Below, in pieces: positions 1 to 64,000 of a DNA stretch of 64,000 nt. The DNA lies in assembly GCA_030035585.1 (NCBI GenBank), contig CM057462.1, forward strand, positions 98,601,234 through 98,665,233, given 5' to 3'. The position numbers and the translations under genes are program-made. The notes below the pieces were generated by a model. That model ran no database searches. It was not told where the DNA came from and was given only the letters and a program-made list of their open reading frames with translations. The DNA is from Dugong dugon (Eukaryota > Chordata > Mammalia > Sirenia > Dugongidae). How positions within the stretch are numbered: position 1 is the stretch's first letter; the number at the start of each line of letters is the position of its first letter.

Positions 1-671
1 AGATTAGCATTTTGGATATAGAAAGTAAGGCTCCAAGTACATGGGTTAAAAGGATACAATTGACTATATAGAGAGAAAATGCATACTCTGCATAAGAAAT
101 TACCAAATTTTTAAGTAATGGAGAAAGTGAGGAATGGGGTGGGGCGGTGCTGGCAAAAAACAAAAAGCCAAGATCAGCGACATGGCAGGAATCTAGAATC
201 TGAGGAGGAACACAATGAAGGAGAAATTCCTGGAGGCCAGGCAACCAAGAGATTTTATGAACAAAAATGACCAGTTTCTAATTATAAGTTATTTTCACCA
301 ATTTGGGGCAAATCAACTCAGTTACTCCAAAAAATTCAATAAAATCTGCTGTACATACAAAAACACGAGTGAATGTGTGGAAAACCAAAGGAAAATTCTT
401 ATTTTTATCAAAGCAGAGAGAAGAAAACAGCTACAGAAAATGAGACATGAATCAAGAATTCAAAAAAAGCAAGGACTTGAAACAAGAAGTATTAGGAAGG
501 ACATAAACTCATAGGGATGCACAGAAATATTAGAAAGACATTGCACATAACATAGAATTTGTGGGTTCAGGCCAATTTTTTACTAAATTTCAAACAACAG
601 CATGACATCAGCTGATTTTTTAGTAAATAATGGCAATAGCTACCATTATTCAATGTCTAAAAAAAAAAAAA
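1..671. other. Unannotated sequence
   Basis: AT-rich sequence with no recognised gene or repeat. The one frame of about 100 codons (215-514) has lysine/glutamine-rich, low-complexity composition, no recognisable domain and no splice context. I do not regard it as coding. Confidence 0.5.
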
Positions 672-800
672 ATCCATTGCTGTCGAGTCAACTCTGACTC
701 CTAGCGACCCTATGGGACAGAGCAGAACTGCCCCACAGGGTTTACAAGGAGCTGCTGGTGGACTGGAACTACCCACCTTTTGGTTAGCAGCTGTGTCATA
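672..800 (-). repeat. AfroSINE, short form
   Basis: On the minus strand this reads as an AfroSINE: the tRNA-like head lies at high coordinates and the body ends in the (g)tcgactc...caatgg-type 3' end near 675. The central ~45-nt block of long AfroSINEs is absent. An A run follows the 3' end at 660-671. Confidence 0.85.
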
Positions 801-1029
801 CATACCTACGTACGTACTTACTGTGAATAAGATCTCTCTATTTTTTTCGTTACAGGACTTTGCAAGGCAGGTGTTATTAAATTTCCTTGATACTAAAACA
901 TCCACTCTTTTTTATTTTTATAATTGATGTGTGCATTCCATCTGATATATCTTATTTTGTGAAATGCTGTTATTAAATTGCTGACAAGGTTTAAGTTTAA
1001 TACTTTCTTAAAATTAAGGTAATGAAGCA

Positions 1030-1145
1030 TTATTCTCATTTTATAAATGACAAAGTTCAGAAAAGTTAATTAACTTCCCAAGTTCTCACAAATGATTGAG
1101 CCAAGGATTCAATCCTAGGTCCCATGGGAGTCCGAATTCTGAGTG
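1030..1145 (-). repeat. MIR fragment
   Basis: Matches the MIR core read from the minus strand: a T-rich 'cattttataaatgacaaag' stretch followed by the region where MIRs carry 'cacacagctagtaag...gattcaaacccagg'. Old and diverged. Confidence 0.55.
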
Positions 1146-1149
1146 TTTC

Positions 1150-2300
1150 CTCATGTAAATTCTGGTTATTTCTTCCACTATTCTCAGAAACAACCCTGAT
1201 TTAGCCTAAAAAGTCTAATTCCATTTGTGTACACAGAAATACATGTTCATGTCATGAAAGCAAAACATTTTCACACAGAGACAACTTATCAGACTAACAA
1301 ACATTGGTGTCCACAGTGACACAGAAAGCCTCTCAGTGGTAGAGACAAAAACAAGTAATCTAGCTCTCTGATGTATCAAAGAAAGCAGAGAGGTCACGAA
1401 GAATAAGATAAATCCTGAAATGTGGAAAGAAGTGTTGTTTTCTTAGTGAAGCAGAGAAACGGAAAAAAAAAAAAAAAAAAAAAAAATTCAGCCAGAAATA
1501 ACTCTGCTGAATTTGAAACACAAGAGTGAAGCAATCACTTGAAAAACCAACAATTCAAAGTAGTTGTTCCATGTGGTTGAAAAAGTATTTGCAAAACCAT
1601 TAGTCTGCTATCAAGTGACTCATCATATAACCTCAACATATCTTTCAAGAAGATCTCCTTTTATGAATCAAATTTACTTCAGCCAACCTGGGACTTATGT
1701 GTTTTTGCAAAGTATACTACACACTTTGATCCTAGACTCCAGAGCCGGTGACCCAGTTCCGAAGCTGTGGTAGAAGAGGCCAGGAAAGGACTGAAACTGA
1801 GGTTAGGTGGGTGATGAAGAAAGAAGGGCTGGCTAGGTCACAGAAGAGGGAGAATTAGGAGCAGAGCCAACCTTACTAAATTATGATAGTCAGCCAAGCG
1901 AAGGAAGTACCAAGTAATAAGCCAGAGCCACCGGGGAAGAGCTTATTACTGGAAATATTATGCCAATGGAATAAACAGAATAGTTAGTGGAATAATATCC
2001 TAGAAGGCGAATTTAGGATAAGCATCAAATAAAGAAATTTGTGGCATGACAATGGCAGGGGGAACAGAATGTTAATTAGGATTTTTTAACCATTTGCCTT
2101 CTACCTCTTTTACTACAAGTTTTCTCTCCTAACCTGACTATCTTGAGGAACCACTCACTGCCTCTCTGTTTGAGGCCTTAGATGTTCTCCTGCTAAAATT
2201 CCTGTCTATATGTCAACGTTTTTATCAAAAATGACTCAGCACCCTAAAGAGCCTCCTCCTGATTCGATGGTAAGGCCATCTAGACTCCCCAGCGCTGAGG
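1150..2300. other. Unannotated sequence with a 24-bp A run
   Basis: Unique-looking AT-rich DNA. A pure A run of about 24 bases sits at 1463-1486. It could be the tail of an old retroposon, but no body or TSD was recognised next to it. Confidence 0.4.
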
Positions 2301-2500
2301 ACAAATCATCAGTTGATACTCCCACCAATGGTGTATGTTGAGTTACCACTTTCCTGCATCTTGCACAACTCTTGTTGTTAGCACTTTTAATTTTACAAAT
2401 CTGATGTGTGTGAAAACGTGAGGTTGGACATCCTTTCACAAGCTTATGTCTGTTCTGCTTTTACCTTCTATTCGTACCCCTTACTCATAATTTGATATTG
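2300..2500 (-). repeat. Possible old L1 3'-end fragment
   Basis: Resembles the 'cacttgttgttagcacttttaatttt ... catcctttcac' region of old L1 3' ends read in reverse. Strongly diverged, so identification is tentative. Confidence 0.3.
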
Positions 2501-2884
2501 TAATATGGAAGAGCAGGAGGAAAAGGAGAGTTAAATGTGACAGGGCTATTAGGAAAAGCTTCAATAAGCAGATGAGCTGAGAACCATGATATATGGATAA
2601 AATTTCAAAATTATGAAAATAAGTCCCAAAAAGGACACACTATGACTTATCGACCTACATATCAATAGCACTTAACACAGTAACTAGCATATATCCAGTT
2701 AACAAATAATAAGTGTTTGTTAAACGAATTAATAAAAAAATTAATTTATTGGTGTATATTTAACATTGAACAAGGAGATTGGAAATATAGTCACTGAGCA
2801 GATTTTTAAGTTAAACTAATAAATTTAATTTCAGACATAACGTGTTTAAGAAATCTGCCTGTCATCTTTTTTGGCATTGCTTAC

Positions 2885-3045
2885 TGTTGTTGTTAGATGC
2901 TGTCAAGTTGGTTCCGACTCATAGTAACCCCAAATGACAGGGTAGAACTGCCCCATAGAGTTTCCAAGGAGCAGCTGGGTGGATTTGAACTGCCGACGTT
3001 TTTGTTAGCAGCCGAGCTCTTAACCACGACATCATCAGGACTCCT
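2885..3045 (-). repeat. AfroSINE, short form
   Basis: Minus-strand AfroSINE with a 3' tail of (ttg)n/'gttgttgttag' type at 2885. It carries the gtagaactgccccatag core and a tRNA-like head near 3030, and lacks the 45-nt central block. Confidence 0.88.
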
Positions 3046-3359
3046 TGCTAGCAGAGTAGAAATACATTTGGCACTCAAAAATCAGTTCTAAGGGCAATCG
3101 TGGAGAAAATCTCTTCCACTATACTACCATGCAGCTTTTTTTTTTTTTTTACTCTTCATGGACAGCAGATGAAATTAACAAATAGTGACTACTTTCTACT
3201 GTTCTTAAGCATGGGATTGTTTATGTGAGTGTTTTTCCATAAAAAGGTAGGCTGCCTCTCTGCTTTGCGAGAGGAGAATACATATCTGCAAATCTCCCAC
3301 TAAAAGCCTTTTTACTTAGAGATCATGCTTGTTTGATCTTGCTACGTATTTTAAAAAAA

Positions 3360-3505
3360 CAAACAAACCTGTTGCCATCAAGTTGATTCCGACTCATAGC
3401 GACCCTGTAGGACACAGTAGAACTGTACCATACGGTTTCCAAGGAGCGACTGGTAGATTCAAACTGCTGACCTTCTGGTTGGCAGCCAAACGCTTAACCA
3501 CTGTG
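3360..3505 (-). repeat. AfroSINE, short form
   Basis: Minus-strand copy with an A-rich tail (aaaacaaacaaac-type on the plus strand, 3351-3368). The head is truncated or diverged near 3500. The central block is absent. Confidence 0.88.
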
Positions 3506-3949
3506 TATATGCCTATATAAATAAATTACAGAAAACTATGTCCCTTTGAATACTGAATAAAGCAAAAGAAAATTATATCTGGATGTTCCTTAACTTTTGC
3601 ACAAGGAGGAAAATGAAAGGAATCAGCACGACTCCTTCTCTCCCTGATAAAAGGATCGCACATAGGAAGTAGTCTTTACAGTACTAGCAAGGATCCTTCT
3701 GAATCCACTCTTTTCATTAAGTCAGCGCTGCCAGGTTTGAGCCAGGATTTCTTAGATAATTGACAAATCCCATGTTTGACAAAGACCTGAATGCAGTATT
3801 GCTTAGCATTTACTTCATGGAAACTAAAAAAAAAAGTGAAAGCCTTTCACTAGACTTGGTCTCTTGATGTCCTGAAATATCTATCTAATCGCAGCCAAAG
3901 AAATCCAAGTATGGCCTAGTTCAGAGAGAGAGCCATCTATAATTTTGGA

Positions 3950-4322
3950 AGGTCCTGGAACTTTACCGTGAATGTGACCTTGTTTGGAAATAGAGTCTTT
4001 GAAGTGTTACGAGTCAGATTAACATTAGGCCATGCTTGAGTATGGTAGAGCCTACTTCTCTAAAAGAGGAGATGATACACTGAGACAGGGAGACAGAGGA
4101 AAAATGCCATGTGATGCTGCAGCTGCAAGCCAAGGAATGACTGAAGTGACCAGTTACTAAGAGAGAAGCATGGAACAGATTCTCCTGCAAAGCCTCAGAA
4201 GGAATCAACACATTGACACCCTGATCTCAGACTCTCAACCTCCAGAGTTGTGAGACAAAGAACTTCTTTTGTAAGTCACTTACTTTGTGGTATTTTGTTA
4301 CAGCAGCCATAGGAAACTAAGA
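3950..4322 (+). mobile_element. MLT1-type (ERVL-MaLR) solitary LTR
   Basis: Plus-strand fossil LTR. It has the family-typical 'gtgaccttgtttggaaatag' motif, the 'gcaagccaaggaatg' block, and the 3' end 'ttgttacagcagccatagg' followed by aaacta. It stands alone, with no internal region beside it, and is strongly diverged: an old mammalian insertion, much older than the LTR element at 6519-8763. Confidence 0.75.
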
Positions 4323-5349
4323 GAGTGAGCAACTTCTAGACAAACATGGCATTTGAAACCACGAAGAAGAATGAGAGAAAGAGAGAGAGAATTAAAAAAA
4401 AAAAGATTCAGGCCAAATCGTAGAGAAAAAATATCTCTCGAGCCCTGGTGAAGATGTAGGCATTTGAGAAAGAGGCTGAGACCAAAGATCTCAAAGTGAA
4501 TATTCTGAAGAAACAGAATTTTAGGAGTAAGGAAGAGAAAAGTGAAACAAGTTCACTGGATGATGCCGAGGGATGATGGGAAGGATGGAACTAGGAATTT
4601 TTGCAAGATTCTGTGAGTGGAACTTATACAAACATCCCAGGGGATACAATGGAAAATAAATCGCTAAGCTGGGAGGTGATGCTTCTGATAGCAGTGATAA
4701 ACGAGAGACAAGATTCAGGGTGTGTGAGAGTGGGTGAAATATTCTAGAGTTTTAAGAGAGAACCAGATTTTTGCAACATAATGACATATTCCTCTTAGGA
4801 TGATTTCTGTATCTGGCCTTAATAGCTGTGGTAAGGTCTGGTGGAATGACAAAATAAGCCTCTTGTGGAAATTGTATTTCTCACTAGTCCATCCCTCAAT
4901 ATTTTGAGTAGAGAACAAAAATTAAATGCATAAGGTCAGCACATTTCAGTCATTCAGGTTAATCCTTTTAATACAGATATATTGGCCAGATAGATGACAC
5001 TTATGTTCAATCATTTTTCAAGTCCAGTTAGTCCTTAATCCTAATTATGCCTGACCTGATTTAAAGTGAACTGAAATTCATTTCCAACTCAGTAAACAAG
5101 AACCTCAGAGCTTTTGTTACATGTTAGAACAAGCCTTGTTAAATAGCAAGCATCTGCTCTCCATTCCAATTATTGTTCATAGGTTTTAACGGTTTAGGTT
5201 AAGTAGAGTTGTCAGATTGCACTTTGTTATACGGTGGATTCATAAAAATGAATTAATAACAACAGCTTAAATCTGCATCTTGTTTTGCAATTTGCTATTG
5301 CATCCATTACCTCATTGATTCTGACAACCTGGGAGTTAAGTAGGTCTGG
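4323..5349. other. Unannotated sequence
   Basis: Purine-rich then AT-rich unique DNA, including a short GA-rich run at 4375-4400. No gene or repeat recognised. Confidence 0.4.
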
Positions 5350-5510
5350 CTCCTCATCTGTATGTAGTTTGGCTCCACATCTGTGAAATGGGAATAAGAA
5401 TTGTATCTTCCTCATAAGGTTGTTGTGAGGATTAGCTGAGTTATTAAATGCATGGAGCTTAAAACTGACTGGCACTATAGGAAATTTCAACAAATGTTAG
5501 CTGTTTTTGT
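5350..5510 (+). repeat. MIR fragment
   Basis: The 3' half of a MIR on the plus strand: 'ctcatctgt', 'ggttgttgtgaggatta' and a terminal 'cactataggaaatttcaac'-like end. Confidence 0.6.
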
Positions 5511-6349
5511 TGATACTGTTATTATGGTTATTAAGCTCAGTGTACTTTGTACAGTCTGCATCACACTGAAAGAAGAGGCAGAGGAAAGGGAATGATGAGA
5601 AGGGGGAGAAGGGCAGGGAAATAAAAGCAAAGAAGCAGGGATTAATGCCAGACATATATTTGAGAGGATCTGAACTTTGCCTATTTGAAAAGGCTATTCA
5701 AGGTGGTGCCATGTCATTCAGTAAAGTGGATTGAAGCAGATACGTTAAACTGGTATTGATTAGCTTTGTAAATATCCATTTTCTAGAAGTCAGTAATGGG
5801 AGATCATTTAGATTAGAAGGGAGTGTGAAGAGACAGGGTGTTCCAAGGATTAAATTGAAGGACTAAGAACTACTGACTGTCTATATGACCCTGTGTGCTT
5901 GTAATTAATCTGTCAGGGTCTGAGCCACCTTCTCTACAATGGGGAGTTAAATAACACTTGCTTATATTTATCTTGCAATCAGCTACTAAGGTCAGGAAGG
6001 CATTTGAAGTCCTTCATGTTGGCTGGGTATAATGAAGAATCTCCACAAATTGCACACGGGCTGGGCTTTGCTTCGCTGGTTGTTCCTTTTGTTCTGTCTA
6101 GCCTGCATCCGAGCCCTTATTCTGCCTCACTTGGATGATTGTGTAATTTCTCTTTAGTTCATCCTCGCCTCAATCCATCTGTCCTGATATCTACCACACA
6201 CACATATAATCAAATCACTCCCATTGCCTAATGAATAATCAGGTCAGGCTCTGTAATGTGAATTTCATAGCCTGAGATGAGAAATTTTACTAAAGCTTAT
6301 TCATTAAGATCTTCCTCGTTGGGGTCATACAGGCCAATTTCCCATTGCT

Positions 6350-6421
6350 GTTTCAGTATTTTTAGCTGTGTGACCTTGGAAAAATTGCTTGACCTCTCTC
6401 TGCTTTATTTTTCTCACTTTA
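6350..6421 (+). repeat. MIR core fragment
   Basis: Carries 'agctgtgtgaccttgga' and 'cttgacctctctctgc', the most conserved part of MIR. It directly abuts the MER5A copy that follows. Confidence 0.6.
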
Positions 6422-6518
6422 GTAGTGGTTCTCAATCAGGGGCGATTATGCTTCCCAAGGGACATTTGTCAATGTCTGTATATATATATTTTTTTTTTTT
6501 ACAACTGGGGGAAGTGTG
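6422..6518 (+). mobile_element. MER5A (hAT-Charlie) DNA transposon, left part
   Basis: Begins with the MER5A terminal sequence 'gtggttctcaatcaggggcg' and runs to 'acaactggggg', where it is cut by the LTR element at 6519. The other half resumes at 8764. MER5A is a non-autonomous hAT-family element old enough to be shared by placental mammals. Confidence 0.8.
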
Positions 6519-7023
6519 TGTCTTAGTCATATAGTACTTCTCTAACAGAAATACCACAAGTGGATGCCTTTATCAAAGAGAAATTTATTCTATCACTGCC
6601 CAGTAGGCTACAAGTCCAAATTCAGGGCATCAGCTCCAGGGAAAGGCTTTCTCCTTCTGTTGGCCTTCTCATCAATGTTACCCCAGACTAGGAGCTTCTC
6701 TGCACAGGGACCTCAGGCCCAAAGGACGCGCTCTGCTCCTGGCACCACTTTCTTGGTGGTATGAGGTCCTCAATTCTCCACTTGCTTACTTTTCCTTTTA
6801 TTTCTTGTAAGGTAAAAGGTAGTGCAGGCCACACCCTAGGGAAACTCCCTTTACATTGGATCAGGGATGTGACCTGGATAAGGGTGGTGTTACAATCCCA
6901 TCCTAATCCTCTTTAACATAAAATTACAATCACAAAATGGAGGACAACCACACAGTTCTGGGAATCAAGGCCCAGCCAAATTGATACACACATTTTTTGG
7001 AGGACGTAATTCAAACCATGACA
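6519..7023 (-). repeat. 3' LTR of the ERVL/MaLR-type element
   Basis: 505-bp direct repeat of 8259-8763. On the minus strand it starts TGTCA and ends GACA. A polyadenylation-type AATAAA lies in its second half. Confidence 0.88.
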
Positions 7024-7691
7024 TTCCACACTTTGGCCCCCCAAAAATCACATCCTTGGAACATGGAAAACATATTCACCCCATCATATCATAGCAGAAG
7101 TCTTAACTCCAAGTCCAAAATCCAAAAATTCCTCTTCATCTGTGAAATCTAGAATACAAGTTATCTGCTTCCAAAGGTACAATGGCAGAACAGGCATAAA
7201 CTAGACATTTCCATCACAAACTGGAGAAACTAGAGGAAAAGAAGGGATAACAGACACCAAGCAAGTCAGCAGAACAGATTACATTAGCCCTCAAGGCTTG
7301 GAAAATAATCCTCTGTTCTCTGAGACAGTTTATACAATGGCCCTGCCCTCCAGACTCTAGATATCGGCCACATTCTCCAGATTCTGAGTGGACACCCCTT
7401 GGCCCTGGGCTTTAGCTCCTCCTTCCAAGCTCACTGGGACAGCAACTCTGCTCCCTCGGCTTCAGGTGCACCATTCTCCTAGTCCATCTGAGTGACAACT
7501 CCACCCTTAGAAGCACCAGAAGCCATGGCTCCACCCTTTGAAACCCCTGAGGTCATGCCATACCTTTTGAGACTGAGGCATCTGGGCTTCTTGTGTACCT
7601 TGTCTCTTCAGCTTCTGCTTCCTGTGGCCTCTCGGCCCTCAGGCATCAAACCCACATCTGCCCTGAGGGGGAAAGTGTTCCAAAGCTCTGT

Positions 7692-8060
7692 AGCTCCACC
7701 AGTAAGTGCCCGGAGGCACACCACTCCACCAGAAAGCCTTGTGTGCACAGGCACTCAGCTCTCTCACTCCGTGGGTGGGCAAGCCTAGCTCCACCGATAA
7801 GTGCCTAGAGGCACCCCATTCCGCCAGGAATCCTCTGGCGCACAGGCACTTGGCTTTCTTGCTCCATGGGTGGGCAAGCCTAGCTCCACGGATAAGTACC
7901 GGAGGCAGCCCACTCTGCCAGGAAGCCTCCAGCGCACAGGCACTTGGCTTTCTTGCTCCGTGGGTGGGCAAGCCTAGCTCCAGGGATAAGTACCGGAGGC
8001 AGCCCACTCTCCCAGGAAGCCTCCGGCACAGAGGCACTCGACTCTCCTGCCCCGTGGGTC
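7692..8060 (-). repeat. Four-unit ~95-bp tandem repeat inside the LTR element
   Basis: Units start at 7692, 7787, 7882 and 7976, with lengths of about 95, 95, 94 and 85 bp. Each begins 'agctcca' and ends 'gtgggtgggcaagcct'-like. Open frames of 130-150 codons on both strands here follow from the repeat and show no protein similarity I recognise. The related internal sequence at 59222-59330 has one unit only. Confidence 0.85.
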
Positions 8061-8235
8061 AGCTCCAGCGCCATCTTGTGCTAGTCTCCTGGTTCTGCTA
8101 CTGTTGGTTCTCTGCGGCTGCCGCTTCTCTGCCGCTGCAGGTTCTCTGCTGTTGCTAGTCCTCTGCCACTGCCGCTCCTCTATCCATTCAGTTTCAAAAC
8201 TGCTTCCACATTTTAGCTATCTGTTAGAGCAGCAC

Positions 8236-8254
8236 CCCACTCTCTCTGTACCAA
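8236..8254 (-). other. Primer-binding site, tRNA-Leu type
   Basis: On the minus strand, just inside the 5' LTR, the sequence reads TGGTAC followed by an AGAGAGAGTGGGG-like tract. This is close to the complement of the tRNA-Leu 3' end. Priming by tRNA-Leu is characteristic of ERVL and its MaLR relatives. Confidence 0.65.
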
Positions 8255-8258
8255 ATTC

Positions 8259-8763
8259 TGTCTTAGTCATCTAATACTGCTCGAACAGAAATACCACAAG
8301 TGGATGGCTTTAACAAAGAGAAATTTATTCTATCACAGTCCAGTAGGCTACAAGTCCAAATTCAGGGCATCAGCTCCAGGGAAAGGCTTTCTCCCTCTGT
8401 TGGCCTCCTCATCAATGTTACCCCAGACTAGGAGCTTCTCTGCACAGGGACCTCAGGCCCAAAGGACGCGCTCTGCTCCTGGCATTGCTTTCTTGGTGGT
8501 ATGAGGTCCCCAATTCTCTGCTTGCTTCCCTTTCCTTTTATCTCTTGTAAGGTAAAAGGTAGTGCAGGCCACACCCTAGGGAAACTCCCTTTACATTGGA
8601 TCAGAGATGTGACCTGGGTAAGGGTGGTGTTACAATCCCATCCTAATCCTCTTTAACATAAAATTACAATCACAAAATGGAGGCCAACCACATAATTCTG
8701 GGAATCATGGCCCAGCCAAATTGTTACACACATTTTTGGGGGGACATAATTCAAACCTTGACA
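8259..8763 (-). repeat. 5' LTR of the ERVL/MaLR-type element
   Basis: 505-bp LTR on the minus strand. A TATA-like GATAAAAGG lies at 8543-8535. About 30 bases further on is GGGGACCTCAT (8511-8501), the sequence with which the chimeric retrocopy at 58803 begins. That places the U3/R boundary, and so the transcription start, at about 8510. Confidence 0.88.
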
Positions 8764-8893
8764 GGGTGCTACTGGCATCTAACAGGTAGAAGCCAGGGAT
8801 ATTGCTGAACATCCTATAATGCACAGAACATCCCCATACAATAAAGAATTATCTGTCCCCAAAAGTCATTAGTGCTGAGGTTGAAAAACTGCA
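8764..8893 (+). mobile_element. MER5A DNA transposon, right part
   Basis: Continues MER5A from 'gggtgctactggcatctaac' to the terminal 'gaggttgaaaaactgc'. This half is collinear with 6422-6518 once the LTR element is taken out. Confidence 0.82.
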
Positions 8894-8919
8894 TTATGGG
8901 GATCCTAAACCTACTGACT

Positions 8920-9105
8920 TACATGACTGTGAAAGTTAATGTGCTAGGCTGCTAATGGAAAGATTAGTGGTTCAAATCCACCCAGAAGGGCCTCGGAAGA
9001 AAAGCCTGGTGATATCTTTCTGAAAAATCGTCATTGAAAACCCTGCTTTGACACACATAGGGTCACCAAGAGTCAAAACGTGATGACAACTTATAGGTGG
9101 GTATT
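8920..9105 (+). repeat. Diverged AfroSINE (long, older variant)
   Basis: Plus-strand copy: tRNA-like head 'gctaggctgctaatgg', an internal 'gaagaaaagcctggtgat' block, and 3' end 'gggtcaccaagagtc'. It retains the central region, unlike the short forms. Confidence 0.65.
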
Positions 9106-9260
9106 ATTATCATGCAGATTTTACAGATAAGAATATTGAGGCATAGAAGTTGAACAATTTGGCAAAAGTCACACAGCTTATAAATTGCAGATGTGAGATT
9201 TGAGCATAGACAGTTTGACTCCAGAATCTGCATTCTAACTACTGTGTTGGACTGCCTTCC
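9106..9260 (-). repeat. MIR
   Basis: Minus-strand MIR: 'ttattatcatgcagatttta', 'gaggcatagaag', 'gtcacacagctta', and a terminal 'taactactgtgttggactgc'. Confidence 0.7.
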
Positions 9261-9343
9261 TATACCCCACTGTCTTACATACCAGATACTACAGACTTCT
9301 GTCTAGTTTCATAATATGGCCAGCATTACCATACTATTGAGCA

Positions 9344-9358
9344 AGAAATGATAAGCTT
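9344..9358. repeat. Target-site duplication of the L1 at 9359-18005 (left copy)
   Basis: AGAAATGATAAGCTT, repeated with one mismatch at 18006-18020. It lies immediately outside the T-rich 3' tail of the minus-strand L1. Confidence 0.8.
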
Positions 9359-12300
9359 CTTTGTTTGTTTATTGTTGTACTTTAAGTGAAAGTTTATGTT
9401 TCAAGTTAGTCTTTTATGCAAAAATTTACACATGCATTTGTTATGTGACCCTAATTGCTCTCCCTATACTGTGACAGCACACTCCTCCTTTCCACCCCTG
9501 ATTTCCCATGTTCTTTCAACCAGTTCCTAACTCTCTCTGCCTTCTCATCTCACTTCCAGACAGAAGCTGCTTATTTAGTCTCATGCAGCTACTTGAGCTA
9601 AGAGGCACACTCCTCATTAGTATCATTTTATGTCCCACAGTCCAGTCCAATCTTTGTCGGAAGAGTTGGCCTTGGAAACTGTTTTAGTTGTGGGCTGACA
9701 GAAAGCCTGAGAGCCATGTGTCTGGGGTTCTGTCTCAGTCAGACCATTAAGTCTGGTCTTTTTACTAGAATTTGAGTTTTGAATCCCACGTTTCTCCTGC
9801 TCCATCAGGGACTCTCTGTTGTGTTCCCTGTCAGGGCGGTCATTGGTGGTAGTCAGGCACCATCTAATTCTTCTGGTCTCAGGCTGATGAAGTCTCTCAT
9901 TTATGTGGCCCTTTTTGACTCGTGGGCTAATATTTTCCTTGTGTCTTTGGTGTTCTTCATGCTCCTTTACTCCAGGGAGTTGGGAACAACTGATGCATCT
10001 TAGATGGCGGCTTGCAAGTTTTTAAGACCCTAGGAACCACTCACCAAAGTAGGATGCAGAACAATTTCTTAATAAATTTTCTTATGCCAATTGACCTAGA
10101 TGTCCCCTGAAAGCATGGTCCCCATACCCCGCCCCTGCTACTCTGTCCCTCGATGTGTTTGATTGTATTCAGGAAACTTCTTAGCTTTGGTTTAGTCCAG
10201 TTGTGCTGACTTCCCCTGTAGTGTGTGCTGTCCTTCCCTTCACCTAAGATAATTCTTGGCTACTATCTAGTTAGTGAATAACCTCACCCTCCCTCCCCAC
10301 CCTAGTAACCATCAAAGAATGTTTTCTTCTGTTTAAACCTTCGCTTGAGTTCTTATAATAGTGCTCTTATACAATATTTCTCCTCCTGTGACTGGCTAAA
10401 TTCACTCAGCATAATGCCCTCCAGATTCCTCCATGTTACATTTCACAGCTTCATCATTATTCTGTATCGTTGCATAGTATTCCACTGTGCGAATATACCA
10501 TAATTTGTTTATCCATTCATCCATTGATGAGCACCTAAATTGTTTCCATCTTTTTGCTACTGTGAATAGTGCTGCAATGAACATGGCTGTGCATATATCT
10601 ATTTATGTGATGGCTCTTATTTCTCTAGGATATATTCCAAGGAGTGGGATTGCTGGATCGTATGGTACTTCTATTTCCAGCTTTTTAAGGAAGCCCCAAA
10701 TCGATTTCCACCAACAATGTATAAGTGACCCAGTCTCTCCAGAACCTCTCCAACATTTATTATTTTGTGTTTTTTGGATTAATGCTAACCTTGTTGGGAT
10801 GAGATGGTATCTCATGGTAGTTTTGATCTGCATTTCTCTAATGGCTAATGATCCTGAGCATTTCTTCACTTGTCTGTTAGGCATCTGAATGTCTTCCTTG
10901 GGGAAGTGCCCATTCATATCCTTTGCCCATTTTTTAATTGGGTTATTTGTCTTTTTGCTGTTGAGGTTTTGCAGTATATTGTAGATTTTAGAGATTAGAC
11001 ACTGATCAGATTTGTCATAGCCAAAAATTTTTTCCCAGTCTGTAGGTTGTCTTTTGACTCTTTTGGTGAAGTCTTTTAATGAGCATAAGTGTTAGATTTT
11101 TAGGAGCTCCAGTTTTCTACTCTCTCTTCTGGAGCTTGTGCATTGTTACTTATGGTTGGTATTCTATTTATGCTGTGTATTATGGCTCCTAGCATTGTCC
11201 CTATTTTTTCTTCCATGATCTTTATTGTTTTTGATTTTATATTTAGGTTTTAAAATTTGTTAGAGTACAATTTTTCATAGTATTCTGTTATGATTCTTTT
11301 AATTTCAGTTGGGTCTGTTGTGATATCACCCGTCTCATTTCTTATTCCCATTTTAAGTTAGTTTTTGTGCATGGTGTGAGGTATGGGTCTTGTTTCAGTT
11401 TTTTGCAGATGGAGATCCAGTTATGCCAGCACCATTTGTTAAAGAGACTGTCTTTTCCCAAATTAATGGACTTTGGGCCTTTGTTGAAGATCAGGTGACC
11501 ATAGATGGATGGATTTACATCTGGGTTCTCAATTCTGTTACACTGGTCTATGTATCTGTCGTTGTACCAGTACCAGGCTGCTGTCACTACCATAGAAGTA
11601 TGACAGGTTCTAAAATCAGGTAGTGTGAGGCCTCCCACTTTGTTCTTTTTCTTGGGTAATGCTCTACTTACCCGGGGCCTCTTCCCTTTCCATATAAAGT
11701 TGGTGACTTGTTTCTCCATCTCATTAAAAAATGCTGGCAGAATTTGGATAGGGATTGCATTGTGTCTGTAGATTGCTTTGGGTCAAATTGACATTTTCAC
11801 AGTGTTGAGTCTTCCTATCCATGAGCAAGGTATGTTTTTCCACTTATGTAGGTCTCTTTTGGTTTCTTGAAGTAGTGGCTTGTAGTTTTCTTTGTATAGG
11901 TCCTTTACTATTCTGGTTAGATTTATTCATAACTATTTTATCTTCTTGGGGGCTATTGTAAATGGTATTGATTTGGTGGTTTCCTCTTTGAAATTCTGTT
12001 TGTTGGTGTAAAGGAATCCAACTGATTTTTGTGTGTTTATCTGGTATCCTGAAACTTTGCTGAAATCTTCTATTAGTTCCAGTAGTTTTCTTGTGGATTC
12101 TTGGGGTTTTCTGTGTATAAGATCATACCATCTGCAAACAGAGATACTTTGACTTCTTCTCTCCCAATTTGGATGCCCTTTATTTCTTTTTCTAGCCTAA
12201 TTGCTCTGGCTAGGACCTCCAGCACAATGTTGAATAAGAGTGGTAATAAAGGGCATTCTTGTCTGGTACCCATTCTCAAGGGGAATGTTTTCAAACTCTC

Positions 12301-13241
12301 TCCATTTAGGATGATATTGGCTGTTGGCTTTGTAAAAATGCCCTTAATTATGTTGAGTAATTTCCATTCTATTCCTATTTTGTCGAGAGTTTTTATCATG
12401 AATTGGTATTGGACTTTGTCAAATGCTTTTTCTGCATCAATTGATAAGATCATGTGGTTCTTGTCTTTTGTTTTATTTATGTGATGGATTACATTGATTG
12501 TTTTTCTAATGTTGATCCATCCCTGTATACCTGGTATAAATCCCACTTGATCATGGTGAATTATTTTTTTGATATGTTGCTGAATTCTATTGGCTAGAAT
12601 TTTGTTGAGGAATTTTGTGTCAATGTTCATGAGGGATATTGCTCTGTAATTTTCATTTTTTGTGATGTCTTTACCTGGTTTTGGTGTCAGGGTGATGCTG
12701 GCTTCATAGAATGAGTTTGTGAGTATTCCATCCTTTTCTATGCTCTGAAATTCATTAAGTAGTAGTGTTAATTCTTCTCTGAAAGTTTGGCAGAAATCTC
12801 CAGTGAAGCCATCCAGGCCAGGGCTTTTTTTTGGGGGGGGGGGGGGCGGGGATTTTTTTAATTACCTTTTCAATATCATCTTTTGTTGTGGGTTTATTTA
12901 ATTGTTCTACCTCTGTTTGTGTTAGTTTAGGTAGATAGTGAGTTCCTACAAATTTGTCCATTTCCTCTAGGTTTTCAAATTTGTTAGAGCACAATTTTTC
13001 AAAGTATTCTGTTATGATTCTTTTACTTTCAGTTGGGTCTGTTGTGATATCGCCCATCTCATTTCTTATACAGGTAATTTGCTTCTTCTCCTGTTTTTCT
13101 TTTGTCGGTTTAGCCAGTGGTTTATCCATTTCATTGATCTTTTCAAAGAACCAGCTTTTGGTCTTGTTAACTGTTTCAATTGTTTTTCTAGTCTCTATTT
13201 CATTTAATTCTGCTCTAATTCTTATATCCTTTCTTCTAGAG

Positions 13242-13257
13242 CCTGAGGGCTTCTTTT
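13242..13257. repeat. TSD of nested L1 (left copy)
   Basis: CCTGAGGGCTTCTTTT, repeated exactly at 14228-14243. It flanks the L1 3'-end fragment inserted in the ORF2 of the larger L1. Confidence 0.85.
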
Positions 13258-14227
13258 TTTTTTTTTCATTCACACATTTATTTATTTATTTATTGTACTT
13301 CAGGTGAAGGTTTACAGAACAAATAATTTCTCACAAAACAGTAGTACACATATTGTTTTATGACATTGGTTAACAACCCCACAACAAGTCAACCCCCTCC
13401 CTTCTCGACCTTTTTTTTTTTTTCTGGTGAAAATACACATAGCCAAAGATAGACCATTTCAAAAATTTCTACATGCACAGTTCAGTGACATTGACTACTC
13501 TCTTCCAATTGTGCCGCTATTCTCACTTTAGATGAAGGCTTACAGAACAAAATAGTTTCTCATTTAGCAGTTAGTACACATGTTGCCCTATGACAATGGT
13601 TAACAACCTCACAACACATCATCGACACTATCCTTACTCAACCTTGGGTTCCCTATCACCAGCTTTCCTGTCCCCTTCTGCCTTGTGGCCCTTGTCCCTG
13701 GACTGCTGTGCCTCATTAGTCCCATTTGGTTTTTTGGGGCTGTCCACTCCCTGACTGAATGGTGAACCTCGGAAGTGACTTCACCACTGAGATAAAAGGG
13801 TGTCTGGGGGCCATACTCTCGGGGTTTCTCCAGTCTCCTTCAGGCCAGTAAATCTGGTCTTTTTTTTGTGAGTTAGAATTTTGTTCTACATCCTTCTCCA
13901 GCTCTGTCCAGAACCCTCTGTTGTGATCCTGGTCAGAGCAGTCAGTGGTGGTAGCCGGGTGCCATCCAGCTGTACTGGACTCAGTCTGGTGGAGGCCTTA
14001 GTATCTGTGGTCCGTTAGTCCTTTGGACTAATCTTTTCCTTGTATCCTGTTCTCTTCATTCTCCCTTGCTCCAGAAGGGATGAGACCAGTGGAATATCTT
14101 AGATGGCTGTTCACAGGCTTTTAAGACCCCAGATGCTACTTACCAAGGTAGAATGTAGAACATTGTCTTTATAAACTGTGTAATGCCAATTGAGCTAGAT
14201 GTTCCCCGAGACCATGGTCCCCACAGC
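13258..14227 (-). mobile_element. 5'-truncated L1 (3'UTR only) nested in L1 ORF2
   Basis: About 970 bp of L1 3'UTR in the same orientation as its host, with a T-rich tail at 13258-13300. It is collinear with the 3'UTR of the L1 at 38007-39160, not with the host element's own more distant 3'UTR. It therefore came from the younger lineage. It contains an internal duplication of the terminal ~90-bp block (13303-13390 and 13528-13618) separated by a T run, also present in the copy at 38030-38350. Confidence 0.85.
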
Positions 14228-15639
14228 CCTGAGGGCTTCTTTTGCTGCTCTCTTTCTACTTGTTCCAGTTTTAGGGTAAATGTTTTGATTTTGGCCTTTT
14301 CCTCTTTTTGGATGTGTGAATTTATTGCTATAATCTGACTTCTGAGCACTGATTTTGCTGTGTCCCAAAGGTTCTGGTAGGATGTGTTTTCATTCTCATT
14401 TGATTCTATGAATTTCTTTATTCCATCCTTAATTTATTCTGTAACTCACTAATTTTTGAACAAGGTGTTGTTCAGTTTCCATGTGTTTGATTTTTTTTCC
14501 TTGCTTTTTCTGTTATTGATTTCTACTTTTATGGTTTTATGGTTTGTAATATTTTGTTGCTTTGGATTTTGTTAAGGCTTGCTTTATGGCCTAATATGTG
14601 GTCTATTCAGGAGAATGTTACATGTGCATTGGAAAAGAAATTATACTTGGCTGCTGTTGGGTGGAATGTTGCATATATGTCTATGAGATCAAGTTGGTTG
14701 ATTGTCGCATTTAGATCTTCTGTGTCTTTATTAACCTTCTTTCTGGATGTTCAGTCTCCCACTACTATTGCAGAGCTGTCTATCTCTCTTTTCAATGCTG
14801 TTAGAGGTTGTTTTATGTATTTTGGAGCTCTGTCATTGGGTGGGTAGATATTCATTGTAGTTATGTCCTCCTGGTGTTTTGATCCTTTAATCATTATATA
14901 GTGTCCTTCCTTATCCTTTGTGGTGGATTGCACTTTAAAGTATATTTTGTCAGAGATTAATATTGCCACTCCTGCTCTTTTTTGAATGTTGTTTGCTTTA
15001 TATATTTTTTTCCAGTCTTTGAGTTTTAGTTTGTTTGTGTCTTTAATCTAAGGCATGTCTCTTGTAGGCAGCATATAGATGGAATGTGTTTTTTTATCCA
15101 ATCTGCCACTCTCTGTCTCTTTATCGGTACATTTAGTCCATTTACATTCAGCGTAATTATTGACAGGTATGAGTTTAGTGTTGTCATTTTGATGTCTTTT
15201 TTCATGTGTTGTTCACAGTTTCTTTGTTCCACTTAATTTTCTGTGCTGAGTCATTTTTCTTTATGTATTTTCTTTTCATCTTTTTCATTGTTGTTGATTT
15301 TGTATTTGCTGAGTCTTTATATATTTGTTGTTTTTTTATTTTGACTTGTAGGATTATTAGTTTCCTTTGTGGTTACCTTAATATTTACCCCTATTTTTCT
15401 AAGTTTATACCAGTCTTTCATTTCTTTATATTGCCTTGACTTCCTCTCCATATGGAAAATCTATGTCTACACTTTTTAAGTCCGTCTGTTTTATTTTAAT
15501 GTCATCCTCTTTTACATATTGACATCTGTTTCCCTATTTTCAGCGTTTTAGCTTTGATTTATTTTTGTGACTTCTCTATCTGGGTTGATATCTGGTTGCT
15601 CTGTCCTGTGTTCTGGTCTTGGGTTGCTATCTGATGTTA

Positions 15640-16625
15640 CTGATTTTTCTAACAGGAGGACTCCCTTTAGTATTTCTTCTAATTTTGGTTTGATTTTTGC
15701 AAATTCACTAAACTTCTGTTTATCTGGAAATGCCCTAATTTTGCCATCACATTTGAGAGACAGTTTTGCTGGATATATAATTCTTGGCTGTTAGTTGTTT
15801 TCCTTCAAGGCTTTATATATGTCATCCTATTGCCGTCTTGCTTGCATGGTTTCTGCTGAGTAGTCCAAGCTTATTCTTATTGACTCTCCTTTGTAGACGA
15901 CTTTTCATTCATCCCTAGCAGCTCTTAAAATTCTCTATCTTTGGTTTTGGCAAGTTTGATTATAATACGACTTGGTGACTTTCTTTTGGGACTACCTTAT
16001 ACGGGGTTCAATGAGCATCTTGGACAGATATCTTCCCATCGTCCACAATATCAAGGAAATTTTCTGCCAACAGATCTTCAAGAATTCTCTCTGTACTTTC
16101 TGTTATCCCCCCTCTATTCTGGTACTCCAGTCACTCATACGTTATTCCTCTTGATAGAGTCCCACATAATTCTTATCATTTCTTCAATTTTTTTAATCCT
16201 TTTATCTGATTTTTCCTCATATAAGTTGGTATCAAGTGCTTTATCTTCAGTCTCACTTATTCTGACTTCCTTTGCCTCAATTCTGCTCTTATGACTTTCT
16301 ATCGAGTTTCTAATTCTGACATTTTACTGTTAATCTTCTGGATTTCTGATTGCTGTCTCTCTATGGATTCTTTCAGCCTGTTAAATTTGTCATTATGCTC
16401 TTTAATATTCTTAATTTCCTCTATTGTGTGTTCTGCATTTTGCTTAATTTCCTTCCTAATATCTTGAAGAGTTCTGTATATTAATCTTTTGTATTTTGCC
16501 TCTGGTAATTTCAAGAAAATTTCCTTGTCTGGAAAATTTCTAGAGTCTTTATTTTGGGAGCTTGCTGAAGCCATCATCGTCCGCCTCTTTATGCGATTTG
16601 ATGTAGATTGTGGTCTACGAGCCAT
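15640..16625 (-). pseudogene. L1 ORF1 (RNA-binding coiled-coil protein), degraded
   Basis: ORF1 of the L1 at 9359-18005, starting MARRPQSTSNRIKRR at 16625. An N-terminal basic segment is followed by a coiled-coil region rich in E, K, Q and I (about residues 45-105, e.g. SIERQQSEIQKINSKMSELE). The frame breaks near 16299. Downstream, the RNA-binding and C-terminal parts can be followed only in other frames to about 15640. L1 ORF1 proteins trimerise through the coiled coil and coat L1 RNA. Non-functional here. Confidence 0.75.
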
Positions 16626-18005
16626 CAATAAGTTATTATATTTATTTATTTTATGTTTGCTTACTGTGTCCTAGCTTCTTGTATTGTTTTGTTTTGATAT
16701 GCCCAGATTTGCTGCTTGTGTGAGCTCTTTGATTATTGGTGCCTTTGAAACTCTAATTTCCTGTCAGCAGGTAGTTAAATCTGTTACTAAGTATGTGAGT
16801 CCAGGATTCCGTTAACTTTCTTGTATGGATTTAGCTCTGGTGTCCACATAGTCCATCACCAATTGTGTGGTGCAGGCTCTCATCTACAGTCCTAGACAGG
16901 CATGGGTGATTGGTGTAGGCACAGGTATCTGGCTGCAGTAGGGGGTCATGTACTGAGCAATGCAGGGGGCTGACGGCTTCCCCTGCGTGTCTGAGAGGAA
17001 AGCACATCCCTGTTCCCTAGAGTGAGTAGCTAGGTGGGTTTTGCAGCCAGACTGTGAGCACCCAATGCTGTTGCCTTAAGGACTGGGTGTCACCTCTTAT
17101 TCTTGAGCCCCTGTCTCAGGAGGCTAGGTGGCATGGGTGGAGCCACCAGTCCTCAGTCCCCTGATGTGCATAGGTGAAGACCTTGCTTAATGGGCAGAAC
17201 AGTGTCAAATGTCACAAACCTGCCACTTCACAGCTGAAACTTTGACATTAGACTTCAGGTATATACCCGGTTGTACTGTGGTAATGAGGGCCTCCACTGT
17301 TGAAATGGGACCACACAAGTCTATACAGGGGGAAGGGCACTCATAGTCTGTGGATCCCTTATACCTGTGTCTAGCCAAAGGAGCTGTGTCTACCCTGAAT
17401 TGCTGGCTTAGGGGAGTTGGCAGATTATTTTTTCCCCTATTTGTTAATTTGTTCACTCTCCAAGGCTGGGAGAATGGCTTAGGGTGCATGAAGGTCTTAT
17501 TTCTGGCCCAGGGGACTTGGCAATGGCTACAGCTGGTCAAGGACCAAGTGCAGAGCAGGGAGCGGGAAGGTAAATGCGAAAGAGGTTTTTCCCTAAAGGG
17601 GATGTTTTTGATCCACGCAGTAGCCAGATGCAAGTACTCGTCTTTAGTCAATCAAGGGCTGCTTCTCACTGGTTCTGAATGGCCGAGTATACTCTTTGCC
17701 ACTGGGTCTCTCTCGATGTGGAAAACGCCTCCTGAGTGCCACTGCTTTCCTGCCTCACTGCTCACCCCTGAGCGGATCTAGCCTGCAGGGCTCAGTCTCT
17801 TGCCAGGTCATGTCTGGCAACTCATCGTTGCTTCCGAACTGTCTCTCCCTCTCACTGCCACTAAGTCTGATTCCTCAACTTTGTTTTTGATGTTTAGGGC
17901 TCCTAGATTGTCATATACAATCAGTTCACTTGTTTTTTCAGGCCTTTGTTGTATGAGGGAACACAGAAAGCATCTGACAACTCTACCATCTTGGCCCTGC
18001 CCCTC
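16626..18005 (-). promoter_or_regulatory. L1 5'UTR (internal promoter region)
   Basis: GC-richer 1.4-kb region upstream of ORF1, ending at the L1 5' terminus. On the minus strand the first bases include GGGCCAAGATGG, a CCAAGATGG motif like the YY1 site at the start of many mammalian L1s. A frame of ~148 codons at 17651-17205 lies within it and shows no recognisable protein. Confidence 0.65.
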
Positions 18006-18020
18006 AGAAGTGATAAGCTT
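18006..18020. repeat. TSD of the L1 (right copy)
   Basis: AGAAGTGATAAGCTT. Pairs with 9344-9358, with one mismatch. Confidence 0.8.
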
Positions 18021-18039
18021 TTTAAAGACTGGAACTTGT

Positions 18040-18110
18040 TATTTCTCTTAGAATCCCCTGAAACTAGCACAGTGCCTAGCACAAAGTAAACTGTAAATTC
18101 TCCAATCTAT
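18040..18110 (+). repeat. L2 3'-end fragment
   Basis: Contains 'agcacagtgcctagcacaaa', characteristic of L2 3' ends. Short and diverged. Confidence 0.5.
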
Positions 18111-18549
18111 CAATCTATCAGCCAGAGTTCTCAGGTGCAGTTTTCCTTCCAGTCAGTAGTACAGAGTCAGGGTAGAGTCCTAGACCCTAGAGCAGATCAA
18201 AGTCCTCCCAGCACCTTAGCCTTTCACCATGACTTCTTTAGCCTGGGCTCCAACACCTAAACTAACCAACACTGACCCTGAGTGATTTCAATGGCACTGA
18301 CCTCCAAGGGGGCTCTTTGTGACTTGAGGAAAATAGTCTTTACATCATCAGCAACTAGATGAGCAATAAACATGAACATAATTTGGTTCTGAAGAAACAC
18401 CAAACAAACAAGCAAGTATACTAACTTTTAAGTAAGTAGATAGGAAAATTATCAAAGCCTTCTTGTTTATTTTTTAAGTGACCTATCCTAATACATGAAA
18501 ACAAAAAAATTAATATCCTTATTATATTTATAATAATCCAGTGTAAGTG

Positions 18550-18670
18550 TTGTTTTCAAGGCCCAGAATTTGGATTCAGAAGCCTTAGATTGAAGTTTCA
18601 GCTCTGCTATTTCCAAACTGTATGAACCTGACCATCGCAGTTAACCTGTCTGTGTTTCCCTTTTTCAACT
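18550..18670 (+). repeat. MIR
   Basis: Plus-strand MIR: 'ggattcagaagccttagatt', then 'cagctctgctatttcc' and 'gaacctgac' in core order. Confidence 0.65.
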
Positions 18671-18687
18671 TGAGAGAAAGAACATCA

Positions 18688-18740
18688 ATACACTCACAGA
18701 CACACACGCACACATACCACATACACATACATACATACCA
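18688..18740. repeat. CA-rich microsatellite
   Basis: Impure (CA)n/(CATA)n tract. Confidence 0.8.
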
Positions 18741-19383
18741 TTCATGACTATTGTAAAGATCAAATAAGACAAAGTATATGAAATTATCTAGAAAAGTTTT
18801 ATAAACATCCAAATGCATTTAGTTATTACTAGGGAAGTCAGAAACCCCTTGCAGTCCTCAGAAAGGGAATAGGTTAAAAGAATGAGTTTAGAGTCTTACT
18901 ACCAAACTTATCTGTAATAACTTTAAAGAATTGTCTGAAAAATTTTATTGGGCTGCTGATAGGATGTCAAAAGTCTCGTTTGAGAACAAGCATACTTTCA
19001 CTAAGTACTTTTATCCTTCTCAAGATGTTTAGCTTTATGGAATACTCATCTTGGGTATAGGTGACTCACCAATACGCTCAATCCTATCCTTATCGTCTAA
19101 GTTGCTCTCACCCCCACCCTCATTACAGGTGACATGAGCATCACATATAAAGGAAGTTCCATCAAATATTCCCATTTACGGTTTTTTTATCAGCCATTCT
19201 TCCCTTCTTATTCTATGCTGCTTTTGGATTCAGACTAATGTTTTTTAAAAAATTTTCTTGTCTTTGCATACTTATAGCCTTGCCCTTTGAGTTTGATTGC
19301 CTGATTGGCTCTTTTTAACAGTAATTCTTGTTCATAGTCATGGTTATGCTACCACATGCCACTTTTGGGGAAGTAACCCCCTC

Positions 19384-19546
19384 TAGGTGGTGGTGGCGAA
19401 GTGGTTAAGTGATACAGCTGCTAACCAAAAACATCGGCAGTTTGAATCCACCAGCTGCTTCTTGGGAACCCTATGGGGCAGTTCTATTCTGTCCTTTAGG
19501 GTCACTATGAGTTGGAATCAACCCCATGGCAAGGGATTTTTTATTT
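19384..19546 (+). repeat. AfroSINE, short form
   Basis: Plus strand: head 'ggtggcgaagtggttaag', core 'ggggcagttctattctgtc', end 'gagttggaatcaac'. The central block is missing. It lies directly upstream of a tRNA-Gly-type SINE. Confidence 0.88.
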
Positions 19547-19872
19547 AGGTGGTGGTTCAGTGGTAGAATTCTCACCTTTCATGCTGGAGACCTATGTTAG
19601 ATTCCAGGCCAAAGCACCTTATGTACAACCGCAATCCCTCAGTGAGTGGAAACTTGCATATTGCTATGATGCTGAACAGGTTTCAATGGAGCTTCCAGAC
19701 TAAGACAGACTAGGAAGAAAAGACTGATGATCTCTGTGCCTGAAAATCAGCCAATGAGAACCCTATGGATCACAAAGGTCTGATTCATAATTGATCATGG
19801 AGATGACACAAGACCTGGCAGCATTTCATTCCTTTGTGCATGGAGTCACCATGAATTGTGGTCAACTCAATG
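19547..19872 (+). repeat. tRNA-Gly-derived SINE with RTE body and tail
   Basis: The first ~75 bases are a degenerate tRNA-Gly: A box TGGTTCAGTGG at 19553-19563, B box TGTTAGATTCC at 19595-19605. The middle (19678-19775: caggtttcaatggagcttcc..., gactaggaagaa) matches the start of the RTE at 53905. The end (19800-19872) matches RTE 3' ends. So the SINE combines a tRNA with both ends of an RTE LINE. Confidence 0.8.
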
Positions 19873-19972
19873 ATAGCTAACACAGCATAACACAATGCAA
19901 CGCACCACCATGCAATGTAACATACCATACCATAACATAACACAACACAACATAACATAAAACATAACATAG
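19873..19972. repeat. CATAACA-type degenerate tandem array
   Basis: About 100 bp of imperfect 5-10-bp units (cataacac, catacc, cataaca), directly after the SINE 3' end. It probably expanded from the SINE's simple-sequence tail. Confidence 0.75.
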
Positions 19973-20299
19973 GTTCAACTAAACTCTGAGATTATGCCAG
20001 CCCCAACATTGGGCACCAAACACACTGTAGTCTTCCTAAAGTTGTGATAAGTACATGTCCTTTGTTTTTGCTGGTGAGTGAAACATAAATGCCAAACTTG
20101 GTGATTCATGTGGAATTCTCCATGAATTTAGGAGGAGCCAAAGTCATTTGCTCATGCGAGGATCTTCAATCATACAATAAAATCATTTAGTGAAAAATTC
20201 TACCACAACCCTAGTTTCTATCCAACACTATTTTTAAAACAAAATAAGGATGAATTAAAGTCACAGCATGTGGCAAATGCTTTGCAAATAAAGTTTTTG

Positions 20300-20720
20300 A
20301 ACTGAAGTTTTCAAAGCCCATTGTCCTCCTCTGGCATCCATTGCTAATACACTTCACTAATATCTGCAGAGAAGGTGCACAAATTCTAAATGCAATTCAG
20401 TTCCCTCTCTCAGCTGTCTGGGTATAGGTTTCTGGAGAAGTAAAGCAGCAAAGCTAATCAGATGGAGCCATTAGAACCCCTGCAGGGCTTGATCACAAAT
20501 GAAATGATTTCACCTCTGCTGCCTTCTTGGGCTAATTGACTTGTACTTTTAAAAGTCATCCTAACTCAAATTCAATTCCTGAGCTCTCATTCCTTAAATT
20601 CTTCTGATTTGCATCAAGAAGAGTAAAGAGAGGTTTCATCAAAGGTCCATTTTCAGACTCTAAGAGGGTGAGCTATATCAAAGAGTTCTGTGCATGCACA
20701 GAGTAAGGTTTTCTAATCCA
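20300..20720. other. Unique stretch resembling a conserved non-coding element
   Basis: Non-repetitive DNA without open frames. It holds a perfect octamer ATTTGCAT (in gatttgcatcaag, about 20609-20616), a CAGCTG E-box (about 20418) and several TAAT cores such as ctaatcag and gctaattgac. Composition and motif density recall developmental enhancers, but conservation cannot be judged from one sequence. Confidence 0.3.
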
Positions 20721-20959
20721 CGTTAATCACAAAAAGGAGAGTAAAAGTGTAAATTTTAGCAATTTTAAAAGAAACTAAAATATATATATCATGGAGAGTA
20801 TAGTAATTTGAAATTTGTGATGATAGGTTATTGTCCAATAAAGATTCCTGTTCTCACAAGCAAATGAAATTCATTTGTAAACATTAATCTGCATATAGTC
20901 CTTACAAATTATTTTCAGCAAATTTAAAACTCCTTCTTTGAAAGGGTTTGCGTGTCTAA

Positions 20960-21512
20960 TTCCTCCATGAAGTACCACATCCCTTGCCATGAGGCCAGAA
21001 GAAATGGATGGTGCTCGGCTACCACTACTGAACACTTCGATCAGAGACCCAATAGGTGGATCTTGATCAAAAGGAGGAAAATTGAGGAATGGAACTTCAA
21101 ATTCTTATTGGAAACCAAATTTACTGGACACATTGAGACTGGAGGTACCCCTGAACCTATTGCCTGGAAACAACTTTTGAACCTTGAGCTCAAACTGTGC
21201 CATGAAGTCATCGTTAAACTAAACAACATTCTAGCTCAACAAATAATGTCTGTCTTGACCATTGTGCCCTGATGAAGAACTATAAGATTGAAATGGTAAC
21301 AGTAACTGTAAAGCATAGATGAGAACTTTAAGGGGCAGAGAGTATAAGTTAACGATGGTGAGATGACAGAAGCAAAGACAGCGAGAACGGTGACACAATG
21401 TGAAAAATGTAACCATTGTCAATGAACTGTACAGGTAAAAATTGTTGAGCTGGTATATGTTTTGTTGTATATCTTTTCACCAAAACAAACAAACAAACAA
21501 ACAAACAAGTTT
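20960..21512 (+). repeat. Probable retroposed repeat with (AAAC)n tail, family unidentified
   Basis: About 550 bp ending in 'ggtatatgttttgttgtata' and a (caaa)n tail at 21484-21508. The 3' part resembles a LINE 3'UTR (cactgaattgtacatg...-like wording). A 106-codon frame at 20952-21272 has no recognised domain. I regard it as repeat-derived and not a gene. Confidence 0.45.
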
Positions 21513-21609
21513 GGGACTGCAGAAAAGTTAAGGAAAAAAAAAATCATCCTAAATCCTACCTAAATAATCACAAACACTATTCCCCTTCTGATATTATGAT
21601 CATATAAAC

Positions 21610-21652
21610 ATATGAGTCAGAATTGACTCAATAGCACACAATGACAACATAT
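21610..21652 (+). repeat. SINE/RTE 3'-end fragment
   Basis: 'gagtcagaattgactcaata' followed by gcacacaatgacaac, the shared 3' end of the RTE-tailed elements. Confidence 0.55.
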
Positions 21653-21754
21653 CCATTTTAAAATATTGAATTATTCTGTATATTTCACTTATAATCTGTT
21701 TCCCCTCACTAAATAATATCATAAATATTTAAACAAACAAGAAACTTCTTCTTT

Positions 21755-22035
21755 AATCCGGTTGTTAGTTACTCCATTGAGTTGACTGTAGTTCATTTCA
21801 ACCTTATGTATAACAGCACAAAATGTTGCCTAATCCTGTGCCATCTTCATGATTGTTGGTATATTTGAGTCCATTGTTTCGGCTATTAAGTCAATCCATC
21901 TCATTGAGTGTTTCTCTAATTTTCACTGACCCTTTACTTTATCAACTGTGATGTTCATCTCTAGGGATTAGTCTTTTCTGATGACATATACAATGTAAGC
22001 AAGCCAAATTCTTGCTATCCTCGCCTTTAAAGAGC
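21755..22035 (-). mobile_element. RTE LINE 3'-end fragment
   Basis: Minus-strand RTE 3' region: 'ggttgttagttactccattg' start, 'gttgcctaatcctgtgccat' middle, and a 'cctcgcctttaaag' limit corresponding to the 'cttagaagcgagga' segment of RTE. Truncated at 5', as most RTE copies are. Confidence 0.75.
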
Positions 22036-22244
22036 ATTAAGTCAATACAGTTTAAGAGAAACAATTTTATTCATCAACATAACAAAAGATGCCAGTATTT
22101 CCAATCCCAGACTCTAAAAATGCACAAATCTGGTTTTCTTGTATTATCTTACATAGTATAATACTAAGAGAATTGGACTAAAAGTAAAATGATCTGAGTT
22201 TTACTTTCAACTCCAAACATTGTTTCCAAGTCAATTATTTTACT

Positions 22245-22565
22245 AATTTATTCATTCAATGAGTATTTACCTAGTGTCCGCTCCATGCACTGTTTCAGAC
22301 ATTGGAGAAACAGTGGTAACGAAAAAAGGCACACAGTATTATGGATCATAATTTGTAGTTGGAAGAGACAGAACAGTAAAAAAGTAAACATAAATACATA
22401 TAATTTCACATAGCTGTTTAAATGTTATATGAAAACAATGGCAATGTAAAGGAATAGAATTTGAAAAGGTGAGCGTATGGGAAACTGGGATTCTACTTGA
22501 ATATAGGTAAAGAGGACTCCACCTCTAAGTAGGTGACATTTGAGCTGAGTCTTGAAGAGAACTTT
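22245..22565 (+). repeat. Ancient mammalian interspersed repeat, family uncertain
   Basis: 'attcattcaatgagtattta ... tgcactgtttcagacattgg' followed by 'gtgacatttgagctgagtct'. This is a widespread old mammalian repeat that I recognise but cannot name safely. It recurs at 23400-23490, 46010-46990 and 52265-52395. Confidence 0.5.
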
Positions 22566-23249
22566 CTTATTCTATGTCAGCCTTCTTATCTGGACAAATG
22601 AGGATAATGATAGTTCATGACATAAAGTTGTTTAAAGTATTAAAGTTTTTCATTGAAGATACCTACCAACTGAATGATGGCACATTGTAAATACTCAATG
22701 AATATCTATCTATAGCTTTGCTGTGGTTCCTTTTGTTCTGTCTAGCCTGTGTCCAAGCGGATATTACAATGCTAACAAGTTTGGATTGGATATATTTAAA
22801 TGACAATACAAATAGCAAATGTTCTCTAGAGAGACTGAAGTCAGGTGGCATGACTGTTGAAAATGTATACTTAATTAAGAAACTAATTAGATAGATTACA
22901 ACCTAAGAAAAAACAATACAATATCAAAAGCTATGTCATGACCATCACAGTTCTATTACCACTTATTACCATTTGGGATTGAAAATAGTGCTGCTTGTTT
23001 ATACAATGCATTTCATCTGAGCACCTTAGCATGCTTGAATTATGTCTGGGAGAGGAAAAAATAAAACTATTAACCTCAGTAGCTGTTTGATAAAAATGAG
23101 TTTTGTCAGTTACAACGCTACAAGGTTGAATCAGAACTGCGGGTGAACCAGCAACATGTATCTCATACAGAACATGTTTTTCTACCTCTGTAGACCTCCA
23201 GCAACAGCAAGATTTTATAGAATGTGCATTTGCTGGAGAGTCACAGATG

Positions 23250-23355
23250 TCTAAGTAGCAGTCATTAGCCTTCCACTTACTAGCTGCGTGACTTTCAAGA
23301 GGATACTGAACACCTCGAAGCCTTAGTTTTCCTATCTGTAGAAAGAAGATAATGT
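23250..23355 (+). repeat. MIR
   Basis: Core 'cacttactagctgcgtgact' and 'gccttagttttcctatctgt'. Confidence 0.7.
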
Positions 23356-24284
23356 TTCACCTGTTTTTGATGTTTAAATGTTACAGTATATACAAAATCA
23401 AGTATCACAATGTTGGTGATAGAATGGTGAACAGAACAAACATGGGCCTTCTCTCATGGAATTTTATCTAGTGGGGAAAACAGACACACACAAAAAAAAT
23501 GACTACTATTGGGCAAAATACCATGAATAATAAAATAATATTAAAGTGGCGATGTAATAATGAAAATATGAAGAATGTCAAGGATTATTATTTATTATTA
23601 TTACTTGTTGAAGTGTCTGTTTTGCAAAATAAAATTGAAGAGGGCAGAAGTCATACCTCTTTAAGTTGCTTAGCAGAGGGCTTAACACCACAAAAATGTC
23701 AATCAAAAACATTGATTTGGTAAAAGTGGTTGATAATTGCAGTTTCATTGAATAATAGGATGAGGCACTCTCTGGTTGATGCCACAGGGAAATAAAAAGA
23801 TAACTAAGATACAGTTTCTGTGCCCTACTTCAATAAGTCTAAAATCTAATGGAAGAAAAAAAAAGGTAGGAAAAACCTTGACTAAAGAATAGTATGCCTC
23901 TATCTGGAACAGCTTATAGAGAACAGAACAAAGAGATGCAAGGGAGAAAGAGAACATTTGCCTTGCCAGCCAGTATAGCCCAATGAACTCTACCAAGCAA
24001 AGAAGCTATTTTAATTTTTTGTCAGAACCGCAAACTATCCAGTGGCCACAAGAGTAAGACAGACTGTTGCAACTGACATGAAACATGAAGGAAGTACAAA
24101 TAAGTTGGCTTTATACCAAAAGTAGATGAAAAGGAAAAAAGTACATGTATATCCCTACAGATCCTCCAAATCTGGGGATTCCAGGGGAATCCAAGTTCAC
24201 ATTTATTAAAAACAATTTGGGAAGTACTTTAATTTACTTGACAAATTTCCTCAGGATTAAATTAATTTATATATTTGCCACCCA

Positions 24285-24640
24285 AGTTTTGCTGTTGTTA
24301 GCTGCCATGGAGTCAGTCACTGCCTCCGCAACCCCATGTAGGAGTGAATGGACATGCTGCCTGGTCCTGGGCCATCCTCTTGATCATTGGGGATGGGACA
24401 GTTGTGATCCATAGGGTTTTTATTAGCTTATTTTTGGAAGTAAATCACCAGGCCTTTATTCCTAGTCCATCTTAGTCTGGATACTCCACTGACACCTGAT
24501 CAGCCTCATAGCAACAAAGCAAGCCTTCAGTGACAGAGGGACAGTGGCTGTGAATGACATGTACGGCAAGGAATCAAACCCAGGTCTCCCACATGGAAAG
24601 CAAGAATTCTATCACTGAACCAACAATGCCCTTAGTCTTA
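24285..24640 (-). repeat. tRNA-Gly-derived SINE with RTE tail
   Basis: Near-complete minus-strand copy. The tRNA-like head lies at 24640-24570 (sense: gcattgttggttcagtgata; gacctgggtttgattcc B box), and the RTE-type 3' end at 24285-24420. Confidence 0.8.
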
Positions 24641-25587
24641 GGAGATAGGTTTTCTATTGTCAATTACCTCTCTTTGTCATTTTGCACTTGAAAATCCACC
24701 TACTTAAAGAATAAAGGCCTTGAACCACTTAAACTCAAATAGGGCAATTGGTCCCTTTCATATAAAATAGATGCAAATGTTTGGCTTATAGTGCTACAAT
24801 AAATGTATGGCAAAGAGAAAAAGAAAACAGAGGGCTCCAGAATATTGTACATCTTCTTACACATAGTAGAAGCTTAGAGATCATTACTGAATCATTTCCC
24901 TCATTTCATGTGGAATGACAACATGTTTTGTTTTGGGTTTTTTTGGTTTGTTTGTCAAGAAGGTACGTTTACCCACTCTCCAGTAGCCCATCTATTATCC
25001 TGCTTCTGCAATTGTGAGAAACAGAGAAGTGTCAGCCAGGCATGAGAATTTGTTCAGATTTTTTTTTTAAACATGACAGTTTACACACAGACATGTAAAT
25101 CGCATTCCTTCTAGCAAGTTTGCTAGTTTATGTCACTCAAACAACTGCCCTTGTTTTCTCAAAAAACATTAGCTGTATGTCTCACTGGGAGCAGTAGGCT
25201 CTTGTGACAAATAATATAAAACACAGAGAGATAAAACAATTAATGAACATGGCAAATGCTTCATCAACATTCTATTCTTATCCATAGGATAAGAAAGTTA
25301 TATGAGAAGACCTTTCTATCCTCTATTATTTTAATAAAATAAGCTGTCAGGCAGACATGTGAAACACTATTCCAGATACTGTTTTCAATAATATTATCCA
25401 GTGGTCTATCTTATATTTTTTGATGGATGAATGGGTTTGAAAGAAGACAGGTGACTTATCCAAGTTCACACATTAAGTCAAGGGGCGAGAAGTCAGATAT
25501 TCTGACTACCAGGGATATGTCCTGTTCTCCTGAACATGCTGAATGCAGTTAGCAAATCTCTTCCAGACACACCAAATGTAAAGGAAA

Positions 25588-25652
25588 AGTGAGTAAGCTG
25601 GTAATAATAGTAACAGTAATAATAACAATAACAGCAACACTAATAATAATAT
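25588..25652. repeat. (AAT)n/(AAC)n microsatellite
   Basis: Impure trinucleotide tract, taataatagtaacagtaata-type. Confidence 0.8.
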
Positions 25653-25719
25653 ATTTTTAGAGGCAATGGAAAAGTTCTCAGTCTCAGGAAACTATTTTGT
25701 GCATCTTAAAGATACACAG

Positions 25720-25795
25720 GAATAAAAACCAAAAACTAAACTTGTTGGTGTCAAGTCGATTCCAACTCATAGCTCCCCTATAGAACATAAGAACA
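25720..25795 (-). repeat. AfroSINE fragment
   Basis: Only the 3' ~60 bp: 'gtcaagtcgattccaactca' with an aaaccaaaaac tail. Truncated 5' half. Confidence 0.75.
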
Positions 25796-26414
25796 AAAGA
25801 CACATGAAAATCTTAAAGAACATAAGTGAAGCAGGATAGCATTAGCAGTACAGGCCAACCCACATCCAAATTGCAGGGCAGGGGAGAGGGGCCTCCTGTT
25901 GTCATCTTTGTGTTCTCTAGAATCCTAGAGGCAGAGGAATGCTGCCAGCTCAGCCCATCTCTGGATATCAACAGTTCTGAAGTCAGATACATTTGGAGAG
26001 TTGTGGATGGGTTTTGCAGGGCCTTAAAGATATCTAGAGAAGCTTGCAGAAGTTCCTAACATTAAAATAAATGTTTAGGCTTTTAAAATATAGATTACAA
26101 AGCCTATAAAATCATAACAATAACATCAAAAGAATCATTCCCCCTCCAGATCACAGCACGATGGGATTTGAACACAGAACATTTCAAAGGAGCTGTGTTC
26201 TCTGGTTTGGCATAATTTACATGAAATAAGTATCAGCGACCCATAATTTATCCACATCAAAAATAGACATAGCTTATTACTTACTAAAACTAATCACTTG
26301 AAAGAAAGGAAAGATAATGTCGATTGGACCTTTTCTTGTTAGGAAGATTTCTCTTGTTAAAACATGTGAATGAATATTCCCCCAAAAAGCTGCATTTGAA
26401 AATGTGGAACATCT

Positions 26415-26520
26415 TTGGTATGGAGGCAATGTAGTACAGCGGTTAAGTGTCAGGCTTTGGAGACAAGTCAACCTGAGTTGTAATCTCAACTCCACCGATT
26501 ACTAGCTCCACGTCATGTCA
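26415..26520 (+). repeat. MIR
   Basis: 'gtagtacagcggttaagtgt', 'ggctttggagacaagtcaac', 'ctccaccgattactagc': the MIR tRNA-like head and core. Confidence 0.75.
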
Positions 26521-26559
26521 CAAGTGTCTTATTCTCTGGTTGGATACAGCTCATTTGGT

Positions 26560-27099
26560 TGGCATTCAATATGAATTCCTACCTTCTTCTAGGATGCCTT
26601 CCCCTACTCTAGAAGCTGGAAGGCTGAAAACTACATTCCCAAATGTCTTCGCAGCCAGCATTCTGGAGGCAAATTAGGTTCAATGAGATGTGATCACCCA
26701 AGTTTCGAAAGGTAGAGGAGAGATCATGTAGATTACTGCCAAAAAATAATATTATGGAAATGAGTGCTTTTATATAGCAGAGCATTATTATCCAGCTTGT
26801 CAGTATCAAGGGGAAGTTGTGAAGACTGTGAGAGCGTCCTGATTCCTGTCTTTCAGTCCCTAGCTTGCAGCTTCAGCTTCGTGTTCTTACATTTAATAGC
26901 TCCTGGTTCCCTACCTTCCCCCTGGCAGGTCAGTCCTCCCATGTTACGCTAGGTGTTCTTTCATGAGGCCAAGAGCCCAGACTAGTGCCCACTCCTCCCA
27001 CTCTTCAGTGATTTTTGTAAGCACCTAAGTCCATGTATTAAATCCATAGCTGCTTGAACTGCAGATGTGGTTTCTGTTTCCTGGACTTAAACCTGACTG
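26560..27099. repeat. Probable ancient interspersed repeats, unidentified
   Basis: 'ggctgaaaactacattccca' near 26623 and 'tggtttctgtttcctggact' near 27068 are phrases common in old mammalian DNA-transposon or LTR families. I could not assign a family or limits. Confidence 0.35.
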
Positions 27100-27265
27100 A
27101 TAAAACCCTCTCAAGCCTTAGTTTTCCCAACTGTAAATTGGGGCAAATGTAGTGTTTATTTCATAATGTTGTTGTGAGAATTAAGTAAGATAAGTTATAT
27201 AAAACACATGACCCAACGCTAAGCACACTATAAGTGCCCAGCAAATATTAGCTGATTTTTAATAT
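27100..27265 (+). repeat. MIR
   Basis: 3' two thirds of MIR: 'gccttagttttcccaactgt', 'gttgttgtgagaattaagta', 'agtgcccagcaaatatta'. Confidence 0.75.
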
Positions 27266-27269
27266 TGAT

Positions 27270-28244
27270 TATTGCTGTTCTATCCACTGATGTACTCTCT
27301 TTAAACCCATTACATAAGGGTAATAGGAAGAGCTGAGAAAGGTGAGAGATAAAACACTTCCAGGATCTAACTGCATCAGTAACAAGGCTATAAAACAGAC
27401 ATGTTCCATATAGAGAGACTGGGGTCAGAGAAGTATCTGGTAAGAGAGGCTCCAAGAAAAAAAGAGAAAACATGTCTCTGGTCAACAAAGAAAACCTCAG
27501 AAGATTGATATAAAAATAAGGGAGTAACTGAAAGTGAATGGGTTAGAGGGATTTTTCAGTCCAGCACTATCATATTTTAAAAAATTAATAAATAACTGTG
27601 AAAATTTAGTAAGAATGCCCTTGTGCTGACATTTCAAACCAAAATGTAAAACTTTTGACACTAAATGACCAAAGATTTAGATAAGGAATTTTGTCTTCTC
27701 TCTCCATACCCAAAATGCCTGCTGCCTCATTCACTGCTCCTTGACCTAGAATTATTTTAGTGATATTAAATCCCTGAACCTAAGGGAAGTATATGAGAGG
27801 GTTAATTTTAAGAGCCAACTGAAATACAGATTATGAGAGTATATATAGCACAGTTCTTAATCACGTTCACCATCTTTTGGGTGTGCTTTAAATTGGTCAA
27901 TTGCCTCTCCACCTTAATCAGGTTCAGTCAATCAATTCTGCCTGTAAGTTTAAGTAGTATCCCTTTTATGCAAATTGGAGGTCACATCATAGGAGATAAA
28001 ATTAGAAGCGGCTTTACAAAGAGATTTTAATGAAAGTTATCGATCTACTCATTACTTGGCCTTCAGTTTTTAGACATCATTAGCAGAAAGGGATTTAACT
28101 GAAAAGTCTCATTGGTATAGTAAAGGTGTGCTGTTACGAGAAATGTTTGAAGGGAAAAGCAGACATCAGCACTCTTTAGTCGTGTATAAAGTATTCCCTG
28201 TGCTCCTGAAAGAGCAAAGGATATGAAAAAAAAAAAGAGAGAGA
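27270..28244. other. Unannotated sequence
   Basis: AT-rich unique DNA. No gene, repeat or RNA recognised. Confidence 0.4.
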
Positions 28245-28290
28245 ATAAAAAACCTTTGCTGTTGAGTGGATTCCAACTCATGTCTCCCTA
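28245..28290 (-). repeat. AfroSINE 3' fragment
   Basis: 'gctgttgagtggattccaac' next to an A-rich tail. Only ~45 bp remain. Confidence 0.65.
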
Positions 28291-28379
28291 AAATCAGCTC
28301 TCCTTTCAGTCCTGGTTCCACCACCAAAGATATTATAAATTTAGAACCAGCACACAACTTTTCAAAGTTCCTATAACTT

Positions 28380-29810
28380 CTTTATTAATCCTTAGGAGTT
28401 GCAAAGGTAATATACAGAATTTATGACTCAATCAGAAGTAGAGCCTAGGTAGCCTGATGCACCATTCAACTGTTTTCTAACCATGTTATTCTTCTTCCTC
28501 CACGCTTTGTTGCTTCCAATTCTTGTAACTTATTTTCTGAAGTGATTTATTTATTTTTTCCTGAATTATCTGGTTAGGCTGAATGCAAACTGTAAATGAA
28601 TTGTTTCATTCCCAACATTGCACTTGATTATACACTTAGCGTTTTAGAGAGATTAACAAATCTTCATATGAATGCCATTCTCAACATTTCACTTAACTGT
28701 ACATGGGGCAGATCTAGTTTAGAAGGGTTCGTTTATCTTCACATGAATGTGACAGTCATCATGGAAACTAGGTTTTGACAATTATAATCTACAAAGTTTC
28801 AACCATTAGGCTTCATATTTGCTCTGCTCATAGGATGTGTTGGTGTGCTATGAGAAGAAAAGAAAAATCACCAAACAAAGAGAAAACCAGGAGGAAGATG
28901 GAAAGTATTATTTTTATCTTAGTCAAAAAATGCCTTAGTTTTTAGGGAGAATAAATTAGAATTTCAATATGATGAAAAATTTGCATCCAAACAAACCATA
29001 TTAAACTCCTTAGAATAGGTCCTCAAGACATTTTGGCTCTTTTCCTGATTTTGTCAAAAATTCTGTAAGTGAACTTAGTCAAATCACTTTATTTATCAGA
29101 GTTTTAGTGTTCCCTGTCAGTAAACGAAGGGGCTGGGCTGTAGTTTTCAAGCTGGGTTCCAAGAGCCCCAGGATTCTTCTTGGAGGTCTGAGAGAACAAG
29201 GGGGAGGCCATGTGAGTAGCATTTCAACACAAGTAGAGCATCTGTGCTGTTGTCTCTGATACATAGTATTTGAAGTTCATTGATGTTTTTGTTTAAAAAT
29301 AGGGGTTCACTACTAAAAAAATACTGTAAACTCTAGACTACCTGATAATTCGTGTATGTTTCCAGCTCTAAAATTCTAAGATTCTAAATGGCTGACTGAA
29401 TTTCCAGGTCTCCCTTTCAGTAGGTAGACCCGACAACATGTTAGAAGACATTTGTCCTTAGAAATGGAAGAAACGAAAATGACCAACAGAAGCTATAGGA
29501 GAGGATAAGCATTTTCTTTCTACCAGAAAACTTCTTAATTAGGTCTTACATTGTGTCCAGGGTATCTTGGGTTCACCTCAGTGTGGTTATAGATCTTGTT
29601 GAGTCAGCTGCTGACAGGTATTGGACGAGTCTTCAGCATGCTCCTAGATTTATTCAGTCAATAACTGCTTCCTGAGTTCTTTCCAGGAGTTCTCACAATT
29701 CTAGACCCTAGGAATAGGGGAGAGCAGTCATGTTCAACGGCTTTTTGGGACTGACAGCGTCGTGGATGAGGCAGACAAACAAATCTGCACACAATAAAAT
29801 TTTTCTCTTT
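28380..29810. other. Unannotated sequence
   Basis: Unique AT-rich DNA. A weak MIR-like stretch at 29060-29180 (tcaaatcactttatttatca) was not strong enough to list. Confidence 0.35.
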
Positions 29811-29814
29811 CTTT

Positions 29815-30575
29815 TTATACTTTTTATTTTGAAATAATTTTATCTTCACAGAAAAGATGCAGAGATAGTACAGAGAATTTCTGTATACCTTTCACCCAAC
29901 TTTCCCTAATTTTAACATCTTATGTAACCATGGTACATTTGTCAAAACTAAGAAATTAACCTCGGTACAATATTGCTAACTAAATTAGAGATTTTATTCA
30001 GATTTTACCAGTTTGTCCACTCAGGTCCTTTCTCTGTTCCAGAATTCAATCCATGATACCACATATCATCACATATCATTAAATATCATCATGTCTCCTT
30101 AGTCTCCTTCAATCTGTAACAGTTTGCTTTTTATTACTTTTCATGCATGACCTTAACACCTTTAAAAAAATACTATTAACGTGTTTTACAGAATGTCCTT
30201 TTATTTGGGTGCATATGATGTCTTTCTTATGATTAGACTGGTGTTATGGGTTTTGGGGAAGAAGACCACAGAAGTAAACTGTCCTTTTGATCACACCTTT
30301 TTAGGGGACACATGTTATCAAACATGACTTATCACTAATGATATTAAACTTTATTGCGTGGCCAAGGTAGTGGAGCCAGGTGTCACCACTGTAAAGTTAC
30401 TATTTTTACCTTCCCATACTCTATTCATTAGAAAGTCAGTGAGTCCAGGACATACTCAAGAGGAGGAAGGTTGAGCTTCACCTCCTAGAGGAAGGAGCAT
30501 CCACATTTATTATCTGGATTTCTTCTCTATGAAGAATTTGTCTCTTTGCCCCCATTTCCAACAAACAGCCGTACA
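29815..30575 (-). mobile_element. Ancient L1 (L1M-type) 3' end
   Basis: Minus-strand old L1 3'UTR. Recognised phrases, in order: 'ttttgaaataattttatctt', 'cctttcacccaactttccct', 'gtccactcaggtcctttctc', 'gtctccttagtctccttcaa', 'ccactgtaaagttactattt'. No coding region remains. Confidence 0.8.
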
Positions 30576-30784
30576 AATTATGATAAGTCTTAAATAGAAA
30601 AACCAAACAGAGGCGTGGAAGGGAGTAACAGGAGAGTTCTATTCAGAAAGCTCAGTTAAATCAGCCCTCAGGTATTCTAGACCAACCAGCACTCCCAAAC
30701 TACAAGGGAGAATCAAAAAAGATATTGACAAGAGATAAAATTAACCTTAGTTGTTACCTTCCCTCACCCACACCCATAGCAGGG

Positions 30785-31075
30785 ATTACCGTATTTTTTT
30801 ATTCAAATTAACAGGCATCTTCTGTGTTTGCGTGCCGACTGCGCCCTCCCCTAATTTTTCTTTTCTTTTTCTTTACAGCAACACGTGAAAGAGAATTGGC
30901 ATGGCGGCACTTGTGAGGGTACCTCTCAGGGAAGGGGAAGGAGCAGCCGGCAAATAAACACAAATGGCATGTGTTATTTGCGTACAGATATGATACTTGC
31001 AGACTTAGTGGTGGCAAGATACTTTCAGAATTGGTGGTGGTGTCAAGCAAAATAAAAAATAAAAATAAAAAAATT
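30785..31075. other. Unidentified GC-richer segment
   Basis: Starts 'accgtatttttttattcaaa' and contains CpGs, unlike its flanks. It has a pyrimidine tract plus CAG (30854-30880) and a short imperfect hairpin (caaataaacaca / tgtgttatttg, 30947-30977), then ends in an A-rich aaataaaaataaaaaaa run. It may be a DNA-transposon-like or retroposed piece. No family was recognised and the 80-codon frame is not convincing. Confidence 0.3.
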
Positions 31076-31559
31076 GCAACACTCTATCTGGGAGAAAACA
31101 AAATTCTAATATTGCAATAATGGCTACTATTGCAACTGAATATCCTGAAGGAATTTTTGAAGAAATATCTAACTTGAGCAAAAGAAAAGAAAAAGGTCAT
31201 AAGTTGATTTTGCTACCTGGGCTATTACTAAAAAGATTAAATCATTTTACTTTCTTTTTTCGTATTTTTTAAACCCAGTTAGTATTCAAAAAACGAGAAT
31301 TATAACATGCAGCATCACATGATCTCAGACTTACACACTTGGAACATGTACATGAGGAAACTAATTGAGGCAAAGATATGGCGGGGTGGGGCGGCGATAG
31401 GATGGAGTCAGCAATGAAGAGCCAACTGGAAAGAAAGGAGTTGACTGGGCTGTTTATATCCTAGCTTAAATCTGTGTGACCTCATTCATCTGGCCAATGT
31501 ATATGTCTGACATCAGAATCTTCCTTTCAACAGGGTTTGAAAATACAAATTCTTTGGGA

Positions 31560-31835
31560 AGAATTTTTGTCTTCTATGCAGGAGACCCAGGCTTGAATCC
31601 CAGCCAATGTACCTCCAGCACATCAACCACCCATGTGTCAGTGGAGGCTTGAGTGTTGCTGTGATATCTAACAGGTTTCAACGGAGCATCTAGACTAAGA
31701 CAGACTAGGAAGAAAGGCCTGCTTCTGAAATATCAGCCAATAGAAATCCTATGGATCACAATGATCTGATCGCATTGTATGTGGGTTGGCCATGAGTCAA
31801 AGGCTGACTAGAAGGCAGTTAACAGCGACAACATC
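31560..31835 (+). repeat. tRNA-Gly-derived SINE with RTE tail (head partly lost)
   Basis: 'ggagacccaggcttgaatcc' B-box half of the head, then the RTE-derived 'caggtttcaacggagcatct' and 'gactaggaagaaaggcctgc', ending 'gcagttaacagcgacaac'. Confidence 0.78.
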
Positions 31836-31849
31836 CAGAGATAAAATAC

Positions 31850-33310
31850 AAAATATAGAAAACCAACATTTTAAATACTTTTTTTAAGGAAGAAGACAGC
31901 TGTGTTCTCATATCAAAGAGAAAAAAGATGATTAGTCAATTGAGACTCTATTTCCAGCAGAAAAGAGGATGAAATATGCAGATAAAAGTGCTTTCTATGC
32001 TCCCCTGTCCTTGTTTCGTGTGCTTTAATTTTCTTTCCAAAGCTCTGAAACCTGTGCCCTATTTCAGAGCCTTTTCCACTCATCTTGTGAACCTCAGGAC
32101 ACTGAGAAAATTTAATGTTCAGACATTTTATTTTTAGGATATCACATTATGTAATATCTCAGGCTGGTGTCATTCAATCCCAAAACTGCTGTTTTGAAAG
32201 AGAACTGAGAAAAATGTACCTGGTAGATATCAACCTTTTACATCTCAATCGTCTTAAAAACAGCTTATAAAAACTCAGCAATCCCTCCTGAAAGCATTTT
32301 TGTTCTTTTTTCCATTAACGCAAACATGTGACTCTAGGTTCGTTTTCAAAGTCTAATGCCTGCACGTCTATTTCTGGCAGCATTTCTCAATTAATTAACA
32401 TTCCTGAGAGCACAGTTAGACACAACATTGAAAAAGAGAACTTTTATTTATTTTGTTTCTCTGTTGTGTACAGGATGTTACAGTTCCAGTATACTTCATC
32501 CTTTGAAAAAATATGCTCTTGTTCTGCCATCAAGGATGCCCATGAAAGCAATGTATAGAGAAAGAAAGGTGAAAGGCACAATGATAGAGTACAGTGAAGG
32601 ACGTTGTGTATGTACTAAGGCTCAAATATCAGTAGGGCTCCTCCACACAGAGGCTCTGTAATGCTATGCCCGCTCCCCACTCAAAGTGCTCTTTCATTTC
32701 AAAGGAAGAATTTTTGCCGGTTGTCACTGACAACAAAATCAATGTCAGTTCTAAAATCCTGCATGGAAAACAATAGTGAGCTTCTGACCAGCAATTAACA
32801 TAAAGCCAAAACATCTTATAGTTTTATGCTGAATTGGTAGAATTGTTTTCATATGGTATTTATTTGAAAGGCTTTTCATCAGCTCCATCAATCATTTGCT
32901 GGGTGCATGCTGCTAATGTAGCTGGTCTGATGTCTAAACAGAATTCTGCTGGAGTAAAGTGGGGCAGCAATCCTCGAATACTGCTGAAATGCCCATGGAT
33001 AAGCCAGCCTAGTCATTAGCTTTAGTGCTAACAAAGAAGAAAATCGTGCATATAATTACACGGATTGCAGAGCCAGCAACAAGAGTTGGCACTGGGGAAT
33101 TATTTCTGTGCCATCATTACTTCATCAGGATCAGAAGTTGCCTGTATGCCTTCAAAGGAACACGGGATTAGGAACAAAATGAACATGTTCTTCTCTTTTT
33201 CCTATAGGTTATTTTTTCACCACTAAGGAAATCTCTCTCCAGCACCTGCCAGCTACACAGTTTTTCCAAGTCAGTGAACCATGATTACTCTAATGTCAAT
33301 ACATTATTAA
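31850..33310. other. Unique sequence, candidate conserved non-coding block at 32820-33170
   Basis: A 1.4-kb repeat-free stretch. 32820-33170 is balanced in composition, with an ATCAATCA motif (about 32888) and several TAAT/ATTA cores. No gene is apparent. Conservation cannot be tested here. Confidence 0.3.
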
Positions 33311-33315
33311 CAAAA

Positions 33316-33352
33316 ATAATAGTAATGATATTAATAATAATAATAATAAGAT
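33316..33352. repeat. (ATA)n microsatellite
   Basis: aataatagtaatgatattaa-type tract with pure ATA units. Confidence 0.8.
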
Positions 33353-33411
33353 ATGAGATAATGAGAAGTAAGGTTTGGAGAAGTTGGAGTTACTCAAAGT
33401 TACAGAGCTAG

Positions 33412-33412
<1 letters not shown>

Positions 33413-33449
<37 letters not shown>

Positions 33450-33451
33450 GT
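33413..33451. repeat. (TG)n microsatellite
   Basis: About 17 GT units with one interruption, tgtgtgcgtgtg. Confidence 0.9.
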
Positions 33452-33572
33452 ACAGGGGAGCTAGAAGAAGAACCTAGGTCTTCTAACCTGTCTGGTGACT
33501 TTAACATGTATCTATTGTGTATTGCCATCACTACAATTGTAGATACACCAAAATTTTGAGTTTCAGTCGCAA

Positions 33573-33757
33573 ATTGTTGTTGTTAGAGGCCATTGAGTTG
33601 ATTCTGGCATGTGGAGTCACCACGTGTGCAGAGCAGAACTGCTCCATAAGGTTTTCAAGGCTGTGATCTCTGGACCTGTCTTCTGAGGCACCTCTGGGTG
33701 GGTTTGAACGGCCAGCCGTTTGGCTAGTAGTTGAGTGCTTCATTGTTTGTCACCCAG
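33573..33757 (-). repeat. AfroSINE-related copy (long form)
   Basis: Minus strand: 'gttgttgttagaggccattg' tail end, 'gcagaactgctccataaggt' core, the retained central part 'ggctgtgatctctgg', and a diverged head. Confidence 0.78.
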
Positions 33758-34152
33758 GTACTCATTTGTCACAGATAACATGCCTCTAATAGCCATGAGC
33801 AGATATGAACACAGGAATAGATGGACCTACTACTTGGACCTGCATTGGTAATTCTTACATTCTTATTCTGTAAGGTTTTTTTGGATATCACCTTTTTAGT
33901 CATCTTTGTATCTTTCTTATTTCACCTATACAGTCAAATAAAATAATGCATAATTCACTAGCACGGTTCCTGACACAAAGCAGACATTTTCCCTTCTCTA
34001 GTTACATTCCCACTTCTCTTTCTTGATGTAGTGAAATGACCCTCCTTGGAATCCAAAGGTCTTACTGACAATGATTTTGAGTCATCCTTATAATGGGAAG
34101 ATCATGACACTTGCCTTATCTTTTTCAAGGGGTTGATGTATAAGTCACAGGA

Positions 34153-34357
34153 GACAAACTTCATTGCTATTGTGTCAATTCTGACTCATGGTGACCCTTG
34201 TGACAGAGTAGAACTGCTCCATAGAGTTTTCTTGGCTGTAATGTTTACAGAAGCAGATTGTCCAGATCTTTCTCCCATGGAGCCTCTGGGTGGGTTCGAA
34301 CCACCAACCTTTCAGTTAGCAGCCAAGCACTTAACCGTTGCACCACCGGGGCTCTTT
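34153..34357 (-). repeat. AfroSINE, long form
   Basis: About 205 bp with the central block retained (tggctgtaatgtttacagaa...). Head ends 'cgttgcaccaccggggctc'. The long and short forms both occur in this window. Confidence 0.88.
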
Positions 34358-34689
34358 TCAAAGGAAACAATGTATCAGAAATTGTTTTGTTTATGATCAG
34401 TTTGCTTATTGTACTTCAAAGTTCTGTACAATTTTCAAAAATTGTCATTATTTGAAGCCATTGGGATTTCTTTCCTCTAGGGGATTAGACTTCATCATTA
34501 TCCTTGATTTTCTTTGACAAATCATGATATCTATTGATTAAAAGAACTTTTTCCCCAGTATATCCAGTACTCAGAGATTTCTAAGCTAAGAAAATAAAAA
34601 GCCTTTGTAAGCTTTGTCAATCTAGGGATATTGGTGAGATGAAATATTACCATGCAAAATAAAGACAAATCACAGCTTCAAATGTCCTT

Positions 34690-34900
34690 ATGGTTGGAGG
34701 CCTCCCAATGACCTAGCTCAGCTCACAGATGCAGCTGTGGCGAATAATAGCTGGGGAGTGATGATCATTGTGATTTGAGTCCATTATTACCAGCAGCCTG
34801 ATATACATAAAATGTAGGTCAAAGCATTCCGCTTAGTGCCATATTTATCTTCAGAACATGAGGTATGAGAATGTTATTCCAGCACTAAAGGACCAGAGGT
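34690..34900. other. Candidate conserved non-coding stretch
   Basis: Unique DNA with E-boxes (CAGATG, CAGCTG at about 34725-34740), a TGATGATCATTG palindrome-like motif, and ATTATTA cores. Weak inference from composition only. Confidence 0.25.
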
Positions 34901-34977
34901 GATAAATGAACAGTCTCCCAAGTGCTATTTAAATGACTACATTCAATTTCTATCTCTTCATTGTAATATAAATCTCA

Positions 34978-35090
34978 CAAGGAAAAGGACCATATTTATT
35001 TTGTTTTCCACCATTACCTAGTGCTTACCACAGTGCTTGCCTCATAGTAGGCTCTTAATCAGATGCATGTAGAAAATTTGGCTAATTAGT
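34978..35090 (+). repeat. L2 3' end
   Basis: 'aaaaggaccatatttatttt' and 'gcttgcctcatagtaggctc' in L2 order. Confidence 0.65.
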
Positions 35091-35195
35091 TAATAGATTG
35101 AGACCTGTATTGTTGAACCATTTTTCCTCATTAAACTAATTCCCCAGTTGATGAAGGACTATATTGTATTCATCTTTATTCACCCTCTAACTATC

Positions 35196-35393
35196 AAGGA
35201 GCCCATTGCCATTGAGAGGACTCCACTCATAGCAACCCTGTAGGACATGGTAGAACTACCCCATAGGTTCTAATGTAGTAATCTACAGGAGCAGACTACC
35301 ATATCTTTATTCCACAGAGCAGCTGGTGGGTTCAAACTGCTGACCGTTTGAGTTAGCAGCACAGACTTAACCACTGTACTATAAGGGCTCCTT
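35196..35393 (-). repeat. AfroSINE, long form
   Basis: Minus strand: 'gcccattgccattgagagga' to 'actataagggctcc', central block retained (taatgtagtaatctacagga). Confidence 0.87.
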
Positions 35394-35489
35394 CCCTCTA
35401 AATAGGTAGGTGCTTATTTAGTGAAGAAACAAGAAGGAATGCCATATAATGGGGAGTTACTATTGAGTACTCCTTTCTTCTCTAGGTCT

Positions 35490-35838
35490 CAGGCATATGT
35501 GTTGCTGTTAACCGCCATCAGTTCGGCCCCCAAATCATGGCAACCCCATGCACAACAGAACAAAATGCTACCTGATGCTTTGCCATCCCCACAACTGGCT
35601 GCAGATTGGACCATTGTGATCTACAGGGTTTTCATTGTCTGATTTTTCAGAAATGGATGGCCAGGCCTTTCTTCCTAGTTCGTCTTAGTCTAGAAGTTTT
35701 GCTGAAATCTATTCAGCATCACAGCAACATGCAAGCCTCCACTGACAGATGCGTGATGGCTGCTCATGAGGTGCATAGAAACCAGGGTCTCCTGCATGGA
35801 CGTTGAGAATTCTGCTACTGAACCACCAACGACCTCAC
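35490..35838 (-). repeat. tRNA-Gly-derived SINE with RTE tail, near complete
   Basis: Minus strand: RTE-type 3' end 'gttgctgttaaccgccatca' at 35498, RTE-derived body 'cttcctagttcgtcttagtc', and tRNA-like head 35838-35765. Confidence 0.82.
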
Positions 35839-35839
35839 T

Positions 35840-37410
35840 AGGGAAATACTAAGAGATAAATAAAAGATCTATAAAGGGGAAGAGTTGTTTTCAAGGATTA
35901 AGACAGCAAGAGAAACTGATCAATGGAGCAAGACAGAAACTATTATAGATAGAAAAAGTTTAGAGGACAGACAAGAAAATTAATGGGATGTTCTAGGCGT
36001 AGACTAATTGGCACAACAGACTGAAGGTAACTCGGGAACAAGCAGAGAACAAAAAGGGATGGGGGAATTTGCAAAGTCAAAAAAGTTAATGGAAAGTGGT
36101 AAATACTGCATGTTGCTTTTTAAATGTCAGAGCACAAAGAGAAATTTAGAGTTAAGTTAGGGGTTTCAGCTGTAGAATTTAAAAAGAAACAGCATGGAGA
36201 CAATTGTTGGAGGGTTAGTGATGTGTTTAGATGTAATTATGTGAGGAATATGGCAGTTTTGATTGTGAAAAGCTATGGTTAGGAATATAGGGAACAGTTG
36301 TTTCAGCTAAGTAAATAAATTCAGATTGTTGGACACGATCCAGCAACTGCTGTGCGTAGAATTTAGAGTTTGCATCTTGGGGACTAACACATTATATTTG
36401 GCCTTTAGTTAAAAATGATTTAGCAGATACTTTTTCAGAGAGATGATATAAAATTTACCATCATATTTACACAAATTCTATTCAATAATTTGAAAATTTT
36501 GGTGGAAACGTCAAGGAATAGCTGTCTTTTATATACGTTTTTTCCCTATATGACTCACTTTTTCATATTAAGATAAATTTTAATAACTTAATTGTCAACA
36601 AAATATGCTTCCTACCATTTATAAAAATAAGTTTTAAAAGTGAAAATAATAGCTAAATAATATTTTATGTTCCTCAAAATGATTGATCTGTTGATTTAAA
36701 CTTATGCTCATCCTGAATTAAGAACTTCCTTTGTTGTGTAGACACACCCCCATCACCTGACAGATAATGGCAATAATAATTCACTATCCAGAAATGCAAT
36801 TGTTTAAGCCACTTTATATTAAACATACACATCAGAATAAGCTGGAAGTATAGGAATGGATAAGGTAATCGATGATTTTACTTTAATATGAGACTCTGGG
36901 AAAAAATAATATAAATTGGAACAACAATTCAGGTCAATGTTTAACAACAAGTTAATTTTAATAATCTCAATGTACATGGACAATAGTTTTAAAAAAGAGA
37001 CCAATTACTGAACAGATGTTGTTGTTTCTCAAGGCTGCTGTCACTCTTTCAAGTAATTGCCTTCTCTGGAAACCACAGTATTAAAATGTGTTCTGTATTT
37101 ACAAAGAAATAGATCTCTCCCCTATCTATATACAAATAAAATGTGAATTTAATGATTTGAGAGGGTCACTTCTAGAGACTCAGGATATAAAAAAAAAACT
37201 CTATAAGTAGACGTGCATTTATGCACAAGTAAATAATTTGCCTTTACATTTTTCATTTTATTTTTCTGGAAAAATATACGTGCTAAATTTGGAGTTAAAA
37301 TAACTAATAAATTGTCCAACTTTGTCACTAACTAGTTCTGGATTATGGGTAAGTCATTTTAATATGCATTGATTATAGGCATGAGTGCTATTTCTAATTA
37401 ATTTTCTTGC
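35840..37410. other. Unannotated AT-rich sequence
   Basis: 1.5 kb without recognised repeats or genes. It ends at the target site of the L1 with the 3' transduction. Confidence 0.45.
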
Positions 37411-37425
37411 TATCTGGCTATTTTT
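37411..37425. repeat. TSD of the L1 with 3' transduction (left copy)
   Basis: TATCTGGCTATTTTT, an exact match to 45039-45053. It lies outside both the T run and the old-L1 segment, so it brackets them together with the L1. Confidence 0.9.
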
Positions 37426-38007
37426 TTTTTCAGTTTTAATTTTTTTATTGAGATGAAATTCACATAATATAAAATTAGTCGTTTTAAAGTGAACAATTCA
37501 GTGGCATTTATTTCATTCACAGTGTTGTGTAACCACCACCTCTGTCTAGTTCCAAATATTCTCATCACCCCAAAAGGAAACCCCATACTCATTAAGCAGT
37601 TGCTCTCTATTCTCCTCCTGCCCCCTCAGCCCCTGGCAACCTCAATCTGCATTCTGTCTCTGTGGATTTACCTATTTGGGATATTTCAGATGGAAATATC
37701 CAATATGTGACCATTTGTGTCTGCTTCTTTCACTTAGCATGATGCTTTCGAGGTTCATCTAAGTTGTAACAAGTTTCAGGACTTCATTATTTTTTATGGC
37801 TGAATAATATTTATATATCTTTATCTAGATATCACAAAATTTTTATCCATGTATCCATTGATGGATATTGGGCTGTTTCTACCTTTTGGCTATTGTGAGT
37901 AGTGCTGCTATGAACATGCATGTACATGTATGTATTTGTTTGAGTACCCATTTTTAATTCTTTGGGCTGCATACCTAGGAGTGGAATCATTGGATCATAT
38001 GGTGATT
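37426..38007 (-). mobile_element. 3'-transduced old L1M 3' end
   Basis: Sense-oriented piece of an ancient L1. Read on the plus strand it has 'tgagatgaaattcacataat', 'gtgtaaccaccacctctgtc', 'gaatcattggatcatatgg'. It lies between the young L1's own A run and the outer TSD. This fits read-through from a parent L1 that sat inside an older L1 and used the older element's polyadenylation site. Confidence 0.75.
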
Positions 38008-38020
38008 TTTTTTTTTTTAA

Positions 38021-39184
38021 TATTTTATTGTACTTCAGGTGAAGGCTTACAGAACAAACAGTTTTTCATGTAACAGTAGTCCAAATGCTGTTCTATGACT
38101 TTGGTTAACAACCCCACAACATTTTAACCCTCTGAATTCTCAGCTTTTTTTTTTTTTTGGTGAAAATACACATAGCCAAAGATACACCATTTCAAAACCT
38201 TTTACGTACACATTTAAGTGACATTGACTATGCTCTTCCAATTGTGCTGCCATTCTCACACAAGATGAAGGCTTACAGGACAAAATAGCCTCCCATTTAA
38301 CAGTTACTACAAATGTTGCCCTATAACAATGGTTAACAATCTCACAACACATCAACAGTATCCTTACTCAACTTGTGTTCCTTATCATCAGCTTCCTACT
38401 CCCCCTCTGCCTTCTGGCCCTTGTCACTGGACTCCTGTACCTCGTTAGTCTCATTAAGTTTTACCAGGCTGTCCACTCCCAGGCTGAACAGTAAACCTCG
38501 AAGGTAACTTCACCTCTGAGCTGAAAGGGTGTCTGGGGGCCATACTCTTGAGGTTTCTCCAGTCTCCTTTAGGCCAGTAAATCTGGTCTTTTTTTTTTTT
38601 TTGAGTTAGAATTATGCTCTACATCCTTCTCCAGCTCTGTCCAGAACCCTCTATTGTGATCCTGGTCAGAGCAGTCAGCGGTGGTAGCCGGGCACCATCT
38701 AGCTGTACTGGACTCAGTCCGGTGGAGGTCTTGGTAGCTGTGGACAATTACTCCTTTGGACTAATCTTTTCATTGTATCCTGTTCTCTTCATTCTCCCTT
38801 GCTCCAAAAGGGATGAGACCAGTGGAGTATCTTAGATGGGCGCTCACAGGCTTTTAAGACCCCAGACACTACTCACCAAGGTACAATGTAGAGCATTTAT
38901 CTTTATAAGTAGTGTCATGCCAATTGAGCTAGATGTTCCCCGAGAACATGGTCCCCAGAGCCCTCCGTCCAACAACTCCCTCGGGGAGTTTGGATGTGTC
39001 CATGGGGCCTCCATGACCTTTCCTTGTGCAGGTTGTGTTAGTTTCCCTTGTACTGTGTACTGTCTCACCTCTCACCCAAGATACCACTTATCTATTGCCT
39101 ATTTAGTATTCCCCCCCCTCCCCTCCCATCCCTGGTAACCAACAAGGATTGTTACATTTTGCATGTGAATTTTTTCATGGGTTT
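38021..39184 (-). other. L1 3'UTR with internal terminal duplication
   Basis: 3'UTR of the L1 at 37411-45053. The ~90-bp block 'ggtgaaggcttacagaacaa...acaaccccacaac' appears at 38038-38122 and again at 38265-38350, separated by a T run and 'ggtgaaaatacacatagcca'. The same arrangement is in the nested L1 at 13258-14227, so it defines a subfamily. 'ggggg' tracts occur near 38530, as in other mammalian L1 3'UTRs. Confidence 0.75.
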
Positions 39185-42100
39185 TTACAATAGAGGTCTC
39201 ATACAATATTTGTCCTTTTGTGATTGACTTATTTCACTCAGCATAATGTCCTCCAGTTTCATCCATGTTATGAGATGCTTCACAGATTCATTGTTGTTCT
39301 TTCTCGTTGCATAGTACTCCATTGTGTGTATGGACCATAGTTTGTTTATCCATTCATCTGTTGATGGGCATCTACGTTGTCTCCATCGTTTTGCTATTGT
39401 GAACAATGCTGCCATGAACATAGGTGTGCATATGTCTATTCGAGTGATGACTCTTAGTTCTCTAGGATATATTCCTAGGAGTGGGATTGCTGGATCGAAT
39501 GGTGTGTCTATTTCTAGCTTTCTGAGGAAACGCCATATCATTTTCCAAAATGGTTGTATCATTTTGCATTCCCACCAGCAGTGTATAAGAGTTCCCATCT
39601 CCCCGCAGCCCCTCCAACATTTGTTATTTCCAGTATTTTTGATTTGTGCCAGTAATGCCGGGGTAAGATGGTATCTCATTGCGGTTTTAATTTGCATTTC
39701 TCTAATGGCTAGTGAATGCGAGCATTTCCTCATGTGTCTGTTGGCCATTTGAATGTTTTCTTTGGTGAAGTGTCTGTTCATTTCCTTTGCCCATTTTTTG
39801 ATAGGATTGTTTGTCTTTTTGTTGTAGAGGTGTTGGATTTTCTTGTAGATGATGGAGATTAGAACTTTGTCTGACTTGTACTGTCCAAAAATTATTTCCC
39901 AGTCTGTAGGTTCTCTTTTGACTCTTTTGGTGAAGTCTTTTGAAAAGCATAGGTGTTTGATTTTTAGAAGATCCCAGTTATCTAGTTTATCTGTTGGGTT
40001 TTGTGTGTTGATGTTTATGGTTTGTATCCTGTTAATGCCATGTATTAAGGCCTGAAGTGTTGGTCCTATTTTTTCTTCTATGAACTTTATAGTTTTAGGC
40101 TTTATATTCAGGTCTTTGATCCATTTTGAAGTAGTTTTTGTATACGGTGTGAAGTATGGGTCCTGTTTCATTTTTCTGCAAATGGCTATCCAGTTTTGCC
40201 AGCACCATTTGTTAAAAAGACTGTCTTTTCCCCATTTGATGGACTTTGGGCCCTTGTCGAAAATCAGGTTACCGTAGGTGGATGGATTTACATCTGGGTT
40301 CTCAATTCTGTTCCATTGGTCAATATCTCCGTTGTTGTACCAGTACCAGGCTATTTTGACTACTGTAGCTGTATAGTAGGTTCTGAAGTCAGGTAGTGTG
40401 AGTCCTCCAACTTTATTCTTCTTCTTCAGTAGTGCTTTACTTATTCAGGGCTTCTTCCCTTTCCATATAAAGTTAATAATTAGTTTTTCCATCTCTTTGA
40501 AGAATGTTGTTGGTATTTGGATCAGTATTGCATTGTATTTGTAAATTGCTTTAGGTAGAATTGCCATTTTCACAATGTTGAGTCTGCCTATCCATGAGCA
40601 TGGTATGTTTTTCCATTTATGTAGATCCCTTTGGGTTTCATGCAGCAGTATTTTGTAGTTTTCTTTGTATAGGTCTTTTACATTCCTGGTCAGATTTATT
40701 CCTAAGTATTTTATCTTTTTAGGGGTTATTGAAAATGGTATTGATTTCCTGATCTCCTTTTCATCGTTCTCTTTACTGGTGTATAGGAATCCAACTGATT
40801 TTTGAATGTTTATCTTGTATCCTGCTACTCTGCTGAATCTTTCTATTAGTTCCAGTAGATTTCTCGTGGAGTCTTTAGGGTTTTCTATGTATAGTATCAT
40901 ATCATCTGCAAACAGGGACAGTTTAACTTCCTCATTACCAATTTGGATGCCCTTGATTTCTTTCTCTTGCCTTATTGCTCTAGCGAGAACTTCCAACACA
41001 ATGTTAAATAGGAGTGGTGATAAAGGGCATCCTTGTCTTGTTCCTGTTTTCAAGGGGAATATTTTCAGCCTCTCTCCATTAAGAATGATGTTGGCTGTTG
41101 GTTTTGCATAGATGACCTTTATTATGTTGAGAAATTTCCCTTCTATACCTATTTTATTGAGAGCTTTTATCAGGAATGGGTATTGGACTTTGTCAAATGC
41201 CTTTTCTGCATCAATTTAGATGATCATGTGATTTTTTTCTTTCCTTTTATTTATGTGGTGAATTACATTGATGGATTTTCTGATGTTAAACCATCCTTGC
41301 ATACCTGGTATCAATCCTACTTGGTCGTGGTGTATTATATTTTTGATATGATACTGAATTCTATTGGCTAGAATTTTGTTCAGAATTTTTGCATCTATAT
41401 TCATGAGAGATATTGGTCTGTAATTTTCTTTTTTTGTGATGTCTTTGCCTGGTTTTGGTATCAACATTATGCTGGCTTCACGGAATGAATTTGAAAGTGT
41501 TGCTTCCTCTTCTATGCTCTGAAATAGCTTGAGTAGAACTGGTACAAGCTCTTCTGTAAATGTTTTGTAGAATTCTCCAGTGAAGCCATCTGGGCCAGGG
41601 CTTTTTTTGCTTGGGAGTTTTTTTTATTACCTTTTCAATCTCTTCTCCTCTTATGGGTCTGTTCAGATTTTCAACATCACTTTGTTGTAGTTTGGGTAGG
41701 CCGTGTGTTTCTAGAAATTTATCCATTTCCTCTAGGTTTTCAAATTTGTTGGAATATAGTTTTTCATAGTATTCTGTTATAATCCTTTTTATTTCAGTTG
41801 GGTCTGTTGTAATGTCCCCCATTTCATTTCTTATTTGGGTTATTTGTGCCCTCTGCTGTTTTTCTTTTGTCAGTCTGGCCAGTGGTTTGTCGATTTTATT
41901 GGTTCTTTCAAAGAACCAACTTTTGATTTTGTTGATTCTTTCTATTGTTTTTCTGTTCTCTATTTCATTGATTTCAGCTCTGATCTTCCCTATTTCCCTT
42001 CTTCCAGTGGTTGTGGGCTTTTTTTGCTGTTCTCTTTCTATTTGTTTGAGTTCTGTAGTTAATGTTTTGATTTTGTCCCTTTCTTCTTTTTTGATATGTG

Positions 42101-43010
42101 TATCGATTGCTATAAATTGTCCTCTGAGGACTGCCTTTGCTGTGTCCCAAAGGTTTTGGTATGATGTGTTTTCATTTTCATTTGATTCTAGGAATTTTTT
42201 AATTCTATCTCTGATTTCTTCTATTACCCACTGACGTGTAAGCAGGGTATTATTCCGTTTCCATATGTTTGATTTTTTTTCCTTGCTCTTTCTAGTGTTA
42301 ATTTCTACCTTGATGGCATTGTGGTCAGAGAAGATACTGTGAATTATCTCAACATTTTGGATCTTGTTGAGGATTGCTCTGTGGCCTAAGATGTGGTCTA
42401 TTCTGGAGAATGTTCCATGTGCATTGGAAAAGAATGTGTACTTTGCAGCGGTTGGATGGATTGTTCTATATATGTCTATGAGGTCGAGTTGGCTGATTGT
42501 GTCCTTTAGGTCTTCTGTATCTTTGCTGAGTTTCTTCTTAGTTGTTCTGTCCTTTACTGAGAGTGGTGTGTTGAAGTCTCCTACTATTATTGTGGAACTG
42601 TCAATTTCTCTTTTCAGTGCTGTTAGTGTTTTTTTAATGTATTTTGGAGCCCTGTCATTGGGTGCGTAGATGTTTATTATGGTTATGTCTTCATGATGGA
42701 TCGTCCCCTTAATCATTATATAGTGTCCTTCTTTGTCTTTTATGGTAGATTTTGTTTTAAAGTCTATTTTATCTGAGATTAGAATTGCCACTCCTGCTCT
42801 TTTTTGGTAGTTGTTAGCTTGATATATTTTTCTCCAACCTTTGATTTTTAATAAATTCACATCTTTGTTTCTAAGGTGTGTCTCTTGTAGACAGCATATT
42901 GATGGATCCTGTTTTCTTATCCATTCTGCCACTCTCCGTCTCTTTATGGGTGCATTGAGTCCATTTACATTCAGTGTAATTATTGATAGATGGAAGTTTG
43001 TTGCTGTCAT
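39185..43010 (-). pseudogene. L1 ORF2 (endonuclease-reverse transcriptase), lightly damaged
   Basis: Starts MTATNFHLSIITLNVNGLN at 43010 and remains open for 510 codons to 41478. It covers the whole APE-type endonuclease: LNVNGLNAPIKRRR, CCLQETHL, VGDFNTPLS and SDHNAIKVEI motifs, the last being the catalytic SDH. The reading then continues in segments 41467-41216, 41053-40445 and 40171-39185. The RT palm has [10 protein letters not shown] with both catalytic aspartates. The C-terminus keeps the cysteine/histidine motif [18 protein letters not shown]. It would be about 1,270 residues, the normal L1 length. Breaks between segments (near 41470, 41216-41053 and 40445-40171) abolish the product. 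Antisense frames of 100-140 codons across it are shadows. Confidence 0.92.
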
Positions 43011-43439
43011 TTTGTAGTGCTTTTATTTGTGGTGCTGAAGTTTTCTTTGTTCTTCTTACTCTCTTGTGCTGAGTTACTTTTGTTTGTGGATTTTGTGTTC
43101 ATTTCTTTTGTTTTTGTAGGTTTTGTTTTTTCTGAGACTTTATGTTTTTCCTCTTTATTTTTATGAGTTGTTTTGTTAACTTTCTTTGTGGTTACCATGA
43201 ATTTTACCTTTATCTTTCTAAGTTTGAAGCAGTCTACCCTTACTTGGTATCGCCTTGCCTTCCTCTCCGTTAGAAGGTTCTATACCTATGCCGTTTGTTC
43301 CCTCTTTCATTGTTTTGAGGTTGTTGTCATCCTTTGATTGATTGCTCTGATTCCCTGTTGTATTTCTTTTGGTTTTGGATAGTCCTCGATAGTTCATTTC
43401 CTAGAATGGTATCTGGTTCGTATGAACCTGCGTCTTAGG

Positions 43440-44528
43440 TCCTGCCTGAGGGCTGAAGCTGTTTGTCCTCAGATCGAAGAACTCCCTTTAATAATTCTTG
43501 TAAGTTTGGTTTGACTTTTGCATATTCCCTTAGTTTCTGTTTATCTGGAAAGGACCTAATTTCACCATCAAATCTGAACGAGAGTTTTGCAGGATATATT
43601 ATTCTTGGCTGACAATTTTTTTTCTTTCAAGATTTTATATATGTCATCCCACTGCCTTCTTGCCTGCATGGTTTCTGCCGAATAATCTGAGCTTAGTCTT
43701 ATTGTTTCTCCTCTGTATGTGACTTCTTGTTTTTCACGAGCTGCTCTCAGGATTCTTTGTCTTTAGTTTTGGCGAGTGTGAATATGATATGTCTTGGTGA
43801 TTTTCTTTTGGGGTCTCTTCTATATGGGGTTCGTTGAGCTTCTTGGATGGCCAGCTTTTCATCTTTCATGATATTGGGAAAGTTTTCTGTCAGCAGTTCC
43901 TCAATGATCCTCTCTGTGTTTTCTGTTTTCTCCCCGTTCTGGGATGCCAATCACTGGTAAGTTTTTGCTTTTAATTGTGTCCCACCTAACTCTCAGGGTC
44001 TCTTCATTTTTCTTTGTTCTTTTTTCTGCGTTTTCCTGAAACAATGTTGTATGCAAGTGTTTGTCTTCAGTTCCACTGATCCTGTCTTCCACGGTTTCAA
44101 ATCTACTTCTCAGCCCTTCTATGACACCGTCCATTTCTGAAATCTTGTTGTTTCTCTTTTGGATTTCTAATTGTTGTTTTTGTATAATTTCGAGTTGTGA
44201 ATTTATTTTGGCATTTTGTTCCTGCAGCATCTTCCTGAATTCTTCCAATTTTTTGTCTGTATTTTCCATAAATTTGTCTATTTTTTCCTCATGTTTGTCA
44301 GCTTTTTGCCTCAGTTCTTGGAAAATTCCAAGTATTAGTGATTTGAGTTCCCTATCAGGTACTTCTAGTGCATTTTCTTCCACAGGAGAGTTATCTGGTG
44401 TTTTAATTTGGACGCCTATTGGAGCCAGCTTGTCTTGTTTTTGTAAATCTTTTGATATTGTTTGCTGTTTTCAGGGCATTCAGTAGATATTTCTCTCGTT
44501 TATTGATTGTAGATTTTTTTTGTTTCAT
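43440..44528 (-). pseudogene. L1 ORF1, damaged
   Basis: Starts MKQKKSTINKREKYLLNALK at 44528. A frameshift near 44440 moves the reading into the frame of 44383-43901, which holds a long coiled coil (e.g. EIIQKQQLEIQKRNNKI) and leads into the RRM-like domain. A second frameshift near 43925 separates the RNA-binding and C-terminal part (NFPNIMKDEKLAIQEAQRTP at about 43880, then HIIFTLAKTKDK). ORF1p would trimerise and bind L1 RNA. The N-terminal half differs clearly from ORF1 of the L1s at 15640-16625 and 58045, although the coiled-coil end is similar. Confidence 0.82.
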
Positions 44529-45038
44529 CCTTGTGGTACAGCTGGGCAGGTCTAGCTGAAGAGGAGCCACTGGGACGGGTTGTTTGTGGCACTCACCACA
44601 GCCACCAGGACGGTCGGTAGTCAGTGCTGGGGAGGTTCCAATAGGGCGTGCCTGCAAAGCTTGGTGGTGTTATGTCAAGTGCATGGTGCAGGTAGGCAGG
44701 ATGCAGCGGGGAGATGGTTATGTGTGAAGCTAAGCGGTCGTTCCGTCTCCCACTGGACGCTCCGCAAGGCTGCTGTCCCATTCTCCCGTTTGCTGGTCTC
44801 CGATAGGAGTCCAAGATGGCGGATCCACGCTGCGTTAGCTGGTAGGGGATCTCTGCATGAGTCTCTCCTCGCTCTCCGTTCTCTTTCAGTATTCTCACTC
44901 CGTTTGGTGTTTGGCTGAGTTCTTTATCTCTTCATTTGATGTTCTAGGGTTTCAGGGTTGTTGATTCTCTATTTGGCTTAGTTTTTCGGATCTTTGCTGT
45001 GGAGGGATGGCGTGGTGTTTCTGCCTAGAGTGCCATCT
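44529..45038 (-). promoter_or_regulatory. L1 5'UTR of a second type
   Basis: About 510 bp, GC-richer with CpGs. Its sense start is near 45038 (AGATGGCACTCTAGGCAGAA), with a second CCATCTTGGACTCC motif inside at about 44813. It does not align by eye with the 1.4-kb 5'UTR of the L1s at 9359 and 56672. It is shorter than those, possibly slightly 5'-truncated or simply a different promoter module. Confidence 0.65.
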
Positions 45039-45053
45039 TATCTGGCTATTTTT
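45039..45053. repeat. TSD of the L1 with 3' transduction (right copy)
   Basis: TATCTGGCTATTTTT, exact pair of 37411-37425. Confidence 0.9.
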
Positions 45054-45234
45054 GATATGTCTGAAATGTCTGTACTATACTATCATGTAATTTCATATTA
45101 TCTGTCTTACTAAGTTCAAGTATTTGTTAACATTTCTCTCTGACCAATTGACAAGAATATCTTATATTGGGAACATTTAACACCTGGTTAATGCTAAAAT
45201 TAGGTCAATATTGACCTTAGGTCCCTGAGTTGCA

Positions 45235-45425
45235 CAAACAGTTTGTGCTCAACTAATAACTAAACGGTTGGTGCTTCAAATCTAGGAGCATCACAGAAGA
45301 AAACCCTGGCCATCTGTTTCATAAGATTACAGCTGTTGAAAACCCTAGGGAACAAAGTTCTACTTTGAAACACATGGGGTTGCCATAAGTTGGAATCGAC
45401 TGGACAGTAATGGTTTTTGGTTTTG
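45235..45425 (+). repeat. Diverged AfroSINE (long, older variant)
   Basis: Plus strand: 'ggtccctgagttgcacaaac' head, 'gtttcataagattacagctg' central block, 'gccataagttggaatcgact' end. Confidence 0.75.
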
Positions 45426-46009
45426 TTTGGCGGGGGAGGGGGTTGGTAATATTGACCTTAATTCAGGTCTAACAATTGTACTACACATGAAAAGTTCAGG
45501 CTAGCTCACTCAATTGGCTCTGGTACATAGTTGTGGCCAAACATCAGTGCTAAAGTTGATTATTTTACTTGTAAAGTTAATGTTTTTGGTAGCTGGTTTC
45601 AAAGCTTTAACTGCCTTACGAAGAGTAATGTGATACATTTTCTTTTTCTCTTTCTTCTTTTAAACTCTGGAACACATTTTGAACTATGGGAAACACAAAT
45701 GTGAGTACTGATAGATTTAGTTATATATAAATATACGTACATACATATGCATTATCTTAATAGGGCAACATCATTCTAACACAAAACCCAGAACATGTAA
45801 GTTAAACTAGATAAGTTAAATTGCATAAAAATTTCAAATTTTCTACATGGCAAAAACTCTTAAGCAAAGATAAATGGCAAGTGACAAATTGTAAAGCAGT
45901 ATTTGACATTCATATTGCAAAATGTTTATTTTTTTGTTGTTATAGAGAAGTTCTACAATTCATTTAGAGAAAGATCATTGCAAGGTGGGTAAATATTTGT
46001 GGACAAGTT

Positions 46010-46280
46010 TTATTGAATCATTTATTTAGTAAATATTTGTTGAGCATCTATTATATCTCAGGCACTGGTATAATATAATAAATAAGTTAATTATATAGGA
46101 TATTAGAAGGTGATAAATTCTACTGTGAAAGAAGAGCAGAGAAGTAGAGATCATGAGTTCCGGAGTCAGGGGGAAGGGTGGATAGGTAAAGCTCCATGGA
46201 GAAAGTTTAACATTTGAACTAAATTTTGAAGACAATGAGGGAATTAATCACAAGAATATGTCAAGACTATCATAAGAGTA
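46010..46280 (+). repeat. Ancient interspersed repeat (left part), family uncertain
   Basis: 'tgttgagcatctattatatc', 'tcaggcactggtataatata', 'aagtttaacatttgaactaa'. Collinear with 46495-46990 once the AfroSINE between them is removed. Confidence 0.55.
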
Positions 46281-46492
46281 GGAGCCCTAGTGGTGTAGTG
46301 GTTAAGCATTTGGCTACTAACTGAAAAGTTGGCAATTCAAACCCACCAGCTGCTCCACGGGAGAAGGCTGTGGCAGTCTGCTTCCTTAAAGATTTACAGC
46401 TTTGGAAACACTCTGGGGCAGTTCTACTCTAGTTCTACTCTTATGTCCTATAGGGGTCGCTGTGAGTCAGAATCGACTTTATGGCAATGGGG
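46281..46492 (+). repeat. AfroSINE, long form
   Basis: Full head 'ggagccctagtggtgtagtg'. The central block (gggagaaggctgtggcagtc) is retained and the end is 'gtgagtcagaatcgacttta'. Flanks share 'cataagag' (46271-46278 and about 46495-46502), a likely TSD. Confidence 0.9.
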
Positions 46493-46494
46493 AT

Positions 46495-46990
46495 CATAAG
46501 AGCAGCATAAGGAAGAACTAGTACAAATATTTTAAGGCAAGAACATTCTTGTATTATCCGATGAAATTCAAGAAGCCAGTGGGGTTAGAGCAAAATAGGT
46601 GAGAGGGTGAGTAGTTGGCAATTAAATCTAAAGAAAAGGGTGCCAGCTCATGTAAGGAATTGAGGATAATTATAAGAGTTTAGATTTTACTCCTAGTAAA
46701 CTAGGAAGCATTAGAAGGTTCACATAGATAAGTGACACAATCTGATTTATTATTTGACAAGATCACTCTGGTTGCTATGTAGAGATTAGACTGTAAAATT
46801 AGATTAGAGTGCAGGATTAGAGTTGATTGGAAACAAGGAGGTCAAGTTAGGAGGCCTTTCCAATTGTCTAGGTAAGTAATATCAGTGCCTCTGTTCAGTG
46901 TGGTAGTAGCAGAGATAATGAGAAGTGGTCACATTCTTTCTATATTTTGAAGGTAGAATCAATAGATTTCAGATAAAGAAATACGGATAA
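46495..46990 (+). repeat. Ancient interspersed repeat (right part)
   Basis: 'agtgacacaatctgatttat', 'gatcactctggttgctatgt', 'gagaagtggtcacattcttt': same family and order as the widespread repeat at 22245. Confidence 0.55.
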
Positions 46991-47051
46991 CTGTTAATGG
47001 ATTGAAAGTTCATCTTCATTCATATTCAGAGAAACTCAAGTTAAAACTACA
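46991..47051 (+). mobile_element. Ancient L1 3' region, part 1
   Basis: 'agttcatcttcattcatatt ... ctcaagttaaaactaca', typical of old L1 ORF2/3' junctions. It continues at 47667 after the RTE insertion. Confidence 0.6.
47036..47051. repeat. TSD of inverted RTE copy (left)
   Basis: TCAAGTTAAAACTACA, exact match to 47651-47666. Confidence 0.85.
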
Positions 47052-47650
47052 GTGTTGCTGTTGTTGTTGTTAGGTGCCCTTGAGACAGTTCCTACTTATA
47101 GTGACCTTATGTACAACAGAACAAATTGTTGCCTGGACCTGCACCATCCTCACCATTGTTGCTATGTTTGAGCCCATTGTTGCAGCCACTATGTCAATCC
47201 ACCTCATTGAGAGTCATCCTCTTTTCTGCTGATCCTCTGCTTTTACCAAGCATGATGTCCTTCTCCAAGGACTGGTCCCTCCTGATAACATGTCCAAAGA
47301 ATGTGAGACAAAGTCTCACCATCCTCGCTTCTAAGGACCGTTCTGGCTGTACTTACTCTAAGACAGATTGCATTGGGCAAATCTGCTGCAAAAGACCTCT
47401 TAAAAGTGTTAAAAAGCAAAGATGTCGCCTTGAGGACTAAGATGTGCCAGACCTAAGCCATGGTATTTTCAATTGCCTTATATGCATGCAAAAGCTGGAC
47501 AATGAATAAGGAAGATTGAAGAAGAATTGATGCCTTGGAATTATGGTTTCGGTAAAGAATATTGAATATGCCATGGATTGCCAGAAGAATGAACAATCTG
47601 TCTTGGAAGAAAACTACATTAAAGGTACTTAATTCACGTTAAAACTTAAT
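47052..47650 (-). mobile_element. RTE LINE copy with 5' inversion (twin priming)
   Basis: Two adjoining RTE pieces in opposite orientation inside one TSD. 47052-47371 is the RTE 3' end on the minus strand, with a (gtt)n tail, 'ccattgttgcagccactatg' and 'tcctcgcttctaaggaccg'. 47372-47625 is the next upstream RTE segment on the plus strand: 'gctgcaaaagacctcttaaa', 'ggacaatgaataaggaagat', 'catggattgccagaagaatg'. An extra ~25 bp before the right TSD contains a near copy of the target sequence. Confidence 0.85.
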
Positions 47651-47666
47651 TCAAGTTAAAACTACA
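47651..47666. repeat. TSD of inverted RTE copy (right)
   Basis: TCAAGTTAAAACTACA. A near copy (ttcacgttaaaact) lies just upstream at about 47634-47647. Confidence 0.85.
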
Positions 47667-48355
47667 TTGGAGAGTACTCCAATACAGTAAAAATAAAAAA
47701 GATAATCTCAACTATCAGTGAGGGTGTGGAGCTAATGGAACTCATGTGCACTGCTGGTATGAGAGTAACTTATACAACTACTTTGGGAAACTGTTTAGTA
47801 GAATCTACTGAGCTGAACAGATGTATACTCCATGATCCAGCAATTATACTTCCAGACATATGCCAAACAGAGATGCATATATATGTTCACTGACAGTCAT
47901 ATATATGAGTGTTCATAGAATCACTATTTGTAATAGCCCCAAACTGGCAACTCCTCAAATAACCATTAAAGTAGAATAAAAATTGTGGAATAATCATATT
48001 ATGAAATACTATATGACAATGAGAGTGAACAAATTACAACTATATATACAAAATATAAATGAATCTCACAAACAAAATGTTGAGTGAAGAATCCAGACAC
48101 ATGCAGTACAATGATTCCATTTACATAAAGGCCAAAAAACAGACAAAGCTAATCTATGGTATTGGAAGTCAGATAGAGGGTACCCTTGGTTGGGGTGACT
48201 GTTCCAGGGAATGTAAAGGGGGCTTCTGGGAGGCTGGTAATAGACTTTCTTGATCTGGGTGCAAGTTACATGGATTTATTCTGCTTGTGAAGATACATTG
48301 ATTATGATTTTGTACACTTTCTGTACATACACTATATATCACTTTAAAAATTGAA
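47667..48355 (+). mobile_element. Ancient L1 3' end, part 2
   Basis: Plus strand: 'ggtgtggagctaatggaact', 'gatccagcaattatacttcc', 'gtaatagccccaaactggca', 'atgattccatttacataaag', 'tgtacactttctgtacatac'. Decayed, with no coding frame. Confidence 0.8.
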
Positions 48356-48419
48356 GATACTGGTTTTAACTATGAGAATGGCAGAAATACCAAAAAAAAA
48401 AAAAAAGGATTTTGGCTAA

Positions 48420-49020
48420 GAAATAGGAAGAAAAAATGTTCTGTTACCATGCTGATAGGAAATTAGTACAACCTTTATGTTTTTATCATTTAAAATACAA
48501 AAATTACAAATGCATGTATTCTTTTTCTCAAAAAATCTACATTCAGGAATATGTTCTTCATATTTTCTCACCCATGAGCAACATGATGCATACTCAGGGT
48601 TATTCACTGCAGCATTGTTTGTTCCAGCAAGAAACTGAAACAACCTCAAAGGCTATCAATAGGGACCCTGTTAAATAAATTATGATTCATCGATTAAATG
48701 AAACATTATGGAGCTATAAAAAAGCACAAGGAAAAGCACTAATATGGAACAATTCTCAAGAAAGATATTGTTATTATTATTTTTTAAGTGAGATGCAGGA
48801 GGCCTGAATGGTATGCTACTATTTATTTTAAAAGAATATGTGCTTGTATATTCATAGGGAAGACGAGATTAGAGACTGATAACAATGGATGCCTGCAGGC
48901 AGGAGGAATGGGTAGTGATAGAAGCAGTAGGAAGACTTTCTACAGTAAGCTAATATTTTGGTTTTTGAATAGGTGACTGTATTATATATTCAACATAAAA
49001 ATACAGTGTAAAAATAAAAT
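48420..49020 (+). mobile_element. Second ancient L1 3' end
   Basis: Plus strand: 'cactgcagcattgtttgttc', 'gaaactgaaacaacctcaaa', 'gttaaataaattatgattca', then 3'UTR 'taatattttggtttttgaat' and an A-rich end. Different subfamily or copy from the preceding one. Confidence 0.75.
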
Positions 49021-49340
49021 GAAAAATCATTTAATTAGGAAGAAAAATGTACACATTCCAATATACGACAATTGTAAACAGAGAGGGAAGTGGATTTTCT
49101 TATCTGGCTACTGTGACGACACAGTATTCTAAAGTCACACCTTGTGTCATTAAGTGTGAGATTTAATAAATCATTAAGGACATTCAGAGAAGATAGCTTT
49201 ATAGTTCCTGCTTAACAGAATATAAGATACCCTTGAGTGGTATATTTATTGCAGTGTGTCATTGTCAATTTAAGATCATGTCTACTTCTTTATTCGTTGA
49301 ATTGAAAAGAAAATAGATTATCTAACATATAGTCAATTTA

Positions 49341-49492
49341 CCCTAGTGGTGCAGTGGTTAAGAGCTCGGCTGCTAACCAAAAAGCTCGGCAGTTCGAATC
49401 TGCCAGCCACTCCTTGGAAACCCTATGGACACTTCTACCCTGTCCTGTAAGGTCACTATGAGTCGGAATCAACTTGATGGCAATGGATTTCA
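49341..49492 (+). repeat. AfroSINE, short form, with TSD
   Basis: Plus strand, central block absent. Flanked by exact 13-bp TSDs TATAGTCAATTTA at 49328-49340 and 49497-49509. Few differences from the implied consensus: a comparatively young copy. Confidence 0.93.
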
Positions 49493-49942
49493 TTTTTATA
49501 GTCAATTTACGCTTGCCTTTCCATTTTTCAGTTTTTCATAATTTAAAGGAAATATTGCAGAGACATGCTCTTCAAGAGTATCTGTTTACAAGGTATCTTT
49601 TATCTGATGAAAAGTCCAAAATATTTGAGTTCAATCACTTCTCTTTGTTTACATTTTTGAATTAACCTTTCTCTATTTCAGCTACATATAGATAGTTGTA
49701 ACCTTAAAGATTTTATGAAAGTCAGGGTTTTTTTTCCTAATTATGCAGCACACATTGAGATACTCAATGACTACCTTCTGTTAATATAGAAATATGTTCA
49801 ACAAAAGGGCTAACAACTTTATTTCAGTAATTTATTAATGTGATTTTTTTTTGCTCTCCTCTTTTAGCAGTGTGGTTACAATTTATATCCAAGTTCAAAG
49901 GGTAAGTCAGGAAAATTGCATTTTACTTTTGTATACCAGACC

Positions 49943-50096
49943 CCTTACCTATGAGTCAATTCCAACCCGTAGCAACCTTATAGGTCAGAGTAGACCTGGG
50001 CCACGGGGTTTCCAAGCAATGGCTGGTGGATTTAGACTGTTAACCTTTTTTTGGTTAGCGGCCATAGCACTTAACCACTGCACAACCAGGGCTCCT
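49943..50096 (-). repeat. AfroSINE, short form, with TSD
   Basis: Minus strand, with flanking TTTGTATACCA-type repeats at about 49932-49942 and 50101-50111. Central block absent. Confidence 0.9.
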
Positions 50097-50321
50097 TACC
50101 TTTGTATACCAAAAATTAATACACTTTGGACATATTTTTCAGAATGGAGAGAGAAATATAGCTCTTCTTCAATATTCAAAAGCAATGAAGTGTTTAGTCT
50201 TCAGATAAAATTTGTAACTACATAAAGAAACTGAATGAAGAATTATTTAAGATTTTAACAAATTCATTCCATTAAATGCATCCAGTGCTTATTGAGAATC
50301 TAATTTGTCTGCTGGGAGTCA

Positions 50322-50527
50322 CCTGTTCAAACCTATCGCCGTCGAGTTGATTCTGACTCATAGCAACCCTATAGGACAGAGTAGAACTGTCCCATAGGGT
50401 TTCCAAAGCTGTAACATTTATGGAAACAGACTGCCACATCTTTCTACCATGGAGCAGCTGGTAGTTCGAACCGCTGACCTTTCGGACTGCACAGCCAAGC
50501 ACTTAACCACTTAGCCTGAAGGACTCC
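50322..50527 (-). repeat. AfroSINE, long form
   Basis: Minus strand: 'cgccgtcgagttgattctga' to 'taaccacttagcctgaagga', central block retained (ctgtaacatttatggaaaca). Confidence 0.9.
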
Positions 50528-51079
50528 TTCTGGAAGCCACAGGAGATACGAAAAAATTGTTGGGTCATCAAAAATCCTCTGTGTGCACAGCCCTGGGCTG
50601 GGTTCTAAAGACACAGAATAAGATTAAATCTCTATGAAGAAGCCCTCTTTACTGTGGATGTGAATTTTTCGTATTCAGAACAATTAGAAGATATGTAAAA
50701 AATAAAAAATAAGTTCCATGTGAGTTGGAGATACAACAAGTGTTACATGAGAATGTGTGAGGCACAAGGACCTGAGTCAGGCAGGAAATTGGGAAACTGA
50801 CAGGACTGCAGAGCATCCTGAAACAACTCAGCTTATTCAACAAATATTTTCTCAATCCCACTGTGTAGTAAAGTCGACCAGTTGGTAGGCTATAGAGAAT
50901 GCACATAGTTGACAAACAACAAATACTTGTTGAATAAATTACTGAATTAAACTTTTTTCTCCTTTCAAGGAACTCAATCTGCCATAGACTCAGCATTTTC
51001 ACATTTAAATAAAATACGAGGAAGAAAAAACACTCTAATAAATTAATAGATGTAGAGTAAATTAAGTACTTGTATAAAT

Positions 51080-51238
51080 CAACCAAACCCATTGCCATCA
51101 AGTAGATTCCAACTCATAGCGACCCTATAGGACAGAGTAGAACTGCCCCATAGGGTTTCCAAGGAGCAGCTGGTGGATTCAAACTGCCGACCTTTTGGTT
51201 AGCAGCCAAGCTCTTCATCACTGTGCCACCAGGGCTCC
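51080..51238 (-). repeat. AfroSINE, short form, with TSD
   Basis: Minus strand. TSD AAGTACTTGTATA (about 51064-51076) and AAGCACTTGTATA (51239-51251), one mismatch. Central block absent. Confidence 0.93.
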
Positions 51239-51908
51239 AAGCACTTGTATATTCCTTAGCAAATGGTCAGGAATGTATTGTTTATTTATTTTTTATTTTT
51301 TATTAAGGTGTAAGTAAAGTTTTCTTTAAGGAATTTACATTAGACCTCTTTTATAGGTGTAATCTTTCTGTTTTCAGAATAAGTTTTCCTTCCCCTTTAC
51401 TGATATCTTTCCATGCTTCATTGTTCCCAGGCTGCAGATTATTTTTTTATTATTATTATTTTTCCCCCCTGATGAATACAAAAGGATCTTGATTCATTGT
51501 TTGCCAATATACTGAATGGGAGGATTTAGTTTGGTTCACTCACTGACCACTTAAGTTCAGGCTGAATCTCAGATCTATACCTGGAGGCATAAAGTGCTAG
51601 AGCCAGCTCTGCAACGTCTGCGTTAAATCATATGGTCTTAAAGTATACCACGGAAATAACCAAAGGCCACAAATCAGGGCTTTCCACCCAACCAGAATGA
51701 GTTGTTAAACATTTACAGCACATCACTGCCTAAAGGGCAGGTGAATGTGCATATCCCTGGGTAAAATTTCCAGAGTCTAATTGGCATTCATCAGACATAA
51801 CTCTTCTGTCCCAAAATTGGTTATTCTTCTAGCCATTTTGCCTGGTTTTCTGTTTAGCAAATTGGCAGAGTATAAGAAAACTAAATTATCTAATTTATAC
51901 TAATATCA

Positions 51909-52107
51909 AGGAGCCTTCCTGGCGTAGTGGTTATGTGCTCAGCTGCTAACCGAAATGCTGGAGGTTCAAACCCACAATCAGCTCCACCAAAGAAAGACGC
52001 GGCAGTCTGCTTCCATAAAGTTACAGCCTTGGAAACCCTATGGGGCAGTTCTACTCTGTCTTATTGGGTTGTTATGAGTCAGAATTGACTGGATAGCCAA
52101 GGGTTTA
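51909..52107 (+). repeat. AfroSINE, long form, with TSD
   Basis: Plus strand: 'ggagccttcctggcgtagtg' head, central block 'gacgcggcagtctgcttcca' retained. Flanks ATACTAATATCA and ACACTAATATCA form the TSD (about 51897-51908 and 52108-52119). Confidence 0.9.
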
Positions 52108-52264
52108 CACTAATATCATGGTTCTTGCTATTTTCTTGGTGGGACTACATTTCTCAGAATGCAATGTCTTGTTCCTTGTGGACAAAATGACTAGAAAAGA
52201 TCGGGTGAGCAAGAAATAGGAAAAGGGTATTAGGAGGGACTGGAGATAATGCTAAAAAAAAATG

Positions 52265-52395
52265 TCATTCAACAACTCATTCATTCAAACTATAATTATG
52301 GAATACATTCTGGGAACTAGACACGATTCTAGGCATTGTCAATGCAACAGCAAGCTTACATAAGCAGACTTAGCCCTCCTGGATCTTATGGTCTT
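52265..52395 (+). repeat. Ancient interspersed repeat fragment
   Basis: 'attcattcaaactataatta', 'gattctaggcattgtcaatg', 'cttagccctcctggatctta': same old family as 22245 and 46010. Confidence 0.45.
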
Positions 52396-52744
52396 TTCAC
52401 AATGGAGGACAGCTGCTGAATGTTATGGTTTGTACATACCTTGGTTCTCTGAACAAAGAAGTAGACTGTAGCGGAGAGATAAATTGTCTTCCTATCTTAT
52501 TTTAGGCAGAGAGACTTTCTTTAATGAGGTAAAGTATCTGCAGGCTGCCAGTTGGTACCTGACACCAGAACTATTTTTATCTCTTGCAATAATATTTCCC
52601 ATATTTTCTTAATACATTCCATGTAAATCGAAGACTTTTTAATCTAAGTATCTTTTCTTTTTTGAGGGGGGGGTCTTCATGAGTATTTATGTTAAGTTGT
52701 GAAATGCTTCACTGATGACTGCCAGCTAGACAACTGGGAGTCAC

Positions 52745-52830
52745 TGTTGTCTTCTTCTTCTGCCTCTTCTACTTCCTTCTCCTCTTCTTTCCTATTCTTC
52801 CTCCTCTTCTTTCTTCTTCTTTTTATAGTG
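52745..52830. repeat. Pyrimidine-rich (TTC)n-like tract
   Basis: About 85 bp of almost pure C/T on the plus strand (cttcttcttctgcctcttct...). Confidence 0.85.
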
Positions 52831-52839
52831 CTTTATTTC

Positions 52840-53900
52840 AAGGGATGTCTATGACTTGAATTGTACTATTCATTCATTCCTTCATTTGTTCAACAAAAAT
52901 TTATTGAGCATCTAACAGATAAATAACTCTTTTCTAAGCTCTAAACATTATTTAGCCTGAGAACACTTACCAGTTTTTAGGAAAATTAACTTACCTGACT
53001 ACTCATTCCTATTTTGTTTATTAATATGACTGCATTTTCTTTATTTTGCCCAAGCATCACCGTTTTCCTTGGAAAACTCTGATTTTGCATCAACATGAAC
53101 TACCTCACCCCACTGTCTAAGCCAAGGTATTTTGGACTGTAAACAGGTCCTAGAGTAACTTGAGGGAAGGCAGCCTTGCCAAGATTAGTATCCTGCTATT
53201 TTTTACTCATACTGTGAGAAAAACTTCCCATGCTGAGAAGGCTGATAATATGGTAGTCTCCTAAGATTTCTCCTGATTAACCTTGTCTCCCTGAGTAACG
53301 TAGAGGTGCCTAAAATTCCAGTGACACTAAGGCAATTAACTAAGCCAGAGGATTCCATTGTCTAATTGGTAAAAGCAGACACTAAGTTGGTTTGTGGCTT
53401 CCCCCACATAAGCCTGGTAGAACATATAAAAGGGATTGGGAGATGTATTGGAATGCTATTCTACTCCCCCCCTAGTGAAACAGGAACAGAATGCTTTCAA
53501 TTTTCAAGGTTCCTTTTTCTTTTGAAATTAGGCATTTTGGTATTATCCTCCAAATTAAAATAAATACTTATCAAATTTGCAATTAGAAGTAATTAAATAA
53601 GAAAACCAGAAACCAACAATTAAATATCATTTAGAAAAATAAATATGTTTATGGTACCTTTACTGTAACTATATAATTAATTTTAATACTGTAGCCACCA
53701 AAAATTAATGTGGGTTCCTTCATATATATCCGTTTTTAATCAGAAACTTCTTACAGCTCTATTGGCAGAGTGTCCATTTTCTGTTGCCAGATATTGTTTG
53801 CTAAAGAAATTTAATCTTATGTGTGACATGTTTGACAAATAAAGTATAACGATATGAGTATATAACCATGTAACCATGATTTTAAATACTGTTATACTCA
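52840..53900. other. Unannotated sequence
   Basis: AT-rich unique DNA upstream of the RTE LINE. An L2/old-repeat-like 'aaaatttattgagcatctaa' lies at 52898. No gene found. Confidence 0.4.
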
Positions 53901-54229
53901 AAAATAGGTTTCAACAGAGCTTCAAGACTAACACATACTAGGAAGAAGGACCTGGTGGTCTACTTCTGAAAAAACTGCCCAGTGAAAGCCTTATGAATAG
54001 CAGTGGAACATTGTCTGATATAGTGCCGGAAGATGAGCGAATCAGGTTGGAAGGCACTCAAAAGACGACTCTGAAAAAGCTGCCTCCTCAAAGTAGAGTC
54101 GACCTTCATGATATGATTGGAGTCAAGCTTTTGGGACCTGCATTTGCTGATGTGGCACTACTCAAAATGAGAAGAAACAGCTGCAAACATCCATTAATAA
54201 TCGGAATGTGGAGTGTATGAAGTATGAAT

Positions 54230-56671
54230 CTAGGAAAATTGGAAGTCATCAAAAATTAAGTGGAACAGATAAAGACTGATATCCCAGGCATTAGCGAGCT
54301 GAAGTGGATTGGTATTGACCGTTTTTAATCAGATATTCATATGGTCTGCTATGCTGGGAATGACAAATTGAAGAGGAATGGCATCGCATTTATCATCAAA
54401 AAGAACATTCCAAGATCTATCCTGAAGTACAACTGTCAGTGATAGGATGATACCCATATGCCTACAAGGAAGACCAGTTAATAAGACTATTATTCAAATT
54501 TATGCACTAACCACTAATGCCAACAATGAGAAAATTGAAGATTTTTACCAACTTCTGCAGTCTGAAATTGATCCAACATGCAACAAGATGCATTGAGAAT
54601 CACTAGTGATTGGAATGCAAAAGTTGGAAACAAAGAAGAAGGATCAGAAATTGGAAAATATGGCCCTGGTGACAGAAAGGATGCCAGAGATCACATGATA
54701 GAATTTTGCAAGACCGATGAATTATTCATTGGTCTCAACAACATAAACGGCAACTATACATGCGGACCTCACCAGGTGGAATACACAGGAATCAATTCGA
54801 CTACATCTATGGAAAGAGACGATGGAGAATCTCGATATCATCAGCTGGAATAAGGCCAGGGTCCAACTGTGGAACAGAGCATAGATTGCTCATATGCAAG
54901 TTCAAGTTGAAGCTGAAGAAAATTCAAATAAGTTTTTGAGAGCCAAAATATGACCCTGAGTATATTCCACCTGAATCTGGAGACCATCTCAATAATAGAT
55001 TTGATACATTGAACATAACTGAACACCAGATGACATCAAGAATGTTATACAGGAAGAAAGCAAAAGGTCATTATAAAGACAGGAAAGAAAGAAAAGACCA
55101 AAATGGATGTCAATAGAAACTCTGAAACTTGCTTTTGAATGCAGAGTAACTAAAATAAATGGAAGAAATAATGAAGTAGAAGAGCTGAACAGAAGATTTC
55201 AAAGGGTGGCTCAAGAAGACAAAGTAAAGTATTACAAGGAAATGTGCAAAGATCTGGAGTTAGAAAACCAAAGGGAAAGAACCTGCTTGCCTTTTCTCAA
55301 GCTTAAAGAACTTAAAAAATTCAAGCCTCGAGTTGCAATTTTGAACAATACTGTGGGCAAAATATCGAATGACACAGAAAGCACCAAAAGAAGATGGAAG
55401 TCATACAGTCTTTATACCAAAAAGAATTGGTCTACATTCAACCATTTCAGAAGGTAGCATATGATCAAGAACCAATGGTACTGAAGGAAGAAGTCCAAGC
55501 TGCACTGAAGGCACTGGTGAAAAACAGGCTCCAGGAATTAGTGGGATACCGACTGAGATGTTTCAAAAAATGGAAGCAGCACTGGAGGTGCTCACTGGTC
55601 TATACCAAGAAATTTGGAAGATAGCTACCTCACCAACTGACTGGAAGAGATCCTTACTTGTACCCATTCCAGAGAAACATCATCCAACAGAATTCAGAAA
55701 TTATTGAACAATATCATTAATATTATATGACGTAAAATTTTGCTGAAGATAGTCAGTAATGGTTGCAGTAATATGTCAACAGGGAACTGCCACAGATTCA
55801 AGTTGGATTCAAAAGAGGACATGGAATGAGGGATACCATTGCTGATGTCAGACGGATCTTGGCTGAAAGCAAAGAATACCAGAAAGATGTTTACCTGTGT
55901 TTTAGTAACTATGCAAATGTATTTGACTGTACTGATCAAAATAAATTATGAATAATATTGCAAAGAATGGGAATTCCAGAACACCTAATTGTGTTCTTGA
56001 TGAACCTCTACATAGACCAAGAGACAGTCATTTGAACAGAACAAGAGAATGCTCCGTGGTTTAAAATCAGAAGAGGTGTGTTTCAGGGTTGTATACTGCC
56101 ACCATACTTATTTAACATGTATGTTGAGCTAATAATCCAGGAAGCTAAACTATATGAAGAAGAACGTGGCTTCAGGATTGATGGAAGACTCATTAACAAC
56201 GTGTGATATGCAGATGGCACAACCTTGCTTGCTGAAAGCAAAGAGGACTTGAAGTACTTACCAATGAAGATCAAAGACTACACCCCTCAGTATGGATTAA
56301 AAAACCAAAAAAAAAAAACCAAAAAACAAAAAACCCATTGCCGTTGAGTGGATTCTAACTCATAAGAATCCCATAGGACGGAGTAAAACTTCCCTACAGA
56401 GTTTCCAAGGAGTGTCTGGTGGGTTTGAACTGCCAACCTTTTAGCTAGCAGCTGTAGAGCTTAACCACTATACCTCGACATAAAGAAAACAAAAATCTTC
56501 TCAACTGAACCAGTAAGCAACATCATAATAAACGGAGAAAAGATTGAAGTTGTCAAGGATTTCATTTTACTTGGACCCAAAATCAATGCCCATGGATGCA
56601 GCAGTCAAAAAATCAAATGACATGTTGCAGTGGGTAAACTGCTGCAAAAGACCTCTTTAAAGTGTTGAAAA
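54230..56671 (+). pseudogene. RTE endonuclease-reverse transcriptase, degraded
   Basis: Decayed RTE polyprotein. The endonuclease is visible around 54580-54860 (SDWNAKVGNKEEGSEIGKYG, then a HMIEFCKTDELFIGLNN-like core). In the RT, the motif after 56080 (GVFQGCILPPYLFNMYVEL-like, with 'tttcagggttgtatactgcc') leads to the catalytic box, which at about 56205-56222 reads YADG preceded by a stop. Active RTEs have YADD, so it is inactive. RTE enzymes mobilise their own RNA and, through shared 3' tails, SINEs like those seen elsewhere in this window. Confidence 0.78.
56290..56476 (-). repeat. AfroSINE, short form, inside RTE
   Basis: Minus strand with a long A-rich tail (56298-56333). It lies in RTE sequence that reads on from 'cagtatggatta' to 'cctcgacataaagaaaacaa'. 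Central block absent. Confidence 0.88.
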
Positions 56672-58044
56672 TCGAGGTGGGGCCAAGATGGCGGAGTAGT
56701 CAGACACTTCCGATGGATCCTCTCACTACAAAGACCTGAAAAAACAAGTGAATCAATTATATATGACAATCTAGGAGCCTTGAACATCAGAGGTAAAGCT
56801 GAGGAACTGGACTGAGTGGTAGGGGGAAGGAGAGACCGTTCAGAAGCAGCGAGGAGTTGCCAGACCTGACTCAGTGAGAGCCTGAGCCCTTCAGGCCTGA
56901 TCAGCTCATGGGTGAGCAGTGAGGCAGGCAAGCAGCGTGCTTGGGAGGCATATTCTGCACTGGGAGAGAACCAGCAGCAGAGAGTCTACTTGGCCATCCA
57001 GAACCAGTGAGAAGAAGCCCTCAACTGGCGAAAGATAAGTACTTGCACCCGGCCTACCATGCGGATCAAACCACCTCTCTTAGGGAAAAAACTCTCTCCC
57101 ATTTACCTCCCCACTCTCTGCTCTGCACTGGGTCCCAGACAGGTTTCAGCAATTGCCGAGTCTTCTAGGCCAGAAGTAGGAACTGTCACAAGCCCTGAGC
57201 AATTCTCCCAGCCTTGGAGAGTAAACAAATTAACAAACGGGAAACAATACACTGCTGGCTCCCCTAAGCCATGAAGCCAGGGTAGGCACAGCTCCTTTGT
57301 CTAGGCACAGGCCTAAGGAATCCACAGACTTTGAGTGTCTTTCCCCCTGCGTAGACCCATATGGGCCCATTTCAACAGTGTAGGCCCTCATTACCACAGT
57401 ACAACAGGGTATATACCTGAAGTCTAACTTCAACTGTTTAAGCTGTGAAGTGTCAGGTTTGTGACATTTGACACCGCTCTGCCTATTAAGCAGGATCTTC
57501 ACCTACACACTTCAGGGGCCTGAGAACTGGTAGATCACCCACGTCACCTAGCCACCTGTGATAAGGGCCCAAAAATAAGGGTGCCCCACAGCCCTTACAG
57601 CCAACAGCATTGGGTGCTCATAGTCTGGCTGAAAAAACCCACCCACCTTTGCGCTCTAGGGAACAGAGACACGTCTTCCTTCTGGATACTCAGAAGTGGC
57701 TGTCAGCCCCATGCCTTGCTCAGAATGTGTCCCTCTGCTGGCGAGATACCTGTCCTTACACCAATCACCCACACCTCTCTAGTACTGTAGGTGAGAGCCT
57801 GCACCACACACCTGGTAGTTATCTACTTAGGCACCTGAGCTGAACCCATACAGGAGGAGTGGGCAGACTCCTGAGCTCATATACCTAATAACAGATCTAA
57901 CCACCTGATGACAGGACATTAGCACTTCAAAGCTTCTGATAATCAAACTAGCTCACACAAGCAGCCTATTTGGGCATATCAAAACAAAACAAAAAGCTAG
58001 AACACAGTAAGCAAATGTAAAATAAATTAATGTAGTAACTTACT
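56672..58044 (+). promoter_or_regulatory. L1 5'UTR
   Basis: 1.37-kb 5'UTR with CCAAGATGG at its start. Counterpart in reverse of 16626-18005: shared phrases include 'cctgaaaaaacaagtgaatc' and 'caatctaggagcc'. Short open frames in it are not genes. Confidence 0.75.
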
Positions 58045-58788
58045 GATGGCTCAGAGACAATAGTCAATATCAAATCACATAAAGAGGCAGTCCATGATGG
58101 CTTCAGCAACCTCCCAAAATAGTCTAGAAATTTTCCAGAGGAAGAAAATTTCTTGGAAATACCAGAGGCAGAATACAAACAATTAATATACAGAACTCTA
58201 CAAGAGATTAGGAAGGAAATTAAGCAAAATGCAAAGCACACAATAGAGGAAATTAAAAAGATTAGACAGGAGCATAATGACAAATTTAACAGGCTGCAAG
58301 AATCCAAAGAGAGACAGCAATCAGAAAACCAGAAGATTAATAATAAAATGTCAAAATTAGACAACTCAATAAAAAGTCATAGGAGCAGAATTGAGGCAAT
58401 GGAAGTCAGAATTAGTGAGACAGAAGATAAAGCACTTGACACAAAATTATCTGAGGAAAAATCAGATAAAAGGAGTAAAAAAATGAAGAAACCCTAAGAA
58501 TTATGTGGGATTTTATCAAGAGGAAAAACCTACAAGTGATTGGAGTAAAAAAGGGGGGCAGGGGATAACAGAAAATACAGAGAGAATTGTTGAAGATTTG
58601 TTGGAGAAAATTTCCCTGATATCATGAAAGATGACAAGGTATCTATCCAAGATGCTCATCGAACCCCACATAAGGTAGATCTCAAGAAAGTCACCAAGAT
58701 ATAATCAAACTTGCCAAACCAAAGATAAAGAGAGAATTTTAAGAGCAGCTAGGGATAAATGAAAACTCATCTACAAAGGACAGTTAAC

Positions 58789-58802
58789 AAGAATAAGCTC
58801 AG
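58789..58802. repeat. TSD of the chimeric retrocopy (left)
   Basis: AAGAATAAGCTCAG, exact match to 62290-62303. The preceding 'agttaac' gives a TT/AACA-type cut, close to the L1 endonuclease preference TT/AAAA. Confidence 0.92.
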
Positions 58803-59051
58803 GGGACCTCATACCATCAGGAAAGCAGTGCCGGGAGCAGAGCGCGTCCTTTGGACCAGGGTCCCTGTGCCGAGAAGCCCCTAGTCCAGGGAAACACTGA
58901 TGAGAAGGCCAAGAGAGAGAAAGCCTTCCCCTGGAGCTGACACCCTGAATTTGGACTTTTAGCCTATTTTACTGTAAGGAAATAAACTTCTCTTTGTTAA
59001 ACCCATCCACTTGTGGTATTTCTGTTATGGCAGCACTAGATGGCTAAGACA
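58803..59051 (+). other. R-U5 part of an ERVL/MaLR-type LTR
   Basis: Collinear with the minus-strand LTR at 8510-8259: 'gggacctcataccatcagga', 'gcagagcgcgtcctttgg', 'ggaaataaacttctctttgt', ending 'gatggctaagaca'. No U3 precedes it. Confidence 0.88.
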
Positions 59052-59447
59052 GAATTTGGTACCGAGAGAGTGCGGTGCTGCTCTAACAGATACCTAAAAT
59101 GTGGAAGTGCTTTTAAAACTGTGAATGGATAGACGTGCGGCAGTGACAGAGAACCATCAGCAGCAGAGAAGCAGCAGCAGCAGAGAACCAACAGCAGGAG
59201 AACCAGGACACTGGAGAAAGATGGCGCTGGAGCCGACCCACAGAGTGAGGGAGCTGAATGCCTGTGAGCAAAAAGCTTCCTGGAGGAGTGGGGTGCTCTG
59301 GGCACTTACCGGTAGAGCTACTGAGCTTTGGAACACTTGCCCCAGCAGGGCAGATGAGGGCGTGAGGCCTGAGGGCCGAGATGCCATAGGAAGCAGAAGC
59401 TGAAGAGACAAAGGACACAAGAAGCTGAGCTACCTCCGTCTCAAAAG
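59052..59447 (+). other. Internal LTR-element sequence used as first-exon continuation
   Basis: Follows the LTR exactly as in the intact element: TGGTACCGAGAGAGTG primer-binding site at 59058, 'ctaaaatgtggaagtgcttt', 'gaaagatggcgctggagc', 'gaagcagaagctgaagag', ending 'gtctcaaaag'. It has one copy of the ~95-bp unit that is repeated four times at 7692-8060, plus a short CAG-rich stretch at 59155-59200. Confidence 0.85.
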
Positions 59448-60541
59448 GTTCCTGGCCTTGACTCTGTGGAGAGTGTATCTCCTGATCTCAGTCATGCTAC
59501 TTGGGCGTGTTATTATGCAAATAATAAAGGATATGATTTTGTCAAGAACGAGAGGTGCACAGTTGTGGAGAAGCCTCATCGAAAGCTGGGAAGTTATCAA
59601 TTCCAAACCAGATGAAAGAGCCAGACTCAGCCACTGTATTGCAGAATTATGGATGAACTTCAGCATCTTTCTGCAAGATATGTCTGTTTTTAAACAGCAG
59701 AGCCCTGGCAAGTACTGTTTGCATTTTTGTGTTCATTGTTTAAGTGTAACGATATTGGACAAAAACTATACAACAAAATCAAGTCAGTTCTGTTGAAACT
59801 AGACTTTGGAATTGGGGAATATATTAATCAGAAGAAACGTGAGAGATCTGAAGCAGATAAAGAAAAAAGTCACAAGGATGACAGTGATTTAGACTTTTCA
59901 GCTCTTTGTCCTAAGATTAGCCTCATGGTTGCTGCCAAAGAATTATCTGTATCTGACACTGACTTATCAGAGGCATCCTGGACCGATAACGGGACCTTCA
60001 ACCTTTCAGAAGGATAAACTCCACAGACGGACACATCTGACGATCTTGACCGACCTAGCGAACAGGAAGCTTTCTCTCTCGAGAACTTTCAGAATTTCCA
60101 TGTCTAGAAAATGGCATGGGAACAAATGATGAAGACGAATTAAGCATTGGCTTGCCTGCTGAGCTCAAGAGAAAAAAAGAACAGTTGGACGGTGGCCACA
60201 GAACGAGCAAAGAGAAGCAGTCAGCAGCTGGTCTCACCCTTCCTCTGAACAGTGACCAAGCCTTTCGCTTGATGAGCAACCTGGCTGGGGACGTCATTAC
60301 AGCTACAGTGACTGCTGCTGTCAAAGACCAGTTAGAAGGTGTGCAGCAAGCAATTTCTCAGGCTGCACCCAGCCTATGAGAGGACACAGACACTGAAGAA
60401 GGAGATGACTTTGAACTACTGGACCAGGCAGAGCTTGATCAAATTGAGAGTGAATTGGGACCTACACAAGACCAGGAAGCAGAAGCACAGCAAAGTAAGA
60501 AGTCTTTAGGCTTCCTTTCCAATCTCCTGGGAGGCCATTAA
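59448..60541 (+). pseudogene. RETREG1: RETREG1 (FAM134B) processed pseudogene, coding part
   Basis: RETREG1 is an ER-phagy receptor. Its reticulon-homology domain bends ER membrane and its C-terminal LIR binds LC3/GABARAP. The copy starts within the first hydrophobic hairpin ([20 protein letters not shown]), which from memory is about residue 108 of the human protein. The N-terminal acidic/proline-rich part is therefore absent, as expected if transcription bypassed exon 1. It continues through [20 protein letters not shown]. About 80 nt of the second membrane hairpin are missing near 59720, which shifts frame. It resumes as [20 protein letters not shown] and [18 protein letters not shown] frameshift or stop lies near 60017-60110 and a TGA at 60377. 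The LIR core DDFELL is at 60404-60421, and the end is LLGGH plus TAA at 60541. No introns. Not functional. Confidence 0.93.
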
Positions 60542-62272
60542 CCCAGGAATCGGCTTGCAACAGAACACAGATAAACCATCAAAAAATTTCAAACACGCAA
60601 AAAAAAAGGAAAAAAATTTGAACTGAGCTTTAATGATTACTTTAGATTTTTTTTTTTGTCTTACTTTCCCTTCTGCAGTGAATTAATTGGATATATATCA
60701 GCTGTCACTGATAGATGGATACTTCCGATAGTTATTTTTACATAATAAGCATGGAAAGGAACTTTATATATATATATATGTACATACTGTGTTGTCAGAG
60801 ATGAATATTAGAGGCTGTTTTTAAAACAAAAAGAAAAAAAACCTCACCAAATTATTGAGATCCTCCTGTAAGTATTCTTTATTTTTTCTTTACAATAACT
60901 TTTCAAGCATGCAGAACAGTTTATTGTAACCCACTGAAGAATAGCAACAATTAATTGTGAATACTTGCTGTATCAGTGCCCTAGTTCCTAATACTTGGAA
61001 ACAAAACAAAACTTTTGGTAGACTCTGATGTAAAAAGACGAAAATGATCAAAGTATCTTTAGTCAAAAGACTTGGAAAATACTATCAAAATGAATTTCCT
61101 AGGAAAATTAAAAAATATGTATATTTAACTACTTTGAATAGGCTGATTGATACATGTCCATATTATTTCTGCAGTTGTAGACTTAGACTTACTTGTAAAG
61201 TGGCATGCTCTGTTGACTGCCACCTCTAGTCTTGCAGTGGGTAACATTAACCCAGGGCAAGCAAGTAGTTGTACCTTACATAGACAGTAGTTATGATGTG
61301 AACAGATTCTGCTGTATTTTGTTGTTCATTATCATATGCTTGTAATAGGGACGTTATCAGTGCAGATCTCTTCTGCCTGCTCAGACCCAGCTTAAACCCT
61401 CCTCTTTTATATTACATTATGGGAAAAGTCTCCTACAATTGTGAAACTAATTCCTAATGTATTCTATGAGTGATGTGGTCATCAGCAGTAGAGAAACAAC
61501 AGGCTTGTTTTCCTAGTATGTATAGATAGAGGAGAGGAACTTGTTTGGCTTTAAAGTATATTTATTTGCCATTTGTCTAAATAGGTAATCTGTTTTTTAT
61601 TGGGAAGCTAGACTATATCTCTTCCTTTATTTTAAACTTTTTAGATCACCTTTAAATAACCACATTTGGCTTGCAGTTTTTAACTAAAAAGCAGAAATCA
61701 AGCTAATTCTGTGATTCATGATTATAATACAAACATTTTGTAGTGTTGAGGGACCATGTCAGCAACTACCCAAAATTTCTCAGATCTTTGGGTACAGCTG
61801 GGGTTTCTACAGACATGAACATCTGAGACCCTCAGAAAGGAAGGATAATCCAAGGACAGAGGAAATCGTTTTTCCCTTCCCTTCCATTTAACCCTTCTTA
61901 TATTTCTGAAGACTCATTATAGGTAACCTGACATTTTAATGCAGCATCTCTTATTTATTTTTTCTTTCTGAGGTATTAAAATATCTAGACTGAATTGTGC
62001 CAAATGTTAAAGGGAGAAAAGTTACTGAGGACTTTGAACACCTGCATTTTGTGATTGGACACTCATGCTTCTGTGTCATTAGTGCCTGGTGACTGTGTTT
62101 GATGTCCTTTGTTGATATAAAGTGAGCCTGTGCCTTCATTATCTTCCCCATTTTGGTACAAATGAAAGCTTGGTATTAGATCTTTGAACTGCGTGGATTT
62201 TGGAGGAATATACCTGAATTCCATTCAATCAGAGTTTCTGGGCATGAAGAAAAATACAGTCACATATTTATT
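60542..62272 (+). pseudogene. RETREG1: RETREG1 3'UTR part of the retrocopy
   Basis: About 1.73 kb between the RETREG1 stop and the A tail. AT-rich, with a (TA)n-like stretch at 60764-60783. It has no recognised interspersed repeats and ends 'cacatatttatt' before the A run. Assigned as 3'UTR by position and by the tail and TSD, not by a sequence comparison. Confidence 0.8.
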
Positions 62273-62289
62273 AAAAAAAAAAGAAGAAA

Positions 62290-62303
62290 AAGAATAAGCT
62301 CAG
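62290..62303. repeat. TSD of the chimeric retrocopy (right)
   Basis: AAGAATAAGCTCAG, exact pair of 58789-58802. L1 ORF1 sequence resumes directly after it. Confidence 0.92.
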
Positions 62304-62966
62304 ACTACTTAGAAGAAACCATGAGGCAAGAAGGCAATGGGATGACATATATAAAGCCTTGAAGGAAAATAATTGCCAGCCAAGAATTATATATCCAGCA
62401 AAACTGTCTCTCAAATATAATGATGAAATTAGGGCATTTCCAGATAAACAGAAGTTCAGGCAATTTGCAAAACCCAAACCAAATTTACAAAAAATACTAA
62501 AGGGAGTCTTCTGGTTAGAAAATCAGTAACATCAGGTAACAACCCAAGACTAGAACACAGGATAGAACAAAGCGGTATCAACCCAGATAAGGAAGTCACA
62601 AAAATAAATCAAAGTTAAAACACTGAAAATAGGGAAACAGAGATGTCAATATGTAAAAGATGACAACATTAAAACAAAAGAAAGGGACTTAAAAAATGTA
62701 CAGATAGATTTTTCATATGAAGAGGAAGTCAAGGCGATATAAAGAAATAAAAGACTAGTATAAACTTAGAAAAATAGGGGTAAATATTAAGGTAACCACA
62801 ACGGAAACTAACAATCCTACAAGTCAAAATAAAAAACGAGAAAAACATAAAGACTCAGCAAATGCAAAATCAACAACAATGAAAAAGACGAAAAGAAAAA
62901 CGACTCAGCACAGAAACTTAAGTGGAACAAAGAAACTGTGAACAACACACGAAAAAAGACATCAAA

Positions 62967-64000
62967 ATGACAGCACTAAACTCATACCTATCAATAATTA
63001 CGGTCAATGTAATTGGACTAAATGCACCAATAAAGAGACAGAGAGTGGCAGATTGGATAAAAAAAATGATCCATCTGTATACTCTCTACAACAGACACAC
63101 CTTAGACTTAAAGACACAAACTAAAACTCAAAGGATGGAAAAAAATATATCAAGCAAGCAACACTCAAAAAAGAGCAGGAGTGGCAAAAGTAATCACTGA
63201 TGAAATACACTTTAAAGTGCAATCCACCACAAAGGATAAGGAAGGACACTATATAATGATTAAAGGGTCAATACATCAGGAGGATATGACTATAATAAAT
63301 ATTTACGCACCCAATGACAGGGCTCCAAAATACATAAAACAAACTCTATCAGCATTGAAAACAGAGACAGACAGCTACACAATAGTAGTAGGAGACTTCA
63401 ACACAACACTTTCGGTGAAGGACAGAATGTCCAGAAAGAAGCTCAACAAAGACATGGACGATCTAAATGTACAATCAACCAACTTGATCTCAGACGTATA
63501 TACCAAACACTCCACCCAACAGCAGCCAAGTATGCTTTCTTTTCCAATGCACATGGAACACTCTCCAGAATAGACCATATATTAGGCCATAAAGCAAGCC
63601 TTCACAAAATCCTAACAATTGAAATATTACAAAGTATCTTTTCTGACCATAAAGCAATAAAAGTAGAAATCAATAACAAATTCATAGAAAAACAGTACCT
63701 ACCTAAACTAATAGAAACAGAGGTAGAACAACCAAATAAACCTATAACAAAAGAAAAGATTGAAAAGGTAATTAAAAACCTTCCAACAGAAAAAAGCTCT
63801 AGCCTGGATGGTTTCACTGGAGAATCCTACCAAACTTTCAGAGAAGAGTTAACACCACTACTACTAAGGTACTTTAGAGCTTAGAAAAGGATGGAATAAT
63901 CCCAAAATCATTCTAAGAAGCCAGCATAACCCCGATACCAAAACCAGGTAAAGACACCACAAAAAAAGAAAATTACAGACCAATATCCCTCATGAACACT
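62967..64000 (+). pseudogene. L1 ORF2 (endonuclease and start of RT), damaged, runs off window
   Basis: Starts MTALNSYLSIITVNVIGLNA at 62967, after a spacer of ~440 bp from ORF1. The endonuclease is readable in two overlapping frames to about 63670: VQSTTKDKEGHYIMIKG, INIYAPNDRAPKYIKQTL, VVGDFNTTLSVKDR, then the SDHKAIKVEI region at about 63640. Directly after this, at about 63690, the reading jumps to the YLPKLIETEVEQPNKP segment, which in the L1 at 39185-43010 lies roughly 215 codons further on. So ~650 nt of linker are deleted here. It then continues toward the RT ([20 protein letters not shown]). Confidence 0.82.

Follow-up and report, generated by a model that had tools for sequence, protein, structure and literature searches.

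A dugong retrocopy that likely preserves an LTR-initiated RETREG1 mRNA

Insertion site and host repeat

We analyzed a 64,000-nucleotide stretch of the dugong genome (Dugong dugon, GCA_030035585.1, contig CM057462.1, positions 98,601,234 to 98,665,233 of the forward strand), hereafter called the window. On its plus strand, positions 58803-62289 hold a single L1-type insertion in which an LTR-derived segment directly adjoins RETREG1 sequence. An exact 14-bp target-site duplication, AAGAATAAGCTCAG, lies on both sides, with the 5' copy at 58789-58802 and the 3' copy at 62290-62303, and an A-rich tail (62273-62289) adjoins the 3' copy. The duplicated sequence is present in only these two places in the window when both strands are considered, and a shared run of at least 14 bases appeared in 1 of 2,000 random pairs of 30- and 40-base stretches drawn from the window. 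An earlier note on this DNA had described one duplication and one A tail enclosing both the LTR part and the RETREG1 part. Its coordinates proved correct to the base, including 59447/59448, which is the splice junction discussed below.

The insertion sits within a repeat that we take to be an L1. The 5' side of this host repeat (56801-58802, plus strand) is 82% identical to positions 17876-15868 of the minus strand. On the 3' side (62304-64000, plus strand), the first 1375 bases are 85% identical to 15864-14511 and the next part is 82% identical to 12957-12624, again on the minus strand. This paralogous copy runs on into a reverse transcriptase ORF (12861-12073; Pfam RVT_1, E = 3.5e-29). A Pfam search of the repeat ORFs at 58123-58497 and 16670-16299 named no family, the first of them giving sub-threshold matches only. 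In both of the two paralogous repeat copies aligned in the window, the equivalent of 58802 directly joins that of 62304 with no insert, and each of these empty sites carries a single copy of the duplicated bases.

The length of the duplication falls within the ~7-20 bp range of L1-mediated processed pseudogenes. The endonuclease site, read off the bottom strand as ATTCTT/GTTAAC, matches the TT/AAAA type only approximately. The duplication, the A tail, the missing introns, the exact joins in exons 2-4 and at exon 4/6, and the empty paralogous sites all fit such a pseudogene. Independent duplications around the LTR part and the RETREG1 part, a possibility raised in the earlier note, were not found: no second duplication marks the inner join at 59447/59448, where the longest run in common with either flank is 5 bases in comparisons of 30- to 40-base stretches. 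Because one duplication surrounds the whole unit, none occurs at the inner join, and the paralogous sites are empty, the two parts arrived in one insertion. Two independent events, in which a fragment of an LTR element came to adjoin a separate RETREG1 retrocopy, might be entertained since another element of the same family exists in the window. However, that scenario is contradicted by the flanks, given the single duplication around both parts and the paralogous sites lacking both. It is also contradicted by the ends of the unit: a solo LTR would include U3, whereas the 5' end of this segment coincides with the predicted cap site and its 3' end with a splice donor. We consider two insertions extremely improbable.

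LTR-derived first exon and its related element

The first part of the retrocopy (58803-59447, plus strand) consists of the R-U5 portion of an LTR (58803-59051, ending AAGACA) followed by 396 nt of internal region that end in CTCAAAAG. As a yardstick we used a complete related element in the window (6519-8763, minus strand), composed of a 5' LTR (8763-8259), an internal region (8258-7024), and a 3' LTR (7023-6519). Its LTRs are 505 bp each, 94% identical, and bounded by TGTCA...AAGACA. The flanks of the element (caccc/cacac), a candidate short direct repeat, are alike at four of five positions, and the motif TTGGTACA follows the LTR, where a primer site would be expected, corresponding to TTGGTACC in the retrocopy. 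The longest sense stretch between stops is 139 codons. We tentatively assign both elements to an ERVL/MaLR-like family. ERVL and MaLR elements are recorded in elephants (PMC11359688).

Three main pieces of the LTR part align with the yardstick element, with identities of 80, 84, and 85% (8510-7564 and 6769-6519, minus strand). Two weaker matches, at 77 and 72%, fall on further units of a 94-bp tandem array (3.9 units) within the internal region of the yardstick. The retrocopy has one unit of this array compared with about four in the yardstick, so its source was another copy or subtype whose own donor cannot be seen. The donor side was placed by BLAST pieces, as the MAFFT alignment across the array was poor.

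The 5' end of the retrocopy coincides with the place where transcription of the related LTR would be expected to start. Its first bases align with GGGGACCTC (GGGGACC) at 8511/8510, which lies 31-32 nt past the first base of a TATA-like box, GATAAAA, at 8542. When the opening 300 nt of the related element were scanned with four TATA-like patterns, this box was the sole match, and the start site is set at 8511. We therefore take the 5' end of the retrocopy to be the predicted cap site of the LTR, and the absence of U3 from the copy would follow from its starting there.

The missing U3 also bears on a retroviral-type origin, in which RETREG1 mRNA would have been retroposed through template switching inside a virus-like particle. 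Such an LTR-mediated route exists, even if the L1 route is dominant in mammals (PMC5408686). Yet new copies gain LTRs in the model set out in that source, whereas here there is no U3 and no 3' LTR but a 14-bp duplication and an A tail. The ends of the copy thus contradict LTR-mediated retroposition, and the chance that it produced this copy appears negligible.

At the other end of the LTR part, the genomic sequence of the related element continues from CTCAAAAG into GTATGG, giving a splice donor, CTCAAAAG/GTATGG, at 7563 of the minus strand. This donor ranks first of the 133 GT sites in the related element (score 4.45; the runner-up, in the 3' LTR, scores 4.20) under assumed human splice-donor weights. 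By inference from this relative, the source element would have had the same donor.

Junction with RETREG1 exon 2

The RETREG1 part begins at 59448, a G that corresponds to the third base of the codon for human W107, and 59449 begins F108. We take RETREG1 exon 2 to begin at GTTCCTGG, placing the junction between the LTR donor and exon 2 at 59447/59448 on the plus strand. The donor side of this junction comes from the related element, and the exon 2 side from human numbering and gene models.

Human exon limits were derived from variants reported in PMC4931577 by setting the mRNA number to the coding-sequence (CDS) number plus 87, since one variant appears there under two numbers (873 = 960). This offset agrees with Ser153, Thr208, Glu340, and Leu347 of the same source, but conflicts with its c.660/Glu163 and with its placement of c.319 and c.352 in exon 5. 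The mRNA limits 408-514, 546-672, 673-757, and a start at 758 accordingly become CDS 321-427, 459-585, 586-670, and 671. In the numbering of PMC4931577, exon 2 thus starts at mRNA 408 (CDS 321), exon 4 ends at 672, and exon 5 spans 673-757. The substitution c.321G>A is given as p.W107X in PMC12435581. The table in that source puts c.321 in exon 1, against the derived exon 2 start, but other exon labels in the same table (c.1426 as exon 7) misfit a nine-exon gene.

Gene models with alternative first exons, among the RETREG1 homologues listed, support the same exon 2 start. A pattern covering the residue before F108 of the FLALTP motif matched 87 of the 120 homologues listed, and that residue is W in 80, R in 5, M in 1, and E in 1. 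Each of these amino acids has a codon with G in third position, which would be expected of varied first exons joined at that G. The remaining 33 of the 120 do not match the pattern, and one further model starts at F108.

Splicing explains the join, as the LTR part ends at a donor and the gene part starts at the first base of exon 2. An alternative is that L1 reverse transcriptase switched templates at insertion, from RETREG1 mRNA to RNA of an LTR element, in which case the RNAs themselves would have been separate molecules until they were reverse transcribed. PMC13174262 describes both template switching and RNA ligation in L1 chimeras, and the two sides of the join share 2-3 nt (GGT). However, template switching would have had to hit by chance, and exactly, the best of the 133 GT sites in the related element, the first base of exon 2, and the cap site, which makes this explanation highly unlikely.

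Trans-splicing is rare in mammals, and this counts against the idea that an LTR-element transcript made elsewhere was trans-spliced to RETREG1 pre-mRNA before the product was retrocopied. Such an event would yield an identical, splice-exact junction, and PMC13174262 allows both cis- and trans-splicing for spliced L1 chimeras. Against it, LTR-initiated transcripts number 9,961 in mouse oocytes according to PMC13408016. We judge trans-splicing to be about as improbable as template switching.

RETREG1 body and exon skipping

No introns remain in the RETREG1 part. Exons 2-4 (59448-59712, plus strand) are represented by 265 nt, equal to the length derived from human numbering, and belong to Pfam PF24456 (RHD_RETREG1-3). 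Of the four pieces searched, the first matched this family at E = 7.2e-23 and the second gave a weak match below the cut-off. Compared with dugong RETREG1, the 85-nt exon 5 is missing exactly, so that exon 4 meets exon 6 at 59712/59713. The exon 4/5 limit is also marked by extra residues after SPGK in four models from other mammals (P0039, P0064, P0082, and P0104). This exact absence indicates that the source RNA was spliced from an intron-containing gene: the source is an alternatively spliced, frame-shifted mRNA lacking exon 5. A chance 85-nt deletion was rejected as a substitute for exon skipping, as both of its edges would fall on derived exon limits.

The coding part of exons 6-9 (59713-60541, plus strand) is decayed but runs to the GGH stop, with stops at 60015-60017 and 60377-60379 and a frameshift near 60080. 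It presumably includes the LIR motif. Sequence at 60542-62272 (plus strand), which follows the RETREG1 stop and extends to the A tail, would represent the 3'UTR and contains AATACA at 62253, a possible polyadenylation hexamer. The joined read-through protein query had 771 matches, and the best of the 120 listed were dugong and manatee RETREG1, each 86% identical, and Asian elephant RETREG1 at 83%. A PDB sequence search with the single piece 59694-60017 returned no RETREG1 chain.

Coding potential

Exon skipping has consequences for what the chimeric mRNA could have encoded. The frame shifts after K195. With its first ATG at 59494, the RETREG1 frame runs for 100 codons to a stop at 59796. Moreover, nine ATGs in the LTR exon precede this frame; these ATG and stop counts are those of the present-day, mutated copy. 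In this form, the mRNA could not encode the LC3-binding C terminus, and hence no N-terminally shortened receptor able to bind LC3. A protein search with the LTR-encoded leader found no match at E ≤ 1 among 28 candidates, and no listed protein carried an LTR-coded leader.

The skipped exon, the frame shift, and the nine upstream ATGs together argue that a truncated ER-phagy receptor was probably not made from this mRNA, and a working protein seems unlikely. This departs from the earlier note, which had envisaged a protein lacking the N-terminal region and part of the membrane domain; that idea finds no support in this molecule, given the loss of frame at exon 6, the stop at 59796, and the preceding ATGs. 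The core of the same proposal, an LTR-started mRNA with exon 1 replaced and preserved as a single retrocopy, holds up well: the copy begins where the TATA-like box predicts transcription to start, its LTR part stops at the top-ranked donor of the related element, and the gene part opens on the first base of exon 2.

Relationship to sirenian RETREG1

In a protein tree of 14 rows, with hyrax RETREG1 outside them, the copy groups with dugong RETREG1, manatee RETREG1, and a dugong RETREG1-like locus (P0076) at 93/90 support, under the tool's mark of 95, and the copy falls in none of the starred sets. The end branch of the copy is 0.057, compared with 0.0025 for dugong and 0.015 for manatee. Within the tree rows, N at column 141 and S at column 382 are confined to the copy, dugong, manatee, and P0076. 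At column 348, the copy and P0076 share T whereas dugong and manatee have A. This one site weakly suggests that copying came before the dugong/manatee split, and the simplest and most likely reading would place the copy in stem Sirenia. Separately, the states of the copy at columns 62 and 323 match aardvark, probably by chance.

P0076 is itself decayed, and its RETREG1 homology begins exactly at exon 2. A model splice at this point would need an AG just before it, which is present in the LTR-exon join but not in a copy of the normal mRNA, where TG precedes the G. Since P0076 keeps exon 5, it would have come from a different splice form, inserted independently. Its 39-residue leader matched only itself at E ≤ 1 among 3 candidates, and matches within the window were no better than E = 0.54. 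These features could indicate that LTR-driven RETREG1 RNA was a stable germ-line product of stem sirenians that was retrocopied more than once, a suggestion that we regard as rather doubtful.

Origin of the chimeric mRNA

We put the probability at about 0.9 that 58803-62289 is one retrocopy of an LTR-initiated RETREG1 mRNA, inserted by L1, in which an LTR at the RETREG1 gene replaced exon 1. Under this reading, some paenungulate, most likely a stem sirenian, would have carried an ERVL/MaLR-like LTR in sense orientation upstream of RETREG1 or inside its intron 1. Transcription by RNA polymerase II would have started at the LTR cap site and crossed R-U5 to reach the internal region. There the donor (CTCAAAAG/GTATGG) would have been spliced to the acceptor of RETREG1 exon 2, leaving out exon 1, and in the molecule that was copied, exon 5 would have been skipped too. 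Finally, the polyadenylated mRNA would have been copied in full by the L1 machinery into an old L1 in the germ line, resulting in the 14-bp duplication and the A tail. The position of the LTR in cis at the RETREG1 locus, the expression in germ cells (implied by the inheritance of the insertion), and the date are what we infer from sequence. The core view, that an LTR-initiated RETREG1 mRNA was retrocopied, is strongly supported, and the retrocopy would thus record an LTR repeat once acting as a promoter for RETREG1.

LTR-driven transcripts are normally known from the RNA of living tissue, and the gonad RNA of the sirenian lineage has hardly been studied. A full-length retrocopy fixes one RNA molecule, preserving where it started, which donor and exons it used, and where its poly(A) end lay, and from this one follows a simple prediction for the sirenian RETREG1 locus. 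It also offers a route for searching genomes for fossil LTR-gene mRNAs, namely, retrocopies whose 5' part is an LTR running from cap site to donor. Judged by titles and the starts of abstracts, no retrocopy of an LTR-initiated host mRNA was reported among the matches listed in our literature search, with most subscription journals lying outside its coverage.

Comparison with known systems

The components of this locus are of known kinds, while a fossil LTR-initiated mRNA this complete is unusual. LTR-initiated transcripts from MaLR, MERVL, and RLTR10 elements, known from oocytes and early embryos (PMC13408016, PMC6102241), start in an LTR and splice into a downstream host exon, as proposed here. 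Those of RLTR10 in mouse oocytes combine LTR initiation with an internal-region donor, the same architecture as in the retrocopy, whereas mouse MaLR transcripts are described as frequently using donors inside the LTR (PMC13408016), unlike the MaLR-like element in this case. The known transcripts come from the RNA of living species, but the RNA discussed here is known from an ancient genomic copy alone. LTRs have further been reported to supply genes that contain retrocopies with promoters or exons, in cases described together with flanking or intergenic sequence (PMC2584115).

Truncation of RETREG1 from an alternative start also has a parallel. In the isoform FAM134B-2 (PMC12435581), an alternative start drops the N terminus along with a portion of the reticulon domain, much as the LTR start would here. 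In the short isoform models (P0086 and P0094), divergence sets in immediately before W154, at exon 4, and the frame is preserved through to the C terminus; by contrast, the mRNA behind the retrocopy joins the gene at exon 2 and is out of frame from exon 6.

Ordinary processed pseudogenes are likewise intron-less and have a 3'UTR, an A tail, a duplication, and a decayed frame. The dugong retrocopy differs in having an LTR-derived alternative first exon as its 5' exon and in skipping one internal exon. Finally, PMC13174262 proposes that spliced fusion transcripts, in which PALLD or CREM exons are joined to L1, were inserted by L1. In those chimeras, as here, the L1 machinery inserted a fusion RNA ending at a splice donor or an exon junction, leaving a duplication and a tail. 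There, however, host exons feed L1, whereas in the dugong a repeat promoter appears to have fed a host gene, with no L1 in the copied RNA.

Results and discussion

The LTR-derived first exon of the RETREG1 retrocopy (58803-59447) has a complete relative within the window, a short element on the minus strand (6519-8763) with 505-bp LTRs. This element is flanked by near-duplicate 5-bp sequences (caccc/cacac) and lacks a long open frame in sense, and we take it to be non-coding and, presumably, ERVL/MaLR-like. Its internal region carries a tandem array of 3.9 copies of a 94-bp unit (8059-7691), whereas the retrocopy has only one unit, indicating that array length varies within this LTR family. 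The element and the retrocopy share an ATG in the context AAGATGG, located at 59221 in the LTR exon of the retrocopy. From there, a frame in the same phase as RETREG1 runs for 60 codons, terminating 44 nt upstream of the LTR/RETREG1 junction (59447/59448).

At the other end of the retrocopy, we scanned 62150-62289, near the A tail, for five polyadenylation hexamers. AATAAA was absent from this interval, AATACA occurred at 62253, at a usual distance from the tail, and ATTAAA at 62270 extended into the tail itself.

P0076 is a low-quality RETREG1-like protein model from dugong that lies outside the window, on a contig whose length differs from that of the RETREG1 contig. Its RETREG1 homology starts exactly at exon 2, preceded by a 39-residue leader without relatives, and exon 5 is retained. 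P0076 is possibly a second LTR-chimeric retrocopy. Different leaders are also joined at exon 2 in P0041, P0045, P0085, and P0105 (rabbit, wolf, dolphin, and degu gene models), which suggests that RETREG1 exon 2 is frequently joined to alternative first exons.
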